Of a stretch of DNA of 64,000 nucleotides, positions 1 to 64,000 are shown in pieces (positions within the stretch are counted from its first letter, which is position 1; every line of letters begins with the position of its first letter). The notes under the pieces are model-generated. The model saw only the letters and a program-made list of their open reading frames with translations. It did no database searches and had not been told where the DNA came from. The position numbers and the translations under genes are program-made. Source of the DNA: Rhizobium sp. Root1203 (GTDB lineage: Bacteria; Pseudomonadota; Alphaproteobacteria; Rhizobiales; Rhizobiaceae); assembly GCF_001424945.1 (NCBI RefSeq), contig NZ_LMCW01000012.1, positions 512,373 to 576,372 on the forward strand. The letters are read 5' to 3'.

Positions 1-900
1 GATATGGGAGAAGGCATGGATGACGGCGCCGCCCTCGACAACGCTGCCGGGTCCGAAGACGACATTCGGCTCGATCAGCGCGTCCTGACCGATGAGCGTG
101 TCGTAGGAAAGGAACACTGTTTCAGGTGCAATCATGGTGACGCCCGAGATCATCAGTTCACGCCGGCGGCGTTCCTGCCACAGGCGTTCGATCGCAGCGA
201 GTTCGGCGCGGTTGTTGCAGCCGGTCATCTCGACCTCAGGCGCATCGACCGCTGTTACGCGGCCACCGAGCGAACGGGCGATCTCGACAAGATCCGTCAG
301 ATAATATTCGCCCTTTGCATTTCCGTTGCCGATGCGGGAGAGCAGATCAAGCGCCTTACGGCCGTTGATCGCCATCAGTCCGCTGTTGCACCAGGTGACG
401 GTGCGCTCGGCATCTGTCGCGTCTTTCTCCTCCCGGATGGCGATCAGTTCGCCGTCCTTGACGAGGAGGCGGCCGTAGCCGGTGGGTGTGTCGGTGTGGA
501 ACCCGATAACGACAATATCGCTTCCCTCCGCAAGCCCCTGGCGTGCGGCCTTCAACGGGCCGTCGGTCTGCAGCGGCACATCGCCGTAGGTCACAATGAT
601 ATCGTCGTAACCGCGGGCAATCGCTTCCCTTGCCGCAAGAACCGCATGGCCGGTGCCGAGGCGTTCCTTTTGCAGGCAGGTCTCGATTGCAACACCGCCG
701 ACGCCTGCCGCCCTTGCCACCTCTTCCGCATCGCGTCCGACGACAAGCGCCACCGAGGCGATATCGGACTTTGCCACGGCATCGACGACATGTGCGATCA
801 TCGGCCGGTTCGCAACGGCGTGCAGAACCTTCGATTTCGACGATTTCATTCGCGTGCTGTCACCTGCGGCGAGAATGACGGCTAGGCAGGTACGTTCCAT
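1..900 (-). CDS. glmU: Bifunctional UDP-GlcNAc pyrophosphorylase / glucosamine-1-P acetyltransferase GlmU, N-terminal 300 residues
   Basis: GlmU acetylates glucosamine-1-phosphate and then couples it to UTP, giving the UDP-GlcNAc used for peptidoglycan and lipid A. The ATG lies at 898-900 and the frame is open to the left window edge, so the C-terminal acetyltransferase part is missing from view. Residues 10-24 hold the nucleotidyltransferase motif LAAGDSTRM followed by [20 protein letters not shown] and a later NSGLMAI fit the uridylyltransferase core. The last visible residues ([20 protein letters not shown]) begin the left-handed beta-helix. It starts 82 bp downstream of the gntR gene on the same strand, with a weak hairpin between them. 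Partial only because of the window boundary. Confidence 0.96.
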
Positions 901-923
901 AGTCTGCTCCAAGAATGCGTTAA

Positions 924-942
924 AGGCAGCGCTTTGCTGCCT
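924..942 (-). terminator. Possible weak terminator after the gntR/ytf block
   Basis: A 7-bp perfect stem (AGGCAGC at 924-930, GCTGCCT at 936-942) with a 5-nt loop lies between the end of the GntR gene and the start of glmU. Read on the minus strand it is followed by TTTAACG, only a short U stretch, so termination may be partial. Confidence 0.4.
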
Positions 943-982
943 CATAGCAGCAAGACAAACGACGGACAAAGGTCAAAATGGA

Positions 983-1723
983 TCAGGCGGGAGTCTTGGT
1001 CATCGACGCATAGGATTCACGCACGTGGTTACGACCCTCGACGATGACCGCTTCCATGGCCTTGCGGGCACCCTGAACGTCTCCGCTCACGACCGCATTG
1101 ACGATGCGCATATGCGTGTTCGCGATGTTGGAGAAGCCGTTCTGCGAGGGCGGCGTGCTGATCCGGAACATACCGACAAGAGCAGCTTCGATCAGACTTC
1201 CCAACGTATGCATGAAGGGATTGTGAGCCGCATCGGCGATCGCCAGGTGAAAGCGCAGATCGGCGAGAGCAAGACTTTCGGTCGTATGGCCGGGCTGCGC
1301 CATCTCCAGAGCGAGGCTGGTCAGATGCTCGATATCGGTCCCGGTCGCGCGCTCTGCCGCAAGGCCCGCTGCAAACGGCTCGACCGCAAGGCGGATATCG
1401 TAGAGCTGCAACAGGAACTCTTCCGTGACGCCGTTGTCGAAATGCCAGGCAATGACCTCGCTGTCGAACATGTTCCATTGGTTCTTTTCGGTCACTCGCG
1501 TGCCGACGCGGGCCTTGGCGACGATCATGCCCTTGGCAGCGAGCGTCTTCATCGTCTCGCGAAGGACGGTCCGCGACACCTTGAAACGTTGCGCGAGCTC
1601 GAGATCGCCGGGAAGAATGCTTCCTACGGGATATGTTCCTGCGACGATCGCCCGACCGAGCTCATCCACGACCTGCGCATGGCTGGTGCGCGATCTTCGC
1701 TGCATCTTCACCGTATCAAGCAT
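983..1723 (-). CDS. GntR/FadR-family transcriptional regulator (FCD domain)
   Basis: A 246-residue regulator. The N-terminal winged helix is seen in HAQVVDELGRAIVAGTYPVG and the recognition helix in LAQRFKVSRTVLRETMKTL; the C-terminal all-helical FCD effector domain includes DIRLAVEPFAAGLAA and the metal-type histidines in DLRFHLAIADAAHNP. It lies immediately downstream of the ytf-like sugar transport genes on the same strand, so I infer that it controls them in response to a sugar or sugar acid. I chose the ATG at 1723 (MLDTVKMQ). An earlier ATG at 1756 would overlap the yjfF stop codon by 8 bp and be translationally coupled; another lies at 1705. Confidence 0.9.
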   Translation of the reverse strand: MLDTVKMQRRSRTSHAQVVDELGRAIVAGTYPVGSILPGDLELAQRFKVSRTVLRETMKTLAAKGMIVAKARVGTRVTEKNQWNMFDSEVIAWHFDNGVTEEFLLQLYDIRLAVEPFAAGLAAERATGTDIEHLTSLALEMAQPGHTTESLALADLRFHLAIADAAHNPFMHTLGSLIEAALVGMFRISTPPSQNGFSNIANTHMRIVNAVVSGDVQGARKAMEAVIVEGRNHVRESYASMTKTPA

Positions 1724-1748
1724 TCGATTTCGCAAACAACACCCCCCG

Positions 1749-2717
1749 TCAGGCATACCTCTTGTTCAAACGAGACAGGAACAGAATGCCCTTCTGCATC
1801 AGGATGAATGCAAAAAGCAGCAGGCCGATCAGTATCTTCGTCCACCAACTGGAAAGCGTTCCGTCGAAGGTGATGTAGGTCTGAATAAGCCCCTGGATGA
1901 GAAGCCCTATAAAGGTTCCCGCCACAAATCCCGCTCCTCCCGTCAGCAGTGTCCCCCCAATGACCACCGCCGCAATCGCGTCAAGTTCGACACCGACCGC
2001 TGCCAAGGAATAGCCGGCGGACGTATAAAGCGAAAAAACGATTCCGGATAGACCTGCCAGAAATCCCGACAGCGCGTAAATCTGGATCGTCGTGCGTCCG
2101 ACCGGGACGCCCATCAGCTGCGCCGTCTGCGCACCGCCCCCGAGTGCGTAGACGTTGGTGCCGAAACGGGTTCGGTGTGCAATGAATATGCCGGCGGCAA
2201 AAACCAGGAGCATCACAATCCCGACCAGCGTCAGGCGCCCTCCGCCCGGAAGCTTGTAGTAAAGGCCCGACAGCGTGGTGTAGTAGTCGTGGTTGATCGG
2301 GATGCTGTCGATCGACAGGACGAAGGCCATGCCGCGGGCCAGGAACATGCCTGCGAGCGTTACGATGAAGGCCGGCATCTGCAGATAGTGGATCACCGCG
2401 CCCATGGCGCCGCCGAATGCGGTGGTAATGACGAGCACAAGCGCGAAGGCCAGCAGAGGATGGATGGTGGTGTTCTGCAGCATGACTGCCAGGAACACGC
2501 CGGTGAAGGCGATAACGGAACCGATCGAAAGGTCGATGCCTCCCGAAATAATCACGAACGTCATGCCCACGGCTGCTATGCCGAGGAAGGCGTTGTCGGT
2601 GAGAAGGTTTCCAATCACGCGCGTCGACAGCATATTCGGATACTGCATCGCGCAGACTGCATAGGACAGAACGAAGATTACGATCGTCGCCAGCAGGGGC
2701 AAGTATTTCGAGTTCAT
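1749..2717 (-). CDS. yjfF: Sugar ABC transporter permease, YjfF-like
   Basis: A 322-residue inner-membrane permease of the RbsC/AraH class, the second permease of the importer. It is strongly hydrophobic, with about eight to ten membrane segments, and carries the family signatures GIDLSIGSVIAFTGV near residue 65 and AIAAVVIGGTLLTGGAGF in the C-terminal third. The chosen ATG at 2717 overlaps the stop of the preceding permease gene as ATGA, which supports translational coupling; the frame is open further upstream but only antiparallel to coding sequence of that gene. The gene order SBP-ATPase-permease-permease matches E. coli ytfQ-ytfR-ytfT-yjfF. Confidence 0.93.
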   Translation of the reverse strand: MNSKYLPLLATIVIFVLSYAVCAMQYPNMLSTRVIGNLLTDNAFLGIAAVGMTFVIISGGIDLSIGSVIAFTGVFLAVMLQNTTIHPLLAFALVLVITTAFGGAMGAVIHYLQMPAFIVTLAGMFLARGMAFVLSIDSIPINHDYYTTLSGLYYKLPGGGRLTLVGIVMLLVFAAGIFIAHRTRFGTNVYALGGGAQTAQLMGVPVGRTTIQIYALSGFLAGLSGIVFSLYTSAGYSLAAVGVELDAIAAVVIGGTLLTGGAGFVAGTFIGLLIQGLIQTYITFDGTLSSWWTKILIGLLLFAFILMQKGILFLSRLNKRYA

Positions 2718-3726
2718 TTCTGGGGTTCCCCTCTCAGGCTCGGCCGGCGTCCCAGGAAAACGGCCGCCGACTGCACCGCGGGCGACTGGATGACGAGGAT
2801 GACAAGCACGATCACGGCCTTGATGATCAGGTTGAACTCGGGCGGGAACCCCGACAGCAGAATGCCTGTGTTGACCGCCTGGATGATCATCGCACCGATC
2901 AGGGAGCCGACGATGCTGAACCGTCCGCCAAGCAGGGAATTGCCGCCGACGACCACCGCCAGGATGGCGTCGAGTTCGAGCCACAGACCGGCATTGTTCG
3001 CATCCGCTCCCTTAATGTCGGCCGCAACGATGATGCCTGCGATCGCGGCGCAGAGCCCGCTCAGTATATAGACCGCCATCAGCAGCACCGGCGTCCTCAC
3101 GCCGGACAGCGTGCTGGCGTGCCTGTTGATCCCGGTGGCTTCGATCAGCATTCCAAGCGCAGTCCGCCTCACCAACAGCGTGACAAGCGCTCCGACGACC
3201 AGCCAGATCACGACGGGCATCGGCATGAAGGCGAAGGATCCGCTGCCGAAGAAGATCAACCCGTCGTCGTTGAAGGTCATGATCACACCCTCGGTGATGA
3301 GCTGGGCAATGCCGCGGCCGGCAACCATCAGAACCAGTGTCGCAATGATCGGCTGGATGTTGAGGATCGCGACCAGAAAGCCATTCCACGCTCCGCAGGC
3401 GAGGCCTACGAGGATGGTCACGAGCAATGTCCAGACGAGCGAGTTGCCGGATACGATCGACGATGCCGCCACCGCGCCGCAGATCGCGATGACCGCGCCG
3501 ACAGAAAGGTCGATGCCTTTCGTGGCGATCACCAGCGTCATGCCGATTGCCAACAGAGCAACCGGAGCGCCGCGGTTCAGCACATCGATTATGCTGCCAT
3601 ACAGCCGGCCGTTCTGAATAGTTACATTAAAGAACTGCGGGAACATGATGAAATTCAACAGAAGAATTACGGCCATAGCAATCAGCTGTGGCGCAAGGCG
3701 TATGAGCAGCGCCCTTTGCGAGGAGG

Positions 3727-3730
<4 letters not shown>
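2714..3730 (-). CDS. ytfT: Sugar ABC transporter permease, YtfT-like
   Basis: A 338-residue permease close to the usual YtfT length (about 340). It has multiple membrane helices and the RbsC-type signature ATKGIDLSVGAVIAICGAVA near residues 70-90, plus LDAILAVVVGGNSLLGGRFS near the C-terminus. A clear ribosome binding site (GGAGGA, 5 nt from the ATG) precedes it. The start overlaps the stop of the ATPase gene by ATGA, and its own stop overlaps the start of the YjfF-like gene in the same way, so the two permeases probably form a heterodimer made in equal amounts. Confidence 0.93.
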
Positions 3731-5250
<1,520 letters not shown>

Positions 5251-5327
5251 GAAGGCGCTTTTTCCTGATATTGACCCATATTGCCGCGCCGTAGCCGGAC
5301 ATGATGACCGGCAAAGCTCAGGCAGTT

Positions 5328-5356
5328 CCGCACCGGCCCATGACGGGCCGGTGCGG
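5328..5356 (-). promoter_or_regulatory. Intercistronic hairpin between ytfQ and ytfR genes
   Basis: A perfect 12-bp GC-rich stem, CCGCACCGGCCC at 5328-5339 and GGGCCGGTGCGG at 5345-5356, with a 5-nt loop. It starts 13 nt downstream of the binding-protein stop codon and has no U tract. Such hairpins typically protect the upstream mRNA and reduce read-through, giving more binding protein than membrane components. That role here is inference. Confidence 0.75.
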
Positions 5357-5369
5357 TTCCAACATCAGA

Positions 5370-6332
5370 TCAGTAGCCAAGGCCCTTCTTGGACTCGTAG
5401 ACTTTCTTCGGATCGTCAGCCTGGGTGTAGAGCTTCGATTCCGTCTGGATCCACTTCGGCGGAGCCTTCTTGTCCTTGAGGTAGGCGTCCAGAGCGTCGA
5501 AGGCCGGACCAGCCATGTTCGGCGTCAGTTCGACGGTCGCGTTGGCCTCGCCGGCTTCCATCGCCTTGAAGATATCGGGAACGGAGTCGATCGAGACAAC
5601 GAGGATATCCTTGCCTGGCTTCAGGCCGGCTTCCTTGATCGCCTGGATGCCGCCGACGGCCATGTCGTCATTGTGAGCGTAGAGGGCGCAGATGTCCTTG
5701 CCACCATTCTCAGCCTTCAGGAAGCTCTCCATGACTTCCTTACCCTTGGTGCGGGTAAAGTCGCCGGTCTGGCTGCGAACGATCTTGAAGTTCGACTTGC
5801 CGGCAATGGCTTCCTCGAAGCCCTTCTTGCGGGCAATCGCTGGCGACGAGCCGGTGGTGCCCTGAAGTTCAACGATGTCGCATTTCTTGTCGCCGACTGT
5901 CTTTACCAGCCAATCGCCGGCAACCTTGCCCTCATGAACCTGATCGGAGGTGACAGCGGTCAGGTAGAGATCCTCAGGCGCCTTGATGTTGCGGTCGAGC
6001 AGGATGACCGGGATATCGGCTTCCTTGGCTTCCTTCAGGACGGCGTCCCAGCCGGTCTCGACGACGGGGGCGAGAAGGATGGCGTTGACGCCCTGAGCGA
6101 TGAAGGATCGGATCGCCTTGATCTGGTTTTCCTGCTTCTGCTGGGCATCGGCGAACTTCAGATCGATGCCGCGCTTCTTGGCTTGCTCCTTGGTGACGGT
6201 CGTTTCAGCGGCACGCCAGCCGGATTCCGAGCCGATTTGCGAGAAGCCTACGACGAGCTCGGCAGCAGACGCCGAACCGAACATGCAGGCAGCAAGAATC
6301 GTGGCACTCAAGAGTGCAGTCTTCAATTTCAT
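5370..6332 (-). CDS. ytfQ: Periplasmic sugar-binding protein, YtfQ-like (galactofuranose type)
   Basis: A 320-residue periplasmic binding protein with a signal peptide of about 23 residues (MKLKTALLSATILAACMFGS, then an ASA-A type cleavage site). The mature N-terminus VGFSQIGSESGWRAAET and the motifs QQKQENQIKAIRSFI, SQTGDFTRTKGKEVMESFLK and VELTPNMAGPAFDAL match, from memory, E. coli YtfQ nearly residue for residue, so galactofuranose/galactose is the best ligand guess. The ATG at 6332 was chosen because GGGAGGAAATC lies just before it and the signal peptide begins there; an upstream in-frame ATG at 6380 would spoil the signal peptide. First gene of the importer operon. Confidence 0.95.
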   Translation of the reverse strand: MKLKTALLSATILAACMFGSASAAELVVGFSQIGSESGWRAAETTVTKEQAKKRGIDLKFADAQQKQENQIKAIRSFIAQGVNAILLAPVVETGWDAVLKEAKEADIPVILLDRNIKAPEDLYLTAVTSDQVHEGKVAGDWLVKTVGDKKCDIVELQGTTGSSPAIARKKGFEEAIAGKSNFKIVRSQTGDFTRTKGKEVMESFLKAENGGKDICALYAHNDDMAVGGIQAIKEAGLKPGKDILVVSIDSVPDIFKAMEAGEANATVELTPNMAGPAFDALDAYLKDKKAPPKWIQTESKLYTQADDPKKVYESKKGLGY

Positions 6333-6398
6333 GATTTCCTCCCAAAGCCGCCTCCTAGCGGCACGCATAAGGAAAATCATATAGTATTACTTTTGTAA

Positions 6399-6414
6399 AT
6401 GCACATTGTTGCAT
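6399..6414. promoter_or_regulatory. Small palindrome upstream of ytfQ, possible operator
   Basis: ATGCA at 6399-6403 and TGCAT at 6410-6414 form a 5-bp inverted repeat with a 6-bp spacer, about 67 bp upstream of the ytfQ start. It could be the operator of the GntR regulator encoded at the end of the operon. The arms are short and the call is weak. Confidence 0.3.
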
Positions 6415-6426
6415 GCAGCGCAGCAA

Positions 6427-6453
6427 AAAGGGCGCCCGACCGGGGCGCCCTTT
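6427..6453 (-). terminator. Rho-independent terminator of the BMP transporter operon
   Basis: An 11-bp stem (AAAGGGCGCCC at 6427-6437, GGGCGCCCTTT at 6443-6453) with a 5-nt loop, followed on the minus strand by a run of five Ts (complement of 6425-6429). It lies 27 bp past the stop of the BMP binding-protein gene. Confidence 0.88.
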
Positions 6454-6479
6454 CGCATCTGCTAATTGAGCTCTGACGT

Positions 6480-7553
6480 TTACTTCGGCAACTTGTCGTC
6501 AACGCCTTCGACGTAGAAGTTCATGCCGAGCAACGTACCGTCATCTGCCTTCTCGCCGGCCTTCAGCCAAGGCGTCCCGTCCTGCTTGTTGATCGGGCCG
6601 GTGAACGGATGCAGCTCGCCCGACTTGATCTTGGCTTCGGTTTCCTGGGCCATCTTCTTCACGTCGTCAGGCATGTTGGTGTAGTCAGCCATCTTGAGGA
6701 TGCCGTCCTTCAGACCATCCCAGCTCTGCTCGGACTTCCAGGTGCCGTCCAGGAGCGCGTGAACGCGCTTGGAGTAGTAGTTGCCCCAGGTGTCGACGAT
6801 CGCCGTCAGCTGAGCCTTCGGACCGGCTGCAATCATGTCGGAAGCCTGGCCGAAGGCGTGGATGCCGCGCTCTTCGGCAACCTGCATCGGGGCCGTCGTA
6901 TCGGTGTGCTGCGTCAGCACGTCGACGCCCTGGTCGACCATTGCCTTTGCGGCATCGGCCTCCTTGCCTGGGTCGAACCAGGTGTTCACCCAGATAACCT
7001 TGAGCTTGAAGTCCGGGTCGATCGACTTGGCGCCCTGCTCGAAGGCGTTGATGCCCATGACCACTTCCGGAATCGGGAAGGAGGCGATGTAGGCGGCGCC
7101 ATGGTTCTTCGACGTCTTTGCTGCAATCTGGCCGAGGATGTAGCGGCCTTCATAGAAGCGCGAGTTGTAGGTCGCGAGATTCGGGCCGGACTTGTAGCCG
7201 GTGCCGTGCTCGAACTTCACGTTCGGGAACTTGGCGGCAACCTTCACGGTGGCGTCCATGAAGCCGAAGGACGTGGTGAAGATCAGCTTGCAGCCGGAGC
7301 GGGCGAGACGTTCGATGGCACGCTCGGCATCCGGGCCTTCCGGCACATTTTCGAGGTATGGCGTGTCGATCTTGTCGCCGAATTCCTTCTGGATCTGTTG
7401 GCGTCCGAGATCGTGCGCCTGCGAATAGCCGCCGTCCGTATGCGAGCCGACGTAAACGAAGCAGATCTTCGTCTTGTCCGCGGCTTGGGCGGCGGACCCG
7501 ACGCTCAGGATCGCAGCTGCCGAGGCAGCGAAAGCGAGTGCTAGTTTTTTCAT
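6480..7553 (-). CDS. BMP-family ABC transporter substrate-binding protein (nucleoside/purine type)
   Basis: A 357-residue binding protein of the BMP/PnrA family. It opens with a signal peptide of about 24 residues (MKKLALAFAASAAAILSVGS, then AAQA). Family features are KICFVYVGSHTDGGYSQAHDLGR at the mature N-terminus, the conserved DAERAIERLARSGCKLIFTTSFGFMD and the MGINAFEQGAKS segment. Members bind nucleosides or purines in characterised cases; the ligand here is not proven. It is the last gene of an operon ATPase-permease-permease-SBP, 49 bp after the second permease gene, and is followed by a strong terminator. Confidence 0.92.
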   Translation of the reverse strand: MKKLALAFAASAAAILSVGSAAQAADKTKICFVYVGSHTDGGYSQAHDLGRQQIQKEFGDKIDTPYLENVPEGPDAERAIERLARSGCKLIFTTSFGFMDATVKVAAKFPNVKFEHGTGYKSGPNLATYNSRFYEGRYILGQIAAKTSKNHGAAYIASFPIPEVVMGINAFEQGAKSIDPDFKLKVIWVNTWFDPGKEADAAKAMVDQGVDVLTQHTDTTAPMQVAEERGIHAFGQASDMIAAGPKAQLTAIVDTWGNYYSKRVHALLDGTWKSEQSWDGLKDGILKMADYTNMPDDVKKMAQETEAKIKSGELHPFTGPINKQDGTPWLKAGEKADDGTLLGMNFYVEGVDDKLPK

Positions 7554-7602
7554 GATAACCCCTGTTGGTTTGAGTTTGCGGAAGCCCGTCTGATTTTTGT
7601 GT

Positions 7603-8523
7603 TTACCGTTCCGGGACGAAAGGCTTTCCCAGCGACGCAGGCGTATTGATCAACGTCGTGCGGCGATTATGAGAAATGATGACAAGAACCACAATAGTGG
7701 CGGCATAGGGCAGCATCGACAGGAACTGTGCCGGGATGCCGACGCCGAAGGCCTGGGCGTGCAGCTGCAGGATCGTGACGGCGCCAAAGAGGTAGCCGCC
7801 GGCGAAGACGCGCCATGGACGCCACGACGCGAAAACCACCAACGCAAGCGTGATCCAGCCGCGACCGGACGACATGTTCTCCACCCATTGCGGTGTGTAA
7901 ACCAGCGAAAGCTGCGCCCCGGCGAGACCCGCGCAAGCGCCGCCGAACATCACGGCGAGATAGCGGGTGCGAACAACGTTGATCCCCAGCGCATGCGCGG
8001 AGCCGTGGCTGTCGCCGATCGCACGGAGCTTGAGGCCCGTGCGGCTGCGGAACAGGAACCAGCTGACCCCCAGCAGAAGCGCAACCGACAGATAGACCGT
8101 CAGATCCTGCCTGAACAGCACGGACCCCAGAAGCGGAATATCGGAGAGGTATGGAACGACGATCGGCGCGAGGCGAACGCCCGGCACGCTGACGTAGCCC
8201 TCGCCCAGCATGCCGGATACACCGAGACCGAGGATCGTCAGCGCAAGGCCGGTCGCCACTTGGTTGGCGACAAGCGTGAGCGTCAGAAACCCGAAGAGCA
8301 GCGAGAAAAGCGCGCCCGCGCCGATCCCGGCAAGCAGCCCGATGTATGGCGAGCCCGTGACCTGTGCGCCGGCAAAGGCTGCGACGGCACCCATGATCAT
8401 CATGCCCTCGACGCCGAGGTTGAGCACGCCGGATCGCTCGGCCACCAGTTCGCCCAAGGCCGCGATGACGAGCGGTGTCGATGCCGTGATGACGGTCAGC
8501 AGGATTGCTTCAAAGATGCTCAT
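7603..8523 (-). CDS. ABC transporter permease, second subunit of the BMP-type importer
   Basis: A 306-residue inner-membrane permease of the BPD_transp_2 class. It is hydrophobic throughout, with LGELVAERSGVLNLGVEGMMIMGA near residues 20-45, a signature of nucleoside/simple-sugar permeases (NupQ/RbsC-like). The ATG at 8523 overlaps the stop of the first permease gene as ATGA, which decides the start although the frame is open further upstream. It pairs with the 361-residue permease encoded just before it. Confidence 0.92.
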   Translation of the reverse strand: MSIFEAILLTVITASTPLVIAALGELVAERSGVLNLGVEGMMIMGAVAAFAGAQVTGSPYIGLLAGIGAGALFSLLFGFLTLTLVANQVATGLALTILGLGVSGMLGEGYVSVPGVRLAPIVVPYLSDIPLLGSVLFRQDLTVYLSVALLLGVSWFLFRSRTGLKLRAIGDSHGSAHALGINVVRTRYLAVMFGGACAGLAGAQLSLVYTPQWVENMSSGRGWITLALVVFASWRPWRVFAGGYLFGAVTILQLHAQAFGVGIPAQFLSMLPYAATIVVLVIISHNRRTTLINTPASLGKPFVPER

Positions 8524-9605
8524 GCGACGCCTCCCCGCAGCCGCGACCAGACGATGCGGATCTTGTAGTAGATCAGCGTATCGCAGGAGAGCACGAAGAA
8601 AAGCAGCAGGCCCTGGAAGACGCGGGTGACCTTGTCGGACACGCCGATCGAAAGCTGCGCTGCTTCGCCGCCGAGATAGGTCAGCGCCAGCACCAACCCC
8701 GAAGCGACGATGCCGAGCGGATTGAGACGGCCGAGAAACGCAACGATGATCGCCGTGAAGCCATAGCCGGGCGAGATCGCCGGCTGCAGATGGCCGATCG
8801 AGCCGGACACCTCGGAAATGCCGGCAAGCCCCGCCAGCGCGCCGGAAAACAGAAAACTGAACCAGATCATTCTCTTCGACGAGAATCCCGCGAAACGCCC
8901 TGCCCGCTCGGATTGACCAAGCACGACGATCTCGAAGCCTCTCAGTGTGTATTTCAGCATGAACCAGGTGAGAATGGCGGCGACGATGGCGAAAACAAAT
9001 GCCCAGTGCGCGCGGCCGGACTCCTCCCAGATCGCAGGTAATGTCGCCTCGGGGCCAAACGGCACGCTTTCGGGGAAATTGAAGCCCTGCGGGTTGCGCC
9101 AGGCGCCACGGATCAACCAGTCGAGGAAAAGCTGCGCGATATAGACCAGCATCAGGCTCGTCAGGATCTCGTTGGTGTTGAAGTGAGCCTTCAGAAGCGC
9201 GGGGATCGCGGCAAAAAGCGCGCCTCCTATCGCTCCCATGAGCAACATCAGCGGCAGCACCATCGGCGAATGCCACTCGGTGAACAGGATGGGCAGAACG
9301 CAGCCGGCAATCGCCCCCATCGTAAACTGGCCTTCGGCGCCGATGTTCCAGTTGTTCGAGCGATAACAGACCGCGAGGCCGACCGCGATCAGGATCAGGG
9401 GCGCTGCCTTGACGGCCAGTTCGTGCAGCGACCAGACTTCGAGCAGCGGCTCAAGGAAGAAGGCATCCAGCGCCTCGACCGGATCCTTGCCGAGAATCAC
9501 AAACATGATCGCACCGGCGACCAGTGTCAGCACCAGCGCCAGCAGTGGCGATACGAAACCGTATAGCCGCGAACCCTGGGGCCGCTTTTCGAGTTCAATG
9601 CGCAT
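8520..9605 (-). CDS. ABC transporter permease, first subunit of the BMP-type importer
   Basis: A 361-residue permease with about nine to ten predicted membrane helices. The segment YRSNNWNIGAEGQFTMGAIAG near residues 80-100 and SPGYGFTAIIVAFLGRLNPLG near the C-terminal third are typical of NupP-like permeases of BMP systems. Its ATG lies inside the last 11 bp of the ATPase gene and its stop overlaps the next start, so the three genes are tightly coupled. Substrate remains unproven; nucleosides are the most likely by family. Confidence 0.92.
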   Translation of the reverse strand: MRIELEKRPQGSRLYGFVSPLLALVLTLVAGAIMFVILGKDPVEALDAFFLEPLLEVWSLHELAVKAAPLILIAVGLAVCYRSNNWNIGAEGQFTMGAIAGCVLPILFTEWHSPMVLPLMLLMGAIGGALFAAIPALLKAHFNTNEILTSLMLVYIAQLFLDWLIRGAWRNPQGFNFPESVPFGPEATLPAIWEESGRAHWAFVFAIVAAILTWFMLKYTLRGFEIVVLGQSERAGRFAGFSSKRMIWFSFLFSGALAGLAGISEVSGSIGHLQPAISPGYGFTAIIVAFLGRLNPLGIVASGLVLALTYLGGEAAQLSIGVSDKVTRVFQGLLLFFVLSCDTLIYYKIRIVWSRLRGGVA

Positions 9606-11169
9606 TGGCCGTCTCCGGTGCGGTCGTGCTTTCGTGCAGGCCGCCCATCAAGAGGCCGATTTTTTCACGCGACAATTCGCCGGCCGCAAAGGGCTGCGAC
9701 AGCCGCCCCTCCGAGATGACTGCGATTTCGGTCGCAACTTCGAAAATCTCGTCAAGGTCCTGGCTGATGACGACGACGGCGGAACCGTTGCGCGCGAGAT
9801 CGACAAGCGCCTGCCGAATGCGGCTCGCCGCCCCGGCGTCAACGCCCCAGGTCGGTTGGTTGACGACAAGCACCGCGGGCTGGCGATCGAGCTCACGGCC
9901 GACGATGAACTTCTGCAGGTTGCCGCCGGAAAGCGAGCCGGCGGCGGGATCCTCGCCGCTCTTGCGCACGTCCATTTCCTCGGAGATGCGCCTGGTTGCG
10001 CTCCTCACCGCACTGCGACGAATGATGTTCAGAAAGCCCCCGCCAAGGAACGATCTGCGGTCCGACTGGCTGCGCGCCAGCACCAGATTGTCGGAAAGCT
10101 TCATGGCAGAGACGGCAGCATGGCCGTGGCGTTCTTCGGGAACGAAGCCGGCGCCGAGCAGGCGGCGGGCTGTAATCCCAAGTGTCCCCACCGGCTTGCT
10201 GCGGATCGTGACCGCGGCCGAGGTCGAGACCGGGTACTCGCCTGACAGCGCATCGAAAAGCTCACCCTGACCGTTCCCGGCAACACCGGCGATCGCCAGG
10301 ATTTCACCCGACCGCACGGCCAGCGAAACATCCCGGAGTGGCATGGCGAAAGGAGTGCGAGCAGCGACGGACAGGTTTGACACCGCGAGCTGGACATCGC
10401 CCTTGTTGCCGCGATCCGGGTGCGTGACTGTAGCAACATCGTTGCCGACCATCATGCGCGCAAGCGAGGACGGCGTCTCCTGGCGCGGGTCGCACGCGCC
10501 CGTCACCTTGCCATGCCGCAGGACGGTGGCACGATCGCAGATCCGCTGCACCTCTTCGAGGCGATGACTGATATAGAGAACGGAGCGGCCTTCCGCCTTC
10601 AGCTTGAACAGCGTTTCAAAAAGCCTGTCGGCCTCCTGAGGCGTCAGAACGGAGGTCGGCTCGTCCAGAATGATGAGTTTCGGATTCTGAAGAAGCGCGC
10701 GCACGATCTCGATCCGCTGGCGCTCGCCGACCGAGAGATCGGCGACATGGGCGTGCGGATCGAGCGGCAGGCCATAGGCAAGCGACAGCGACCTCGCCTG
10801 TTCGGCGATCTGGCCGATCGGAATGCCGTCGTCCAGGGAAAGCGCGATATTCTCGGCAACGGTCAGCGCCTCGAACAGCGAAAAATGCTGAAAGACCATA
10901 CCTATGCCGAGCTTTCTTGCGGCACCTGGAGACGTGATCGATACCGGTCGACCTTCCCAGACCACTCTTCCATCCGTCGGCTCAAGAACGCCAAACAGCA
11001 TCTTGACCAGAGTCGATTTGCCGGCGCCATTTTCGCCGAGAAGAGCGTGGATTTCACCCGGCGCGATTTCGAGATCTATCTGGTTGCAGGCAGCAAAGCT
11101 GCCAAACAGCTTCGTCAGCTTCTGAACCGACAATAACGCGCCGGATTCCGGCACATCCGATGAAGACAC
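9595..11169 (-). CDS. ABC transporter duplicated ATP-binding protein of the BMP-type importer
   Basis: A 524-residue ATPase with two nucleotide-binding domains. Domain 1 has Walker A GENGAGKST near residues 44-52, signature LSVGERQRIEIVRALLQ and Walker B LIILDEPTSVL. Domain 2 has a degenerate P-loop (GVAGNGQGE), signature LSGGNLQKFIVGREL, and VLVVNQPTWGVD in place of a standard Walker B. The NQPTWGVD form is usual in the NupO/YufO branch. The start codon is GTG, with AGGGGAAC just upstream. It is 39 bp from the end of the quinone oxidoreductase gene, so read-through from pcs-qor is possible. Confidence 0.93.
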   Translation of the reverse strand: MSSSDVPESGALLSVQKLTKLFGSFAACNQIDLEIAPGEIHALLGENGAGKSTLVKMLFGVLEPTDGRVVWEGRPVSITSPGAARKLGIGMVFQHFSLFEALTVAENIALSLDDGIPIGQIAEQARSLSLAYGLPLDPHAHVADLSVGERQRIEIVRALLQNPKLIILDEPTSVLTPQEADRLFETLFKLKAEGRSVLYISHRLEEVQRICDRATVLRHGKVTGACDPRQETPSSLARMMVGNDVATVTHPDRGNKGDVQLAVSNLSVAARTPFAMPLRDVSLAVRSGEILAIAGVAGNGQGELFDALSGEYPVSTSAAVTIRSKPVGTLGITARRLLGAGFVPEERHGHAAVSAMKLSDNLVLARSQSDRRSFLGGGFLNIIRRSAVRSATRRISEEMDVRKSGEDPAAGSLSGGNLQKFIVGRELDRQPAVLVVNQPTWGVDAGAASRIRQALVDLARNGSAVVVISQDLDEIFEVATEIAVISEGRLSQPFAAGELSREKIGLLMGGLHESTTAPETANAH

Positions 11170-11208
11170 GTTCCCCTCATTTCCCGCTGCCGACCTGCCC
11201 GTTATGGG

Positions 11209-12192
11209 TCATTCTGGGATCAGCAGTGTAGTTCCGGTCGTTTTTCTTGACTCCAGGTCCGTGTGGGCCTGCCCAACCTCACGCAACGGATAGGTTTGGT
11301 TGATATTGATACGCACTTTATTGCTCAAAACAACATCAAATAGCGCGTTTGCACAATCAGTTAGCTCTTCGCGCGTAGCGATGTAGGAGAAAAGCGTTGG
11401 ACGCGTTGCAAAGAGCGAGCCCTTCTGCGCAAGCATTGCCAGTGTGAAGTTTTCGATCGGCCCTGAGGACTGCCCGAAGGAAACGAACATGCCAAGTCGT
11501 TTCAGGCAATCGAGCGACTGCGGAAAGGTATCGCGGCCGATGGAATCATAGACGACATCGACACCCCTGCCGCCCGTGATATCCCGCACCCGGTCGACAA
11601 AACTCTCAGTATTGTAGTTGACGACCTGATCGTAGCCGTGGTCGAGCGCCATACGCACCTTGCTGTCAGATCCTGCGGTGCCGATGACGGTTGCGCCGAG
11701 CACCTTCGCCCACTGGCCGGCAATCTGGCCGACGCCGCCCGCTGCCGCGTGGAACAGGATCGTGGAGCCGGGGCCGACCTTGAAGGTCCTGTTCAGCAAA
11801 TATTCTGCCGTCATGCCCTTCAGCATCATCGCAGCGGCCGTCTCGAGCGGGATGCCGTCCGGTACCTTCACGAGATGCTTCGTCTCGATATTGCGTTCGG
11901 CACTGTAGGCGCCGTCCGAACCGGCATAAGCCACGCGATCACCGAGCTTGAAGTCATCGACGCCGGGGCCGATAGCGGTGACCGTGCCCGCAGCCTCCTT
12001 GCCCGGCACGAAGGGCATGTGCGGCGTTTTGTAGAGACCCGTACGGAAATAGACGTCTATGAAGTTCAGGCCGATCGCGGCATGCCTGATCTGGACTTCG
12101 CCGGCTGACGGCGGTGGCAGATCGACGTCGGCATATTCCAGAACCTCAGGCCCGCCGGTCCTGTTCAGCACTATCGCTTTTGTTCTGGCCAT
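11209..12192 (-). CDS. qor: NADPH:quinone oxidoreductase (zeta-crystallin/Qor-type MDR)
   Basis: A 327-residue medium-chain dehydrogenase, the same length as E. coli Qor. It lacks the structural-zinc cysteine cluster. The GroES-like half carries GLNFIDVYFRTGLYKTP, the family-defining segment, and the Rossmann half carries AAAGGVGQIAGQWAK for NADPH binding. The ATG at 12192 is preceded by AGGAGG. It sits 11 bp downstream of the phosphatidylcholine synthase gene and is probably cotranscribed with it. It likely performs one-electron quinone reduction; the natural substrate cannot be told from sequence. Confidence 0.92.
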   Translation of the reverse strand: MARTKAIVLNRTGGPEVLEYADVDLPPPSAGEVQIRHAAIGLNFIDVYFRTGLYKTPHMPFVPGKEAAGTVTAIGPGVDDFKLGDRVAYAGSDGAYSAERNIETKHLVKVPDGIPLETAAAMMLKGMTAEYLLNRTFKVGPGSTILFHAAAGGVGQIAGQWAKVLGATVIGTAGSDSKVRMALDHGYDQVVNYNTESFVDRVRDITGGRGVDVVYDSIGRDTFPQSLDCLKRLGMFVSFGQSSGPIENFTLAMLAQKGSLFATRPTLFSYIATREELTDCANALFDVVLSNKVRININQTYPLREVGQAHTDLESRKTTGTTLLIPE

Positions 12193-12203
12193 GGGACTGC
12201 CTC

Positions 12204-12932
12204 CTACGCGTTTCGTCCCAGCGCCGGGAAGAACTGCAGCGCGGCGCCGATGCAATAGAGATAGATGCCGCTCAAAACGAAGAGGACAAGCGCCCAGTGC
12301 GGAATGCTGAAATGCATCAGGAGCGCGTACATCCCCAACGCCGACCACAGCAGGAAGATGCCGAGATTCAGCGGACGCAGGCGTTGAACGCGGACGGGAT
12401 GCAGAAAGTTGATCGGCAGGAACGTCAGGACCACCGACACGGTGACGACGACAAGCGCGGTGACCGCGCTGGCATCGATGACGAAGAGAGTGAAAACGAT
12501 CATGTTCCAGACAACAGGGAAGCCCGAGAAGAAATATTCATCGGTCTTCATGCCCATGTCGGCGTAATAGATGGCGCTGGATACCACGATCATCCCTGCC
12601 GCGACAAAGGACCATGGCTCGCCGATCATGCCGCTCTGGTAAAGGGCAAATGCCGGCAGCAGCACATAAGTCACGTAGTCGATGATGTTGTCGAGCGTAT
12701 CGCCGGACCAGTTCGGCAGAACTTCCTTGACCTTGACCTTGCGCGCGATCGGCCCGTCGATGCCATCGACAAGAAGCGCAAGGCCGAGCCACCAGAACAT
12801 GTCGATGAAGCGATGTTCTGCGGCCGCCACCACGCCCAGGAACGCCAGAAACGAGCCGGATGCCGTCAAAATATGGACGGAAAAGGCGCGCATTTCCGCA
12901 TAAGGTACACGCTTGTACTTGAAAATCTTCAT
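12204..12932 (-). CDS. pcs: Phosphatidylcholine synthase (CDP-diacylglycerol + choline)
   Basis: A 242-residue inner-membrane enzyme that condenses choline with CDP-diacylglycerol to phosphatidylcholine, a pathway found in rhizobia and other host-associated bacteria. The CDP-alcohol phosphotransferase motif is DG-x2-AR-x12-G-x3-D-x3-D starting at DGPIAR near residue 59; the longer 12-residue spacer is what separates Pcs from phosphatidylserine and phosphatidylglycerophosphate synthases. About eight hydrophobic segments follow. GGGGAAAC precedes the ATG. It is divergent from fpr across a 248-bp gap. Confidence 0.93.
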   Translation of the reverse strand: MKIFKYKRVPYAEMRAFSVHILTASGSFLAFLGVVAAAEHRFIDMFWWLGLALLVDGIDGPIARKVKVKEVLPNWSGDTLDNIIDYVTYVLLPAFALYQSGMIGEPWSFVAAGMIVVSSAIYYADMGMKTDEYFFSGFPVVWNMIVFTLFVIDASAVTALVVVTVSVVLTFLPINFLHPVRVQRLRPLNLGIFLLWSALGMYALLMHFSIPHWALVLFVLSGIYLYCIGAALQFFPALGRNA

Positions 12933-13180
12933 GTTTCCCCGAGCAGCCTAGGCCAATCGCACCCGGCAGGCGCGATTTTTTGCTTAATATGCATCCTTTG
13001 CATCGGTTCGCCAGCGCAAAAGCGACGGATGGTCACAGGGCGTTCGAATCCTGACAATGACACGCATATTTCGTGCAAGTCCCCAGAGAAAGAATGGAAT
13101 ACCTTTCACCGAAGGCCTATTTGTAATATCTCGCTCGCATCGAAAAGATCATTCGAAGAACTACGGGATCCGAAACCGCA

Positions 13181-13993
13181 ATGAACGCCCCTGCCAAGAC
13201 CGAAGACTTCGCCTCACCGATACCTGCCGGCGTCTACGCCGAGACCGTGCTCAGCGTCACGCACTATACGGATCACCTGTTCCGTTTCACGATGACGCGC
13301 CCGCAAGGTTTCCGCTTCCGCTCCGGCGAATTCGCGATGATCGGTCTGATGGTCGAAGGCAAGCCGATATTCCGCGCCTATTCCATCGCCAGCCCGGCCT
13401 GGGCCGAGGAACTCGAGTTTTTCTCGATCAAGGTTCCGGACGGTCCGCTGACCTCCCACCTGCAGGCAATCAAGCCGGGCGACCAGGTTCTGATGCGCAA
13501 GAAGCCCACGGGCACGCTGGTGCTCGATGCGCTGACCCCCGGCCGTCGTCTCTACATGTTCTCGACCGGCACCGGCATCGCGCCTTTCGCGAGCCTTATC
13601 CGTGATCCCGAGACCTACGAGAAGTACGAGGAAGTCATCCTCACCCACACGACCCGCGACGTTGCCGAGCTGAAGTACGGTTTCGACCTCGTGCAGGAGA
13701 TCCAGCAGGACGAACTGCTCAAGGAAGTCGTGGGCGACAAGCTGCGCCACTACGCGACCGTCACCCGCGAAGAATTCGAGTATCGCGGCCGCATTACCGA
13801 CCTGATCTCGTCGGGCAAGCTGTTTACCGACCTCGGCGTGCCGCCTCTGGATCCTGCGATCGATCGCGGCATGATCTGCGGCTCTTCCGCCATGCTCAAG
13901 GACACCAAGGCGCTTCTGGAAAACGCGGGCCTCAACGAAGGCGCCAACAGCAAGCCCGCGGAATTCGTCATCGAACGGGCTTTCGTCGGCTAA
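13181..13993 (+). CDS. fpr: Ferredoxin-NADP(+) reductase
   Basis: A 270-residue FAD enzyme passing electrons between NADPH and ferredoxin or flavodoxin. The FAD motif RAYSIASP lies near residue 65, the NADP-binding GTGIAPFASLIRDPE near residue 128, and GMICGSSAMLKDT near residue 230. The C-terminus ends in AFVG, the short extension seen in alphaproteobacterial FPRs. It is a single-gene unit: a terminator follows directly and pcs is divergent. It may supply electrons to the ferredoxin-type sulfite reductase encoded at 23.6-25.3 kb, but that link is inference. Confidence 0.95.
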   Translation: MNAPAKTEDFASPIPAGVYAETVLSVTHYTDHLFRFTMTRPQGFRFRSGEFAMIGLMVEGKPIFRAYSIASPAWAEELEFFSIKVPDGPLTSHLQAIKPGDQVLMRKKPTGTLVLDALTPGRRLYMFSTGTGIAPFASLIRDPETYEKYEEVILTHTTRDVAELKYGFDLVQEIQQDELLKEVVGDKLRHYATVTREEFEYRGRITDLISSGKLFTDLGVPPLDPAIDRGMICGSSAMLKDTKALLENAGLNEGANSKPAEFVIERAFVG

Positions 13994-14016
13994 GCCCCAC
14001 GGCACGGACTGAGATC

Positions 14017-14043
14017 ACGGCCCCGGAAACGGGGCCGTCTTTA
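14017..14043 (+). terminator. Rho-independent terminator of fpr
   Basis: A 9-bp stem (ACGGCCCCG at 14017-14025, CGGGGCCGT at 14030-14038) with a GAAA tetraloop, followed by CTTTATT. It lies 24 bp past the fpr stop, just before the convergent gntR gene. Confidence 0.85.
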
Positions 14044-14655
14044 TTGGTGACTGAGATAATCGATGAGCGACATCATCGCCTTGCGGGCATCGGCTGCCTT
14101 GCCTTGCTGAATGGCACGGATGACAGCGACGTGCAGCGAGATCGACCGATCCATGCGGTCGGGGTTTGCCTTCGAGTACCATAGCCTGCGCGAATGCGTC
14201 TGAACGGGCGCAAGCGCCGAAATGATGAAGGCGTTTGGACATGCCTCTTCAAGAATTTCGTCGAACGCCTTGTCGGCGGCAAAAAACGCAGCCAGATCAC
14301 CGCTGACGGCACAATCGCCCATCGTACGCGCACAGTCTACAAGCCGATTTCGCTGCTCGTCGGTCGCATGTTCCGCCACGAGCGCTGCCGCGATCGGTTC
14401 GAGTTCACGGCGGACCTGCATGACGTGGCTGTGGTCACTCGGCTTGATCTCGGCGATCTGCAAACCGACACGCGGCTTCACGACCATCAGGCGCTGCCAG
14501 GCGAGTTTCTGGATAGCCTCCCTTACCGGCGTGCGGCCATGGCCGGAGAGATCGATAAGCTGCTTCTCGGTTACAAGCGCACCGGGCGGCAATGCCAGCG
14601 TCACGATCGCGTGCTCCAGCGCCAGATAGGCAAGATGGCTCTGTGAATTCTGCAT
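14041..14655 (-). CDS. GntR-family transcriptional regulator (FCD domain)
   Basis: A 204-residue regulator with an N-terminal winged helix (ALEHAIVTLALPPGALVTEK, then GHGRTPVREAIQKLAWQRL as the recognition region) and a C-terminal FCD ligand domain (VMQVRRELEPIAAALVAEHA). I chose the ATG at 14655 (MQNSQSH); an upstream ATG at 14700 would place one operator-like palindrome inside the coding region. It stands alone between convergent fpr and the 3' end of the MacB-like permease gene, so the target cannot be read from context. The palindromes in its own leader suggest autoregulation. Confidence 0.88.
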   Translation of the reverse strand: MQNSQSHLAYLALEHAIVTLALPPGALVTEKQLIDLSGHGRTPVREAIQKLAWQRLMVVKPRVGLQIAEIKPSDHSHVMQVRRELEPIAAALVAEHATDEQRNRLVDCARTMGDCAVSGDLAAFFAADKAFDEILEEACPNAFIISALAPVQTHSRRLWYSKANPDRMDRSISLHVAVIRAIQQGKAADARKAMMSLIDYLSHQ

Positions 14656-14668
14656 CGCAGGTCCGTGT

Positions 14669-14737
14669 TCGCTCTGATATATCTTAATGGGGCACGCCAT
14701 GAATGCAATGGCAGGTTGCCTTGATATATCAGAGCGA
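14669..14737. promoter_or_regulatory. Twin operator-like palindromes upstream of the GntR gene
   Basis: Two 15-nt arms, TCGCTCTGATATATC at 14669-14683 and GATATATCAGAGCGA at 14723-14737, are exact inverted copies 39 nt apart. Each contains the palindromic core GATATATC; the right one is a perfect TGATATATCA. The spacing of the two cores is 47 bp. Short AT-rich dyads of this kind are typical operators of FadR/VanR-type GntR proteins, so autorepression by the adjacent regulator is likely. Confidence 0.65.
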
Positions 14738-14762
14738 TGCTTAGCGCCACAGCCAACCGCCG

Positions 14763-15971
14763 CTATTCGTGGTGAAGCGCCTCGATCGGGTTCAGCTGCG
14801 CCGCGCGGCGCGCCGGGAAATAGCCGAAGATCATGCCGATCGCCGCCGAGAAGACAAACGCTACGGCGATCATCATGGGGCTTACGACGAACGGGACCTT
14901 CAGCAGCGTCACGGCGCCGAAGCCAAGACCCAGTCCCAGCAGAATTCCGGTCACCCCGCCAAAGATGGAGAGGGCGACGGCCTCGACGAGGAACTGTAGC
15001 AGAACCTGCTTCTCCAATGCGCCGATAGCCAGTCTGATGCCGATCTCGCGCGTACGTTCAGTGACCGACACAAGCATGATGTTCATGATCCCGATGCCGC
15101 CGACGAGCAGACTGATCGCCGCAACCGCGCCCAGCAGGCTGGTCAGCAACATGGTCGTGCCTGTCATGGCATCGGCGATCTGCGTCATGTCGTTGACGCT
15201 GAAATCGTCCTCACGGCCGGGAACGATCTTGCGCCGCTCGCGCAACAGGGTTTCCGTTTCCGACTGCACCTTCGCCGTCGAGACGCCGTCGCGCGCCGAA
15301 ATCACCACCATCGAGACATTTGCATTGGCTTTGCCGCCGATCCGGCGCTGATAGACCTTGACCGGGATGAGGACGACATCATCCTGGTCGTTGCCCATGC
15401 CGGACTGGCCGCGCTTGGCGAGCACGCCGATGACGCCGCACGACACCTTGCCCACCCGGATCTGCTGGCCGATGGGGTCCGCGGCACCGAAGAGCTGCGA
15501 CCGGACGGTCTCGCCGAGGATGCATCGGGCACGACCGCGCTCTTCGGCAGCCTCGAAGGTGCGGCCGACCGCCACGTTCCAGTCCTGGGCGATCAAGTAG
15601 TCGTTGGTCGTTCCCATGACGGTCGTCGAATGGCTCTGACCACCGTAGATGACAGTCGCCGTCGTCTGGTTCAGCGGCGCAACCGCGCGCAGACCGCCAA
15701 CCTGATCGCGGATGGCATCGACATCGGCAACGGTGAATCGCCGCGCCTCTGAGCTGGCGCGACCGGGACCGAACTGGCCCGGGCGCGCAAACAGCATGTT
15801 CGTTCCGAGGCGCGACAGCTCGGATGTCACCTGGGCCGTCGTGCCGTTGCCGATCGTCACCAATGCGATGACGGCAGCGACGCCGATGACGACCCCGAGC
15901 ACCGTCAGGAACGAACGCAGCATGTTGCGGCTGATCGCCCGCAGGGCGAGCTTAAGCGTCTCGAAGAACAT
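14763..15971 (-). CDS. MacB-like ABC transporter permease (without ATPase domain)
   Basis: A 402-residue permease with the MacB/FtsX arrangement: one membrane helix near residues 20-42 (MLRSFLTVLGVVIGVAAVIA), a large periplasmic MacB_PCD domain (residues ~50-270), then three C-terminal helices around VGGIGIMNIMLVSVTERTREIGIRLAIGA. E. coli MacB has the ATPase fused at its N-terminus, whereas here the ATPase is a separate protein from the gene just upstream, whose end overlaps this start by 20 bp. Together with the adaptor protein it should form a tripartite exporter; the cargo (macrolide, peptide, lipid or siderophore) is not shown by the sequence. Confidence 0.92.
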   Translation of the reverse strand: MFFETLKLALRAISRNMLRSFLTVLGVVIGVAAVIALVTIGNGTTAQVTSELSRLGTNMLFARPGQFGPGRASSEARRFTVADVDAIRDQVGGLRAVAPLNQTTATVIYGGQSHSTTVMGTTNDYLIAQDWNVAVGRTFEAAEERGRARCILGETVRSQLFGAADPIGQQIRVGKVSCGVIGVLAKRGQSGMGNDQDDVVLIPVKVYQRRIGGKANANVSMVVISARDGVSTAKVQSETETLLRERRKIVPGREDDFSVNDMTQIADAMTGTTMLLTSLLGAVAAISLLVGGIGIMNIMLVSVTERTREIGIRLAIGALEKQVLLQFLVEAVALSIFGGVTGILLGLGLGFGAVTLLKVPFVVSPMMIAVAFVFSAAIGMIFGYFPARRAAQLNPIEALHHE

Positions 15972-16677
15972 GCTCTGCCTTCCCGCCGTCGGCACCGTCC
16001 GTTTCGAGCCTGCCGTCGACAAAGCGCAGCAAACGCTGCGCATAGGCTGCAATGTCTGGCTCGTGGGTCACCATCACAACCGTGATGCCCTGCTCGCGGT
16101 TGAGCCGCGTCATGAGGTCCATGATTTCGACACTCGTCCTGGTGTCTAGGTTGCCTGTCGGTTCGTCCGCAAGCAGCAGCGAGGGGCGCGTGACGATTGC
16201 CCGTGCGATGGCGACGCGTTGCTGTTGGCCGCCGGAGAGTTCCTGCGTCTTGTGATGTTCGCGCCCGGAAAGACCGACAAGGCCCAACGCCTCCTTGGCC
16301 AGACGGTGACGCTCGCCGCCGTGCATGCCGCGATAGATCAGCGGCAGTTCCACATTCTCCACTGCCGACGTCCGCGGCAGCAGATTGAAACCCTGGAAAA
16401 CGAACCCGAGCATGTGACGGCGCAGCATCGTCAGCTGCGCGCGATCGAAGCCTTGCGTGGAAATTCCCTGAAAGAGGTAGTCCCCTGCGGTCGGCACGTC
16501 GAGACAACCGAGGATGTTCATCGCCGTCGACTTGCCGGAGCCGGAGGGGCCCATGATCGCGACGAACTCGTGCGTGCCGATCGAGAGATCGACGGCATCG
16601 AGCGCGCGGATCGCCGCTTCGCCGCGACCGTAGATCTTGGACACCTGCCTGAATTCGATGAGTGGCGGGCTCGTCAT
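15952..16677 (-). CDS. MacB/LolD-like ABC transporter ATP-binding protein
   Basis: A 241-residue ATPase of the MacB/LolD group. Walker A is GPSGSGKST near residues 42-50, signature [15 protein letters not shown] near 142, Walker [13 protein letters not shown] near 162, and the H-loop is in [14 protein letters not shown]. The intact residues imply an active ATPase. The ATG at 16677 ([12 protein letters not shown]) fits the family N-terminus. It lies 11 bp after the adaptor gene and overlaps the permease gene, forming a three-gene operon. Confidence 0.93.
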
Positions 16678-16688
16678 ATCCGGCCTTC

Positions 16689-17984
16689 CTATTTCGACTG
16701 CTCGGTCGAATCGGTCACCAGGGGGTCGTTCTCTTTCAGTTCGCCGGAAACGACCTGGGTGAACTGACCGTCCGACGAACCGACCTGGATCACGACAGGC
16801 GCCGGCTTGCCCGCCTTCAATACCCACACCCGACGCTTGGCTCCGGTCAGGGCCTCGCCGCCCTGGTTGCCGCCGCTGCGTGGCCCCATCCGCGGTGGCC
16901 GGAGCAAGCCGAACAGACCGCGCCCACGCGACGTTTCGGCAGCGGGGGGCGCGTAGCGAAGTGCCTGATTCGGGACCATCAACGTGTTCTGGACCGCTTC
17001 GACCGTCACGTCGGCGGTGGCCGTCATGCCCGGACGCAAGAGCAGCTCGGGGTTGTCGACCGACAGGATCGCCTTGTAGGTCACGACGTTGTTCGTCGTC
17101 TCCGAGGCGAAGCGGATCTGCTTTATCACGGCCGGGAACGAGCGATCGGGATAGGCATCGACGGTGAACGTTGCCTTCTGTCCGACCGCGATCTGTCCGA
17201 CGTCGGCTTCGTCGACATCGACCTGGAGTTCCATCTTTCTGAGATCGCCGCCGATGACGAACAAGACCGGCGCCGACAGGGAGGCGGCAACGGTTGCCCC
17301 GGGATCGACCGAACGCGTCAGAATGACGCCGTCGATCGGCGAAACGATCTTGGCCTTTGCAAGGTTTACGTCGGCAAGCTGCAGATCGGCTTCCGCCGAC
17401 AGCACGGCGGCTTCGTTTATGTCCTTCGCGGCAACGGCTGAATCAAGCTTGTAGCGCGCGTCCTCGAGGCTCTGCTGGGTGGACACGTTGCTCTGCACCA
17501 GATTGCGTATGCGTTCGTAGGAGCTTTGTGCGGATTCGAGATCGGCGTTGGCCTTGACCACGTTGGCCTTGGCCGAATCGAGTTTGGCGCGCGTGCTCTT
17601 GACGTCCGCTTCCAGCTTGTTGGTGTCCAGCACGGCCAGAACCTCGCCGGATTTGACCTCGCTGTTGTAGTCGACGTTGACGTCGCGGACGGTGCCGGAC
17701 AGTTCGCTGGAGATGTCCACCTGTTCGGTGGGTTGCACCGAGCCCGTCGCCGTTACCAGCACGGTGAGATCGCCACGCTTGGCAGGCTGGGTTGTGTAGC
17801 TCAACTGGCTGGCACCCTGCCTCGAATAGACGTAGGCCGCGGCGGCTCCTGCCACGATCAGCAGCAGCACAATCAGCGTGCGCCTCAACCACCGCCCACT
17901 CTTCCGGCCGGACGCCGCGAGAATGGCGGCCAGGTCCGCGCCTCCGGTGCCCTTCGCCTGGCTGACATTCCCAGTATCGTTCAT
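16689..17984 (-). CDS. MacA-like periplasmic adaptor (HlyD/RND membrane fusion family)
   Basis: A 431-residue adaptor with one N-terminal membrane anchor near residues 35-54 (RRTLIVLLLIVAGAAAAYVY), a lipoyl-like hairpin (VQPTEQVDISSELSGTVRDV), a long alpha-hairpin rich in Lys/Ala/Asp between about residues 110 and 190, then beta-barrel and membrane-proximal domains. A Gly/Arg/Pro-rich insertion near residues 350-375 is a lineage oddity. It is first in the operon with the ATPase and permease genes; it would link the pump to an outer-membrane TolC-type channel, which is not encoded in the window. Confidence 0.92.
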   Translation of the reverse strand: MNDTGNVSQAKGTGGADLAAILAASGRKSGRWLRRTLIVLLLIVAGAAAAYVYSRQGASQLSYTTQPAKRGDLTVLVTATGSVQPTEQVDISSELSGTVRDVNVDYNSEVKSGEVLAVLDTNKLEADVKSTRAKLDSAKANVVKANADLESAQSSYERIRNLVQSNVSTQQSLEDARYKLDSAVAAKDINEAAVLSAEADLQLADVNLAKAKIVSPIDGVILTRSVDPGATVAASLSAPVLFVIGGDLRKMELQVDVDEADVGQIAVGQKATFTVDAYPDRSFPAVIKQIRFASETTNNVVTYKAILSVDNPELLLRPGMTATADVTVEAVQNTLMVPNQALRYAPPAAETSRGRGLFGLLRPPRMGPRSGGNQGGEALTGAKRRVWVLKAGKPAPVVIQVGSSDGQFTQVVSGELKENDPLVTDSTEQSK

Positions 17985-18202
17985 TCCGCGCCTCGATCAA
18001 TTTCGGCCAATCCGGCCGTCCGTCCTCGAATAGCAACGTGAAGCTGAACGTACGATTAGCAGCGACGGCATTGGCACGGCGACGCACGAAAAGGAAATGA
18101 AATCTTGGTAATGAAAGTCTGGTTTTTCCCGACCTCCCGCAACCCTACCGGTTGAACGCGCGCTTCACCGCGCTTGAGCAGCTTCTCCCGACGAACCGCG
18201 AG

Positions 18203-18238
18203 CGCCTTTGCATGTATCGAAACGACAATGCAAAGGCG
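18203..18238. repeat. Long inverted repeat / hairpin between macA-like gene and small ORF
   Basis: Arms CGCCTTTGCAT (18203-18213) and ATGCAAAGGCG (18228-18238) are perfectly complementary over 11 bp, and the interior TCG-AAA-CGA can extend the fold. There is no T run on either side, so it is not a standard terminator. It is 11 bp beyond the 3' end of the 68-residue small gene. Apart from it, the 264 bp between 17985 and 18248 show nothing I can assign. Confidence 0.6.
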
Positions 18239-18248
18239 TCAGATCGCA

Positions 18249-18455
18249 TCACCCTCCGAGCGCAGCCAGTGAAACCGGCGGGCGGCGCTTGGCTGCCATC
18301 AAGAGGTCCAGCTCGGTCGCCGACGGGCCAAACTTTTCAAAAAGGCGGGTCGCTTCTTCCTCATCAAGCCGGTACTTCCGCGCGAACTCTATGAGGCTAT
18401 AGGGACGACCGCGCAAAACCTTTCGTGTTGTCGCGTGTTCGATCACGTTGGTCAT
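18249..18455 (-). CDS. Small conserved-looking hypothetical protein, helix-turn-helix-like
   Basis: A 68-residue basic protein with a strong ribosome binding site (AAAGGAGATTGCTA before the ATG), which argues that it is really translated. The middle, YSLIEFARKYRLDEEEATRL, reads like a helix-turn-helix, with a following FEKFGPSATELDLLMAAKR. No family recognised. It lies between the macA-like operon and the stress-type small gene, with a long hairpin close to its 3' end. It could be a small DNA-binding or adaptor protein, which is only a guess. Confidence 0.65.
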   Translation of the reverse strand: MTNVIEHATTRKVLRGRPYSLIEFARKYRLDEEEATRLFEKFGPSATELDLLMAAKRRPPVSLAALGG

Positions 18456-18763
18456 AGCAATCTCCTTTCGATGTAGTGGTAGTTAGAGCGCTACACGGAT
18501 TTGTGAAGCCGTATGGGGGCGCCGAAGAGGTTGATTTACTTAAATTTTTTTGCGGAACATTCTGGCTGGTCGTGCATTTTAGTGCGTTGGTGAAAACGCA
18601 TCGCCGTTTGCTGCCGCGTGTTTCGAGTGTCCCCCAAAAAATGAACCCGCAGACGCTCGTAAGAAGCATCACGAAATATTAAACCAAGGAACCCCATTGC
18701 GCCGACCGGGTTACGCCCCTGAGGTCCGACGTGGCCTCACCTTCAAAACCCAAGGAGACCGAA
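18456..18763. other. 308-bp region without a gene
   Basis: Divergent promoter region between the 68-residue small gene and the KGG-like small gene. It is AT-richer than its surroundings (for example TTTACTTAAATTTTTTTGCG near 18535-18554), contains the EcfG-like promoter at 18688-18712 and a weaker match to the same GGAAC-N18-TT pattern at 18554-18578. No convincing coding frame seen. Confidence 0.6.
18688..18712 (+). promoter_or_regulatory. EcfG/RpoE2-type general stress promoter
   Basis: GGAAC at 18688-18692, an 18-nt spacer and TT at 18711-18712 (the -10 side reads GGGTT). This fits the GGAAC-N18-TT pattern known for the general stress sigma factor RpoE2 of Sinorhizobium (EcfG in other alphaproteobacteria). 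It lies 52 bp before the ATG of the KGG-like small protein. Confidence 0.65.
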
Positions 18764-18946
18764 ATGGCAAACCAAGGTGGAACCCACGATCAGCACGTCA
18801 AGGCCGGCAAGAAGAGTCATAAAAACGCCGGCGCCTCCGGAAGCGAGCGCAACATGTCTTCGTCAGGTTCCCGCGCGCAGCAGGCTGACAGCACGAACGA
18901 CAAGCAGATGAAGGGTGGCCAGCAAAGCCAGAAGGGCAAGCACTGA
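18764..18946 (+). CDS. Small hydrophilic KGG-like stress protein
   Basis: A 60-residue very hydrophilic, low-complexity protein rich in Gly, Ser, Lys, Gln and His (MANQGGTHDQHVKAGKKSHK at the start, QMKGGQQSQKGKH at the end). It recalls stress-induced KGG-repeat proteins and hydrophilins, but the repeats are imperfect, so the family call is tentative. AAGGAGA precedes the ATG at a good distance, an EcfG-like promoter lies 52 bp upstream and a terminator follows. These three signals together make it a convincing gene despite its size; likely intrinsically disordered and desiccation or osmotic-stress related. Confidence 0.75.
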   Translation: MANQGGTHDQHVKAGKKSHKNAGASGSERNMSSSGSRAQQADSTNDKQMKGGQQSQKGKH

Positions 18947-18986
18947 AGCCTTATCGCGAAACCCTTCGGCAAGCCGACGATCTGCG

Positions 18987-19006
18987 GCCCGCGCTCAGGC
19001 GCGGGC
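18987..19006 (+). terminator. Terminator of the KGG-like small gene
   Basis: An 8-bp GC stem (GCCCGCGC at 18987-18994, GCGCGGGC at 18999-19006) with a TCAG loop, followed by TTCGTT. It lies 40 bp past the stop codon. Confidence 0.6.
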
Positions 19007-19161
19007 TTCGTTGGTGGGATCATCAGTCGAACTTTGCAGGCTCACCGTAAGAAATGTGCCTAATGCACAGAAGAAGGTCTATTTTTCGGTTGACCGCGAT
19101 GGGGCCTCTGCATATGTTCCGCGCACTTCCAGCCGGGGCGCATTCAAGCCTTGGAACAAGG

Positions 19162-19237
19162 GAGAGCGTAGCTCAGCTGGTAGAGCAACTGACTTTTAAT
19201 CAGTAGGTCTCGGGTTCGAACCCCGACGCTCTCACCA
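19162..19237 (+). tRNA. tRNA-Lys (anticodon TTT), CCA encoded
   Basis: The acceptor stem GAGAGCG/CGCTCTC, D arm GCTC-AGCTGGTA-GAGC, anticodon stem ACTGA/TCAGT with loop CTTTTAA, T arm CGGGTTCGAACCCCG and discriminator A at 19234 followed by CCA at 19235-19237 all pair correctly. The anticodon TTT reads lysine codons. No integrase or duplicated 3' end was seen nearby. Confidence 0.97.
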
Positions 19238-19715
19238 TAGTAAAATCAGACAGATAGTGACACTTCTACTCTATAGGCATTGCTGATCCGTCGTTTCGGT
19301 GGTCAGGTACGTTGGCAAGCGACTTCGCTTCCGACGGCTCGCTGTTGATTATCCGACCTCGCGTGTCGGTATCCAGTTTCCATTTCGCCGAAAACCTGCC
19401 AAAAGCCCGTTCGGGCGCGACTGCCGTTAACTTTAGAACGGGGTCGGGCGGCAGATTGACGTCACGCTGCTGCCACGAGATCACGTGGCCGTCCCTTGTC
19501 GCCCCGCAATGAGCCGATGCCCCGGCGCGATTCGGCGACCTTTCCCCCAATCGCGAACTGAAAGCGGAATTGCCGCTTCTTGCTGCCCGCAAACGCCTCC
19601 CTTTACGAACGCCGATGACGGCCATAAACTTTCACATGTCCGTCCCGCATGAGTGGGTGGCATCAAAGTGCGGGATGCCGCCAGCTGGCCGAACGGCGAT
19701 CATGGAGAGTATCTG
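19238..19715. other. 478-bp stretch with no convincing gene
   Basis: Between tRNA-Lys and the next small gene. A minus-strand frame at 19266-19625 is open for 119 residues (a shorter version would begin near 19486), but no good ribosome binding site, hydrophobic pattern or known motif was found, so I do not call it. Base composition near 19260-19480 is a little lower in GC than the neighbours. No terminator for the tRNA was recognised. Confidence 0.5.
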
Positions 19716-20045
19716 ATGAGCTTTCGTCCGCCGCAATCGCTCAGGCAACCATTTTCGGTTGAAAGCGGGTTCAACGTCCTTGAATACGAACTCATGGCCG
19801 AGCGCGCGAATTCCCTCGGGCGGCACGGACGCAAGGTCGAATCGGCACTTCACGAGCTGAAGGCATGGAACCCCGAGCGCCAGGGCGACGGTGCCAGGGA
19901 ACGACTGTTGAACGAAGCTTCGGATGCGGTCTGGGCGTTGTTCGTCCAACGCGAGATTTGCGGCTTGCGAAACAGCCGCGACGTCATTCAGCGCTACGGC
20001 ATACCCGACGAGGTGCTGGCGCGCCTCGGGTCGACGCGCCGCTGA
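19716..20045 (+). CDS. Small helical protein of unknown function (DUF6665-like)
   Basis: A 109-residue soluble, mostly helical protein. GGAGAG precedes the ATG by 8 nt, which fixes the start. The segment VLEYELMAERANSLGRHGRKVESALHELK and the C-terminal RNSRDVIQRYGIPDEVLARLG are amphipathic helices. I think it belongs to a small conserved family of Rhizobiales (DUF6665), but the name is from memory and the function is unknown. It lies 104 bp upstream of ccdA on the same strand. Confidence 0.65.
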   Translation: MSFRPPQSLRQPFSVESGFNVLEYELMAERANSLGRHGRKVESALHELKAWNPERQGDGARERLLNEASDAVWALFVQREICGLRNSRDVIQRYGIPDEVLARLGSTRR

Positions 20046-20149
20046 CTGCCGCGAGCCTCTATCACCCCCAAGCGCGAAAAGGTGATTGGCGAGACCGGGT
20101 CTGCTGCGGTAGGACTTGCCGCAATATTGCCTGCGCCGGAGATGACCGA

Positions 20150-20896
20150 GTGACGATTGCTGATATTTCCTTGCTGAGCGCGTTGTTTGCCGGCGCGCTT
20201 TCGTTTCTGTCGCCGTGTGTCCTACCCCTGGTACCGCCCTATCTCTGCTACATGGCGGGCGTCTCCGTCGAGCAGTTCCGCGGCGGCGCCGTCACGGTGG
20301 CACCTGACGTTCGTCGTGGAATCCTGTTTTCAGCGCTTTTCTTTACGCTCGGCTTCGCCACGGTGTTCGTGGCGCTGGGTGCCGGTGCGTCGAGCATCGG
20401 GATGGCGCTTCGCCAGCATCTCGATCTGCTGGCGAAGATCGGCGGCCTGATCATCATCATCATGGGCCTGAACTTCCTGGGCCTCTTCCGAATCGGACTG
20501 CTAGCGCGTGAAGCCCGCTTCCAGCGAGGCGGAAAGCCGGCGACGCTGACCGGGGCTTATGTCATGGGCCTTGCCTTCGCCTTCGGCTGGACGCCCTGCA
20601 TCGGTCCCGTTCTCGGCGCGATCCTCGGCGTTGCCGCCTCGCGCGAGACGGTCGGCTCGGGTGCCGGACTCCTGGCCGTCTATTCGCTCGGGCTTGCCAT
20701 TCCGTTCTGGATCGCAGCCGGCTTCTCGGGTGCGTTCATGGGCTTCCTTGCGCGCTTCCGGAGACATCTCGGTGCGGTCGAGAAGGTGATGGGGGGGTTC
20801 CTGATCCTGACGGGCCTCGCATTCATGTTCGGATTTGTCAGCGATGCCGCGATCTGGTTCCAGCAGACCTTTCCAATCCTGATGAAAATCGGCTAA
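20150..20896 (+). CDS. ccdA: Cytochrome c biogenesis thiol-transfer protein CcdA
   Basis: A 248-residue inner-membrane protein with six membrane helices that carries reducing equivalents from cytoplasmic thioredoxin to the periplasm for haem attachment to apocytochrome c. The two redox cysteines are visible in FLSPCVLPLVPPYLCYMAG and FGWTPCIGPVLGA. I chose the GTG start at 20150 because hydrophobic sequence begins right after it; the frame is open upstream, but that part overlaps the preceding gene and is low-quality Arg-rich sequence. Confidence 0.92.
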   Translation: MTIADISLLSALFAGALSFLSPCVLPLVPPYLCYMAGVSVEQFRGGAVTVAPDVRRGILFSALFFTLGFATVFVALGAGASSIGMALRQHLDLLAKIGGLIIIIMGLNFLGLFRIGLLAREARFQRGGKPATLTGAYVMGLAFAFGWTPCIGPVLGAILGVAASRETVGSGAGLLAVYSLGLAIPFWIAAGFSGAFMGFLARFRRHLGAVEKVMGGFLILTGLAFMFGFVSDAAIWFQQTFPILMKIG

Positions 20897-20941
20897 GCGG
20901 ATATCGTCCTTCCCCGCCGATCTTCACCACTGGAATAGCAC

Positions 20942-21892
20942 TTGGCCGATATCGTCAGTCTTCTTTTGCCGTTCTTCGGCCTGATCCTCATCGGCTACAT
21001 CGCGGCAAAGGCCACAAAACAGCCGGCAGAAGCGCTCGGATGGTTGAACACCTTCATCATCTACGCTGCCCTGCCCGCGCTTTTCTTCAAGCTGGTCTCG
21101 CGCACGCCATTCGAAGACCTGACGCGGCTCGATTTCATCGCAACGGATCTGGCCGCCACCTATTCGATCTTCATCGTACTCTTCGCGATCGGACGATGGG
21201 TCCGCGGCAATTCGCTGGCCGACTGCACGATCCAGTCGTTTGCCGGCGCCTACGGCAATATCGGCTACATGGGACCAGGTCTGGCGCTGCTGGCGCTTGG
21301 AGAGGATGCGGCAGTCCCGGTCGCCCTCATCGTCTGCCTTGAAAACGCGCTGCACTTCATCATGGCACCGGCGCTGATGGCGGCTGCGGGCGATGACCGC
21401 CGCTCTCGCGGGCAACTCGTCTTCGACATCGCCCGGAAAGTGGCCCTCCACCCATTCATTCTGTCGACGGCACTGGGCTTCGCGGCGGCAGCCTTCCATA
21501 TCGATCAGCCGCTCGCGTTCCAGCGGTTTGTCGACTATCTCGCTCAGGCGGCTGCGCCATGCGCGCTGTTTGCGATGGGAGTCACGCTCGCGCTCCGCCC
21601 GCTGAAGCGGATTCCGGCGGAGATCGCCTACATCGTTCCGGCAAAGCTTATCATTCACCCTGTTGTGGTGTATCTCGCGCTCACGGCGGTCGGCGGATTC
21701 GAGCCGGTATGGGTCTATGCCGCCGTCCTCCTCGCCGCGCTGCCCACGGCGACGAATGTTTTCGTTATCGGCCAGCAATACGGCGTCTGGCAGGAACGCG
21801 CCTCGGCGACCATCCTGATCACCACGCTGCTCTCGGTCGCGACGGTGTCGCTTTTCCTGATCGCGATAAAATCAGGCTTTCTTCCGGCGTAG
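20942..21892 (+). CDS. AEC-family transporter (auxin efflux carrier-like permease)
   Basis: A 316-residue membrane protein with about ten helices of the AEC family, whose bacterial members include malonate and other carboxylate transporters. Signatures are LLLPFFGLILIGYIAAK at the N-terminus, FAGAYGNIGYMGPGLALLALG in the middle and LLAALPTATNVFVIGQQYG in the C-terminal half. The only plausible start is a TTG at 20942. It lies 45 bp after ccdA and its 3' end overlaps the convergent ubiH-like gene by 21 bp. Substrate unknown. Confidence 0.9.
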   Translation: MADIVSLLLPFFGLILIGYIAAKATKQPAEALGWLNTFIIYAALPALFFKLVSRTPFEDLTRLDFIATDLAATYSIFIVLFAIGRWVRGNSLADCTIQSFAGAYGNIGYMGPGLALLALGEDAAVPVALIVCLENALHFIMAPALMAAAGDDRRSRGQLVFDIARKVALHPFILSTALGFAAAAFHIDQPLAFQRFVDYLAQAAAPCALFAMGVTLALRPLKRIPAEIAYIVPAKLIIHPVVVYLALTAVGGFEPVWVYAAVLLAALPTATNVFVIGQQYGVWQERASATILITTLLSVATVSLFLIAIKSGFLPA

Positions 21893-23083
21893 GCTTTCCC
21901 TTATCGCAGCCGGAATATCGCGTAAACCGCGACCGGGCTCGATCCCCTCGCGCATGACGACGCTGCGGAGCGGGGGGAACGCCGACAGTATATGCAGTCC
22001 GGCCGCGCGCAGCACCTGTACGGGAAGGAAATCCGACAGCAGCGACCGGTTGAGGAGATCCACGCTCGCGGTGCGTGTCATGATATCGGCACGGCGCTTT
22101 CGGTCGAACTGGTCTCCGGCATCTGCCGCGACAGGCAGTTCGGGACGCGTGCAGAGAATATCGGTCAGCGCCATCACGTCGCGAAGGCTGAGGTTCAGTC
22201 CCTGTGCGCCGATCGGCGGAAAGACATGCGCTGCTTCGCCGATCAGCGCGGCGCGGCCCTTGCCGGAGCGGTGGGCCATCATGCCGGAGAGCGGCCAGAT
22301 CTGAACGCCATCCTCGACGTCGACCTTGCCGAGCATGGACTGCATGCGCGCCTCGACGACATCGCTCAGTTCGGCAAGCGAAAGTTCGTTGCGCGCCTCG
22401 GCGTCCAACGGGTTCTGGACCCAGACGAGACTCGATCGGTTCCCGGGCAATGGCACCTGTGTGAACGGGCCGCTCTCGGTATGGAATTCGGTCGAGACGT
22501 TTTCGTGCGGTAGCGAGTGGGCAAAATTCAGGACCATCGCCGTTTGCGGATAGGACCAGGTGCGAACGTCGATCCCGGCAGTTTCCCGCAGCTTCGACCG
22601 GCGGCCGTCGGCACCTACGGCAAAGCCGGCAGCGAACACATCGCCGTCGGCGAGCGTGATCGAGACCGCATCGGAGGCAATCTCAATCGCCTCCGCGAAT
22701 GCACTGAAGCGCGTGATATTGCCTTCAGCGGCAATCGCGGCTTCCAGTACCTCCATCAGCGCCTTGTTCGGAAAATTGTAGCCGAAAGCATCAAGCCCGA
22801 CCTCCGCCGAGCGGAAGGTCGTCGGTGGCGCCCGCAGCAGCCGATTCGTGCCGTCGACGATCCGCATCGTGGCGAGCGGGGCGGCCGACGGTCTCAGCTT
22901 CTCCCAAAGTGTGAGACGGTCGAGGAAGCGGATCGACTGGTCCATCAACGCAGTCGTGCGCCGGTCTTCCCTTGGTGCCGGCGGCGCAACGAGTGCTACG
23001 TTGCGTCCACCGCGCGCCAGGGCAATTGCGGCGATCATGCCGGCAAGGCCGCCGCCGATCACCGCTATTTCAAAAGTCTTCAT
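21872..23083 (-). CDS. ubiH: UbiH/COQ6-family FAD-dependent monooxygenase
   Basis: A 403-residue flavoprotein hydroxylase, probably for ubiquinone ring hydroxylation. The FAD dinucleotide motif IGGGLAGMIAAIALARGG is at residues 9-26, the central GADGRRSKLRE motif near residue 157 and the second FAD motif ALIGEAAHVFPPIGAQGLNL near residue 280. UbiH, UbiF, UbiL and related hydroxylases are hard to tell apart by motif, and alphaproteobacteria often use one broad-range enzyme, so the symbol is tentative. The 3' end overlaps that of the AEC transporter gene. Confidence 0.85.
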   Translation of the reverse strand: MKTFEIAVIGGGLAGMIAAIALARGGRNVALVAPPAPREDRRTTALMDQSIRFLDRLTLWEKLRPSAAPLATMRIVDGTNRLLRAPPTTFRSAEVGLDAFGYNFPNKALMEVLEAAIAAEGNITRFSAFAEAIEIASDAVSITLADGDVFAAGFAVGADGRRSKLRETAGIDVRTWSYPQTAMVLNFAHSLPHENVSTEFHTESGPFTQVPLPGNRSSLVWVQNPLDAEARNELSLAELSDVVEARMQSMLGKVDVEDGVQIWPLSGMMAHRSGKGRAALIGEAAHVFPPIGAQGLNLSLRDVMALTDILCTRPELPVAADAGDQFDRKRRADIMTRTASVDLLNRSLLSDFLPVQVLRAAGLHILSAFPPLRSVVMREGIEPGRGLRDIPAAIRESLRRKKA

Positions 23084-23119
23084 TGCACCGTTCCATCGAC
23101 TGATGACGGCGAGCCGACC

Positions 23120-23632
23120 CTATGCCGCCGGCTTCGCCTGACGGCGCCAACTATAGCTCTTGCCGACGTCCGCGTCACGGGCAGCAGGCTGATAATAATG
23201 CGGAATCCCCGGCAGGCGCTTCTCGGAAAGGCGCTTCAGCGCAGTCTCGTTGGTGACTGCGAAGCTGTCGATGCCGACTCGCAGCATCAGCGGCACCTGG
23301 TCGATCAGGACATCGCCGACGGCGCGCAGCTCGTTGGTATAGCCGAGGCGATCCCGCAGCAGCGACGCATGGCTGAAGGCGCGTCCGTCGTTGAACGCCG
23401 GGAATGCGACCGCCACGAGTTCTAGCCGGTACAGATAGGGCTCAAGCTTGCGGACGTCATCGGCCGGCTTGATCAGCACCCCGAAGTTGACGTCGTTGCT
23501 CTCGTCGGCCTTGGCGATCAGCTCGTCGAGGCTGAGGAGAGGCTTCTGCCCCTCGCCCGCCTTCAGCTCCTCCGTTTCGATCACCCATGGATCGTTTGCG
23601 ACGAAGCCGGTTTCTCTCCAGATCTTGGTCAT
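23120..23632 (-). CDS. DUF934 protein linked to sulfite reduction
   Basis: A 170-residue soluble protein of the DUF934 family (COG3749), almost always found next to sulfite reductase in alphaproteobacteria. Conserved-looking parts are LIKPADDVRKLEPYL, VAVAFPAFNDGRAFSHASLLRDRLGY and VGDVLIDQVPLMLRVG. It begins 10 bp after cysI, the last gene of the cysG-DUF2849-cysI-DUF934 operon. A role in delivering electrons or stabilising the reductase is suggested only by context. Confidence 0.85.
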   Translation of the reverse strand: MTKIWRETGFVANDPWVIETEELKAGEGQKPLLSLDELIAKADESNDVNFGVLIKPADDVRKLEPYLYRLELVAVAFPAFNDGRAFSHASLLRDRLGYTNELRAVGDVLIDQVPLMLRVGIDSFAVTNETALKRLSEKRLPGIPHYYQPAARDADVGKSYSWRRQAKPAA

Positions 23633-23642
23633 CGTCTTCTCC

Positions 23643-25313
23643 TTATGCCGCCTGCGCTGCCGAACCGTAGAGCGCGTCCTTGAACGGCTGCGGGCCGACA
23701 CGGCGATAGGCTTCGAGGAAGATCTCCGATGGATCCTTACGGAGTCCCAGATAGGTATCGACGATGGTTTCGATTGCGTCCGTCACCTTGTCCGGCTCGA
23801 ATCCCCGACCGATGATCTCACCGATGGAGGTGTGCTCGTCGCCGGAGCCGCCAAGCGTGATCTGGTAAAGCTCAGCACCCTTCTTCTCGACGCCGAGCAG
23901 CCCGATATGGCCCACGTGATGGTGGCCGCAGGCGTTGATGCAGCCGGAGATCTTGATCTTCAGCTCACCGATCTCGGCCTGACGTTCGGCAGCGCCGAAG
24001 CGGGTCGAGATTTCCTGCGCGAGCGGAATCGAACGCGCATTGGCCAGCGCGCAGTAGTCGAGCCCGGGACAGGCAATGATGTCGGTGATCAGGCCGGCAT
24101 TGGCTTCGGCAAGGCCGATCGCCACGAGACCGCGATAGACGGCTTCGAGGTCGGCGAGCGCCACGTGCGGCAGGATCAGGTTCTGCTCGTGGCTGACGCG
24201 GATTTCGTCGAAGGCGTATTCCTCGGCGATATCTGCAACCGCGTCCATCTGGCTGTCCGAGGCATCGCCCGGAATGCCGCCGATCGGCTTCAGCGAAATG
24301 GTCACCATGCCGTAGTCGGGGTTCTTGTGTGGCTGAACGTTCTGGTGCACCCAGCGGGCAAAGTCCGCATCGGCCTTCTTCCAGCGGGCGAGGTTTTCCC
24401 ATCCCTCGGCGCGCTCGGGAAGAGAAGGCGGCGCGAAGTAGGCGCTGATCGCCTGTACGTCAGCTTCCGGAAGCTTGAGTTCCGTGTCCTTGAGCTGAGC
24501 GAACTCGACCTCTACCTGTCGAGCCAGTTCTTCGGCACCGGTTTCGTGCACCAGGATCTTGATGCGGGCCTTGTATTTGTTATCGCGGCGTCCGTGCAGG
24601 TTGTACACGCGCATGACGGCAGTCGTGTAGGACAGCAGATCCTCTTCCGGCAGGAAGTCGCGGATGAGCTTGGCGATCATCGGCGTGCGGCCCTGGCCGC
24701 CGCCGACGTAAACGGCAAAACCGATCTCACCCTTGTCGTTCTTCTTGAGGTGCAGGCCGATATCGTGAACCTGGATCGCGGCACGGTCGCGCTCGGCGCC
24801 TGTCACGGCGATCTTGAACTTGCGCGGCAGGAACGAGAATTCCGGGTGAACCGACGACCACTGGCGGAGAATTTCCGCATAGGGACGCGGATCGGCGACT
24901 TCGTCGGCGGCAGCGCCTGCAAAATGGTCGGCCGTCACGTTTCTGATGCAGTTGCCCGAGGTCTGGATGGCATGCATCTCGACGGTTGCAAGTTCGGCGA
25001 GCACGTCAGGCATGTCCGACAGCTTCGGCCAGTTGAACTGCAGGTTCTGCCGCGTCGTAAAATGGCCGTAACCACGGTCATAGGTGCGCGCCACGTGCGC
25101 GAGCATGCGCATCTGTTTGGAACTCAGCGTGCCGTAGGGGATGGCGATGCGCAGCATGTAGGCATGGAGCTGCAGGTAGACGCCATTCATCAGGCGCAGC
25201 GGCTTGAACGCGTCCTCGGCAAGCTCGCCGGAGAGGCGGCGCTGGACCTGGTCGCGAAACTGCTCGACGCGCTCGGCGACAAAAGCGTGGTCAAATTCGT
25301 CGTAACGGTACAT
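23643..25313 (-). CDS. cysI: Sulfite reductase hemoprotein (ferredoxin/NADPH type, siroheme and [4Fe-4S])
   Basis: A 556-residue enzyme that reduces sulfite to sulfide for cysteine synthesis, in the nitrite/sulfite reductase superfamily. The cluster and siroheme-binding cysteines are seen as CPGLDYC and GCINACGHHHVG near residues 420-480; substrate-binding residues fall in QTSGNCIRNVTADHFAG. No flavoprotein cysJ lies in the window, so reduction by ferredoxin is likely. The ATG at 25313 has GAGGAAG upstream and gives the usual N-terminus MYRYDEFD. It stands 8 bp after the DUF2849 gene. Nitrite as substrate cannot be excluded from sequence alone, but the cys context favours sulfite. Confidence 0.93.
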   Translation of the reverse strand: MYRYDEFDHAFVAERVEQFRDQVQRRLSGELAEDAFKPLRLMNGVYLQLHAYMLRIAIPYGTLSSKQMRMLAHVARTYDRGYGHFTTRQNLQFNWPKLSDMPDVLAELATVEMHAIQTSGNCIRNVTADHFAGAAADEVADPRPYAEILRQWSSVHPEFSFLPRKFKIAVTGAERDRAAIQVHDIGLHLKKNDKGEIGFAVYVGGGQGRTPMIAKLIRDFLPEEDLLSYTTAVMRVYNLHGRRDNKYKARIKILVHETGAEELARQVEVEFAQLKDTELKLPEADVQAISAYFAPPSLPERAEGWENLARWKKADADFARWVHQNVQPHKNPDYGMVTISLKPIGGIPGDASDSQMDAVADIAEEYAFDEIRVSHEQNLILPHVALADLEAVYRGLVAIGLAEANAGLITDIIACPGLDYCALANARSIPLAQEISTRFGAAERQAEIGELKIKISGCINACGHHHVGHIGLLGVEKKGAELYQITLGGSGDEHTSIGEIIGRGFEPDKVTDAIETIVDTYLGLRKDPSEIFLEAYRRVGPQPFKDALYGSAAQAA

Positions 25314-25321
25314 CTGCTTCC

Positions 25322-25636
25322 TCAGACTGCGATGAATTCGGGATCGGCCGGCTTGTAGCCGGGCGCATATTCCATGGTCGGACCCTGCGCGCGAATTCGC
25401 TCGCGAAGGCGTAGCGGCCAAAGAACCCCTTCGGTTTCCTGAACCTCGATGACATTGACGTCAACGACCTTGTTGTCGGCATAGGACTTCTTGCCGATTT
25501 CTTCCAGTGCGGTAACTGCTTCTGCGTGGCGAGCAACGAGCGCTTCCTGCAGAGAGGCCACCCATTCGCCGTTGGCGTCAAGCCACACGGCAATGCCATC
25601 CGTCAGCCGGTTGGCGGTCAGAACCTTGTCTACCAT
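25322..25636 (-). CDS. DUF2849 protein in the sulfite reduction operon
   Basis: A 104-residue protein of the DUF2849 family, known from many alphaproteobacterial cysG-cysI operons but of undetermined function. Features are KVLTANRLTDGIAVWLDANGEW at the N-terminus and a C-terminal YAPGYKPADPEF. Its ATG is 2 bp past the cysG stop and it ends 8 bp before cysI, so the three are cotranslated. Confidence 0.88.
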   Translation of the reverse strand: MVDKVLTANRLTDGIAVWLDANGEWVASLQEALVARHAEAVTALEEIGKKSYADNKVVDVNVIEVQETEGVLWPLRLRERIRAQGPTMEYAPGYKPADPEFIAV

Positions 25637-25638
25637 AT

Positions 25639-27075
25639 TCAGCTCCTTGCAAATTCCTCGACCCGCGCACGTTCACGCACCAGCGGTTCGGACAGTTCGA
25701 AATTGGCACCTGCGACCGCATCGCCGATAATGACCATAACCGGTCCGGTCAACTCGTCACGATGCTGCAGATCAGGGAGATCCCGCAGAATTCCGTGCAG
25801 CAGCCGGCGATCCGCGCGGCTGGCGTTCTCGATCACGGCAACCGTAGTCTCCGGGGGAAGGCCGGCCTGCATCAGGCGCTCGGCGACCGAAGCCGCGACG
25901 GTGCGCCCCATGTAGACGGCAATCGTCGCACCCGAGACGGCCAGGCTTGCCCAATCAGGCAATACGTCGCCGGTGAGATCGTGGCCTGTCGTAAAGACCA
26001 GCGAGGATGCGACACCGCGCAGCGTCAGAGGCAGTTCGAAATCGGCAGCCGCCGCGAATGCGGAGGTGATGCCGGGAACGACCTCGTAGGAAATACCCGC
26101 GACGCGCAAAGCCGCCATTTCTTCGCCCGCGCGGCCATAGACCAGCGGATCGCCGGATTTCAGGCGAACGACGCGCTTGCCTTGGCGACCGAGGTGAACG
26201 AGCAGGTCGTTGATCTCTTCCTGTGATTTGGAATGACAGCCCTTGCGCTTGCCGACGGAGAGGCGTTCCGCATCGCGGCGTCCCATGTCGACGATTTCCT
26301 GCGGCACCAGCGCATCGAAGACGATGACGTCTGCTTCCATCATCACGCGCTGCGCGCGCAACGTCAGCAGATCCACGGCACCCGGGCCAGCGCCGACGAG
26401 CCAGACATGCCCGCGAACCTTGTCCAAGGACTGCAGGAGGCCGTCGGCGACGCGTTTTGCCTGCGGCAGGTTTTCGTTCGCAACGGCGTCGGCGACCGCT
26501 CCGGAAAAGAACCGGCGCCAGAATAGACGGCGAGCGGCACCCTTCGGCACACGATGCTCGACCGTCTTGCGGTAGCTGGTCGCAAGCTGCGCCAGTCGTC
26601 CAAGCGACGGCGCGAGCAGCTGATCGACCTGAGCGCGGATCATCTGGGCAAGCACGGGTCCAGCGCCTTCCGTACCAATCGCCACGGCTACTGGGGCGCG
26701 GTTGACGAGCGCCGGCGTGAAGAAGTCGCAATAGTCGGGCTGATCGACGGCGTTGGCCGGAATGCGCTCGGCGCGTGCAGCGTCCACAATCGCGCGATCC
26801 TGAGCGTCATCTCCTGTCGCGGCGAAGACCAGGACGGCTCCGCGCACCTGCTCGGCGGCAAAGCCTGCCCGCACCAACTGAATGCGGTTCGCGATCAGAT
26901 AGGCATGATAGTCCGCTTCCGGCTTGTCGGCATATGCAACGACGCGCGCCTGCGTGTTCAGCAGCAGACGCACCTTTGCAAAGGCTTCATCGCCATTGCC
27001 GAAAACGGCCGCAACCTTGCCTTCAACGCGGAAGAAAGCAGGAAACACCGACAGCTGTTCACTCTTGGAAGGCAT
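25639..27075 (-). CDS. cysG: Siroheme synthase CysG (uroporphyrinogen III methyltransferase / dehydrogenase / ferrochelatase)
   Basis: A 478-residue multifunctional enzyme that makes the siroheme needed by the sulfite reductase encoded downstream. The N-terminal third is the precorrin-2 dehydrogenase/ferrochelatase with the NAD motif FGNGDEAFAKVRLLL; the C-terminal 260 residues are the SAM-dependent methyltransferase, with VWLVGAGPGAVDLLTLRA and VVRLKSGDPLVYGRAGEE. I chose the ATG at 27075; a TTG two codons earlier is possible. First gene of the cys operon. The 256 bp upstream, towards the deaminase-like gene, hold no clear motif. Confidence 0.94.
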   Translation of the reverse strand: MPSKSEQLSVFPAFFRVEGKVAAVFGNGDEAFAKVRLLLNTQARVVAYADKPEADYHAYLIANRIQLVRAGFAAEQVRGAVLVFAATGDDAQDRAIVDAARAERIPANAVDQPDYCDFFTPALVNRAPVAVAIGTEGAGPVLAQMIRAQVDQLLAPSLGRLAQLATSYRKTVEHRVPKGAARRLFWRRFFSGAVADAVANENLPQAKRVADGLLQSLDKVRGHVWLVGAGPGAVDLLTLRAQRVMMEADVIVFDALVPQEIVDMGRRDAERLSVGKRKGCHSKSQEEINDLLVHLGRQGKRVVRLKSGDPLVYGRAGEEMAALRVAGISYEVVPGITSAFAAAADFELPLTLRGVASSLVFTTGHDLTGDVLPDWASLAVSGATIAVYMGRTVAASVAERLMQAGLPPETTVAVIENASRADRRLLHGILRDLPDLQHRDELTGPVMVIIGDAVAGANFELSEPLVRERARVEEFARS

Positions 27076-27337
27076 CGTCAATCCATTTCGAAGTTGCCGG
27101 AATATGCACTCTCCGCCCAGCTAAATGAAGAAACAGAAATTCGAAAGCCCGCACGGGCGCGTATTCTTTTACTCGGCTTGTCCGTGATTTGAGCAAAAGT
27201 CACCGGTGAGGCGTCATGAACACACCGGCATCTGCCGCAGCGCAATATAAAGCCTGTGACAAATCAGGTCCACGGCCGAAATCGGCATTTGCCTCGCCGG
27301 TTGCTGACGATAGAGTGCGCTCACCAAGGAGAAAGTC

Positions 27338-27925
27338 ATGCCCGACAACACAATCGCCGCCCGCCTGCTCCATGTCATGGAGCACGATATCCTGCCGATG
27401 ACCGAGCGTGGCGTCGCCCTCGGCAACAAGGTCTTCGGCGCTGCCATCCTGCGCAAATCCGATCTGTCGCTTGTCGTGGCAGAAACCAACAACGAACTGG
27501 AGAACCCGCTCTGGCATGGCGAAGTGCACACCCTGAAGCGTTTTTATGAGCTCGGCGAAAAACCCGCCACGACGGACCTGATCTTTCTGTCGACGCACGA
27601 GCCCTGCACGATGTGCATGTCGGCGATCACCTGGGCCGGTTTCGATAACTTCTATTATTTTTTCAGCCACGAAGATTCGCGCGATGCCTTCGCAATCCCG
27701 CACGATCTCAAGATCCTCAAGGAGGTATTCGGGCTGGAGCCCGGCGGCTATCGACGCAGCAACGCCTTCTGGAACAGCTTCGCCATCGCCGATCTCGTGG
27801 AAACCGAAAAGGATGGCCTCAAGGCCGACCTAAAAACCCAGACCGCACGGATCAAGGCGCGCTATGACGCGCTCTCCACCGCCTATCAGTCGTCGAAGGG
27901 CGAAAACGACATTCCGCTGAACTGA
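27338..27925 (+). CDS. Cytidine/deoxycytidylate deaminase-fold protein
   Basis: A 195-residue zinc deaminase-fold protein. The zinc ligands and catalytic glutamate are visible as HGE in NPLWHGEVHTLKRFYEL and the pair of cysteines in STHEPCTMCMSAITWAGF. Compared with CMP/dCMP or tRNA adenosine deaminases it has a long C-terminal helical extension (residues ~145-195). AAGGAGAAA precedes the ATG. It lies 6 bp upstream of mazG, so a common role in cleaning nucleotide pools is plausible but unproven; the substrate (cytosine, guanine or another amino-purine) cannot be set from sequence. Confidence 0.85.
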   Translation: MPDNTIAARLLHVMEHDILPMTERGVALGNKVFGAAILRKSDLSLVVAETNNELENPLWHGEVHTLKRFYELGEKPATTDLIFLSTHEPCTMCMSAITWAGFDNFYYFFSHEDSRDAFAIPHDLKILKEVFGLEPGGYRRSNAFWNSFAIADLVETEKDGLKADLKTQTARIKARYDALSTAYQSSKGENDIPLN

Positions 27926-27931
27926 GATACC

Positions 27932-28765
27932 ATGGAACCTTCAAAGGACATTTCACGCCTGATCGAGATCATGGCGGCGCTGCGCAATCCGGAAACCGGA
28001 TGCCCGTGGGACATCGTGCAGACGTTCGAGACGATCAAGCCCTATACGATCGAGGAGGCCTACGAGGTTTCCGACGCGATCGAGCGCAACGACATGGACG
28101 ACCTGTGCGACGAGCTTGGCGACCTGTTGCTGCAAGTCGTTTTCCACGCGCGCATGGCCGAGGAAGCGGGCGAATTTTCCTTTGGCGACGTCGTCGAGGC
28201 GATTACCGCCAAGATGATCCGCCGCCATCCGCATGTTTTCGCCCGCTCCGACGCCGATACGCCCGATGCGGTGAAGAAGCAGTGGGACGACATCAAGCAG
28301 GCGGAGAAACGCGAACGCATCGAGCGGCGGGCCAGTCGCGGAATTTCCGAGGATTTCAAGGCGGGCTATCTCGGCTCGGTGCAGCGGAGCTTTCCTGCCC
28401 TCACCGAGGCGCTGAAGCTGCAGGAACGAGCAGCAAAGGTTGGCTTCGACTGGTCGGCGCCCGAACCCATCCTCGACAAGATCGAGGAGGAAATCGGCGA
28501 GCTCCGCGTGGCGTTGCAAGAAGGGGATCAGCAGAAGGTCAGCGACGAACTCGGCGACCTGATCTTCGCTGTCGCCAATATCGGCCGGCACGTCAATGCC
28601 GATCCGGAACAGGCGTTGCGCGGAACGAATACAAAATTCAGACGTCGTTTCAATCACATCGAAACGACACTTCAAGCAGAAGGTGAAACGCTGGAGGCGG
28701 CCACGCTCGAGCGGATGGAAGAAATCTGGCAGGCAGCGAAGGCAATCGAACGCCAACTGGGCTGA
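27932..28765 (+). CDS. mazG: Nucleoside triphosphate pyrophosphohydrolase MazG
   Basis: A 277-residue all-alpha NTP pyrophosphohydrolase that removes non-canonical or excess NTPs. It has the tandem MazG architecture: the first domain carries GCPWDIVQTFETIKPYTIEE, EEAYE and DELGDLLLQVVFHARM (metal-binding EExxE...ExxD), and the second carries EEEIGELRVAL and DELGDLIFAVANIGRH. It begins 6 bp after the deaminase-like gene and converges on hflX. Confidence 0.95.
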   Translation: MEPSKDISRLIEIMAALRNPETGCPWDIVQTFETIKPYTIEEAYEVSDAIERNDMDDLCDELGDLLLQVVFHARMAEEAGEFSFGDVVEAITAKMIRRHPHVFARSDADTPDAVKKQWDDIKQAEKRERIERRASRGISEDFKAGYLGSVQRSFPALTEALKLQERAAKVGFDWSAPEPILDKIEEEIGELRVALQEGDQQKVSDELGDLIFAVANIGRHVNADPEQALRGTNTKFRRRFNHIETTLQAEGETLEAATLERMEEIWQAAKAIERQLG

Positions 28766-28812
28766 GCGCTAGAGAGCTCCCTTTTCGCCGACTTGCGAAA
28801 GCGCTTTATCTT

Positions 28813-28854
28813 CAATTCCAGGCGCAAAACTGCTGCGCGGCTTTACTGGAATTG
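28813..28854. repeat. Nested palindromic intergenic element between mazG and hflX
   Basis: CAATTCCAG (28813-28821) and CTGGAATTG (28846-28854) form a 9-bp outer stem; inside it GCGCA (28822-28826) and TGCGC (28834-28838) form a second stem. It sits in the 91-bp convergent gap, 2 bp from the hflX stop. It looks like one of the dispersed palindromic intergenic elements of rhizobia (RIME-like) and may also act as a bidirectional 3' end. No second copy was noticed in this window. Confidence 0.55.
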
Positions 28855-28856
28855 CT

Positions 28857-30188
28857 CTACTGCCAATCGTCGCGCTGTGCCTTCGGGCCGTTGCCCAGGC
28901 GGCGCTCGAGTTCGACGGCCTCGCTTTCGGACAGGCGCAGATCGAGCGTGATCGATCCGTCCTCGTTGTCCTCGCGGCTGTCGATGATCGCGTGATCGTA
29001 AAGCCAGGGGAGCAGCGCCAGCTTGTCCACGGGCAACCTCACCGTCGCTTCCGTCAACACGCCAGACAGCCTGCGGCTGATCTCGTCCATCAAGCCGTCG
29101 ATGCCCTCGCCCGTGACGGCAGACAATGCGACGACATTCGGAGTTGCCTGCGCCTTCTGGACAAGGGCCTCGTGGAATTCCGGTTCCAGGCGATCGATCT
29201 TGTTCCAGACCTCGATGATGCGTTTTTCGCCCTCGGCCTCGTCGATGCCGAGGTCCTTGAGGATACGCAGCACGTCGGCGCTCTGTGCCTGATTGTCGAC
29301 GTCGGCCATATCGCGCACGTGCAGAACGAGGTCGGCCTCCAACACCTCTTCAAGCGTCGCGCGGAAGGCGGCAACAAGGTGCGTGGGCAGGTCGGAGATG
29401 AATCCCACCGTGTCCGACAGAATGACCGTTCGGCCGTGCGGCAGCTTCATGCGACGCAGCGTCGGGTCCAGCGTCGCAAACAGCATGTCTTCGGCAAGTA
29501 CGCCGGCGCCAGTGATGCGGTTGAACAGCGTCGACTTGCCGGCATTGGTATAGCCGACGAGCGCCACGATCGGATGCGGCACCTTCTTGCGCTTGGCACG
29601 ATGTAGCTGGCGGGTTCGCACCACCTGCTCAAGCTCGCGCTCGAGCTTGATGATGCGGTCCTGCAGCATGCGACGGTCGGCTTCGATCTGGGTTTCGCCC
29701 GGACCACCCATGAAGCCGCCACCGCCGCGCTGGCGTTCAAGATGGGTCCAACTGCGGACCAGACGGCCCTTCTGGTAATTGAGATGCGCGAGATCGACCT
29801 GCAGCGTGCCTTCCTTGGTGGAGGCGCGGCGTCCGAAGATCTCCAGAATGAGGCCGGTACGGTCGATGACCTTGGCGTTCCATTCCTTCTCGAGATTGCG
29901 CTGCTGGACGGGTGTCAGCGGATGGTCGACGATGACGAGGCCGGAATCGTTCTCGTCGAGCGACGCCTTGATCTCTTCCAGCTTGCCGGTGCCCATCAGC
30001 GTCGCCGGGCGAGGATCGTTGACCGACACGACGAGGCCATTCACCACGTCGAGATCGATTGCCTGTGCAAGGCCGATTGCCTCTTCGAGGCGGCTTTCGG
30101 GTGTCCGTGTGACGGTCGCCTGGCCATCGGACGCACTGCGTCCGCCGCGGGCCTTCTTGAGCACGGGCACAATGACGGTCGCACGCAT
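28857..30188 (-). CDS. hflX: Ribosome-associated GTPase HflX
   Basis: A 443-residue GTPase that splits or rescues stalled ribosomes. The HflX N-terminal domain and glycine-rich linker (ERQRGGGGFMGGPGETQIEAD) precede the G domain: G1 GYTNAGKST, G3 DTVGF, G4 NKID. The called ATG is at 30188, but the frame stays open upstream as far as the hfq stop with plausible coding sequence (DSIVPESVKHRDD) and no ATG or GTG, so an unusual start or an N-terminal difference from relatives is possible. Follows hfq as in many proteobacteria. Confidence 0.94.
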   Translation of the reverse strand: MRATVIVPVLKKARGGRSASDGQATVTRTPESRLEEAIGLAQAIDLDVVNGLVVSVNDPRPATLMGTGKLEEIKASLDENDSGLVIVDHPLTPVQQRNLEKEWNAKVIDRTGLILEIFGRRASTKEGTLQVDLAHLNYQKGRLVRSWTHLERQRGGGGFMGGPGETQIEADRRMLQDRIIKLERELEQVVRTRQLHRAKRKKVPHPIVALVGYTNAGKSTLFNRITGAGVLAEDMLFATLDPTLRRMKLPHGRTVILSDTVGFISDLPTHLVAAFRATLEEVLEADLVLHVRDMADVDNQAQSADVLRILKDLGIDEAEGEKRIIEVWNKIDRLEPEFHEALVQKAQATPNVVALSAVTGEGIDGLMDEISRRLSGVLTEATVRLPVDKLALLPWLYDHAIIDSREDNEDGSITLDLRLSESEAVELERRLGNGPKAQRDDWQ

Positions 30189-30265
30189 GTCATCCCGGTG
30201 CTTTACAGATTCCGGGACGATCGAATCGTTCTTGGTATCGCGTGTCGAGATGACGGCTTGTCCTG

Positions 30266-30508
30266 TTAGGAAGCGGCTTCTTCGCTCTCGAACATCTGCA
30301 TCGGCTGGCCGGGCATGATCGTCGAGATCGCGTGCTTATACACGAGTTGCGAGTGACCGTCACGGCGAAGCAAAACGCAGAAATTGTCGAAGGAGGTGAC
30401 GACCCCCGTCAGCTTGACACCGTTGATAAGAAAAATTGTCAGTGAAATCTTTTGTTTGCGAACAGTATTGAGAAATAAGTCCTGCAAATTCTGAGAACGT
30501 TCCGCCAT
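30266..30508 (-). CDS. hfq: RNA chaperone Hfq
   Basis: An 80-residue Sm-like RNA-binding protein, typical length for rhizobial Hfq. Sm1 is seen in [20 protein letters not shown] and [20 protein letters not shown]; Sm2 is the YKHAIST motif. It forms hexamers that pair small RNAs with target mRNAs, including those for nutrient transport. It lies between the dat-like gene (110 bp upstream) and hflX (77 bp downstream). Confidence 0.97.
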
Positions 30509-30618
30509 CGCGCCGATTCTTTCTTGATTGCCGGCTTGGTCTCGCCGGTGAAATAGTATTCAACCTCGCCTGCAGGCAGCCGACAACCCTCATCCCCGCC
30601 ACCCAGAAAGCCTTGGTA

Positions 30619-31482
30619 TCAAATCGCAATCTTTTCCGCAACGTCGAAAAAGGCTTCTCGAATTTTCGCGGACATACTGCCTGGATGCCCATTGGCGATC
30701 GTCTGGCCGTCGACGGAAATGACGGGGAAGCAGATGCTGGTTGCCGCCGTAATGAAGACTTCACGCGCACCCAACATCTCGGAAACAGAGAATTTGCGCT
30801 CCTCAATCTTCAACCCCAGTTTAGTGCCGACATCCACGAGCGTACTGCGCGTGATGCCGCGCAGAATTCCATGCTCGGCCGGCCGCGTGACGAGGGTTCC
30901 GTCGCGATCGACCATCCAGACGTTGGTCGCGGCGCCCTCCTTCACCATACCGTCCGTATCGACGTAGATCGCTTCCTGGGCGCCCGCCTCCTTCGCCTGC
31001 TGGCGGGCCATAGCATTCGGGAGGAGCCCGACGGACTTGATATCAACGCGGTCCCAGCGGTTGTCTGGAACGGTGATCGCCTTGATGCCGTTGGCATTCT
31101 TCTTTGCGATGATCGCCGGATCGGTGCTCTTTGCAGTGATCACCAGAGATGGGCGCGTGCCTTCCGCCGGGAACACATGATCGCGCCGGGCAACGCCGCG
31201 GGTTACCTGCATGTAGAACAACCCGTTGCGAACGCGGTTACGGCGCAGCGTTTCGCGAATGACCGACGTCAGGGCGGCGCGGGTCATAGGCCAGGCGATG
31301 CGCAGTTCTCCAAGCGAGCGGTCCAGCCTGTTCAGGTGCCGCGTCAGATCGACGATATAGCCGTGTCTAATTTCGCAGACCTCGTAGACGCCGTCCGCGA
31401 ACTGATAGCCCCGATCCTCGATATGCACCATGGCGTTCGAATGCTTGACGTAGCGGCCGTTCACATAGGCAATTCTGGGCAT
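30619..31482 (-). CDS. dat: D-amino-acid aminotransferase-like PLP enzyme (fold type IV)
   Basis: A 287-residue PLP-dependent aminotransferase of the D-alanine/branched-chain group. The N-terminus YVNGRYVKHSNAMVHIEDRGYQFADGVYEV, the Schiff-base lysine in DIKSVGLLPNAMARQQAKEAG and the cofactor phosphate region EGAATNVWMVD and GILRGITR are all present. It is encoded 62 bp after ntrX. D-alanine aminotransferase activity is the usual annotation, but branched-chain or other amino acid specificity cannot be excluded by motif. Confidence 0.9.
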   Translation of the reverse strand: MPRIAYVNGRYVKHSNAMVHIEDRGYQFADGVYEVCEIRHGYIVDLTRHLNRLDRSLGELRIAWPMTRAALTSVIRETLRRNRVRNGLFYMQVTRGVARRDHVFPAEGTRPSLVITAKSTDPAIIAKKNANGIKAITVPDNRWDRVDIKSVGLLPNAMARQQAKEAGAQEAIYVDTDGMVKEGAATNVWMVDRDGTLVTRPAEHGILRGITRSTLVDVGTKLGLKIEERKFSVSEMLGAREVFITAATSICFPVISVDGQTIANGHPGSMSAKIREAFFDVAEKIAI

Positions 31483-31544
31483 GGAAAACCTGATTCACGA
31501 AAATTCCGGTGGAACGAAGAGCGGCGCGGGGCGCCGCCCTTCAG

Positions 31545-32909
31545 TCAGACGCCGAGCGACTTCAGCTTGCGGTGAAGCGCCGACCGCTCCATGCCGACGA
31601 ACTCGGCCGTGCGCGAAATATTGCCGCCGAAGCGGTTGATCTGGGCGATGAGGTAGTCCTTTTCGAACATTTCACGCGCCTCGCGCAGTGGCAGCGTCAT
31701 GATGTGATAGTCGTTCTTCGCCGATACTTTCGGCAACATGTCACCGAGATCGGTTGGCAGCATGTCAGCCGTAATGGGTGCGTCAGGGCCATCGGAGCGG
31801 GCCAGGATCATCAGGCGTTCGATGTTGTTGCGAAGCTGGCGAATATTGCCCGGCCAGTCATGCGCCTGCAGCACCGCCATGGCGTCGTCGCCGATGCGGC
31901 GCAGGCGGATGCCCGCCTGCTCGGAGATCTGCCGCATCAGCTGATCGACCAGGAACGGGATATCTTCGCGACGCTCGGCGAGCGCAGGAACGCGGACCGG
32001 CACGACGGCCAGGCGATGGTAGAGATCCTCGCGGAACCAGCCCTCGGCGATGCGGCTTTCAAGATTGTAGGCGGTGGATGAGACGATGCGCACATCGACC
32101 TTTACCCGTTTTGATCCACCGACCCGCTCGAACTGCTGATCGACAAGCACGCGCAGGATCTTGTTCTGTGTCTCCCGCGGCATTTCTCCGACTTCGTCGA
32201 GATAGAGAATACCGCGGTGCGCTTCCTCCAGCGCACCGATCTTGCGGGCCTGCCCCGGCGATCCTTCTGTTCCGAAGAGCGCGACTTCCATGCGATCCGG
32301 CGTGATGTTGGCCGCATTGAGGGCGACGAACGGGCCGCTCGAGCGCGTCGACTTCTTATGAATCATCCGGGCGACCAGCTCCTTTCCGGAACCGGACGCA
32401 CCGAGAATCATGATGCGGCTGTTGGTCGGGGAAACCTTTTCGATGTTCTGGCGCAGCTGCGAAACCGCAACCGAGGTACCGATCAGCTCGACGGGGTCTC
32501 CGGCCTTCCGCTTCAGCTCGGACACTTCGCGCTTGAGCTTGGAGTTTTCGAGCGCGCGTTCGGCGATCAGAATCAGCCGATCGGCCTTGAAGGGCTTTTC
32601 GATGAAATCGAATGCGCCGCGCTTGATCGCCGACACCGCTGTCTCGATGTTGCCGTGGCCGGAGATCATCACAACCGGAATATCAGGGTGGCGCGTCTTG
32701 ATCTCGTCCAGCAAGGAGAGGCCATCGAGCTTGCTGCCCTGCATCCAGATGTCGAGGAAGATCAGCCTCGGAGCGCGGTCGGAGATTGCCGCGAGCGCGC
32801 TGTCACTGTCATGCGCCATGCGGGTTTCGTGGCCCTCGTCAGAGAGAATGCCTGAAACAATCTCGCGAATGTCGTGCTCGTCGTCGACGACCAGAATATC
32901 AGAGGCCAT
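31545..32909 (-). CDS. ntrX: Nitrogen/redox two-component response regulator NtrX
   Basis: A 454-residue response regulator paired with NtrY. The receiver domain holds the phosphoacceptor aspartate in LIFLDIWMQ, the AAA domain has Walker A GASGSGKE and Walker B GILYLDEVGEM, and a Fis-type HTH closes the protein (GGNISRTAEFVGMERSALHRKLKSL). The GAFTGA loop that contacts sigma-54 is missing: the region reads GTEGSPGQARKIGALEEA. That is characteristic of NtrX, which therefore should not act as a classical sigma-54 activator. The ATG at 32909 overlaps the end of ntrY by 11 bp. Confidence 0.95.
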   Translation of the reverse strand: MASDILVVDDEHDIREIVSGILSDEGHETRMAHDSDSALAAISDRAPRLIFLDIWMQGSKLDGLSLLDEIKTRHPDIPVVMISGHGNIETAVSAIKRGAFDFIEKPFKADRLILIAERALENSKLKREVSELKRKAGDPVELIGTSVAVSQLRQNIEKVSPTNSRIMILGASGSGKELVARMIHKKSTRSSGPFVALNAANITPDRMEVALFGTEGSPGQARKIGALEEAHRGILYLDEVGEMPRETQNKILRVLVDQQFERVGGSKRVKVDVRIVSSTAYNLESRIAEGWFREDLYHRLAVVPVRVPALAERREDIPFLVDQLMRQISEQAGIRLRRIGDDAMAVLQAHDWPGNIRQLRNNIERLMILARSDGPDAPITADMLPTDLGDMLPKVSAKNDYHIMTLPLREAREMFEKDYLIAQINRFGGNISRTAEFVGMERSALHRKLKSLGV

Positions 32910-35169
32910 ATGCGCTTTCCTTGTCATTTGCAGCCGGAACGGCGGGCATGGTTTCCAGGCGTGGCAGATGCACGCGGATCATGGCACCTCGTCCCAGGTC
33001 AAAATCGGCGGGTGCGTCGTGCAATTCGAGCTGTCCGCCATGTTCTTCAATAATCTTCTTGACGATGGCGAGCCCGAGACCGGTCCCCTTCTCGCGCATC
33101 GTCATGTAGGGTTCCAGGATGCTGTGGCGGTTCTCCACCGGCAGCCCGCGACCGTTGTCGATCACATCAACAGTAAACCGGTCGCGCGCCGGATCGAGCG
33201 CCGCGCGGACGAGAACCTTGCGCTCTTCGCGCTCATTGCTCGGCACGGCCTCGATTGCCTCAACGGCGTTCTTGATCAGGTTTCCGAATGCCTGACCGAG
33301 CATTCGGCTGTCGAACTGCCCTTCCAGTGGCCCATCTCCGAGTTCCTGCAGGAAATTGACGTGGCTGTTGCCCATCTCGCGCAGGAAGACCGCGTCGTGG
33401 AGGATCTTGCGCAGATCGCTCGGCTCCTTGGTTGGTTTCGGCATGCGCGCGAAAGAGGAGAACTCGTCAACCATGCGGCCGATATCACCCACCTGCCGGA
33501 CGATGGTTTCGGTGCATTGATCGAAGACACCCCGGTCGGCCGGATCGATCTGTTTGCCGAAGCGCCGCTGAATTCGCTCAGCCGAGAGCTGGATCGGCGT
33601 CAACGGATTCTTGATTTCATGGGCAATGCGCCGTGCGACGTCACCCCAGGCAGTCGACCGCTGCGCAATCACGAGATCGGTAATGTCGTCCAGCGTGATC
33701 ACGTAGGATTCGCTCAAGTCGCGCACTTCCTCACGCGTCACCTGCACGCTCAGCGTCCTCACCGTCCCGCCGCGAACCAGGGCGATCTGCTTGCGGAAGT
33801 CGCCGCGATAGCGAGCAGCTGCCTCGGTCAGAACCTGATCGACTTCGGGAGCGATCTCGGAGAGATTCTTGCCCAGCATTTCGGACGCCGGCAGCGCCAT
33901 CAGCGTTTCAGCCGAACTGTTCACGATCGTCAAGCGACGGTCGTGCTCGACGCCGATGACTGCGGCCGTTACGCCGGACAGAACCGCCTCGATGAAACGA
34001 CGACGATCGTCGACCTCGTCCTTGGCTTCCAGGATTTCATCGCGCTGCGTGCGAATTTCGGAGATCATCTTGTTGAAGGTGCGCGACAGGTTGGCAACGT
34101 CGCCGTCCACCACGTGCACCGGCACCACGACATCCATATTACCGGATGCGACGCTGTCGGCAGCCGTGATCAGCAGCCTGATCGGCCGCACGATACGGTC
34201 CGCGACGGCAATCGCCGTCCAGATCGCCGCCAGCAGCACGATCAAGGCAAAGCCGATATAGAGAACGGCGAAGGCGATCTGCAGCGAGAAGCGGCCGGCT
34301 TCCATCGATTTATATTCGTTGGCATTCTCCTCCATCATCCGCATCGCGGTCATGACCTTGGGGTCGACCGCGCGAACCGTGTAGAGGAATGCTCCGTCGA
34401 TCGCTTCCAGCTTGATGATGGCACCGACGAGGTTGGTCACTCCCGGCGGGATCAGGGTCGGTTGTCCGGCAGACGCCTTGTTGAGCGCATCCGTCGGGAT
34501 CGCCGGCAACGGCTTCTCGGTTTTGATGTCCGCCTGCGTGATGACCGTACCATCAGCCTGGACCAGAAACGCGCCAAGCAGCCCGCGGCCGCGCGCCTGT
34601 CGGGTCATCAGGTCCGCAAATCCAGTGCGATCAAGGGAGAACAGTGGGCGATTGCGCTCCAGGTCGTTGCCCATCGAAACCGTCTGCCCCTGAAGGTAGC
34701 TCGCATTCTCCATCATGTAAGCCTGCCCGATGTTGCGGGAGGAACTGACGATCGATTGCGTTCGCAGGGCGAACCAGCGGTCAAGGCCGGCGTTCAGTGT
34801 GATGCTGGCGAAGATGGCGACGAGGATGGCCGGCGTGATCGCGACGATCGAAAACAGCAGCACGATGCGGATATGCAGCCGCGCCGCCGCACGGCCGCGC
34901 TTGCGTGCCTTGAAGAGGCGCAGGACCTCGCGCCCGATCAGCGCCATCAATCCCAGCACGAAGAAGGAATTCACCACCACGGAGGTGATCACGACGGGCG
35001 ACGTCGGCGCGATCGGGGTCACTCCGAGAAGTACAAACAGCGTCAGTGTGGCACAGAGAAGCGCGCCCCCGGCAAGAATCAGCCCCGGCAGAGCAAACAG
35101 CGCGCGGCGATCGGTTACGGCCGTGACCGGATCGCCTTCCACAGCTGGCGGCACCGCATCCTGCTTCAT
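32899..35169 (-). CDS. ntrY: Transmembrane sensor histidine kinase NtrY
   Basis: A 756-residue membrane histidine kinase. The N-terminal third has about four membrane helices around a periplasmic loop of ~190 residues; a HAMP linker (DRIVRPIRLLITAADSVASG), a PAS domain (VIGVEHDRRLTIVNSSAETL), the HisKA box (HEIKNPLTPIQLSAERI with the phospho-histidine) and HATPase motifs (NLIKNAVEAIEA, DNGRGLP, GTGLGLAIV) follow. The ATG at 35169 has AGGAG upstream. NtrY senses nitrogen or oxygen/redox state in alphaproteobacteria and phosphorylates NtrX. The 193-bp gap to ntrC suggests a separate promoter. Confidence 0.95.
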   Translation of the reverse strand: MKQDAVPPAVEGDPVTAVTDRRALFALPGLILAGGALLCATLTLFVLLGVTPIAPTSPVVITSVVVNSFFVLGLMALIGREVLRLFKARKRGRAAARLHIRIVLLFSIVAITPAILVAIFASITLNAGLDRWFALRTQSIVSSSRNIGQAYMMENASYLQGQTVSMGNDLERNRPLFSLDRTGFADLMTRQARGRGLLGAFLVQADGTVITQADIKTEKPLPAIPTDALNKASAGQPTLIPPGVTNLVGAIIKLEAIDGAFLYTVRAVDPKVMTAMRMMEENANEYKSMEAGRFSLQIAFAVLYIGFALIVLLAAIWTAIAVADRIVRPIRLLITAADSVASGNMDVVVPVHVVDGDVANLSRTFNKMISEIRTQRDEILEAKDEVDDRRRFIEAVLSGVTAAVIGVEHDRRLTIVNSSAETLMALPASEMLGKNLSEIAPEVDQVLTEAAARYRGDFRKQIALVRGGTVRTLSVQVTREEVRDLSESYVITLDDITDLVIAQRSTAWGDVARRIAHEIKNPLTPIQLSAERIQRRFGKQIDPADRGVFDQCTETIVRQVGDIGRMVDEFSSFARMPKPTKEPSDLRKILHDAVFLREMGNSHVNFLQELGDGPLEGQFDSRMLGQAFGNLIKNAVEAIEAVPSNEREERKVLVRAALDPARDRFTVDVIDNGRGLPVENRHSILEPYMTMREKGTGLGLAIVKKIIEEHGGQLELHDAPADFDLGRGAMIRVHLPRLETMPAVPAANDKESAYGL

Positions 35170-35338
35170 TCGCTTAAATCTCCTCGCGGCGGATCGTAGC
35201 ATCCGCAGCAACGTTGGATCGGGCCGGAAACCGCAACACTGCCCGCCCGACAACGTCGGACGAGGGACCGGATGGGTCTAGAACAGCTGCGAAAACACAA
35301 ACCCCTTGCGTGACTTATAAGCAACGCAATGTGGCGAA

Positions 35339-35366
35339 AATGCAACGCAGCCTGTCACATTGTCAA
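35339..35366 (-). promoter_or_regulatory. Possible sigma-70 promoter of ntrYX
   Basis: On the minus strand a perfect TTGACA (35361-35366, extended as CTTGACA) is followed after 16 bp by TGCATT (35339-35344). The -35 box overlaps the end of ntrC. The -10 match is poor, so only the -35 side is convincing. Start of ntrY is 170 bp further on. Confidence 0.35.
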
Positions 35367-36814
35367 GCCGTGCGGGAGCTTCTGTACACGGATACACCGA
35401 GTTCCCTGATCTTCTTGCGCAGCGTGTTGCGGTTGAGGCCAAGCAGATCGGCAGCCTTTATCTGGTTGCCGCGCGTGGCTGTCAGCGCTGCGAGAATGAG
35501 CGGATATTCCATCTCCGTCAGGATGCGGTCGTAGAGCCCGGGGGGAGGCAAGTTGTCGCCAAAGCTCGCAAAATAGGTCCGCATGTTTTCTTCGACAGCC
35601 TGCGCAATGGTCATGTTGCCGTTGCGGATCGGTCCCTTCTCGATCGGACTATCAGGAACGTCAGACCGCAGTTCGGACTCGATGATCTCGCGCGTGATGA
35701 CATCCTGCGGATAGAGCGCCATGAGACGCCGAATAAGGTTCTCGAGTTCGCGAACATTGCCTGGCCAGGCATAGGCCTTCATCAGGTCCAGCGCCTCCTG
35801 ATCGAAGCGCTTGGTCCCCAGCCCTTCCTTTTCGGCTTGCTGGATGAAGTGCCGGACGAGGTCCGGAATGTCCTCCGCGCGGTCCCGCAGCGGCGGCAGA
35901 CGCAACGGAACGACGTTGAGGCGGTAATAGAGATCTTCGCGGAACAGGCCCTGGTTGATGGCTTGCTTCAGGTCCTTGTTGGTCGCCGCCACGATGCGGA
36001 CATCGGTGCGGATCGGTGTACGTCCGCCGACGGTTGTGTATTCGCCCTGCTGCAGGACGCGAAGCAGGCGCGTCTGCGCATCCATCGGCATGTCGCCGAT
36101 TTCGTCCAGGAACAGCGTGCCGCCTTCGGCCTGTTCGAAGCGGCCCGTCGAACGCGTCTGCGCGCCGGTAAACGCCCCCTTTTCGTGGCCGAACAGTTCC
36201 GATTCGATCAGATCGCGCGGAATGGCAGCCATGTTGATGGCCACGAAAGGACCATTGCGACGCTTGCCGTAGTCGTGAAGCGCCCGGGCGACGAGTTCCT
36301 TGCCAGTGCCTGACTCACCGGTGATCATCAGCGTCAGATCTGTCTGCATCAGGCGCGCGAGCACGCGGTAGATTTCCTGCATCGCCGCTGAGCGGCCGAC
36401 CAGCGGCATGCCGTCCTGCATGTCCTCGTCGAGCTTTGCCGGCTTGCGTTTCGGCTCCGCCAGCGCGCGCCCGATGATGCCGATCAGCTCCGTCAGGTCG
36501 AATGGCTTCGGCAAATAATCGTAGGCGCCCTTCTCCGATGCCTTGATGGCCGTCATAAAGGTATTCTGCGCGCTCATGACGAGGACCGGGAGGTCTGGAC
36601 GAGCCTTCTTGATGCGCGGCAGCAAATCGAACGCGTTTTCATCGGGCATCACGACGTCGGTCACGACGAGATCGCCCTCGCCTGCCGAAACCCAGCGCCA
36701 CAACGTTGCGGCGTTGGAGGTGATACGCACATCATAACCGGCGCGGCTCAAGGCCTGATTTAGCACGGTACGAATTGCCGCATCATCATCTGCGACGAGG
36801 ATCGTTGCTGTCAT
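35363..36814 (-). CDS. ntrC: Nitrogen regulation response regulator NtrC (NR-I)
   Basis: A 483-residue sigma-54 activator that turns on nitrogen-scavenging genes when phosphorylated by NtrB. The receiver aspartate is in [14 protein letters not shown] (near residue 54), the AAA domain has Walker [15 protein letters not shown], the sigma-54 contact loop GAFTGA in [16 protein letters not shown], and Walker [14 protein letters not shown]; the C-terminal Fis HTH is [21 protein letters not shown]. It overlaps ntrB by ATGA. All activator residues are intact, in contrast to NtrX. Confidence 0.97.
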
Positions 36815-37965
36815 CGAGAAGGTCCTGTGGGGTTCATGATCGTTGCGTCCTCAAGCGAAGCATCCTTGGATGCCGGCATCAGAACACGGAAGGTCGTCTT
36901 GTTGCTCTGGCTGTCGCATTCGATGATCCCACCGTGATCGCCGATAATCTTAGCCACGAGCGCAAGTCCGAGGCCGCTGCCATTCGTCTTGGTGGTGATG
37001 AACGGGTCGAAGAGATGCGGCAGCAGATCGGACGGCACGCCGGGCCCATTGTCCTGAACGCAGAATTCCAGCGGCAGCGAAATCTTCTCGCGCGTTCCGG
37101 CGACTGACAGGCGGATGCCGGGCCGGTAGGCGGTCGTCAGCACGATCTCGCCGTCCGGCCGGTCGCCGACTGCCTCTGCAGCATTCTTGACGAGGTTGAG
37201 GAAGACCTGAACGAGCTGATCGCGGTTGGCATAGACGGACGGCAGCGACGGATCGTAGCTCTCAGTGATCCGCAGATGGCGCGCAAACCCTGCCCTGGCG
37301 ACCGCCTTCACATGATCGAGAACGGAGTGGATATTGACCGGAACACGGTCCACCGGCCGCTCATCGGAGAAAACCTCCATGCGATCGACGAGCGAGACGA
37401 TACGGTCTGTTTCGTCACAGATGAGGCGGGTCAGAGCACGATCTTCATCGTCAGCGGACTGCTCGAGCAGTTGTGCCGCGCCGCGAATCCCCGAAAGCGG
37501 ATTCTTGATCTCATGCGCGAGCATCGATGCCAAGCCGGTCACCGAGCGGGCTGCCGCGCGATGGGTCAGCTGCCGATCGATCTTGTCGGCCATCGAGCGC
37601 TCCTGGAAAACGATCACGACGGAGCCCGGTTCGCTGACGACCGGTGCCACGTAGATATCCACCAGCTTGTCCTGGCCGAGCCGCGGCGAGCTCAGGTCGA
37701 CGCGATATTCGTTGATTGGTGCGCGGCGCTCCCGCACCTGATCGATCAGCGCTAGAAGCGGACTGCCGAACGGGATGAACGTCGAGATCCTGTAGCGGGC
37801 GAGGTGCGAAGCGCTGGCGCCGAAAAATGCCTCGGCTTCCCAATTGGCAAATGCCACAAGCCCGGCCTCATTGACCATGACGACCGGATTCTGGATGGCG
37901 TTGAGTACCGACATGGCAACGGCACTGCCGGCGTGGTCGGCCGATAGCGGCACATCGTTGGTCAT
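36811..37965 (-). CDS. ntrB: Nitrogen regulation sensor histidine kinase NtrB (NR-II)
   Basis: A 384-residue soluble histidine kinase/phosphatase controlled by PII. An N-terminal PAS domain ([26 protein letters not shown]) is followed by the HisKA box ([20 protein letters not shown]) and HATPase motifs ([31 protein letters not shown]). No membrane segment, as expected for NtrB and unlike NtrY. Its ATG overlaps the dusB stop by ATGA and its own stop overlaps ntrC in the same way, so dusB-ntrB-ntrC is a coupled operon. Confidence 0.96.
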
Positions 37966-38963
37966 GCGGCCTCCCGGGTTTCGTTGTCCGATGCCGAGGC
38001 AATCAGGGCATCGTGGAATCGCCGCGAAACCTCACCGGGATCCCGCGCAGTCATGATCGCAGCCTTGTCGGTCGCTGCAATTGCCGGAGCGAATCGCTCC
38101 AGATACCAGCCGAGGTGCTTGCGCGCGTGGCGTACGGCAACCTCCTCGCCATAGAACTCAAGCATCATCCGGTAGTGCTCGGTGGCAATACCGGCGATCT
38201 CCCACGCCTGCGGTGCCTGCTCGCCGGCGAGCACGCCGGCATGCCAAGGCCGCCCCTGGCACCCGCGACCGATCATCACCGCATCGGCGCCGGAGCGTCG
38301 CAGAATCTCATGCGCATCCTCGACGGTCTCGACATCGCCGTTGGCAACCAGTGGAATGGAGAGGACATCGCGGACGGCACGGATTGCGTCCCAATCGGCA
38401 CGCCCCTCGTAAAACTGCATGCGCGTTCGGCCATGAATGGTCACGAGCTCGACACCGGCATCCTCGGCGCGCTTGGCGATCTCGGGCGCATTGATGGTGT
38501 TCTCATCCCAGCCCAGCCGCATCTTCAATGTCACAGGCACGTTGACGGCCTTGACGGTGGCTTCGATGAGACCGAGGGCATGGTCGGGATCGCGCATCAG
38601 TGCTGAGCCGGAATAACCGCCGATCACCTTCTTGGCAGGGCAGCCCATGTTGATGTCGATGATATCGGCACCATGGTCTGCGGCAATTTTCGCCGCCTCC
38701 GCCATCCAATGCGCCTCGCGCCCGGCCAGCTGCACCATATGCGGCTGGAATCCCGCAGCCTCCAGTCGAGCCCAGGATTCGGAGGTATTGTTGACAAGTT
38801 CGCGGCTTGCCACCATTTCCGTCACGACCAGGCCAGCACCATGGCGCCACGCCAGTTGGCGGAAAGGCATATCGGTCACGCCGGACATCGGTGCCAGGAC
38901 GATGCGGTTGCGCACCGTGACGGATCCGATCCGCAATGGGGATGCGAGGTCTATTTCACACAA
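37962..38963 (-). CDS. dusB: tRNA-dihydrouridine synthase DusB (NifR3)
   Basis: A 333-residue FMN enzyme that reduces uridines in the tRNA D loop. The TIM-barrel motifs are [21 protein letters not shown] near residue 24, the catalytic-cysteine motif [21 protein letters not shown] near residue 100, and [14 protein letters not shown]. The start codon appears to be a TTG at 38963, with no usable ATG before residue 25, and the ribosome binding site is weak, so low expression of the head of the ntr operon is possible. Known in older literature as nifR3 because of this linkage to ntrBC. Confidence 0.95.
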
Positions 38964-39125
38964 ATGATTATCTTTCGGGCACGCCGGACAGGTGCACTAT
39001 TTTTAGACAGGTTTAAATGGCTTGCCAAGGGGGCAGTGCCCGAATTGATATTTTTCGGGCAAATGCTGGAATTCGGTGCGCCAAGCCGTTAGAGCACCAG
39101 TGCAAATTCTGCTTTTTGGGGATTT

Positions 39126-40346
39126 ATGCCGCAAATGCATCCAACGCAACCGATATCGATCGGAATTGTCATCGTGGCCGCCGGTCGCGGCGAGCGCGCG
39201 GGCGCGCCAGAAGAGGGGCCGAAGCAGTATCGCCCGATCGGCGGCAAACCCGTGATTGCCCATACGCTTGAAAAGTTCATCGCGTGGCAGGCGGCACGGC
39301 AGATCGTCGCGGTGATTCATCCCGACGACAAGGCCCTATTCGCCAAGGCGGCCGGCAGGCTTGCGTCTGCCGTCCCGATCGAGGTCGTCCACGGCGGCAC
39401 CACGCGCCAGCAATCGGTTCTGGCGGGCCTGCGCCATTTGAGGTCCAAGGCAGTAACGCATGTCCTGATCCACGACGCGGTACGGCCGTTCATCGAACAC
39501 GAACTCCTGGACCGGATTGCCGCCGCCCTGTCGGATGGCGCGGAGGCCGTTTTGCCGGCGATGGCCGTCGCCGATACCCTGAAGCGTGCGGATGCTGCCG
39601 GAACGGTGATCGAAACTGTTCCCCGTGCGCAGCTCTATGCCGCCCAGACGCCGCAATCCTTCGCCTTCGAGCCGATCCTTGCAGCACACGAGAAGGCAGC
39701 GGCCGCAGAGCGCGCCGATTTCACCGACGACGCCGCCATTGCCGAATGGGCCGGCATTCCGGTTATGATCGTCGAAGGAAACGCGGACAACGTGAAGCTG
39801 ACAGTGAGGCGCGATATCGCAATGGCGGACAACAGACTTTCAAGCGCAGTGCTGCCGGACGTACGCACCGGCAACGGCTACGACGTGCATCAGCTTGAGC
39901 CCGGCGACGGTGTGACGCTGTGCGGCGTCTTCATTCCGCACGACCAGAGGCTCAAGGGACATTCGGATGCCGACGTTGCCCTTCACGCACTGACGGACGC
40001 ATTGCTTGCCACCTGCGGCGCCGGCGATATCGGCGACCATTTCCCGCCATCGGATCCGCAATGGAAAGGCGCTCCGTCGCGCATTTTCATCGAGCATGCC
40101 GCCCGGATCGTGCGCGAACGCGGCGGCACGATCATGAACGCCGATGTGTCGCTTATCGCCGAAGCCCCGAAGGTGGGACCCCACCGCGACGAGATGCGCG
40201 CCAAGCTCTCGGAATTTCTCGGCATTTCAATCGACCGCTGCTCGGTCAAGGCCACCACCAACGAGACGATCGGCTTTGTTGGACGCCGTGAGGGCATCGC
40301 TGCGATCGCCACGGCGACTGTCGTCTATCAAGGCGCCCGGCCATGA
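39126..40346 (+). CDS. ispDF: Bifunctional IspD/IspF (MEP cytidylyltransferase and MECDP synthase)
   Basis: A 406-residue fusion enzyme for two non-consecutive steps of the MEP isoprenoid pathway. Residues ~10-235 are Isp[38 protein letters not shown] and [12 protein letters not shown]. Residues ~246-406 are Isp[20 protein letters not shown] (metal-binding DxH), [17 protein letters not shown] and [13 protein letters not shown]. The fusion is usual in alphaproteobacteria. Divergent from dusB; the cinA-like gene overlaps its end by ATGA. Confidence 0.97.
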
Positions 40347-40843
40347 GCCTGTTCCCCGCCGATATAATCGCCGAGGCGGAAGCGCTCGTGCGCGATTTCA
40401 CCGCAGCGGGCATCATGGTCTCGACGGCCGAATCCTGCACGGGCGGCCTGATTGCCGGCGCGCTGACGGAGATCGCAGGCTCCTCGGCGGTCGTGGATCG
40501 CGGCTTCGTCACCTATACGAATAGAGCCAAAATGGAGATGCTGGGCGTCCAGGAGGGCACACTCACCCGCTATGGTGCCGTCTCGGAAGAGACGGCACGG
40601 CAGATGGTGCACGGCGCCCTCTTCCGCTCGCATGCCGACATCGCGATTGCGGTGACCGGCGTGGCCGGTCCGGGCGGCGGATCGGCGGAGAAGCCGGTCG
40701 GGCTCGTTCACCTTGCGGCCAAGTCACGCACGTCAGGGCTTGTTCACCGAAAGATGCTCTACGGCGATATCGGCCGCGATCAGGTGCGGCTTGCCACGGT
40801 CAGAACGGCACTCGCCATGATCAGGCAGCTCGCTCAAGCATAG
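40343..40843 (+). CDS. cinA: CinA-family nicotinamide-nucleotide amidohydrolase (C-terminal domain only)
   Basis: A 166-residue protein corresponding to the CinA C-terminal/PncC domain, which hydrolyses nicotinamide mononucleotide. Key motifs are [22 protein letters not shown] near residues 32-53, [12 protein letters not shown], and [20 protein letters not shown]. The N-terminal MoaB-like domain of full CinA is absent, a common form in proteobacteria. It is translationally coupled to ispDF and its last 10 bp overlap the convergent ratA-like gene. Confidence 0.94.
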
Positions 40844-41277
40844 ATCTTCCCCGCGCGCGTCTCAAACGCCTCGGAAAACATCCTGAAGGCCCGGTCGAAC
40901 ATCGAGCCCATGAGCGCGCCGAGGATGCGGCTCCTGAACTCGTAGTCGATGAAGAAGTGGACGTTGGAACCCGTTGACGTGTCTTCGAATCGCCAGCGAT
41001 TGTCGAGATATTTGAACGGCCCGTCGATGTATTTGACGTCGATGACACGCTCAGCCTTGTTGAGCAGGACCTGCGTCGTGAAGGTTTCGCGGATCGCCTT
41101 GTAGCCGACGGTCATATCGGCGATCAGCAGGACCTTGCCGTCGCGCTCCTTGCGGCTGCGGATGGAAAGGGCTTCGCAAAGCGGCAGGAATTGCGGATAG
41201 CGCTCGACGTCGGCGACGAGGTCGAACATCTGATCTGCGGAGTGTGGGACGGGGCGATGCGTTTCGAACTGAGGCAT
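40834..41277 (-). CDS. RatA/COQ10-like START-domain protein
   Basis: A 147-residue polyketide-cyclase/START-like protein, related to RatA of E. coli and mitochondrial COQ10, a probable ubiquinone-binding or lipid-carrying protein. The N-terminus FETHRPVPHSADQMFDLVADVERYPQFLPLCEAL and the segment GPFKYLDNRWRFED are family hallmarks; FFIDYEFRSRILGALMG near the C-terminus forms the long helix. In rhizobia it is commonly near lipA. The toxin annotation sometimes given to RatA should not be taken as evidence of a toxin-antitoxin system here, since no partner gene is seen. Confidence 0.9.
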   Translation of the reverse strand: MPQFETHRPVPHSADQMFDLVADVERYPQFLPLCEALSIRSRKERDGKVLLIADMTVGYKAIRETFTTQVLLNKAERVIDVKYIDGPFKYLDNRWRFEDTSTGSNVHFFIDYEFRSRILGALMGSMFDRAFRMFSEAFETRAGKIYA

Positions 41278-41286
41278 GATCGGCAG

Positions 41287-41856
41287 TTAAGCGGGAGCGC
41301 GGAGAAGATCAAGAAGGTGACGCATTTCTTGATGCGATTTCAACTGAAGGACGGGAACGTCGGGCGCGAACCGGTCGATTCCATCAACGATCAGCGGCAC
41401 GAAGCGGCGTTCGAAATTCCATATGAAGCTCAGAAACTCAAGATCGAGTTTCTCCGGGCAACCCGCCGCCATCTCCGGTCGCGGTCTGCCTCGCCAGCGC
41501 AACCAACGACGGGTGACGCCAAGCACGCATCGCCAGCGCGGCAACCGGACCCACAGGACAAATTCGGTTCTCGGCAAGCGCAGATCGAATGTAGATGAAC
41601 CGGTGCCATCCATCAGCCACCGTTCGGTCACAACCGCGGCGGCGATCATGTCCCGCTCTTCGCCCTTCGGTCGCTTGACCCAGCCAGGCAACCAGTAGAA
41701 CTCACGGTCCATCGATATGTGGCGGACATCGAGCCGTTCGCCTATCTGCTTCGAGAGTGTCGTCTTCCCGCCGCCAGAGCAGCCGATGACCAAAATGCGA
41801 TTGGAACGCTTCAAAATTCCGGCGGCTTGAGCTAGATCGGTAACAAACCTCGGCAT
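41287..41856 (-). CDS. P-loop kinase-like protein (adenylate kinase/FlaR fold), copy 1
   Basis: A 189-residue P-loop NTPase with Walker A GCSGGGKTT at residues 25-33 and the downstream motifs HISMDREFYWLPGWVKRP, WLMDGTGSSTFDLRLPRTEFVLWV and LSFIWNFERR. Such proteins are often annotated as DNA topology modulation FlaR-related or adenylate-kinase-like; no substrate is established. It is about half identical by eye to the protein encoded next (41897-42469) over its whole length, so the two arose by tandem duplication. The acceptor pocket (DREFYWLPGW) is kept in both. Confidence 0.82.
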   Translation of the reverse strand: MPRFVTDLAQAAGILKRSNRILVIGCSGGGKTTLSKQIGERLDVRHISMDREFYWLPGWVKRPKGEERDMIAAAVVTERWLMDGTGSSTFDLRLPRTEFVLWVRLPRWRCVLGVTRRWLRWRGRPRPEMAAGCPEKLDLEFLSFIWNFERRFVPLIVDGIDRFAPDVPVLQLKSHQEMRHLLDLLRAPA

Positions 41857-41896
41857 GTTCCATTCCTGCAGATAGATATCGAAACGACTTGATCAC

Positions 41897-42469
41897 TCAG
41901 GCGGCCGGAACGACGCGATGAAGCAGCGCCCTCATCTCAGCCCTGCTGCTCAGCTGCACGATCGGAACGAATGGACCGTGGAGCCGGACACCCTCCATAA
42001 ATTCGGGCACATCGTCGCGCTCGAAATTCCAGACATATGAGATGAAATGCCAGTCCGGTATTCGCTCGAGGCATCCCGGCGCCATATCGGGCCGGGTTTT
42101 CCCGCGGTAGACGAAGCCGCGTCTGACTATGCTCCAGAGGCACAGCCAGCGCGGCACCCGCACCCAGAGGACGATATCGGCGCGTGGCAATCGCAGATCG
42201 AGGGACTTGGGATTGTTGCCGTCGATGATCCAGCGATCTTCGGCGACGATTCCGGCGATCAACTGTCGCTGCTCGGCCCGCGGTCTCCAAACCCAACCGG
42301 GCAACCAGAAGACTTCGCGGTCCATGGAGACGTAGCGCAGGCCGAGAGTGCGGGACAGTTTCTGCGAAAACGTGCTCTTGCCGCCACCGGAACAGCCAAA
42401 GACAACGATCCTGCGCGCATGGCGCAGTCTGTCTGCAGCATCCTCGATGCTTGAGATACCGTTGGGCAT
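41897..42469 (-). CDS. P-loop kinase-like protein (adenylate kinase/FlaR fold), copy 2
   Basis: A 190-residue paralogue of the gene at 41287-41856. Walker A is GCSGGGKST, followed by YVSMDREVFWLPGWVWRPRAE, RWIIDGNNPKSLDLRLPRADIVLWV and ISYVWNFERDD; an Arg-rich lid region IVRRGFVYRGKTRPDMAPG fits a nucleotide-kinase lid. It lies 40 bp upstream of copy 1 on the same strand and 61 bp after lipA. It is probably a small-molecule or nucleotide kinase; the actual acceptor is unknown. Confidence 0.82.
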   Translation of the reverse strand: MPNGISSIEDAADRLRHARRIVVFGCSGGGKSTFSQKLSRTLGLRYVSMDREVFWLPGWVWRPRAEQRQLIAGIVAEDRWIIDGNNPKSLDLRLPRADIVLWVRVPRWLCLWSIVRRGFVYRGKTRPDMAPGCLERIPDWHFISYVWNFERDDVPEFMEGVRLHGPFVPIVQLSSRAEMRALLHRVVPAA

Positions 42470-42530
42470 GTGCGGGCTCCCGAAATGGAGCAGCGCAATT
42501 TACACAACTTTAGATATCAGACAACCGCAT

Positions 42531-43502
42531 TTACTCGGCCGCCACAAGCAGTTTCTTCTCGCGCGCGGCCCTCAGGCGGGCAAAGTCGTCGCCGGCATGG
42601 TGCGAGGAGCGCGTCAGAGGGCTGGAGGCCACCATAAGGAAGCCCTTGGTATAGGCAACGGTCTCGTAGGACTTGAACTCGTCAGGGGTGACGAAGCTCA
42701 TGACCGCATGGTGCTTGCGGGTGGGCTGCAGGTATTGGCCGATCGTCAGGAAGTCCACATCCGCCGTGCGCAGGTCGTCCATCAGCTGCAGCACTTCGTT
42801 GCGCTCTTCTCCGAGGCCCACCATGATGCCTGATTTGGTGAACATCGTCGGGTCCAGTTCCTTCACCCGCTGCAGCAGGCGGATGGAGTGGAAGTAGCGG
42901 GCGCCGGGGCGAACGGTCAGGTAGTTGCCGGGCACGGTTTCCATGTTGTGGTTGAACACGTCGGGCTTGGCGGCGACGACACGCTCCAGCGCTCCGGGCT
43001 TCTTCAGGAAGTCGGGCGTCAGGATCTCGATCGTCGTTGCCGGCGACGCGGCGCGGATCGCCCAGATCACCTTCTCGAAGTGCTCGGCGCCGCCGTCTGC
43101 CAGATCGTCGCGGTCGACGGATGTGATGACGACGTGGCTGAGGCCCATCTGCTTGACCGCCTTGGCCACATTTTCGGGCTCGGCCATGTCGAGCGCGTTC
43201 GGCTTGCCTGTCGCGACGTTGCAGAAGGCGCAGGCCCGCGTACAGATCTCGCCCATGATCATGAAGGTCGCGTGCTTCTTGTCCCAGCACTCGCCGATAT
43301 TGGGGCAGCCGGCTTCTTCGCAAACGGTGACGAGCTTATGCTCCTTCACAATCGAACGCGTTTCGGCATAACCCTTGGAGGTCGGCGCCTTGACGCGGAT
43401 CCAGTCCGGCTTGCGCATGACTTCCGTGTCCGGGCGATGCGCCTTTTCCGGATGCCGCACGCGTTTTGCGTCGGGATTGATCGTGTCGAGAATGGTTACC
43501 AT
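42531..43502 (-). CDS. lipA: Lipoyl synthase LipA
   Basis: A 323-residue radical-SAM enzyme that inserts two sulfurs into octanoyl groups on lipoyl domains, such as those of the PDH proteins encoded at 46.9-49.6 kb. The radical-SAM cluster is [10 protein letters not shown]; the auxiliary, sacrificial cluster is [13 protein letters not shown]; the C-terminal RSSHHAG serine ligand is present. Residues 1-45 (with [20 protein letters not shown]) match the usual N-terminus. The nearby lpdA and pdh genes use its product. Confidence 0.97.
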
Positions 43503-43539
43503 AGCAGTTCAACTCTCCGCCGCCCCATGCGGCTAGACC

Positions 43540-43788
43540 CTATCGGCGTGCAAGCCGCGCGACGAATATCAGCAGGCAGGCACCAAGGAAACCCGTTATG
43601 AAGTAACCGAGCCTGCCACCGGCCACTTCAAGATGAAACTGCGCCAGGATCGCAGTCGCCACAACCGAGCCGACGATACCGAGCACGATGTTCAGCAATA
43701 TGCCGTAACGGGCTTCCATCAGCTTGCCGGCAAGCCAGCCCGCAAAACCGCCGATGATGATTGCTGCAATCCAGCCTACGCCTTCCAT
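43540..43788 (-). CDS. GlsB/YeaQ/YmgE-family small membrane protein, copy 1
   Basis: An 82-residue protein with three membrane helices and the Gly-rich family pattern GWIAAIIIGGFAGWLAGKLMEARYG and ILNIVLGIVGSVVATAIL. The family is called transglycosylase-associated, and several members are stress-induced, but the function is undefined. It lies 37 bp before lipA and 15 bp after the second family member, so both may be carried by one transcript running into lipA. Confidence 0.87.
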   Translation of the reverse strand: MEGVGWIAAIIIGGFAGWLAGKLMEARYGILLNIVLGIVGSVVATAILAQFHLEVAGGRLGYFITGFLGACLLIFVARLARR

Positions 43789-43803
43789 CCTGTCCTTCGC
43801 CCC

Positions 43804-44058
43804 TTACGCTATCGCTCTTGCGATCAGCACCACGATGATGGCACCGATGGTCGCGTGAATGATCTGCACCACGATCGCATTCTCAATCCCCAGCGAAATC
43901 CCGAGCGCGTTGAAGAGAAACCCTCCGACGAACGCGCCGATGATGCCGCTGAGCAGGCATCGTATCAATCCGCCTCCTCCGACGATCAGGCTGGCGAGAA
44001 AGCCCGCGACCAGACCGATCAGGAGAAAGATGAGCAATGCCTGCGTACCCATAGACAT
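43804..44058 (-). CDS. GlsB/YeaQ/YmgE-family small membrane protein, copy 2
   Basis: An 84-residue protein with three hydrophobic helices (QALLIFLLIGLVAGFLASLI, LSGIIGAFVGGFLFNALG, IHATIGAIIVVLIARAIA). AAAGGAAATCATC precedes the ATG at 44058, which decides the start over an upstream ATG in low-quality sequence. It shares the family with the next gene but is clearly diverged from it in sequence, so this is an old duplication. Upstream of it lies an 11-bp hairpin that may end lpdA transcripts. Confidence 0.85.
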   Translation of the reverse strand: MSMGTQALLIFLLIGLVAGFLASLIVGGGGLIRCLLSGIIGAFVGGFLFNALGISLGIENAIVVQIIHATIGAIIVVLIARAIA

Positions 44059-44099
44059 GATGATTTCCTTTCGTTTTTTCCACCCCTGTCGGGACGGCT

Positions 44100-44151
44100 T
44101 GCGCCGCCCTCGGGGGACGGCTTGTGCCGCCTCGGGATAAAGGGCGGCGCA
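44100..44151 (-). terminator. GC-rich hairpin after lpdA, possible terminator
   Basis: TGCGCCGCCCT at 44100-44110 and AGGGCGGCGCA at 44141-44151 form an 11-bp perfect stem 8 bp beyond the lpdA stop. The 30-nt interior repeats the outside sequence (GGGACGGCTTG then GCCGCC occurs twice, at 44091 and 44115), so alternative hairpins can form. No T run follows, so strength as a terminator is uncertain. Confidence 0.5.
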
Positions 44152-44159
44152 GGAAATTA

Positions 44160-45608
44160 TCAAGCGTTCAAAACCCGGCCGTAAGCGTCGAGAACGGCTT
44201 CCTTCATGCTTTCGGATACCGTCGGGTGCGGGAAGATGGTGTGCATCAGCTCTTCTTCCGTCGTCTCTAGGTTCATTGCCACGACGAAGCCCTGAATGAG
44301 CTCGGTCACTTCAGCGCCGACCATGTGCGCGCCGAGCAGTTCACCGGTCTTCTTGTCGAAGATGACCTTGACCATGCCCTGGTCTTCGCCGAGTGCGATC
44401 GCCTTGCCGTTTGCAGCGAAGGAGAACCGGCCGACACGTATGTCGCGGCCCTGTTCCTTGGCCCTGGCTTCGGTCAGGCCGACGGACGCGACCTGAGGGT
44501 TGCAGTAGGTGCAGCCTGGCACCTTGCTCTTGTCGGTGGGATGCACGTTCGGCAGACCGGCGATCTTTTCGATGCAGACGACGCCCTCGTGCTCGGCCTT
44601 GTGGGCAAGCATCGGCGGGCCGGCGACGTCGCCGATGGCGTAGATGCCCGGCACGTTGGTCTTGCCGTAGCCGTCGATGACCACGCAGCCGCGGTCCGTT
44701 TTGACGCCGAGTGCCTCGAGACCGAGGTTTTCAATGTTGCCCTGCACGCCCACGGCCGAAATCATCCGGTCAGCCGTGATCTGCTGAACCTTGCCGTCGG
44801 CCGTTTCGACATGGGCGGTCACGCTGTTGGCAGCCTTCTCCACCTTGGTAACCTTGGCGCTCGTGAAGATCTTGAGGCCGCGCTTTTCCAGTTGCTTGCG
44901 GGCAATCGCAGTGACTTCGGCGTCTTCGACCGGCATGATGGTCGGCATGACTTCGACGACGGTGACGTCAACGCCCATCGAACGATAGAAGCTTGCAAAC
45001 TCGATGCCGATCGCGCCAGAGCCCATGACGATCAGCGACTTCGGCAGGACATCGGGCTTCAGCGCTTCGAAATAGGTCCAGATCAGCTTGCCATCCGGCT
45101 CGATGCCGGGCAGAGCGCGCGGACGGGCGCCAGTGGCGATGATGATGTGCTTGGCGGTGTATGTGCCCTCCGCGCTCTTGATGTTCTTCGGCAGCGGATG
45201 CTGCGGCTCGACGGCCGGCTTGCTGGACTTGGTGACGACGATTTCACCGGGCTTGGTAATCTTGGCTTCGCCCCAGATCACATCCACCTTGTTCTTCTTC
45301 ATCAGGAAGCCCACGCCGGTATTGAGGCGGGCGGAGACGCCGCGCGAGCGGGCCACGACCGCCTTCACATCGGCGCTGACCTTGCCCTCGAGAACGAGGC
45401 CGTAGTCCTTCAGGTGGTTGGAATGGTCGAGAATCTCGGCAGAGCGCAGCAGCGCCTTGGTCGGAATGCAGCCCCAGTTCAGGCAGATGCCGCCCAAATG
45501 CTCACGCTCGATGATTGCGGTCTTGAGGCCCAGCTGACCGGCGCGCACAGCGGCGACATAGCCGCCCGGACCGGAGCCGATGATGATGACGTCGTAATTC
45601 TCAGCCAT
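44160..45608 (-). CDS. lpdA: Dihydrolipoamide dehydrogenase (E3)
   Basis: A 482-residue FAD enzyme that reoxidises dihydrolipoyl groups and makes NADH for the pyruvate dehydrogenase complex. FAD motif IIGSGPGGYVAAVRAGQLG is at residues 8-26; the redox disulfide is GGICLNWGCIPTK; the NAD motif is VMGSGAIGIEFASFYRSMG; the catalytic His-Glu pair lies in HTIFPHPTVSESMKEAVL. A short insertion with PAVEPQHPLPKNIKS near residue 130 is known from rhizobial PDH-type LpdA. It lies downstream of pdhABC, an SGNH gene and a GNAT gene on the same strand. Confidence 0.97.
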   Translation of the reverse strand: MAENYDVIIIGSGPGGYVAAVRAGQLGLKTAIIEREHLGGICLNWGCIPTKALLRSAEILDHSNHLKDYGLVLEGKVSADVKAVVARSRGVSARLNTGVGFLMKKNKVDVIWGEAKITKPGEIVVTKSSKPAVEPQHPLPKNIKSAEGTYTAKHIIIATGARPRALPGIEPDGKLIWTYFEALKPDVLPKSLIVMGSGAIGIEFASFYRSMGVDVTVVEVMPTIMPVEDAEVTAIARKQLEKRGLKIFTSAKVTKVEKAANSVTAHVETADGKVQQITADRMISAVGVQGNIENLGLEALGVKTDRGCVVIDGYGKTNVPGIYAIGDVAGPPMLAHKAEHEGVVCIEKIAGLPNVHPTDKSKVPGCTYCNPQVASVGLTEARAKEQGRDIRVGRFSFAANGKAIALGEDQGMVKVIFDKKTGELLGAHMVGAEVTELIQGFVVAMNLETTEEELMHTIFPHPTVSESMKEAVLDAYGRVLNA

Positions 45609-45623
45609 ATTTTCCTGCCTTTG

Positions 45624-46205
45624 TTATCGGGCGTCGCGGGTGAAAAGCACCCACTCGTGTTTCCTGCTGCTTTCGAAAAAAGACACCGCATCGATGCGCG
45701 CCGTCTCCGAAAATCCGTTCTTCCCATAAAGCGTCAGTGCCGCTTCGTTATAGCCTGCGGTGATCAGGCTGACCGGCAGTTTTCCCGCCCGCTCGATCTG
45801 GTCTTCCAATATCCGGCTGGCGATCCCGATGCCTCGTAGGTGGCTGTAGACAGCGAGCGTTTCGATAAACCAGCTTCCAATCACCATCTTCTGCAGATCG
45901 ATTACCGGCTTGAGAGCCGGGTGATCCGGTTGGATGTCACGTATGCCTTCACCCAGCCCGTAGCCGATCGCGGCTCCGGCAATCTCGCCGTAAGCCTCGG
46001 CAATGACGGCGTCACCCCAGGCACCACGGCCTTCGTCCCGGCGCATCTTCCGTCGGCCCAGTTCCAGCGGCGTGTCGCCGCCGCCGTTTCCAAGGTCGGT
46101 CAGCCAGAGCCACGAGGCAAAGCCGTGCGAGGCAATATCCACGAGAACCGCCAGTTCGGCCGCATCCTCCCGCACCGCGGGACGCAGCGACACGAAAGAC
46201 CCCAT
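45624..46205 (-). CDS. GNAT-family N-acetyltransferase
   Basis: A 193-residue acetyltransferase fold. The acetyl-CoA region is seen as IETLAVYSHLRGIGIASRILEDQIERAG with the R-G-x-G-x-A core; the C-terminal GYNEAALTLYGKNGFSETARID completes the fold. It lies between the SGNH gene and lpdA, 15 bp before the latter, inside the pdh gene string. The ATG at 46205 falls just after the SGNH stop codon; a TTG at 46211 is an alternative. Substrate unknown. Confidence 0.88.
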   Translation of the reverse strand: MGSFVSLRPAVREDAAELAVLVDIASHGFASWLWLTDLGNGGGDTPLELGRRKMRRDEGRGAWGDAVIAEAYGEIAGAAIGYGLGEGIRDIQPDHPALKPVIDLQKMVIGSWFIETLAVYSHLRGIGIASRILEDQIERAGKLPVSLITAGYNEAALTLYGKNGFSETARIDAVSFFESSRKHEWVLFTRDAR

Positions 46206-46207
46206 GG

Positions 46208-46849
46208 TCAAAGCCCCAGCATCATCCGCACGGTCGACTCAAGACCGCGCCCGAGAGCGCGGGTATTCTCCGCATCAAGATGTATGCCGTCGAGCGGCGT
46301 CGTCTTGGCAACGGAATTGCCGTCGAAGAAGCCACAACCAAGCTCGTCGGCGAGATCGCGATAAAGGGTCGCAAGCTTGGCCGACTCCTCGATGCCTCCG
46401 ACGAAGGACGCCGCGAACGGCACGTTTGCCGTCTCGCAGACCTTCGGCGGCGCGACGATCAGGATATCCGGCGCGTCGAATTCGAAAGGCCAGGCATGAT
46501 TGCGGATCAGCCTGACCAACCGGGCAATGCCCTGGCAGGCGGCAAACGCCGATCCCGCCACGACCGGCTTCATGTCGTTTGTGCCGAGCAGGAGGATGAC
46601 GAGATCGAGCGGCGCATGCGTCTGCAGGATCGTCGGCAGGACGCGTGCACCGTTGCGATCGCAATCGGCGAGATGATCGTCGAATGCAGTCGTGCGACCG
46701 TTCAGGCCCTCGGCAATGATCCTGACCTCGTTGCCGAGGGCTGCCTGCAGCGTGCTCGGCCATCGGTCCTTGTAGTCGTGACGACCGATGGAAACGGCGT
46801 CGTAACCCCAGGTCAGCGAGTCGCCGTAGCAAAGAACGGTCTTCGTCAT
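46208..46849 (-). CDS. SGNH/GDSL-family hydrolase (arylesterase-like)
   Basis: A 213-residue esterase of the SGNH fold without signal peptide. Block I is VLCYGDSLTWGYD (catalytic serine in GDSLTWG), the block III GTND is in LLLGTNDMKP, and the C-terminal DGIHLDAENTRALG provides the Asp-His pair. Related enzymes are arylesterases or acyl-hydrolases/perhydrolases. The ATG at 46849 (MTKTVLCYGDS) gives a standard N-terminus. It sits 19 bp after pdhC and is followed by GNAT and lpdA genes. Confidence 0.92.
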   Translation of the reverse strand: MTKTVLCYGDSLTWGYDAVSIGRHDYKDRWPSTLQAALGNEVRIIAEGLNGRTTAFDDHLADCDRNGARVLPTILQTHAPLDLVILLLGTNDMKPVVAGSAFAACQGIARLVRLIRNHAWPFEFDAPDILIVAPPKVCETANVPFAASFVGGIEESAKLATLYRDLADELGCGFFDGNSVAKTTPLDGIHLDAENTRALGRGLESTVRMMLGL

Positions 46850-46868
46850 TTCCGTCTCCGCTTTCGTC

Positions 46869-48212
46869 TCAGACGAGCATGCCCATCGGATTTTCGATGT
46901 AGCCCTTGAATGCCTGCAGCAGCTCTGCACCGAGGGCGCCGTCGACGCAGCGATGATCCGTCGACAACGTGACGCTCATCACGGTTGCGATCACCATTTC
47001 GCCCTTGCGGACGATGACCCGCTGTTCGCCGGCGCCAACCGCCAGGATCGTTGCATGCGGCGGGTTGATGACGGCCGCGAACTGCTTCACGCCCATCATG
47101 CCCATGTTGGAGACCGACGTGGTGCCGCCCTGGAATTCTTCGGGCTTCAGCTTGCGATCCTTGGCGCGCTTGCCGAGGTCGCGCATCTCGTTGGAGATGA
47201 CCGACAACGTCTTTTCCTCGGCCTTGCGGATGATCGGAGTGATCAGGCCGCCCGGGATCGAGACGGCGACGCCGACGTCGACGTGCTTGTGCTTGACCAT
47301 ATTGCTTTCGGTCCAGGAAACGTTGGCATCCGGAACATCGCGCAGCGCAAGGGCCATGGCCTTGATGACCATGTCGTTGACGGAGAGCTTGTAGGCGGCG
47401 CCGCCATCCTTGCGGGGAGCCGCGTCGTTAAGCTGGGCGCGCAACGCCAGCAGCGCATCGAGTTCGCAATCGACGGTGACGTAGAAGTGCGGCACGGTCT
47501 GCTTGGATTCGACGAGGCGCTTGGCGATGACCTTGCGCATGCCGTCATGCGGCACGAGCTCATAGGAGCCGGGCTCGAACAGCTTGAGCACGGCCTCCTC
47601 AGAAGCGCCCTTCGGTGCGGAGGCAGGAGCCGCGGCAGCCTGGGGAGCAGCTGTAGCAGGTGCCGGAGCAGCCTTTGCACCGCCGCCTGCGGCCGCAGCT
47701 TCCACGTCGCTCTTGACGACGCGACCGTGCGGACCCGAACCAGCGATTGCCGACAGGTCGATACCTGCTTCCTTCGCCAGTCGACGTGCGAGCGGCGAGG
47801 AGAAGGTGCGGTTGGTGTTTTCAGCAGGCGCTCCGGTGTCGACCCGGCCGGTCGCAGCCACCGACGCGGACGGCGCGGATGCGGGTTCGGCCTTCGGCGC
47901 AGCGACAGCTTCGGCCTTCGGAGCCGGAACGGCAGCACCTGCACCGCTGGCCGCAGCGCCGACGTCTTCGCCGTCGGCAGCCAGAACCGCGATCAGCGCA
48001 TTGACCTTGACGCCTTCGGTGCCGGCGGGAACGACGATCTTGGCAACGGTGCCTTCGTCGACGGCTTCGACTTCCATCGTCGCCTTGTCGGTTTCGATCT
48101 CGGCGATCACATCGCCGGACTTAACCGTATCGCCTTCCTTGACGAGCCACTTGGCCAGATTGCCTTCTTCCATCGTCGGAGAGAGGGCAGGCATCGTGAT
48201 GTTGATAGGCAT
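46869..48212 (-). CDS. pdhC: Pyruvate dehydrogenase E2, dihydrolipoamide acetyltransferase
   Basis: A 447-residue core component of pyruvate dehydrogenase. Residues 1-80 are a lipoyl domain with the modified lysine in [17 protein letters not shown]; an Ala/Pro-rich linker (residues ~85-135) follows; the E1/E3-binding domain is [34 protein letters not shown]; the catalytic domain holds [16 protein letters not shown] and the active-site [24 protein letters not shown] precedes the ATG. Part of pdhABC. One 41-nt stretch of the lipoyl-domain DNA is identical to that in pdhB. Confidence 0.97.
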
Positions 48213-48230
48213 CGAAATACCCTCCCCTTG

Positions 48231-49619
48231 TTACTTGTAGCAAACGGCCTTCACGGCATCGACGACTTCGCCGACATTCGGAAGCGCGAGCTTCTCGAGG
48301 TTGGCGGCATAAGGCATCGGAACGTCCTTGCCGGCGATCGTCAGGACAGGCGCGTCGAGATAGTCGAAAGCCTGCTGCATGACGCGGGTGGCGATTTCCG
48401 TACCGACCGAGTTCTGCGGATAGCCTTCTTCGACGGTGACCAGGCGACCGGTCTTCTTGACGGATTCGATGACCGTTGGCAGGTCCATCGGACGGATCGT
48501 GCGAAGGTCGATCAGTTCGACGTCGATGCCGAGCTTTTCGAGTTCGGCGACAGCCTTGGTGGCATAGGTCATGCCGATGCCGAAGGAAACAACCGTGACG
48601 TCCTTGCCGGGGCGGTGGATGCGCGCCTTGCCGATCGGCAGAACGAAATTGTCGAGCTTCGGCACGTCGAAGTGCTGACCGTAGAGAATTTCGTTTTCGA
48701 GGAAGACAACCGGATTCGGATCGCGGATAGCAGCCTTCAGCAGGCCTTTGGCGTCGGATGCCGTGTAGGGCATGACGACCTTGAGGCCGGGGATCTGGCT
48801 ATACCACGACGCGTAGTCCTGGCTGTGCTGGGCGCCGACGCGGGCCGCCGCACCGTTCGGGCCGCGGAAGACAATCGGTGCGCCCATCTGGCCGCCCGAC
48901 ATGTAGAGCGTCTTGGCAGCGGAGTTGATGATCTGGTCGATCGCCTGCATGGCGAAGTTGAAGGTCATGAACTCCACGATCGGCTTCAGGCCGGACATCG
49001 CGGCACCGACGCCGACGCCGGCAAAGCCGTGCTCGGTAATCGGCGTATCGATCACGCGGCGTGGGCCGAATTCCTGCAGCAGACCCTGGGTAACCTTGTA
49101 CGCGCCCTGGTATTCGGCAACCTCCTCGCCCATGACGAAGACATTGTCGTCAGCGCGCATTTCTTCGGCCATCGCGTCGCGAAGCGCTTCGCGAACGGTC
49201 ATGGAGACCATTTCGGTGCCTGCCGGGATCTCCGGATCGTTCGGCACGTATGCCTTCGGCTCGGCCGGTACTGGAGCCTGCGCAGCAGCGGCAGCCGGCT
49301 TTTCTTCAGCCTGCGGTGCAGCGGCGGGAGCCGGCACTGCTGCCGGAGCGGCAGTGGATATGTCGGAAGCTGTTTCACCGTCCTGGAGGAGAACAGCGAT
49401 CTTGGCATTCACCTTCACGCCTTCGGTACCGGCTGGAACCAAAAGCTTGCCGATGACGCCTTCGTCGACCGCTTCGACTTCCATCGTCGCCTTGTCGGTT
49501 TCGATCTCGGCAATGACGTCGCCTGAAGTGACCTTGTCACCTTCCTGCTTGAGCCATTTGGACAGTGTGCCTTCTTCCATCGTCGGAGAGAGGGCGGGCA
49601 TGAGAATATCGATTGGCAT
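48231..49619 (-). CDS. pdhB: Pyruvate dehydrogenase E1 beta subunit with N-terminal lipoyl domain
   Basis: A 462-residue beta subunit, longer than the ~325-residue standard form because residues 1-80 are an extra lipoyl domain ([17 protein letters not shown] with the lysine to be lipoylated) joined through an Ala/Pro-rich linker (residues ~85-130). The rest is a transketolase beta fold: [37 protein letters not shown] and [14 protein letters not shown]. The fusion is known from rhizobia and other alphaproteobacteria. It lies between pdhA and pdhC with gaps of 15 and 18 bp and the same GGGGAGGG leader. Confidence 0.97.
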
Positions 49620-49634
49620 GGGTCAACCCTCCCC

Positions 49635-50681
49635 TTAAAGCAGAATGTCGGTGTAAAGCTCGGAGGCATCCGGCTCAGGAGCGGACTGAGCAAAATCGGC
49701 GCTGTCGGCGACGATATCGCGGACATCCTTGTCGATCGCCTTCAGATCGTCCTCGGATGCCCAACCGTTCTCGATGAGGCGCGCTTTCACCTGCTCAATC
49801 GGATCGGATTCGGAGCGCATCTTCTGCACTTCGTCCTTGGAACGATACTTCGCGGGATCGGACATCGAGTGGCCGCGATAGCGATAGGTCAGCATTTCGA
49901 GAATGATCGGGCCCTTGCCGGAGCGGCAATGCTCAAGTGCCTCGTCGGCAGCCGCCTTAACGGCGCGAACGTCCATGCCGTCGACCTGGATGCCGGGGAT
50001 GCCGAAGCCCGAGCCGCGCAGCGAGTAGTTCGACTGAGCCGTCGCGCGCGCAGTCGAGGTGCCCATGGCATAGCGGTTGTTCTCGACGATGTAGATGATC
50101 GGCAACTTCCAGAGAGCAGCCATATTGAAGCTCTCGTAGACCTGGCCCTGGTTGGCGGCACCGTCGCCGAAGTATGCGATCGAGACGCTGTCGTTGCCGC
50201 GGTAGCGGTTCGCGAACGCCAGGCCTGTGCCCAGAGATACCTGGGCGCCAACGATACCGTGGCCGCCGTAGAAATGCTTCTCCTTGGAGAACATGTGCAT
50301 CGAGCCGCCCTTGCCCCGGGAATAGCCGCTGATGCGTCCGGTCAGTTCCGCCATGACGCCGCGGGCGCTCATGCCCGTGGCCAGCATGTGACCGTGATCA
50401 CGATAGGCCGTAATGACCTGATCGCCTTCCTTCTGGGCCATCTGCATGCCAACGACGACAGCTTCCTGACCAATGTAGAGATGACAGAAACCGCCGATGA
50501 AGCCCATCCCGTAAAGCTGGCCCGCCTTCTCCTCGAAGCGACGGATGAGCAGCATCTCGCGATAGGCCTTCAGCTCGTCTTCGCGATCGAAGTCGGCGAT
50601 TGCGCCTCCGTTCGATTCCTTGCGTGCAGGTTTCGCGCTGGTTTTGCGGCTGGAAACGGTCGCGTTTTTTCGCGGCGCCAT
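49635..50681 (-). CDS. pdhA: Pyruvate dehydrogenase E1 alpha subunit
   Basis: A 348-residue thiamine diphosphate subunit that decarboxylates pyruvate. The ThDP/Mg motif starts with GDGAANQGQVYESFNMAALW and ends with YIVENNRYAMGTS near residues 170-205. The regulatory-serine segment of eukaryotic enzymes is mirrored by TYRYRGHSMSDP. The N-terminal ~30 residues are a Lys/Ala/Ser-rich tail (MAPRKNATVSSRKTSAKPAR). GGGAGGG precedes the ATG. First gene of the pdh operon; the 146-bp AT-rich region upstream presumably carries its promoter. Confidence 0.97.
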   Translation of the reverse strand: MAPRKNATVSSRKTSAKPARKESNGGAIADFDREDELKAYREMLLIRRFEEKAGQLYGMGFIGGFCHLYIGQEAVVVGMQMAQKEGDQVITAYRDHGHMLATGMSARGVMAELTGRISGYSRGKGGSMHMFSKEKHFYGGHGIVGAQVSLGTGLAFANRYRGNDSVSIAYFGDGAANQGQVYESFNMAALWKLPIIYIVENNRYAMGTSTARATAQSNYSLRGSGFGIPGIQVDGMDVRAVKAAADEALEHCRSGKGPIILEMLTYRYRGHSMSDPAKYRSKDEVQKMRSESDPIEQVKARLIENGWASEDDLKAIDKDVRDIVADSADFAQSAPEPDASELYTDILL

Positions 50682-50812
50682 TCAACCCTCCCTATGGGTT
50701 TATCGGTTCTTAGGTGGCGCGTACCATAGGGAAGAAATTTCGCCACAGCAATGCCATAAATGCATGGCTCATATTCTGTGTTAAATTGTTGATAAACCTG
50801 ATTTTATTTCGA

Positions 50813-50831
50813 TTAACCTGAATTCGGTTAA
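50813..50831. promoter_or_regulatory. TTAACC-N7-GGTTAA palindrome between ftsB and pdhA
   Basis: TTAACC (50813-50818) and GGTTAA (50826-50831) form a 6-bp inverted repeat with a 7-bp spacer, the right arm overlapping the ftsB stop codon. It lies about 130 bp upstream of pdhA in an AT-rich stretch. It may be an operator for pdh control or an mRNA hairpin at the end of ftsB; neither is proven. Confidence 0.35.
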
Positions 50832-51148
50832 TTTGAATAATGACTGAATATGACGATCTCGTCGGCACGCGAGAAATTCAGCTGCAGACGCGCCTTCTCG
50901 TCCAGCATATCCCTGTCCATCGAACCATCGCTCAACAGCGCGACCTGATTTTCAAGATGCTCGCGCTTGGCCTTCAGAACCGTCAGCTCTCTCTCCCGCG
51001 CGACACGCTGGCGCTCGAACACTTCGGTTGCGCGCAGGCCGTAGTCGCCGTGGATGCAATGGTAGCCGAAATAGGAAAGAAAGGCGACAGCCATGGCCGG
51101 AACGACGAACCGGCCGATCTTTTTCTTCTTATGGTGCTTTGTCCACAT
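50828..51148 (-). CDS. ftsB: FtsB/DivIC-like septum formation initiator
   Basis: A 106-residue bitopic division protein. A basic N-terminus (MWTKHHKKKKIGRF) leads into one membrane helix (residues ~14-33) and a coiled coil (RQRVARERELTVLKAKREHLENQVALL) followed by a conserved DRDMLDEKARLQLNFS segment that matches the DivIC/FtsB end. It should bridge FtsL and FtsQ in the divisome. I chose the ATG at 51148; an alternative at 51169 adds seven residues. It lies between eno and pdhA, the usual rhizobial order. Confidence 0.9.
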   Translation of the reverse strand: MWTKHHKKKKIGRFVVPAMAVAFLSYFGYHCIHGDYGLRATEVFERQRVARERELTVLKAKREHLENQVALLSDGSMDRDMLDEKARLQLNFSRADEIVIFSHYSN

Positions 51149-51237
51149 AGACGCATTCTCGAAACGCATTACCTTTACGAGCGAGACTACCGACGAGAGA
51201 TTAACCGTCCGTTGACTATGAACGCCACGCAACAAAA

Positions 51238-51262
51238 AACCCGCGCCGAGAGGGCGCGGGTT
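51238..51262 (-). terminator. Rho-independent terminator of eno
   Basis: A 10-bp stem (AACCCGCGCC at 51238-51247, GGCGCGGGTT at 51253-51262) with loop GAGAG, followed on the minus strand by TTTTTTG (complement of 51233-51239). It lies 25 bp past the eno stop codon, so ftsB needs its own promoter. Confidence 0.9.
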
Positions 51263-51286
51263 CCAAATACTTGAAATCAGACGGAA

Positions 51287-52624
<1,338 letters not shown>

Positions 52625-52702
52625 TTACAATGGCGGTTTGCGCGTCCTTGTCGACGATCATCGTGCGTGGCCTATTACACGATCATGTCAGTCTTTTGAA
52701 CG

Positions 52703-53548
52703 TCAGCCCTTGGCGATCGCGTCAAAGGCCAGCAGCTTTTCAAGAAGGCGCGGCATATCCTTCAGGAAGACCATGTTCGGACCATCGGAAGGCGCGTTGT
52801 CAGGATCTTCATGCGTCTCGACGAACACGCCAGCAACGCCGACGGCAACGGCCGCACGCGCCAGCGTTTCGACGAATTCGCGCTGGCCGCCGCTGGAACC
52901 GCCCTGCCCGCCGGGCTGCTGGACCGAATGGGTCGCATCGAAAATCACCGGCGCGCCCATGGCCGCCATGATCGGCAGCGAACGCATGTCCGAAACCAGC
53001 GTATTGTAGCCGAAGGAGGCGCCGCGCTCGCACAGCAGAATGTTTGGATTGCCAGTCGAATTCAGCTTGTTGAGGACGTTCTTCATATCCCAGGGCGCCA
53101 GAAACTGGCCCTTCTTGACGTTGATCACGCGGCCGGTCTTGGCAGCGGCGACCAAAAGATCCGTCTGACGGCTGAGGAAAGCCGGTATCTGCAGAATATC
53201 GACAACGGTTGCCACGTCGGCGCACTGGTCTTCGGTGTGGATGTCGGTCAGAACGGGAAAGCCGTATTCCTTCTTGAGATCGGCGAAAACCTCAAGCGCT
53301 GTCTCCAGGCCGATGCCGCGTTGCGCCGAAAGCGAGGTGCGGTTTGCCTTGTCGAAGGAGGATTTGTAGACCAGCCCGATGCCGAGCTTGTCACACAGTT
53401 CCTTGAGCACGCCGGCGATCATGAATGCATGATCGCGGCTCTCCATCTGACAGGGTCCGGCAATCAGCGACAGCTTGCCGCTGTTCGAAAATACAACTGC
53501 GCCGGCACCCTCGCCGACTGCGACTTCGGAGTTTGTCTGGCTCATCAT
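52703..53548 (-). CDS. kdsA: KDO-8-phosphate synthase KdsA
   Basis: A 281-residue aldolase-type enzyme condensing PEP (the enolase product) with arabinose-5-phosphate to give KDO-8-phosphate for the lipopolysaccharide core. Motifs are [20 protein letters not shown] at residues 26-46, [42 protein letters not shown] and [11 protein letters not shown]. The start overlaps the stop of the VOC gene by ATGA; a second ATG follows one codon later. Confidence 0.96.
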
Positions 53549-54426
53549 TTCTCCTCGAAAGCGAAGAGCGCACCTTGCCCTGAGGCCGCCTTCACTAGAA
53601 TTCGATTGTTCTTGCGCGTGTAAGTGATCCCGTTAGCAGCCAAATGCGCTTCTGTCACGGCGAGATCGGCGACCTTGAACACGATGGCAACGCCGCGCAG
53701 GCCGCGATCGACGCCCGGTACGGCGAGATCGAAATAGGCATTCAACCCATCCGGCGAAAGAATGCTGATGCGAGCATTGGGCGTGGAAAGGCTGATGCCG
53801 AACGCCTCCTCGCGAACCGACGGCGTCGAAGAGGAAAAGCGCATGAACAGGCCAAACGCCTTCGGATCAGGGGCAGCGAGCACGATCTCGGTGATCCCGG
53901 TCACGCCATTCGTATGCGTTTCCAGTATCTTGCGGTCGGTGGGAAGCGCATTGATCCGCTGGCAGGTGAAGAGAAAGAAATCCGGTGCGCGAAGGTCCGC
54001 GGCAAAGGCGAGCCTGAAGGCCGCGGTCGTGCCGGAACCATCGGGCATCTTCATCGGGCGCTCGAACTGCAGCACCTCACCGCCGCTTATCCTGTCGGCA
54101 TGGAAACGCGCGTGGTCGCGATCGGCATCCGTTGTCGCCAGGGCGATGGCCGACAGCCCGTTCTCGCCACAACGGAAACGAAAGGCGCGATCGCGCGCCG
54201 TGAAGACGTTCCCCTTCTTGATCGACGCCTCGTAGGCATCCGCGCCCGCGATGGCGAGCGGCTCGAGATATGTTTTGTCGGCGAAGAAGATACAGGCGTT
54301 TTCCGTTCCGAACGGGTGCCGCGCATCGGCTGCAACGGTGAAACCGAGCTTGCCGAGGCGCTCCCGCGCTAGGCCGACATTGGCGACAGGCAGGACAACG
54401 TGGTCCAGCGGATGGGCTTCACTCAT
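53545..54426 (-). CDS. VOC/glyoxalase-like domain protein
   Basis: A 293-residue protein of the vicinal-oxygen-chelate superfamily with a glyoxalase-like N-terminal half ([46 protein letters not shown]) and a second repeat of the beta-alpha-beta-beta-beta module towards the C-terminus. GAGGATTTGCC precedes the ATG at 54426. It is translationally coupled to kdsA and carried by many rhizobia at this place, but its function is unknown; isomerase, lyase or dioxygenase are all possible. Confidence 0.85.
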
Positions 54427-54565
54427 GGCAAATCCTCTTCCGAAATTCGAAAATGATGTGCGCTGGCCTGCGGGACATTGCAAGAGGCATCAGCGGCATA
54501 GGTCGAATGAAGTGTAAAAACGCGACAAATCAGGGCCAAGTTTTACGAAAATTTAGGTACTTGCG

Positions 54566-54580
54566 GAACACATATGGAAC
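54566..54580. promoter_or_regulatory. LexA-binding SOS box of the alphaproteobacterial type
   Basis: GAAC at 54566-54569, seven bases, GAAC at 54577-54580. This is the direct repeat (GTTC-N7-GTTC on the other strand) recognised by alphaproteobacterial LexA. It lies 49 bp upstream of the lexA ATG and supports autoregulation. Confidence 0.88.
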
Positions 54581-54628
54581 ATATAGTGTCTGTTCTGGCT
54601 TTGTTTCACGACTCTGGGGTTGACTTCG

Positions 54629-55351
54629 ATGCTCACACGCAAGCAACAGGAACTTCTTTTGTTCATTCACGAGCGAATGAAGGAGTCCGGGATTCCCCCT
54701 TCCTTCGATGAAATGAAGGATGCGCTCGACCTTGCGTCGAAATCGGGCATCCACCGGCTGATCACGGCGCTCGAAGAGCGCGGGTTCATTCGTCGGCTGC
54801 CCAATCGCGCCCGCGCACTCGAAGTCATCAAGCTCCCTGAAGCGTACAATCCGAGCCTCCAACCACGACGCGGGTTTTCGCCGAGCGTCATCGAAGGCAG
54901 CCTCGGAAAACCGCAGATGGTCGCTCCCGTCGCGCCGAAGCCGGCTCCCAGTGCCGACAATGGCAATTCAGCTTCCGTACCGGTCATGGGACGCATCGCA
55001 GCAGGCGTGCCTATTTCAGCTATCCAGAACAACACCCATGACATCGTGGTTCCAGCCGACATGCTTGGTTCCGGCGAGCACTATGCGCTGGAGGTCAAGG
55101 GCGACTCGATGATCGACGCCGGTATCTTCGACGGCGACACCGTCATCATCCGCAACGGCAGCACTGCAAATCCGGGCGATATCGTCGTCGCGCTGGTCGA
55201 CGACGAGGAGGCAACACTGAAGCGCTTCCGCCGCAAGGGGGCCTCGATCGCGCTCGAAGCCGCAAACCCCGCCTATGAGACGCGCATCTTCGGGCCGGAC
55301 CGCGTCAAGGTACAGGGCAAGCTCGTGGGTCTCATTCGGCGCTATCACTGA
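54629..55351 (+). CDS. lexA: SOS transcriptional repressor LexA
   Basis: A 240-residue repressor of the DNA-damage response. The N-terminal winged HTH is [17 protein letters not shown] and [19 protein letters not shown]. The self-cleavage site is the Ala-Gly in [10 protein letters not shown]; the catalytic serine is in [11 protein letters not shown] and the lysine in [12 protein letters not shown]. The linker is longer than in E. coli LexA, normal for rhizobia. The ATG at 54629 was chosen over a TTG at 54620. Its stop overlaps the convergent comEC 3' end by 20 bp, and an SOS box lies in its promoter. Confidence 0.97.
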
Positions 55352-57776
55352 TCGGCAGTTCAATATCCGCGAAGCGGCCGCTGCGCCAGTCGTATGCGCG
55401 GTGGCGCATCCATGGGCGGCCGAGCTTTCCATGTGCCGCCGTGACGAGCGGAGTCCCCTGGTCGCCTATTCGTATTTCGAGGGCTCCGGACCGACGAAGT
55501 GTTTCGCCTGTCAGAAGCATCGACCCCGAGCGGCATTCTCCAGGACGGAGCCGAACCGGCGTGATAACGATATCGGCTGCGTCGCAGGCAGGACCGAGGT
55601 AGGCGGCGTTTTCAAGTGTCGCGACGACGTAGCCGCTGTCGAGCAGCGCCACGCACCATGCAGCCTTCAGGCAGACAAAACCACCCTCCGGAAGATCGAC
55701 AGCGCGACGCATCATCCCTCGTGCCTGTTGCCGTTGCTGCGGCGTTAGCATCAATCGTTCTCCATCCTTCTTTTTTGGCACCACGAGCGCCCTGTTGCCG
55801 AGATACTGCGGTGGCTGATGGCGTTCGAGCGCCAGGGCTCTCTGCCACTGACTGAAGATGAAATCTTGGGGACGCTCTCGATTGGTCGCCAGGGCTTTTC
55901 CCGTGACGACGGCGACAAGTGTGCCGTCCTCCGAAACAACGAGGTCGGCAAGGGGCGCGGATGGCAGCAGCATGAGAGGCACTGTCGACACCGCAACGAC
56001 AACCGCCCCCAGATAGCGCAGAGGCGTCAGCAACAGCGTCAGCAGAAGGAAACCCAGGACCGCCGCAAGAAAGTACCACTGCGGCAGTCGGCCCATGTCC
56101 ACCGTTCCGCCCCATCCCGACACCATCTTGGCTATGGCGATGACCACATCCAGTCCAAGCCCAGCCGCCTTCCATGGCAGCACATCGAGCCCAAGCGGCG
56201 TCAGCAGCATGGCGAGCATTCCCATCGGCATCACGACGAACGAGATCACGGGCATGGCCATCAGGTTCGCCGGCAGCCCATAGGCGCTTAGCCTATGGAA
56301 ATGCTCGATCGAAAACAGAGCCGTCGCGAAACCACCGATTACCGACGTCAATGCGACGCCGCCGAAGAACCGGACGACCGAGAAGACAGCCCTGATGACC
56401 GGATGTTTGAGAGGGAAGCCGTCGCAGTATGGCCGCTTCGCCCAGATCGCATACCCCGCCACAAGCGCGAGCGTCGCCGCAAAGGACATCTGGAATCCAG
56501 GGCCGAGCACCTTCGAGGGGGATGTGAGAATGATCAGCAGCGCCGACAACGCGATGTTGCGCAGGCTGATCGACGGCCGGTCGAACAGGACGGCAACCAG
56601 CATGATCGCCATCATGATGAAAGCGCGTTCGGCAGAGACGGAGAAACCTGATATCAGATAATAGGCAGTCAGCGCCAAAAGAGCACCGGAGGCCGCGATC
56701 TTCTTTGCCGGATAGGCCTGCGCGAAGGCCGGAAAGAGCCCGAGCACGGACCGCAATCCGACGAAGAAGATGCCCGCCGAGAGCGCCATGTTCAGACCGG
56801 AAATCGCGACGATATGGGCAAGTCCGGACTGGCGAAGCGCCTCCGTCGTTTCCGGGGAGATCGCGCGTCGCTCATCGGTCACCAGCGATGCCGCAAAGGC
56901 GCCGGTATCTGCCGGCAGGATCGATCGGATGCGATCGCCGATGCCGCTTCTTAGCCCGTAGAGCCACTCCACCGCCTTATCCCGCGTAGCGAGAGTGCGG
57001 GTCTCTTGCGGGGGCAAAGCTGAGGAAGGCGCGCCATAGAAAAAACCGTTGGCGCCGACCCCGTCGAAATAGGCGGAGAACGCAAAGTCGTTCAGACCTG
57101 GAAGTGCTGGCCCCGCCGGCGGTATCAGCCGGACGCGCCCGGTCAGCCAGGCACCGACTGCCAGCGGCTCACCGGCGCGCGCGACCAGCGACACACGCGC
57201 CGGCGCGCGTTTCACCCTCGGAGAATTCGTTTCGGTTACAGCCACGATGTAGCGCCATCGGCCGTTGTCGTCCCCTTCTCGACGCTCGACGCGCCCGCTC
57301 AGCGTGGTCGTCACGGCAGAGTCCAGGATCACCGTTCCGGCACGCCAGGTTTCCACTTGCGCCGCCGACATGCCGGCGACGCACAGCAAGCCGGCCAGAG
57401 CGGCTCGCCTGACGATCATGCGCCGGATCCCCGCAGCCAGCATGACAAGGAGCAGGGCTGCGAACCAAGCCGAGAGGCGGGTCAATGCAACATCGGCGTC
57501 GAACTTGAACCATGCTATCGCGCCCGCACCCATAAAGACCGGGGAGATCAGGAAGTACCGTCCGTGATCGAATTCCTCGGCCAGCGCGAGGCGTCCGGCT
57601 GCAACATGTCTGCGAGTGGCGCGTCCGGTTCTTGCCGTCCATCGAGACGCGGCCTGCGTCGGCGCTCGCCGCACGATGACGGCACCGCCGCGCTCGTCGG
57701 GATGAGCGCGCAAACGAATAGCGGGCGCCGTCTCAGACGCTGCAGAACCCGCTTCGATCGTTTTCAACTCCGGCAT
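55332..57776 (-). CDS. comEC: ComEC/Rec2-family membrane protein
   Basis: An 814-residue polytopic protein of the ComEC/Rec2 family, the inner-membrane channel for single-stranded DNA in transformable bacteria. The N-terminal part has membrane helices and a DUF4131-type region; the Competence domain begins around [22 protein letters not shown] with several further helices; a reduced C-terminal domain follows with [17 protein letters not shown]. No metal-binding metallo-beta-lactamase HxHxDH motif is apparent in that C-terminal part, so nuclease activity is doubtful. Rhizobia usually carry it without known competence. The ATG at 57776 is preferred over 57812. Confidence 0.9.
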
Positions 57777-57920
57777 GCATCTGCACCCGGAAGCCACCTT
57801 CGCCCACCTCAAGAATGCAGGCTTCCGACGCTACAGGCAACAGTAATCGATTGAATTTCGAAGAGAAATCGGAACGCGGAAAAAACGAGGATAATCATCG
57901 GCTTCCGCTATGCGCGGCAG

Positions 57921-57957
57921 GCATCGCAGCACTGCCTAAAAGTTGATACTGCGATGC
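57921..57957. repeat. Inverted repeat in the comEC-gltA divergent region
   Basis: GCATCGCAG (57921-57929) and CTGCGATGC (57949-57957) are a perfect 9-bp inverted repeat with a 19-nt spacer, about 115 bp upstream of the gltA ATG and just before its putative promoter. It may be an operator for gltA. Confidence 0.5.
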
Positions 57958-57978
57958 ACAAAATGGCATCAAGAGAAC

Positions 57979-58005
57979 TTGGCATTAACCGCGCGATCAT
58001 ATAGC
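57979..58005 (+). promoter_or_regulatory. Possible sigma-70 promoter of gltA
   Basis: TTGGCA (57979-57984) and TATAGC (58000-58005) are separated by 15 bp; shifted one base to CTTGGC the spacing is 16. Both boxes are moderate matches. The ATG follows at 58071. Confidence 0.35.
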
Positions 58006-58070
58006 TATCGCAAGCGACGCTTAACCCTATGGCGCTTTTATGGCGCCACCCGCCAGTTTGGAGGATCATA

Positions 58071-59360
58071 ATGACGGATCGAAGCGCAACACTGAAACTT
58101 GGTGACAAGTCGGTCGACCTCGCCGTGAAAAGCGGCACGATCGGCCCCGACGTCATCGATATCGGCGCCCTCTATAAAAACACGGCTTCCTTCACGTACG
58201 ATCCTGGTTTCACCTCGACCGCGTCTTGTGAATCGAAAATAACCTACATCGACGGCGACGAGGGCGTGCTGCTCCATCGCGGTTATCCGATCGAGCAACT
58301 GGCCGAGCATGGCGACTTTCTCGAGGTCTGCTACCTCCTGCTCTATGGAGAATTGCCGACCTCGGCGCAGAAGAAGGACTTTGATTACCGCGTTACGCAC
58401 CACACGATGGTGCACGAGCAGATGTCGCGCTTCTTCACCGGCTTCCGACGCGATGCGCATCCGATGGCTGTCATGTGCGGCTGTGTCGGGGCGCTATCGG
58501 CTTTCTATCATGACTCGACCGACATCACCGATCCGCATCAGCGCATGGTTGCCAGCCTTCGCATGATCGCCAAGATGCCGACGCTTGCTGCCATGGCCTT
58601 CAAGTACCATGTCGGCCAGCCCTTCGTTTACCCGAAGAACGATCTGGACTACGCATCGAACTTCCTGCGCATGTGCTTTGCCGTTCCCTGCGAAGAGTAT
58701 GTCGTCAATCCGGTGCTTGCCCGCGCCATGGACCGTATCTTCATCCTGCACGCCGACCACGAGCAGAACGCGTCGACCTCGACCGTACGGCTGGCCGGCT
58801 CTTCGGGCGCCAACCCGTTCGCCTGCATCGCGGCCGGCATTGCCTGCCTCTGGGGTCCTGCGCACGGCGGTGCCAATGAAGCGGCACTCAACATGCTGAC
58901 CGAAATCGGCTCGGTCGACCGTATTCCGGAATATATCGCCCGCGCCAAGGACAAGAACGATCCGTTCCGACTGATGGGCTTCGGCCACCGCGTCTACAAG
59001 AACTACGATCCGCGCGCCAAGATCATGCAGAAGACGACGCATGAAGTGCTCGGCGAACTTGGCATCAAGGACGATCCGCTGCTCGACGTGGCAATGGAAC
59101 TGGAGCGCATCGCGCTTACGGACTCCTACTTCATCGAGAAGAAGCTCTATCCGAACATCGACTTCTACTCCGGCATCACGCTGAAGGCTCTCGGCTTCCC
59201 CACGACCATGTTCACCGTGCTTTTCGCTCTTGCCCGCACCGTCGGCTGGATCGCCCAGTGGAACGAAATGATCGAGGATCCGCAGCAGCGCATCGGCCGT
59301 CCGCGCCAGCTCTACATCGGCGAGCCGCAGCGCGATTACGTGCCGGTTTCCAAGCGCTGA
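58071..59360 (+). CDS. gltA: Citrate synthase
   Basis: A 429-residue type I bacterial citrate synthase that feeds acetyl-CoA from pyruvate dehydrogenase into the TCA cycle. Catalytic residues are visible: the first histidine in [13 protein letters not shown], the second in [16 protein letters not shown], the aspartate in [14 protein letters not shown]. The N-terminal beta-rich domain (residues 1-60) typical of hexameric NADH-regulated enzymes is present. GGAGGATCATA precedes the ATG at 58071, fixing the start over an upstream frame extension. Monocistronic, with a strong terminator. Confidence 0.97.
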
Positions 59361-59398
59361 TCTGCTAATTCTGGCGCCAACCAGCGTCAAAAGCCAAC

Positions 59399-59430
59399 AA
59401 AAAACCCGGTCAGAAATGGCCGGGTTTTTT
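59399..59430. terminator. Bidirectional terminator shared by gltA and lpxB
   Basis: AAAAAACCCGG at 59399-59409 and CCGGGTTTTTT at 59420-59430 form an 11-bp stem with A and T tracts on the correct side for both strands. It lies 38 bp after gltA; its right arm is inside the last codons of the convergent lpxB gene, whose stop is at 59410-59412. Confidence 0.9.
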
Positions 59431-60591
59431 CTTTCGGAGAACGTCCAGAACGATCTCGGCGGCATGTTCGCCCGGCGGCTTTTCCGTTTGCATCCGCTGC
59501 CAGACGAGATCGTAGCCTTCCATCATGGATCTGCGCGGCAGCGTATCGCTGGAGAGCTTCTCCATCCACCGCGTGAAACTTGCGCCGCGAACGACCTCGT
59601 TGATGTATTCGGGGACCACGGCGTAGTCGGCAATCAGATTCGGGATGGCTGCCGTCCAGATCTTGATGCGGCCTGTCAGCAGCTTGATGATCCAGTCGGT
59701 CTTGTAGGCGGAGACGCAGGGTACCCCGGTCAGCCCCAGCTCGAGGATGACAGTACCGGATGCAGCCATGGCGGCGTCCGCTTCGGAAAAGGCGTGCCAC
59801 TTCGCATCCGTGCCCGTGACGATATCGGGCTTTATCGGCCAATCCTTCACCAGTTCGCGAACCAGCGCTTCCCTGCGCAATGTCGTCGGCAGGACGAAGC
59901 GCGTCTCGCCGTTACGCCCGGCAAACTCGCTGACGGCATCGCCGAAATACGGCAGCAGCTTGGTTATTTCGGAGGATCGGGATCCCGGCAGCAGCATGAT
60001 CGTCTTGCGACCGCCGTCGCCAAGCGGTTTCGTTTCGGCCCTGCGGCGACGCGCTTCCAGCAGCGCCGGCTCCGCCGTCAGACGATGACCCACGTAAGTC
60101 GTGGGCGGTCCGCCGAGGGTCTTCATGACCTCGGGTTCAAACGGAAGCACGGCAAGCACATGGTCGACGTAAGGGAGCATGCGTTGCGCCCGGTATTCCT
60201 TCCACGCCCAGACGCTTGGGCAGACGTAGTTCACCACAGGGAGGTCGGGCAATGCCGCACGCGCCCGCTTGGCAACGCGGTGGGTGAAATCAGGGCTGTC
60301 GACGATCACCAGGACATCCGGCTTCGCGGCAATAACCGCGGCCGCCGTCTGTCTGATACGCCGGACCAGGTTGGGAAGCTTGCTGAGAACCTGGGTGATG
60401 CCCATGATCGACAGCTCGGAAAAGTCGAACAGCGACCGCAAGCCCTGCGCTTCCAGTCCCTCGCCGCCGACGCCGATCAGTTCGATGGGTCCCTGATACA
60501 GGCCCCTCAGGCCCGCGACGAGATCAGCAGCGAGCAGGTCGCCCGAGACCTCGCCGGCTATGATTGCAACCTTCAACGCACGCGCATTCAT
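59410..60591 (-). CDS. lpxB: Lipid A disaccharide synthase LpxB
   Basis: A 393-residue GT-B-like glycosyltransferase joining UDP-diacylglucosamine and lipid X, a membrane-associated step of lipid A synthesis. Motifs are IIAGEVSGDLLAADLVAGL at residues 10-28, DSPDFTHRVAKRAR, YVCPSVWAWKEYRAQRM, and PGSRSSEI near the middle. Its ATG overlaps the lpxI stop by ATGA. The C-terminal KKKPGHF is encoded inside the shared terminator with gltA. Last gene of the bamA-lpxD-fabZ-lpxA-lpxI-lpxB operon. Confidence 0.96.
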   Translation of the reverse strand: MNARALKVAIIAGEVSGDLLAADLVAGLRGLYQGPIELIGVGGEGLEAQGLRSLFDFSELSIMGITQVLSKLPNLVRRIRQTAAAVIAAKPDVLVIVDSPDFTHRVAKRARAALPDLPVVNYVCPSVWAWKEYRAQRMLPYVDHVLAVLPFEPEVMKTLGGPPTTYVGHRLTAEPALLEARRRRAETKPLGDGGRKTIMLLPGSRSSEITKLLPYFGDAVSEFAGRNGETRFVLPTTLRREALVRELVKDWPIKPDIVTGTDAKWHAFSEADAAMAASGTVILELGLTGVPCVSAYKTDWIIKLLTGRIKIWTAAIPNLIADYAVVPEYINEVVRGASFTRWMEKLSSDTLPRRSMMEGYDLVWQRMQTEKPPGEHAAEIVLDVLRKKKPGHF

Positions 60592-61469
60592 TCAAGCCCC
60601 CAGGATGGCAATCCGCGATCCAGGCCGCAAACGAAGATGCCGGCCGCATCGGCCGCTGCGATCACTGCCGAACGGTCGAGGATCAGCGAGCGTCCCGCAT
60701 CAACAGCGACGCCCGCGAGCCCCGCTTTGCGGGCATTCTCGACCGTCGAAATCCCGATGGAGGGCAAATCGGCGCGAACATCCTGCTGCGGCTTGCAGAG
60801 TTTCACCAGAACGCCGCGTCGGCGCTGGGATATCCGGCCGGCGGCGCGCAGACCCGCGACACGCTCCAGCATGCTGTCGGTGCCTTCCACCCCCTCAAGC
60901 GCGACGATACGTCCGCCGACTGAAACGGCACCCTGGCCGACATCAAGTCGCCCAAGCGCCTCGGCGGCCTCGCCTGCCCTTGCAATATCCTTTGCGTCAT
61001 CCGCATCGGGCGCGACGGCACCGAGCGGCCCGACTGTCGCCAGAAGATCCGGGGCGATTTCCTGAACCCCGATGACCCGGCGGCCGTCTTTCTCGATCAG
61101 CTTGATCACCATGCGCAGCACGGTGTCGTCGCCACCTGACATAAGCGTACGAACGATGGAAGGAACCTTGGCCAATGTCTTCAGCGTCGGCCGGACCTCG
61201 CGCCATTCAGGGCGGCGTCTGACGCCCCCCGACATGACCACCCGCTCGATACGATTGACCTCTAGCAAACGATCGATCGCAGCAAAGTCCCCGACACCGA
61301 CGACAACGTGCTCGAAACCATCCCAGGTGCGATCCGTTTCGTTTTTGAGCGCAATGATCAAGGGGTCCTCTCCACCGCTCTGCGCCGCCTCGGCGACATA
61401 GGACGGCAGAAAACCGCTTCCGGCAATAATTGCCAGACGGCCCTTCGCGTTATCGCTGACCGGAGACAA
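60588..61469 (-). CDS. lpxI: UDP-2,3-diacylglucosamine pyrophosphatase LpxI
   Basis: A 293-residue enzyme that hydrolyses UDP-2,3-diacylglucosamine to lipid X, doing in alphaproteobacteria the job of LpxH in E. coli. Motifs are LAIIAGSGFLPSYVAEAA at residues 12-29, MSGGVRRRPEWRE, GGDDTVLRMVIKLIE and, in the C-terminal DUF1009-type domain, KLCKPQQDVRADLPSIG with DRSLILDR-like closing residues. It starts with TTG, 3 bp after lpxA, with AAAGGG inside the end of lpxA. Position between lpxA and lpxB is diagnostic. Confidence 0.95.
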   Translation of the reverse strand: MSPVSDNAKGRLAIIAGSGFLPSYVAEAAQSGGEDPLIIALKNETDRTWDGFEHVVVGVGDFAAIDRLLEVNRIERVVMSGGVRRRPEWREVRPTLKTLAKVPSIVRTLMSGGDDTVLRMVIKLIEKDGRRVIGVQEIAPDLLATVGPLGAVAPDADDAKDIARAGEAAEALGRLDVGQGAVSVGGRIVALEGVEGTDSMLERVAGLRAAGRISQRRRGVLVKLCKPQQDVRADLPSIGISTVENARKAGLAGVAVDAGRSLILDRSAVIAAADAAGIFVCGLDRGLPSWGLE

Positions 61470-61472
61470 AGC

Positions 61473-62291
61473 TCACCCTTTCTGTCCCCTCGTCGGAGAG
61501 GAAAGAGCGCGGTCGCTTTCTGCTGCTATGAAGTCGAGGATATGCATGACCTGCTCGCAATCGGCATACTCTTCACGGATGGCGGCGGCATTGTCGCGCA
61601 CAGACCCGGTGCCTTCGAAGATCGCTTTGTAAGCACGGCGAACGATGTGGATGGTTGCGCGATCGACGCCGGCTCGTGTCATGCCGACGACGTTCAGCCC
61701 ACCGAGCAGGCCAGGATTCCCGTTCAGCATGCCGTACGGGATGACGTCGTAACTGACAGCGGAGAGACCGCCAACAAACGCGTGCCGACCGACGCGCGTG
61801 AACTGATGTACGGCCGAACCGCCGCCAAGGATGACGCGGTCTTCGATGACCACATGTCCGGCAAGCATGACATTGTTCGACATGATGACATGATCGCCGA
61901 CGCGGCAATCATGCGCGATATGCGAATTTGCGAGGAAGAGGTTGTTGTTGCCGACGATCGTCTTGCCGCCGAAATCGGCGGTGCCGGTGTTCATCGTGAC
62001 GCCTTCCCGGATCGTGCAGTTATCGCCCACCGAAAGCGTCGTCTCTTCGCCGCCATGATGAACGCTCTGCGGGTCGCCACCAACGACCGCCATTGGGAAA
62101 ATGCGTGTTCCCTTGCCGATCGTCGTCCTGCCGGCAACGACAGCGTGCGCGAGCAACTCGACGTTGTCGCCTAGAACGACGTGCGGTCCAACATGGCAGA
62201 AAGGACCGATCTTGGCGTTTTCACCGATGACGGCTCCATCCTCGACGACCGCCATGGCATGAATGCTCGCACTGGCTGCAATTCTGCTCAT
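61473..62291 (-). CDS. lpxA: UDP-N-acetylglucosamine O-acyltransferase LpxA
   Basis: A 272-residue hexapeptide-repeat trimer that performs the first step of lipid A synthesis, moving a hydroxyacyl chain from ACP to UDP-GlcNAc. The left-handed helix repeats run through residues ~5-190 ([22 protein letters not shown]). The catalytic histidine is in [15 protein letters not shown], and [13 protein letters not shown] marks the C-terminal helical domain. It overlaps fabZ by ATGA and lpxI begins 3 bp after it. Uses the UDP-GlcNAc made by GlmU. Confidence 0.97.
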
Positions 62292-62755
62292 GCTTGATCC
62301 TTGCGAACGATCATCGCACCAATGTCGGCTTCGGCGACGAGCATGCCGTCAACCTTGGCGTCGCAATGGAATTTCCAGATGTTGCCGCGCTGTTTTTGTT
62401 TTCGCACATGATACTCGACGCGGTCGCCGGGCACCACAGGTTTACGGAAGCGGGCATTGTCGATGGTCATGAAATAGACCAGATTGCCGCCTTCGCTTTC
62501 CTTCTTGGCACAGATTGCGCCGGCCGTCTGAGCCATGCCCTCGACGAGAAGAACACCGGGCATGATCGGCTTTTCAGGAAAGTGACCGGTAAAATGTGGT
62601 TCGTTTGCCGTCACGTTCTTGATGCCAATCGCTGAATCGTCACCGTCGATCTCGATGATCTTGTCGACCAGCAAGAACGGATAGCGATGCGGCAGGAGCT
62701 TCATAATCTCGATGATATCCGCCGAAGAAAGCGACTTCTTGACTTCCTCAGTCAT
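62288..62755 (-). CDS. fabZ: 3-hydroxyacyl-ACP dehydratase FabZ
   Basis: A 155-residue hot-dog-fold dehydratase of type II fatty acid synthesis. The catalytic histidine is in [26 protein letters not shown] and the glutamate lies in the same helix; [14 protein letters not shown] is the conserved N-terminal segment. Balance between FabZ and LpxA sets how hydroxyacyl-ACP is shared between phospholipid and lipid A. Its start overlaps lpxD by 8 bp and its stop overlaps lpxA. Confidence 0.97.
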
Positions 62756-63809
62756 TCTTTTCTCCCGTTTTCCTGGCGTTCGTTGTCCGCATCATCACCG
62801 CTGCAACTTCGCGCAGGAAGTCATGCACCGGCCGCGCGGGGATACCCCCATAGCGTTCCCCGGCGGGGATATCGGAGATGACACCGCTCATTGCCGCGAT
62901 CTGGACGCCGTCGCCAATGGTAATATGGCCCTTAATGCCGCTATGACCACCGATCTGGACGCCATCGCCGATTATGGCGCTGCCGGCGATCCCCACCTGC
63001 GAGACGACAGCGCAATGCCGCCCGATGCGAACGTTGTGACCAATCTGCACGAGGTTATCGATCTTGGTGCCTTCGCCGATGACCGTGTCATCCATCGTGC
63101 CGCGGTCGATCGTGGTATTGGCGCCAATCTCGACATGGTCCTGGATGATGACGCGCCCGATCTGGACGATCTTGATCATTCCGCGCGGGCCTGGCGCATA
63201 GCCGAAGCCGTCCTGCCCGATCCGGGCGCCGTTGTGTATGATGACACCGTTTCCGACAAGCGCGCAGAGAACGCTGGCGCCTGCCGCGATCGAGCAGTTG
63301 CGGCCGATCTTGACGCCCGGCCCGATAATCGCACCAGCACCGATACGGGTACCCTCGCCTATCTCGGCATGCGCGCCAATGGCCGCGAAAGGCTCGATGG
63401 CGACGTTCCTCTCAAGCCTGGCGGTCGGGTCGACGGCTGCACGGTCGGAGACGCCCGACCCGTCCGACATAAGCGCCAGCGGCTGCAGTGCCTTCGGATA
63501 CAGAAGTCCGCCTGCCATGGCGAAAGCTGCATGCGCATTCCTGGAAAGAAGAACCGGGACATGCGGCGGGACTATTGACTGCAGCGCTACACTGCAAAGC
63601 ACCGCCGACGCCTCACATGTTGCAAGTTCGTCCTTGCTTCTCTTCGAGATGACATAGCACAGGTCGCCGGATTTCGCCCGGCTAACGGGCGAAACGGAAT
63701 GAATCACAACATCGGCGTGTTTGGGGTCGGCAAGTTCTGCCCCAAGATACTGCGCCAGCTCCCAGAGCTTCACGCCATCGTGGGGCAGAAAGAAACCAGT
63801 TTGCTCCAT
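62748..63809 (-). CDS. lpxD: UDP-3-O-acylglucosamine N-acyltransferase LpxD
   Basis: A 353-residue hexapeptide-repeat acyltransferase for the third step of lipid A synthesis. The N-terminal uridine-binding domain includes [17 protein letters not shown]; the beta-helix runs from about residue 110 with [20 protein letters not shown]; the catalytic histidine is in [17 protein letters not shown], and [14 protein letters not shown] marks the C-terminal end. The ATG at 63809 has GGAG upstream; a TTG two codons earlier is possible. It begins 50 bp after the bamA stop. Confidence 0.96.
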
Positions 63810-63859
63810 CGGCAAATCTCCAGAACGGAATTCGATTGTACGGTTCCGGACTGCCGATA

Positions 63860-64000
63860 TCAGAATTGGTTGTTTATGCCAAACTTGAAGTTCTGAACCT
63901 TGTCGAAGTCTTCCTTGAGCACCGGAACTGCATAGTCGACACGCAATGCGCCGAATGGCGAATTCCAGACCAGGCCAACGCCGACGGACGCGCGAATTGC
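63860..64000 (-). CDS. bamA: Outer-membrane assembly factor BamA, C-terminal end (partial)
   Basis: The last 46 codons of an Omp85 protein run in from the right window edge. The end reads [20 protein letters not shown] and finishes [10 protein letters not shown], with the terminal phenylalanine that marks the last beta-strand of outer-membrane barrels. BamA folds other barrels into the outer membrane. Gene order bamA-lpxD-fabZ-lpxA supports the call. Most of the gene is outside the window. Confidence 0.93.

Follow-up and report, generated by a model that had tools for sequence, protein, structure and literature searches.

FlaR-type kinase-like paralogues of a probable birth-and-death array between lipA and ratA in Rhizobium

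Two adjacent genes of Rhizobium sp. Root1203 encode kinase-like paralogues and lie between lipA and a ratA-like gene, within a 64,000-nucleotide stretch of DNA (the window, by which we mean the whole stretch that was analysed). What are these proteins, and why are there two of them? The explanation is mostly an ordinary one: they are FlaR-type kinase-like paralogues whose array is labile and whose site has long been in use, and no new kind of system needs to be invoked. We consider it probable that the two are small P-loop phosphotransferases of the FlaR type, perhaps acting on a nucleoside or nucleotide, and that they belong to a birth-and-death array.

The gene pair and its neighbourhood

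The ratA-proximal gene (copy 1; 41287..41856, minus strand) encodes a protein of 189 amino acids and the lipA-proximal gene (copy 2; 41897..42469, minus strand) one of 190. BLASTP finds 89 identical residues out of 183 between them (49%, E 2e-67), which is far beyond chance and confirms the preliminary description of this DNA, made from its letters alone, in which two P-loop paralogues of about 190 residues were placed between a ratA-like gene and lipA. The three motifs it had read are also present in both proteins, all encoded on the minus strand. The Walker A motif occupies residues 25-33 and reads GCSGGGKTT in copy 1 (41758..41784) and GCSGGGKST in copy 2 (42371..42397). The second motif, at residues 48-59, is SMDREFYWLPGW in copy 1 (41680..41715), where it forms the proposed acceptor side with the conserved D50, W55 and W59, and SMDREVFWLPGW in copy 2 (42293..42328), as placed by the family alignment. 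The third is IWNFER at residues 145-150 of copy 1 (41407..41424) and VWNFER at residues 146-151 of copy 2 (42017..42034).

The upstream neighbour is lipA (42531..43502, minus strand; Pfam Radical_SAM and LIAS_N). The ratA-like gene (40834..41277, minus strand; Pfam Polyketide_cyc) is downstream of copy 1, followed by two conserved flanking genes, cinA (40343..40843, plus strand; Pfam CinA) and ispDF (39126..40346, plus strand; Pfam IspD and YgbB). From lipA through copy 2 and copy 1 to ratA, all on the minus strand, the spacers measure 61, 40 and 9 nt. No terminator-like site is found between 40300 and 43800 (2.2 are expected in shuffled sequence), and the one promoter-like site there (0.9 expected in shuffles) falls within the end of ratA. 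Given these short spacers on one strand and the lack of a terminator-like site, lipA, both kinase genes and ratA are probably carried on one transcript. A search for structured RNAs at Rfam gathering scores in 38000-46500 returns none. On the other side of lipA are two tandem genes (43540-43788 and 43804-44163) whose products, both small Transglycosylase-associated proteins (PF04226), likewise belong to one family.

Assignment to the FlaR-type family

Neither kinase reaches the gathering score of any Pfam model. The profile search that the preliminary description proposed places both in the FlaR-type family: the NCBIfam model NF005994, 'DNA topology modulation protein' (FlaR), covers residues 19-184 of copy 1 (145.3 bits, E 1.7e-42) and 19-186 of copy 2 (147.8 bits, E 3.1e-43), compared with E 2.8e-09 for the best family of a different name. 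Both scores miss the equivalog cut-off of this model (215 bits), and so do those of four of the six FlaR-type proteins scanned for comparison (133.5-209.8 bits); the other two, from Rossellomorea (291.2 bits) and a Leuconostoc phage (252.1 bits), exceed it. The comparison of residues took in 125 proteins encoded at the site, plus seven outside FlaR-type proteins whose sources are Bacillota, Klebsiella, Legionella, Agrobacterium and a phage. D50, W59, W80, G84, R93, R117, C133 and E135, all of them outside the P-loop, are retained in all seven outside proteins, D83 and R126 in six of the seven, and position 55 is W in five and F in two. Full-length homology and these common invariant residues put both kinases, as far as sequence comparison can place them, in the FlaR-type family taken in the broad sense.

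This assignment changes how the second motif is to be read. The stretch D-R-E-x-x-W-L-P-G-W is the version that rhizobia have of a motif common to the whole family, and in it the aspartate is followed by an additional residue. Forms of the D..W.PGW motif are found across the FlaR-type family and not in this pair alone; the earlier view that the pocket differs from that of adenylate kinase stands, but it cannot be called unusual.

Predicted fold and proposed mechanism

The structure prediction that had been suggested was made for copy 2. Its AlphaFold model, made with 20 sequences (pLDDT 93.7, pTM 0.90), is that of a predicted P-loop kinase with an adenylate-kinase-like fold and an intact Walker A motif. 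The nearest solved folds are, by Foldseek, AK6/hCINAP, shikimate kinase and adenylate kinase (E about 4e-6, TM 0.5-0.6) and, by VIA-align, polynucleotide kinase and others (Z about 13). Among the 50 matches listed from a library of viral folds, most are to nucleotide kinases and to P-loop proteins of the AAA or zeta-toxin-like kind. A search of the PDB by single sequence, for which 60 of 295 matches were listed, aligns the P-loop end over about 70 residues at most.

In the model of copy 2, D50 follows strand 45-48, D83 ends strand 80-83, R117 sits towards the end of helix 107-120, and R126, C133 and E135 belong to a lid-like stretch (121-139). These positions suggest a phosphotransferase in which D50, W55 and W59 are on the acceptor side. 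How would such an enzyme work? ATP would bind at the P-loop. D50, where strand 2 ends, would face the acceptor together with W55 and W59, and a hydroxyl or phosphate of the acceptor would take the gamma phosphate. Four arginines of the lid base and lid (R93, R96, R117 and R126) would hold the phosphate in transfer. The acceptor would most likely be a nucleoside, a nucleotide or a similar small metabolite, a suggestion that we make tentatively.

Is the name of the family a better guide to its function? FlaR proteins could act on DNA topology or gene regulation, the P-loop serving ATP-dependent binding and not the phosphorylation of a metabolite. The top curated family for both kinases does carry the name 'DNA topology modulation protein'. 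A 1995 Listeria study, summarised in PMC2532693, is cited for it. There, Listeria flaR is called histone-like and an earlier transposon mutant ties it to the expression of flagellin; what has been published as a phenotype for the family, in Listeria, thus concerns DNA topology and the expression of flagellin. The same paper reports that Listeria isolates with natural stop codons in flaR swarm less on average, which favours a role of this kind, but also that a clean flaR deletion in a second strain does not reduce motility significantly, and it tabulates flaR under COG category F (PMC2532693). Signs of positive selection and recombination in Listeria flaR are described in it as well (PMC2532693), and PMC8448333 counts a DNA topology modulation protein among the genes positively affected by CovR. 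Our search of the open-access literature in PubMed Central found neither a substrate for the FlaR-type family nor an account of the lipA–ratA kinase locus. Against a direct action on DNA stand the predicted fold, which is that of a small-molecule kinase with no added domain in 190 residues, the conserved residues, which occupy kinase positions, the lack of a significant motility defect in the clean deletion, and the placing of flaR in COG category F, that of nucleotide metabolism. Fold and residues together do not suggest what the family name says, and we regard an action on DNA topology as quite unlikely for this pair.

Occupancy of the lipA–ratA site

The preliminary description supposed that ratA and lipA are adjacent or nearly so in rhizobia and took the pair for a local insertion. 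The site was surveyed in 60 Rhizobium genomes including that of the window, 58 of which are assessable (contigs break at the site in G041 and G056), and an open reading frame of at least 165 amino acids was counted as an intact copy. A kinase gene is found between lipA and ratA in 57 of the 58, with at least one intact copy in 54, and the last intact copy ends 9-10 nt before ratA in 52 of these 54 loci. Broken copies occur at the site in 5/58 genomes, three of which (G001, G017 and G040) have broken copies only. The numbers of genomes with zero, one, two and three intact copies are 4, 34, 16 and 4. G023 is the sole assessable genome of the genus with no kinase at the site; 3.8 kb of other open reading frames separate its lipA and ratA (L042:970-4740), one of which we take, from its resemblance, to be an IS transposase. 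Among named rhizobial loci, lipA and ratA flank a kinase gene in 12 of 12, the nearest named relatives being those of Rhizobium tibeticum (82%) and Rhizobium sp. Root1220 (79%).

How far does this arrangement reach beyond the genus? Across the family, 65 of 247 genomes match copy 1 at 1e-12, and 61 of the 65 are outside Rhizobium. The positions of lipA and ratA were checked in these 61 and in 16 of the 182 non-matching genomes, that is, in 77 other Rhizobiaceae. The kinase gene lies between lipA and ratA in 33 of them (18 genera); in two more it adjoins ratA, with lipA on another contig. No kinase-family gene intervenes in 38, where lipA and ratA are at most 150 bp apart, and four have a gap of more than 150 bp without a kinase. 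All matches of at least 44% in the 77 genomes sit at the site or adjoin ratA, and 26 of the 61 kinase-positive genomes have only relatives of 24-41%, located elsewhere. Sampling at higher ranks, 20 of 199 genomes of the order match the kinase alignment at 1e-20 and 24 of 190 genomes of the class match it. A kinase within 300 bp of lipA is seen in 4/15 order genomes and 0/5 class genomes, the contigs of one of the genomes (G326) being too short to tell. The order lipA, kinase, ratA, cinA, ispDF recurs in three genomes of another family, and one genome of a further family has a kinase fragment and another open reading frame between lipA and ratA.

A local insertion does not survive these counts, within the genus or outside it, and the near-adjacency of ratA and lipA holds for the 38 of 77 other Rhizobiaceae just mentioned. 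The preliminary description had named a pair common at this site as the finding that would overturn it; it is the gene that is common within the genus, and not the two-copy state, since two or more intact copies are present in 20/58 genomes. Does the spread of the gene then reflect one ancient event? In a 66-row tree the site genes of the order and those of Rhizobiaceae do not form a joint clade, so this tree does not demonstrate a single old arrival at the site.

Three of the four wider gaps without a kinase have recognisable contents, which can be toxin–antitoxin genes of type II. That of G089 (L143:996-1579) encodes a HigB-like protein and an HTH protein, the HTH match being below the gathering score, that of G103 (L144:976-1661) a PIN-domain protein and a MazE-type antitoxin, and that of G078 (L142:574-882) an antitoxin-like product without a Pfam match.

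Copy turnover and selection

The pair of the window could have arisen by tandem duplication within this Rhizobium lineage and been retained for dosage. The copies are adjacent, on the same strand and 49% identical, as such an event would leave them. The phylogeny that had been proposed as a check does not demonstrate such an event: in a 127-row tree each copy of the window belongs to its own fully supported clade, both clades contain the same seven species, and they are not sisters. An AU test on 73 rows does not reject a tree in which the two seven-species clades are joined into one (p 0.371), whereas the free tree separates them, and the free trees group copy 2 with other lineages with weak to moderate support. 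Between the two copies dN is 0.48 and dS 1.78, which is near saturation, so their split is not recent. Of the duplication claimed earlier, the paralogy stands, and an origin in this lineage is disfavoured by the free trees and tolerated by the AU test; we judge the duplication-for-dosage account unlikely.

That both copies have been retained, as was claimed, is borne out by their dN/dS of 0.05-0.20, obtained for each copy from 7 of 21 species pairs; in wider pairs the synonymous positions approach saturation. These values are higher than those of lipA (0.01-0.05) and close to those of cinA (0.03-0.13). Both copies are under purifying selection. Positive selection was considered as the sign of an arms race and rejected, none being seen in the seven species pairs.

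The array itself appears to be labile. Where there are three copies their order is constant, A-B-C, and subsets of this array are seen in related species: A and B in G036 and G044, A and C in G003, B and C in G021, C alone in G013, G018 and G050, and B alone in G004, G006, G024, G031 and G051 (the B copies of G002 and G048 are outside the main B clade). These subsets point to differential loss. On a tree of neighbouring genes from 68 loci, parsimony counts 18 changes between single and multiple copies; this is a quick tree with open forks, in which loci without a called copy are scored as single, including that of R. smilacinae, which has a copy. Its well-supported branches alone give 10 changes with the two-copy label and 13 with the one-copy label. 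When all four copy-number groups are scored, 22 changes are needed compared with a mean of 25.2 in shuffles, a value as low being reached in 11 of 200 shuffles, and copy number is thus little more clustered on the flank tree than shuffled labels are. The flanks of R. tibeticum are 91.1% identical to those of G029, yet the ratA-proximal kinases share only 58%, compared with 84.7% for the flanks and 82% for the ratA-proximal kinase when R. tibeticum is set against the window. This mismatch would reflect either import or differential loss. All of this is consistent with a pair that is one state of a birth-and-death array, in which deep paralogous lineages would be kept or lost by species and some copies become broken.

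Exchange or differential loss of alleles at a fixed position also invites a reading in terms of defence, in which the lipA–ratA gap would accommodate genes for defence or addiction, and the kinases would be part of a system, directed against phages or toxin-like, whose diversity comes from allele exchange. The exchange or differential loss seen between R. tibeticum and G029 would fit, as would the two toxin–antitoxin pairs and the antitoxin-like frame in the four wider gaps without a kinase. Against it, 38 of the 42 kinase-less genomes hold nothing in the gap, and dN/dS is low in both copies. Membership of a known defence family was tried and rejected: matches to the anti-phage defence models of PADLOC 2.0.0 are confined to the P-loop region, with E of 0.0023 and 0.012 at best, and the best PHROGs match is to an ATPase family over residues 21-79 (E 4e-4). 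We hold a defence role to be improbable. A broader proposal, which we find unlikely, is a persistent lipA–ratA slot in Rhizobiaceae and some relatives where kinases are kept, multiplied to two or three deeply diverged copies, exchanged between species and repeatedly lost. Each copy would then have its own acceptor, and selection would shift with the metabolites of competitors, with nucleoside analogues or with phages. If it were true, a few other genera would be filling the same slot with toxin–antitoxin genes.

Relatives away from the site

The genome of the window has two further relatives, on contigs C36 (55%) and C32 (partial, 53%). In both, the kinase gene overlaps a gene for a NUDIX-GNAT fusion, which on C36 is followed by exonuclease-like and hydrolase-like genes (Pfam), with similar open reading frames on C32. 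The two loci are diverged copies of one accessory cassette (L145:8764-12236 and L146:7922-10506); C36 has an upstream NUDIX match as well. The C32 kinase is without its N-terminal part and lies beside another open reading frame, presumably a transposase.

Matches of at least 50% are found in nine plasmid records. In Shinella sp. PSBB067 the match is the gene at the lipA site, and the survey of neighbours covers the records other than the second one of strain AB2/73. NUDIX genes, whole or partial, flank the kinase on both sides in R. sullae, Rhizobium sp. 007 and Agrobacterium sp. 33MFTa1.1. A histidine phosphatase is upstream of the kinase in the first two, and R. sullae also has a HAD-type stretch; its kinase is matched as two separate pieces and could be a broken one. 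Together with C36 and C32 these three plasmid loci represent one cassette lineage, their downstream NUDIX parts being 80-90% identical, and the five count as one observation. Other neighbours are a HAD hydrolase (Shinella oryzae), a nucleotidyltransferase (Rhizobium sp. 11515TR and AB2/73) and a GNAT protein (Ensifer canadensis). A tblastn search with seven partner proteins finds no match in 112 site loci. An IMG/VR viral contig (L147:2833-3555) encodes a relative of 49%, opposite in strand to the flanking frames, which we take to be portal and terminase genes, as if it were prophage cargo.

Where did the off-site genes come from? Seven of them form one clade (100/98) nested within the site genes, which suggests a single departure from the lipA–ratA locus; one kinase lineage would have moved from there to plasmids. 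The neighbours of the off-site genes are the only functional lead to a metabolic role, and a weak one. Natural sets with anything from no copy to three at a single chromosomal site are available in Rhizobium, and these sets, along with the plasmid relatives in a NUDIX/phosphatase cassette, make substrate and phenotype testable in laboratory strains that are not pathogenic.

Comparison with known systems

The predicted structure resembles several well-known kinases that are distant in sequence. AK6/hCINAP/Fap7 (1rkb, 3iim, 4cvn) provides the first Foldseek row (1rkb, E 3.9e-06, TM 0.59) and a VIA-align Z of 13.2 (3iim), but identity is 12-17% and the sequence match is weak and restricted to the P-loop end (4cvn, E 0.016). 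The polynucleotide kinase of Clostridium thermocellum (4jt2, 4gp7) shares the fold with Z of 13.2 and 13.0 over 155 and 150 residues, at 15-17% identity. Shikimate kinase is alike in fold (4y0a, E 4.4e-06) and gives weak Walker A sequence matches, which stop by residue 53 and are all below cut-off. Adenylate kinase (PF00406, TIGR01351) is also alike in fold (8pvw, Z 12.8; 2cdn, E 4.4e-06). A standard adenylate kinase was rejected as an identity for the pair: TIGR01351 scores 15.3 and 12.9 bits compared with a curated 168, and the genome has a separate adk, a PF00406 adenylate kinase on contig C3. The FlaR family (NF005994 PRK08118.1 and NF005576 PRK07261.1) is alike over the full length and in eight common invariant residues. 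The rhizobial kinases differ from it by an N-terminal extension of about 18 residues, by DRE-x2-W where FlaR has D-x-L-F-W, and by R104 where FlaR has D or N.
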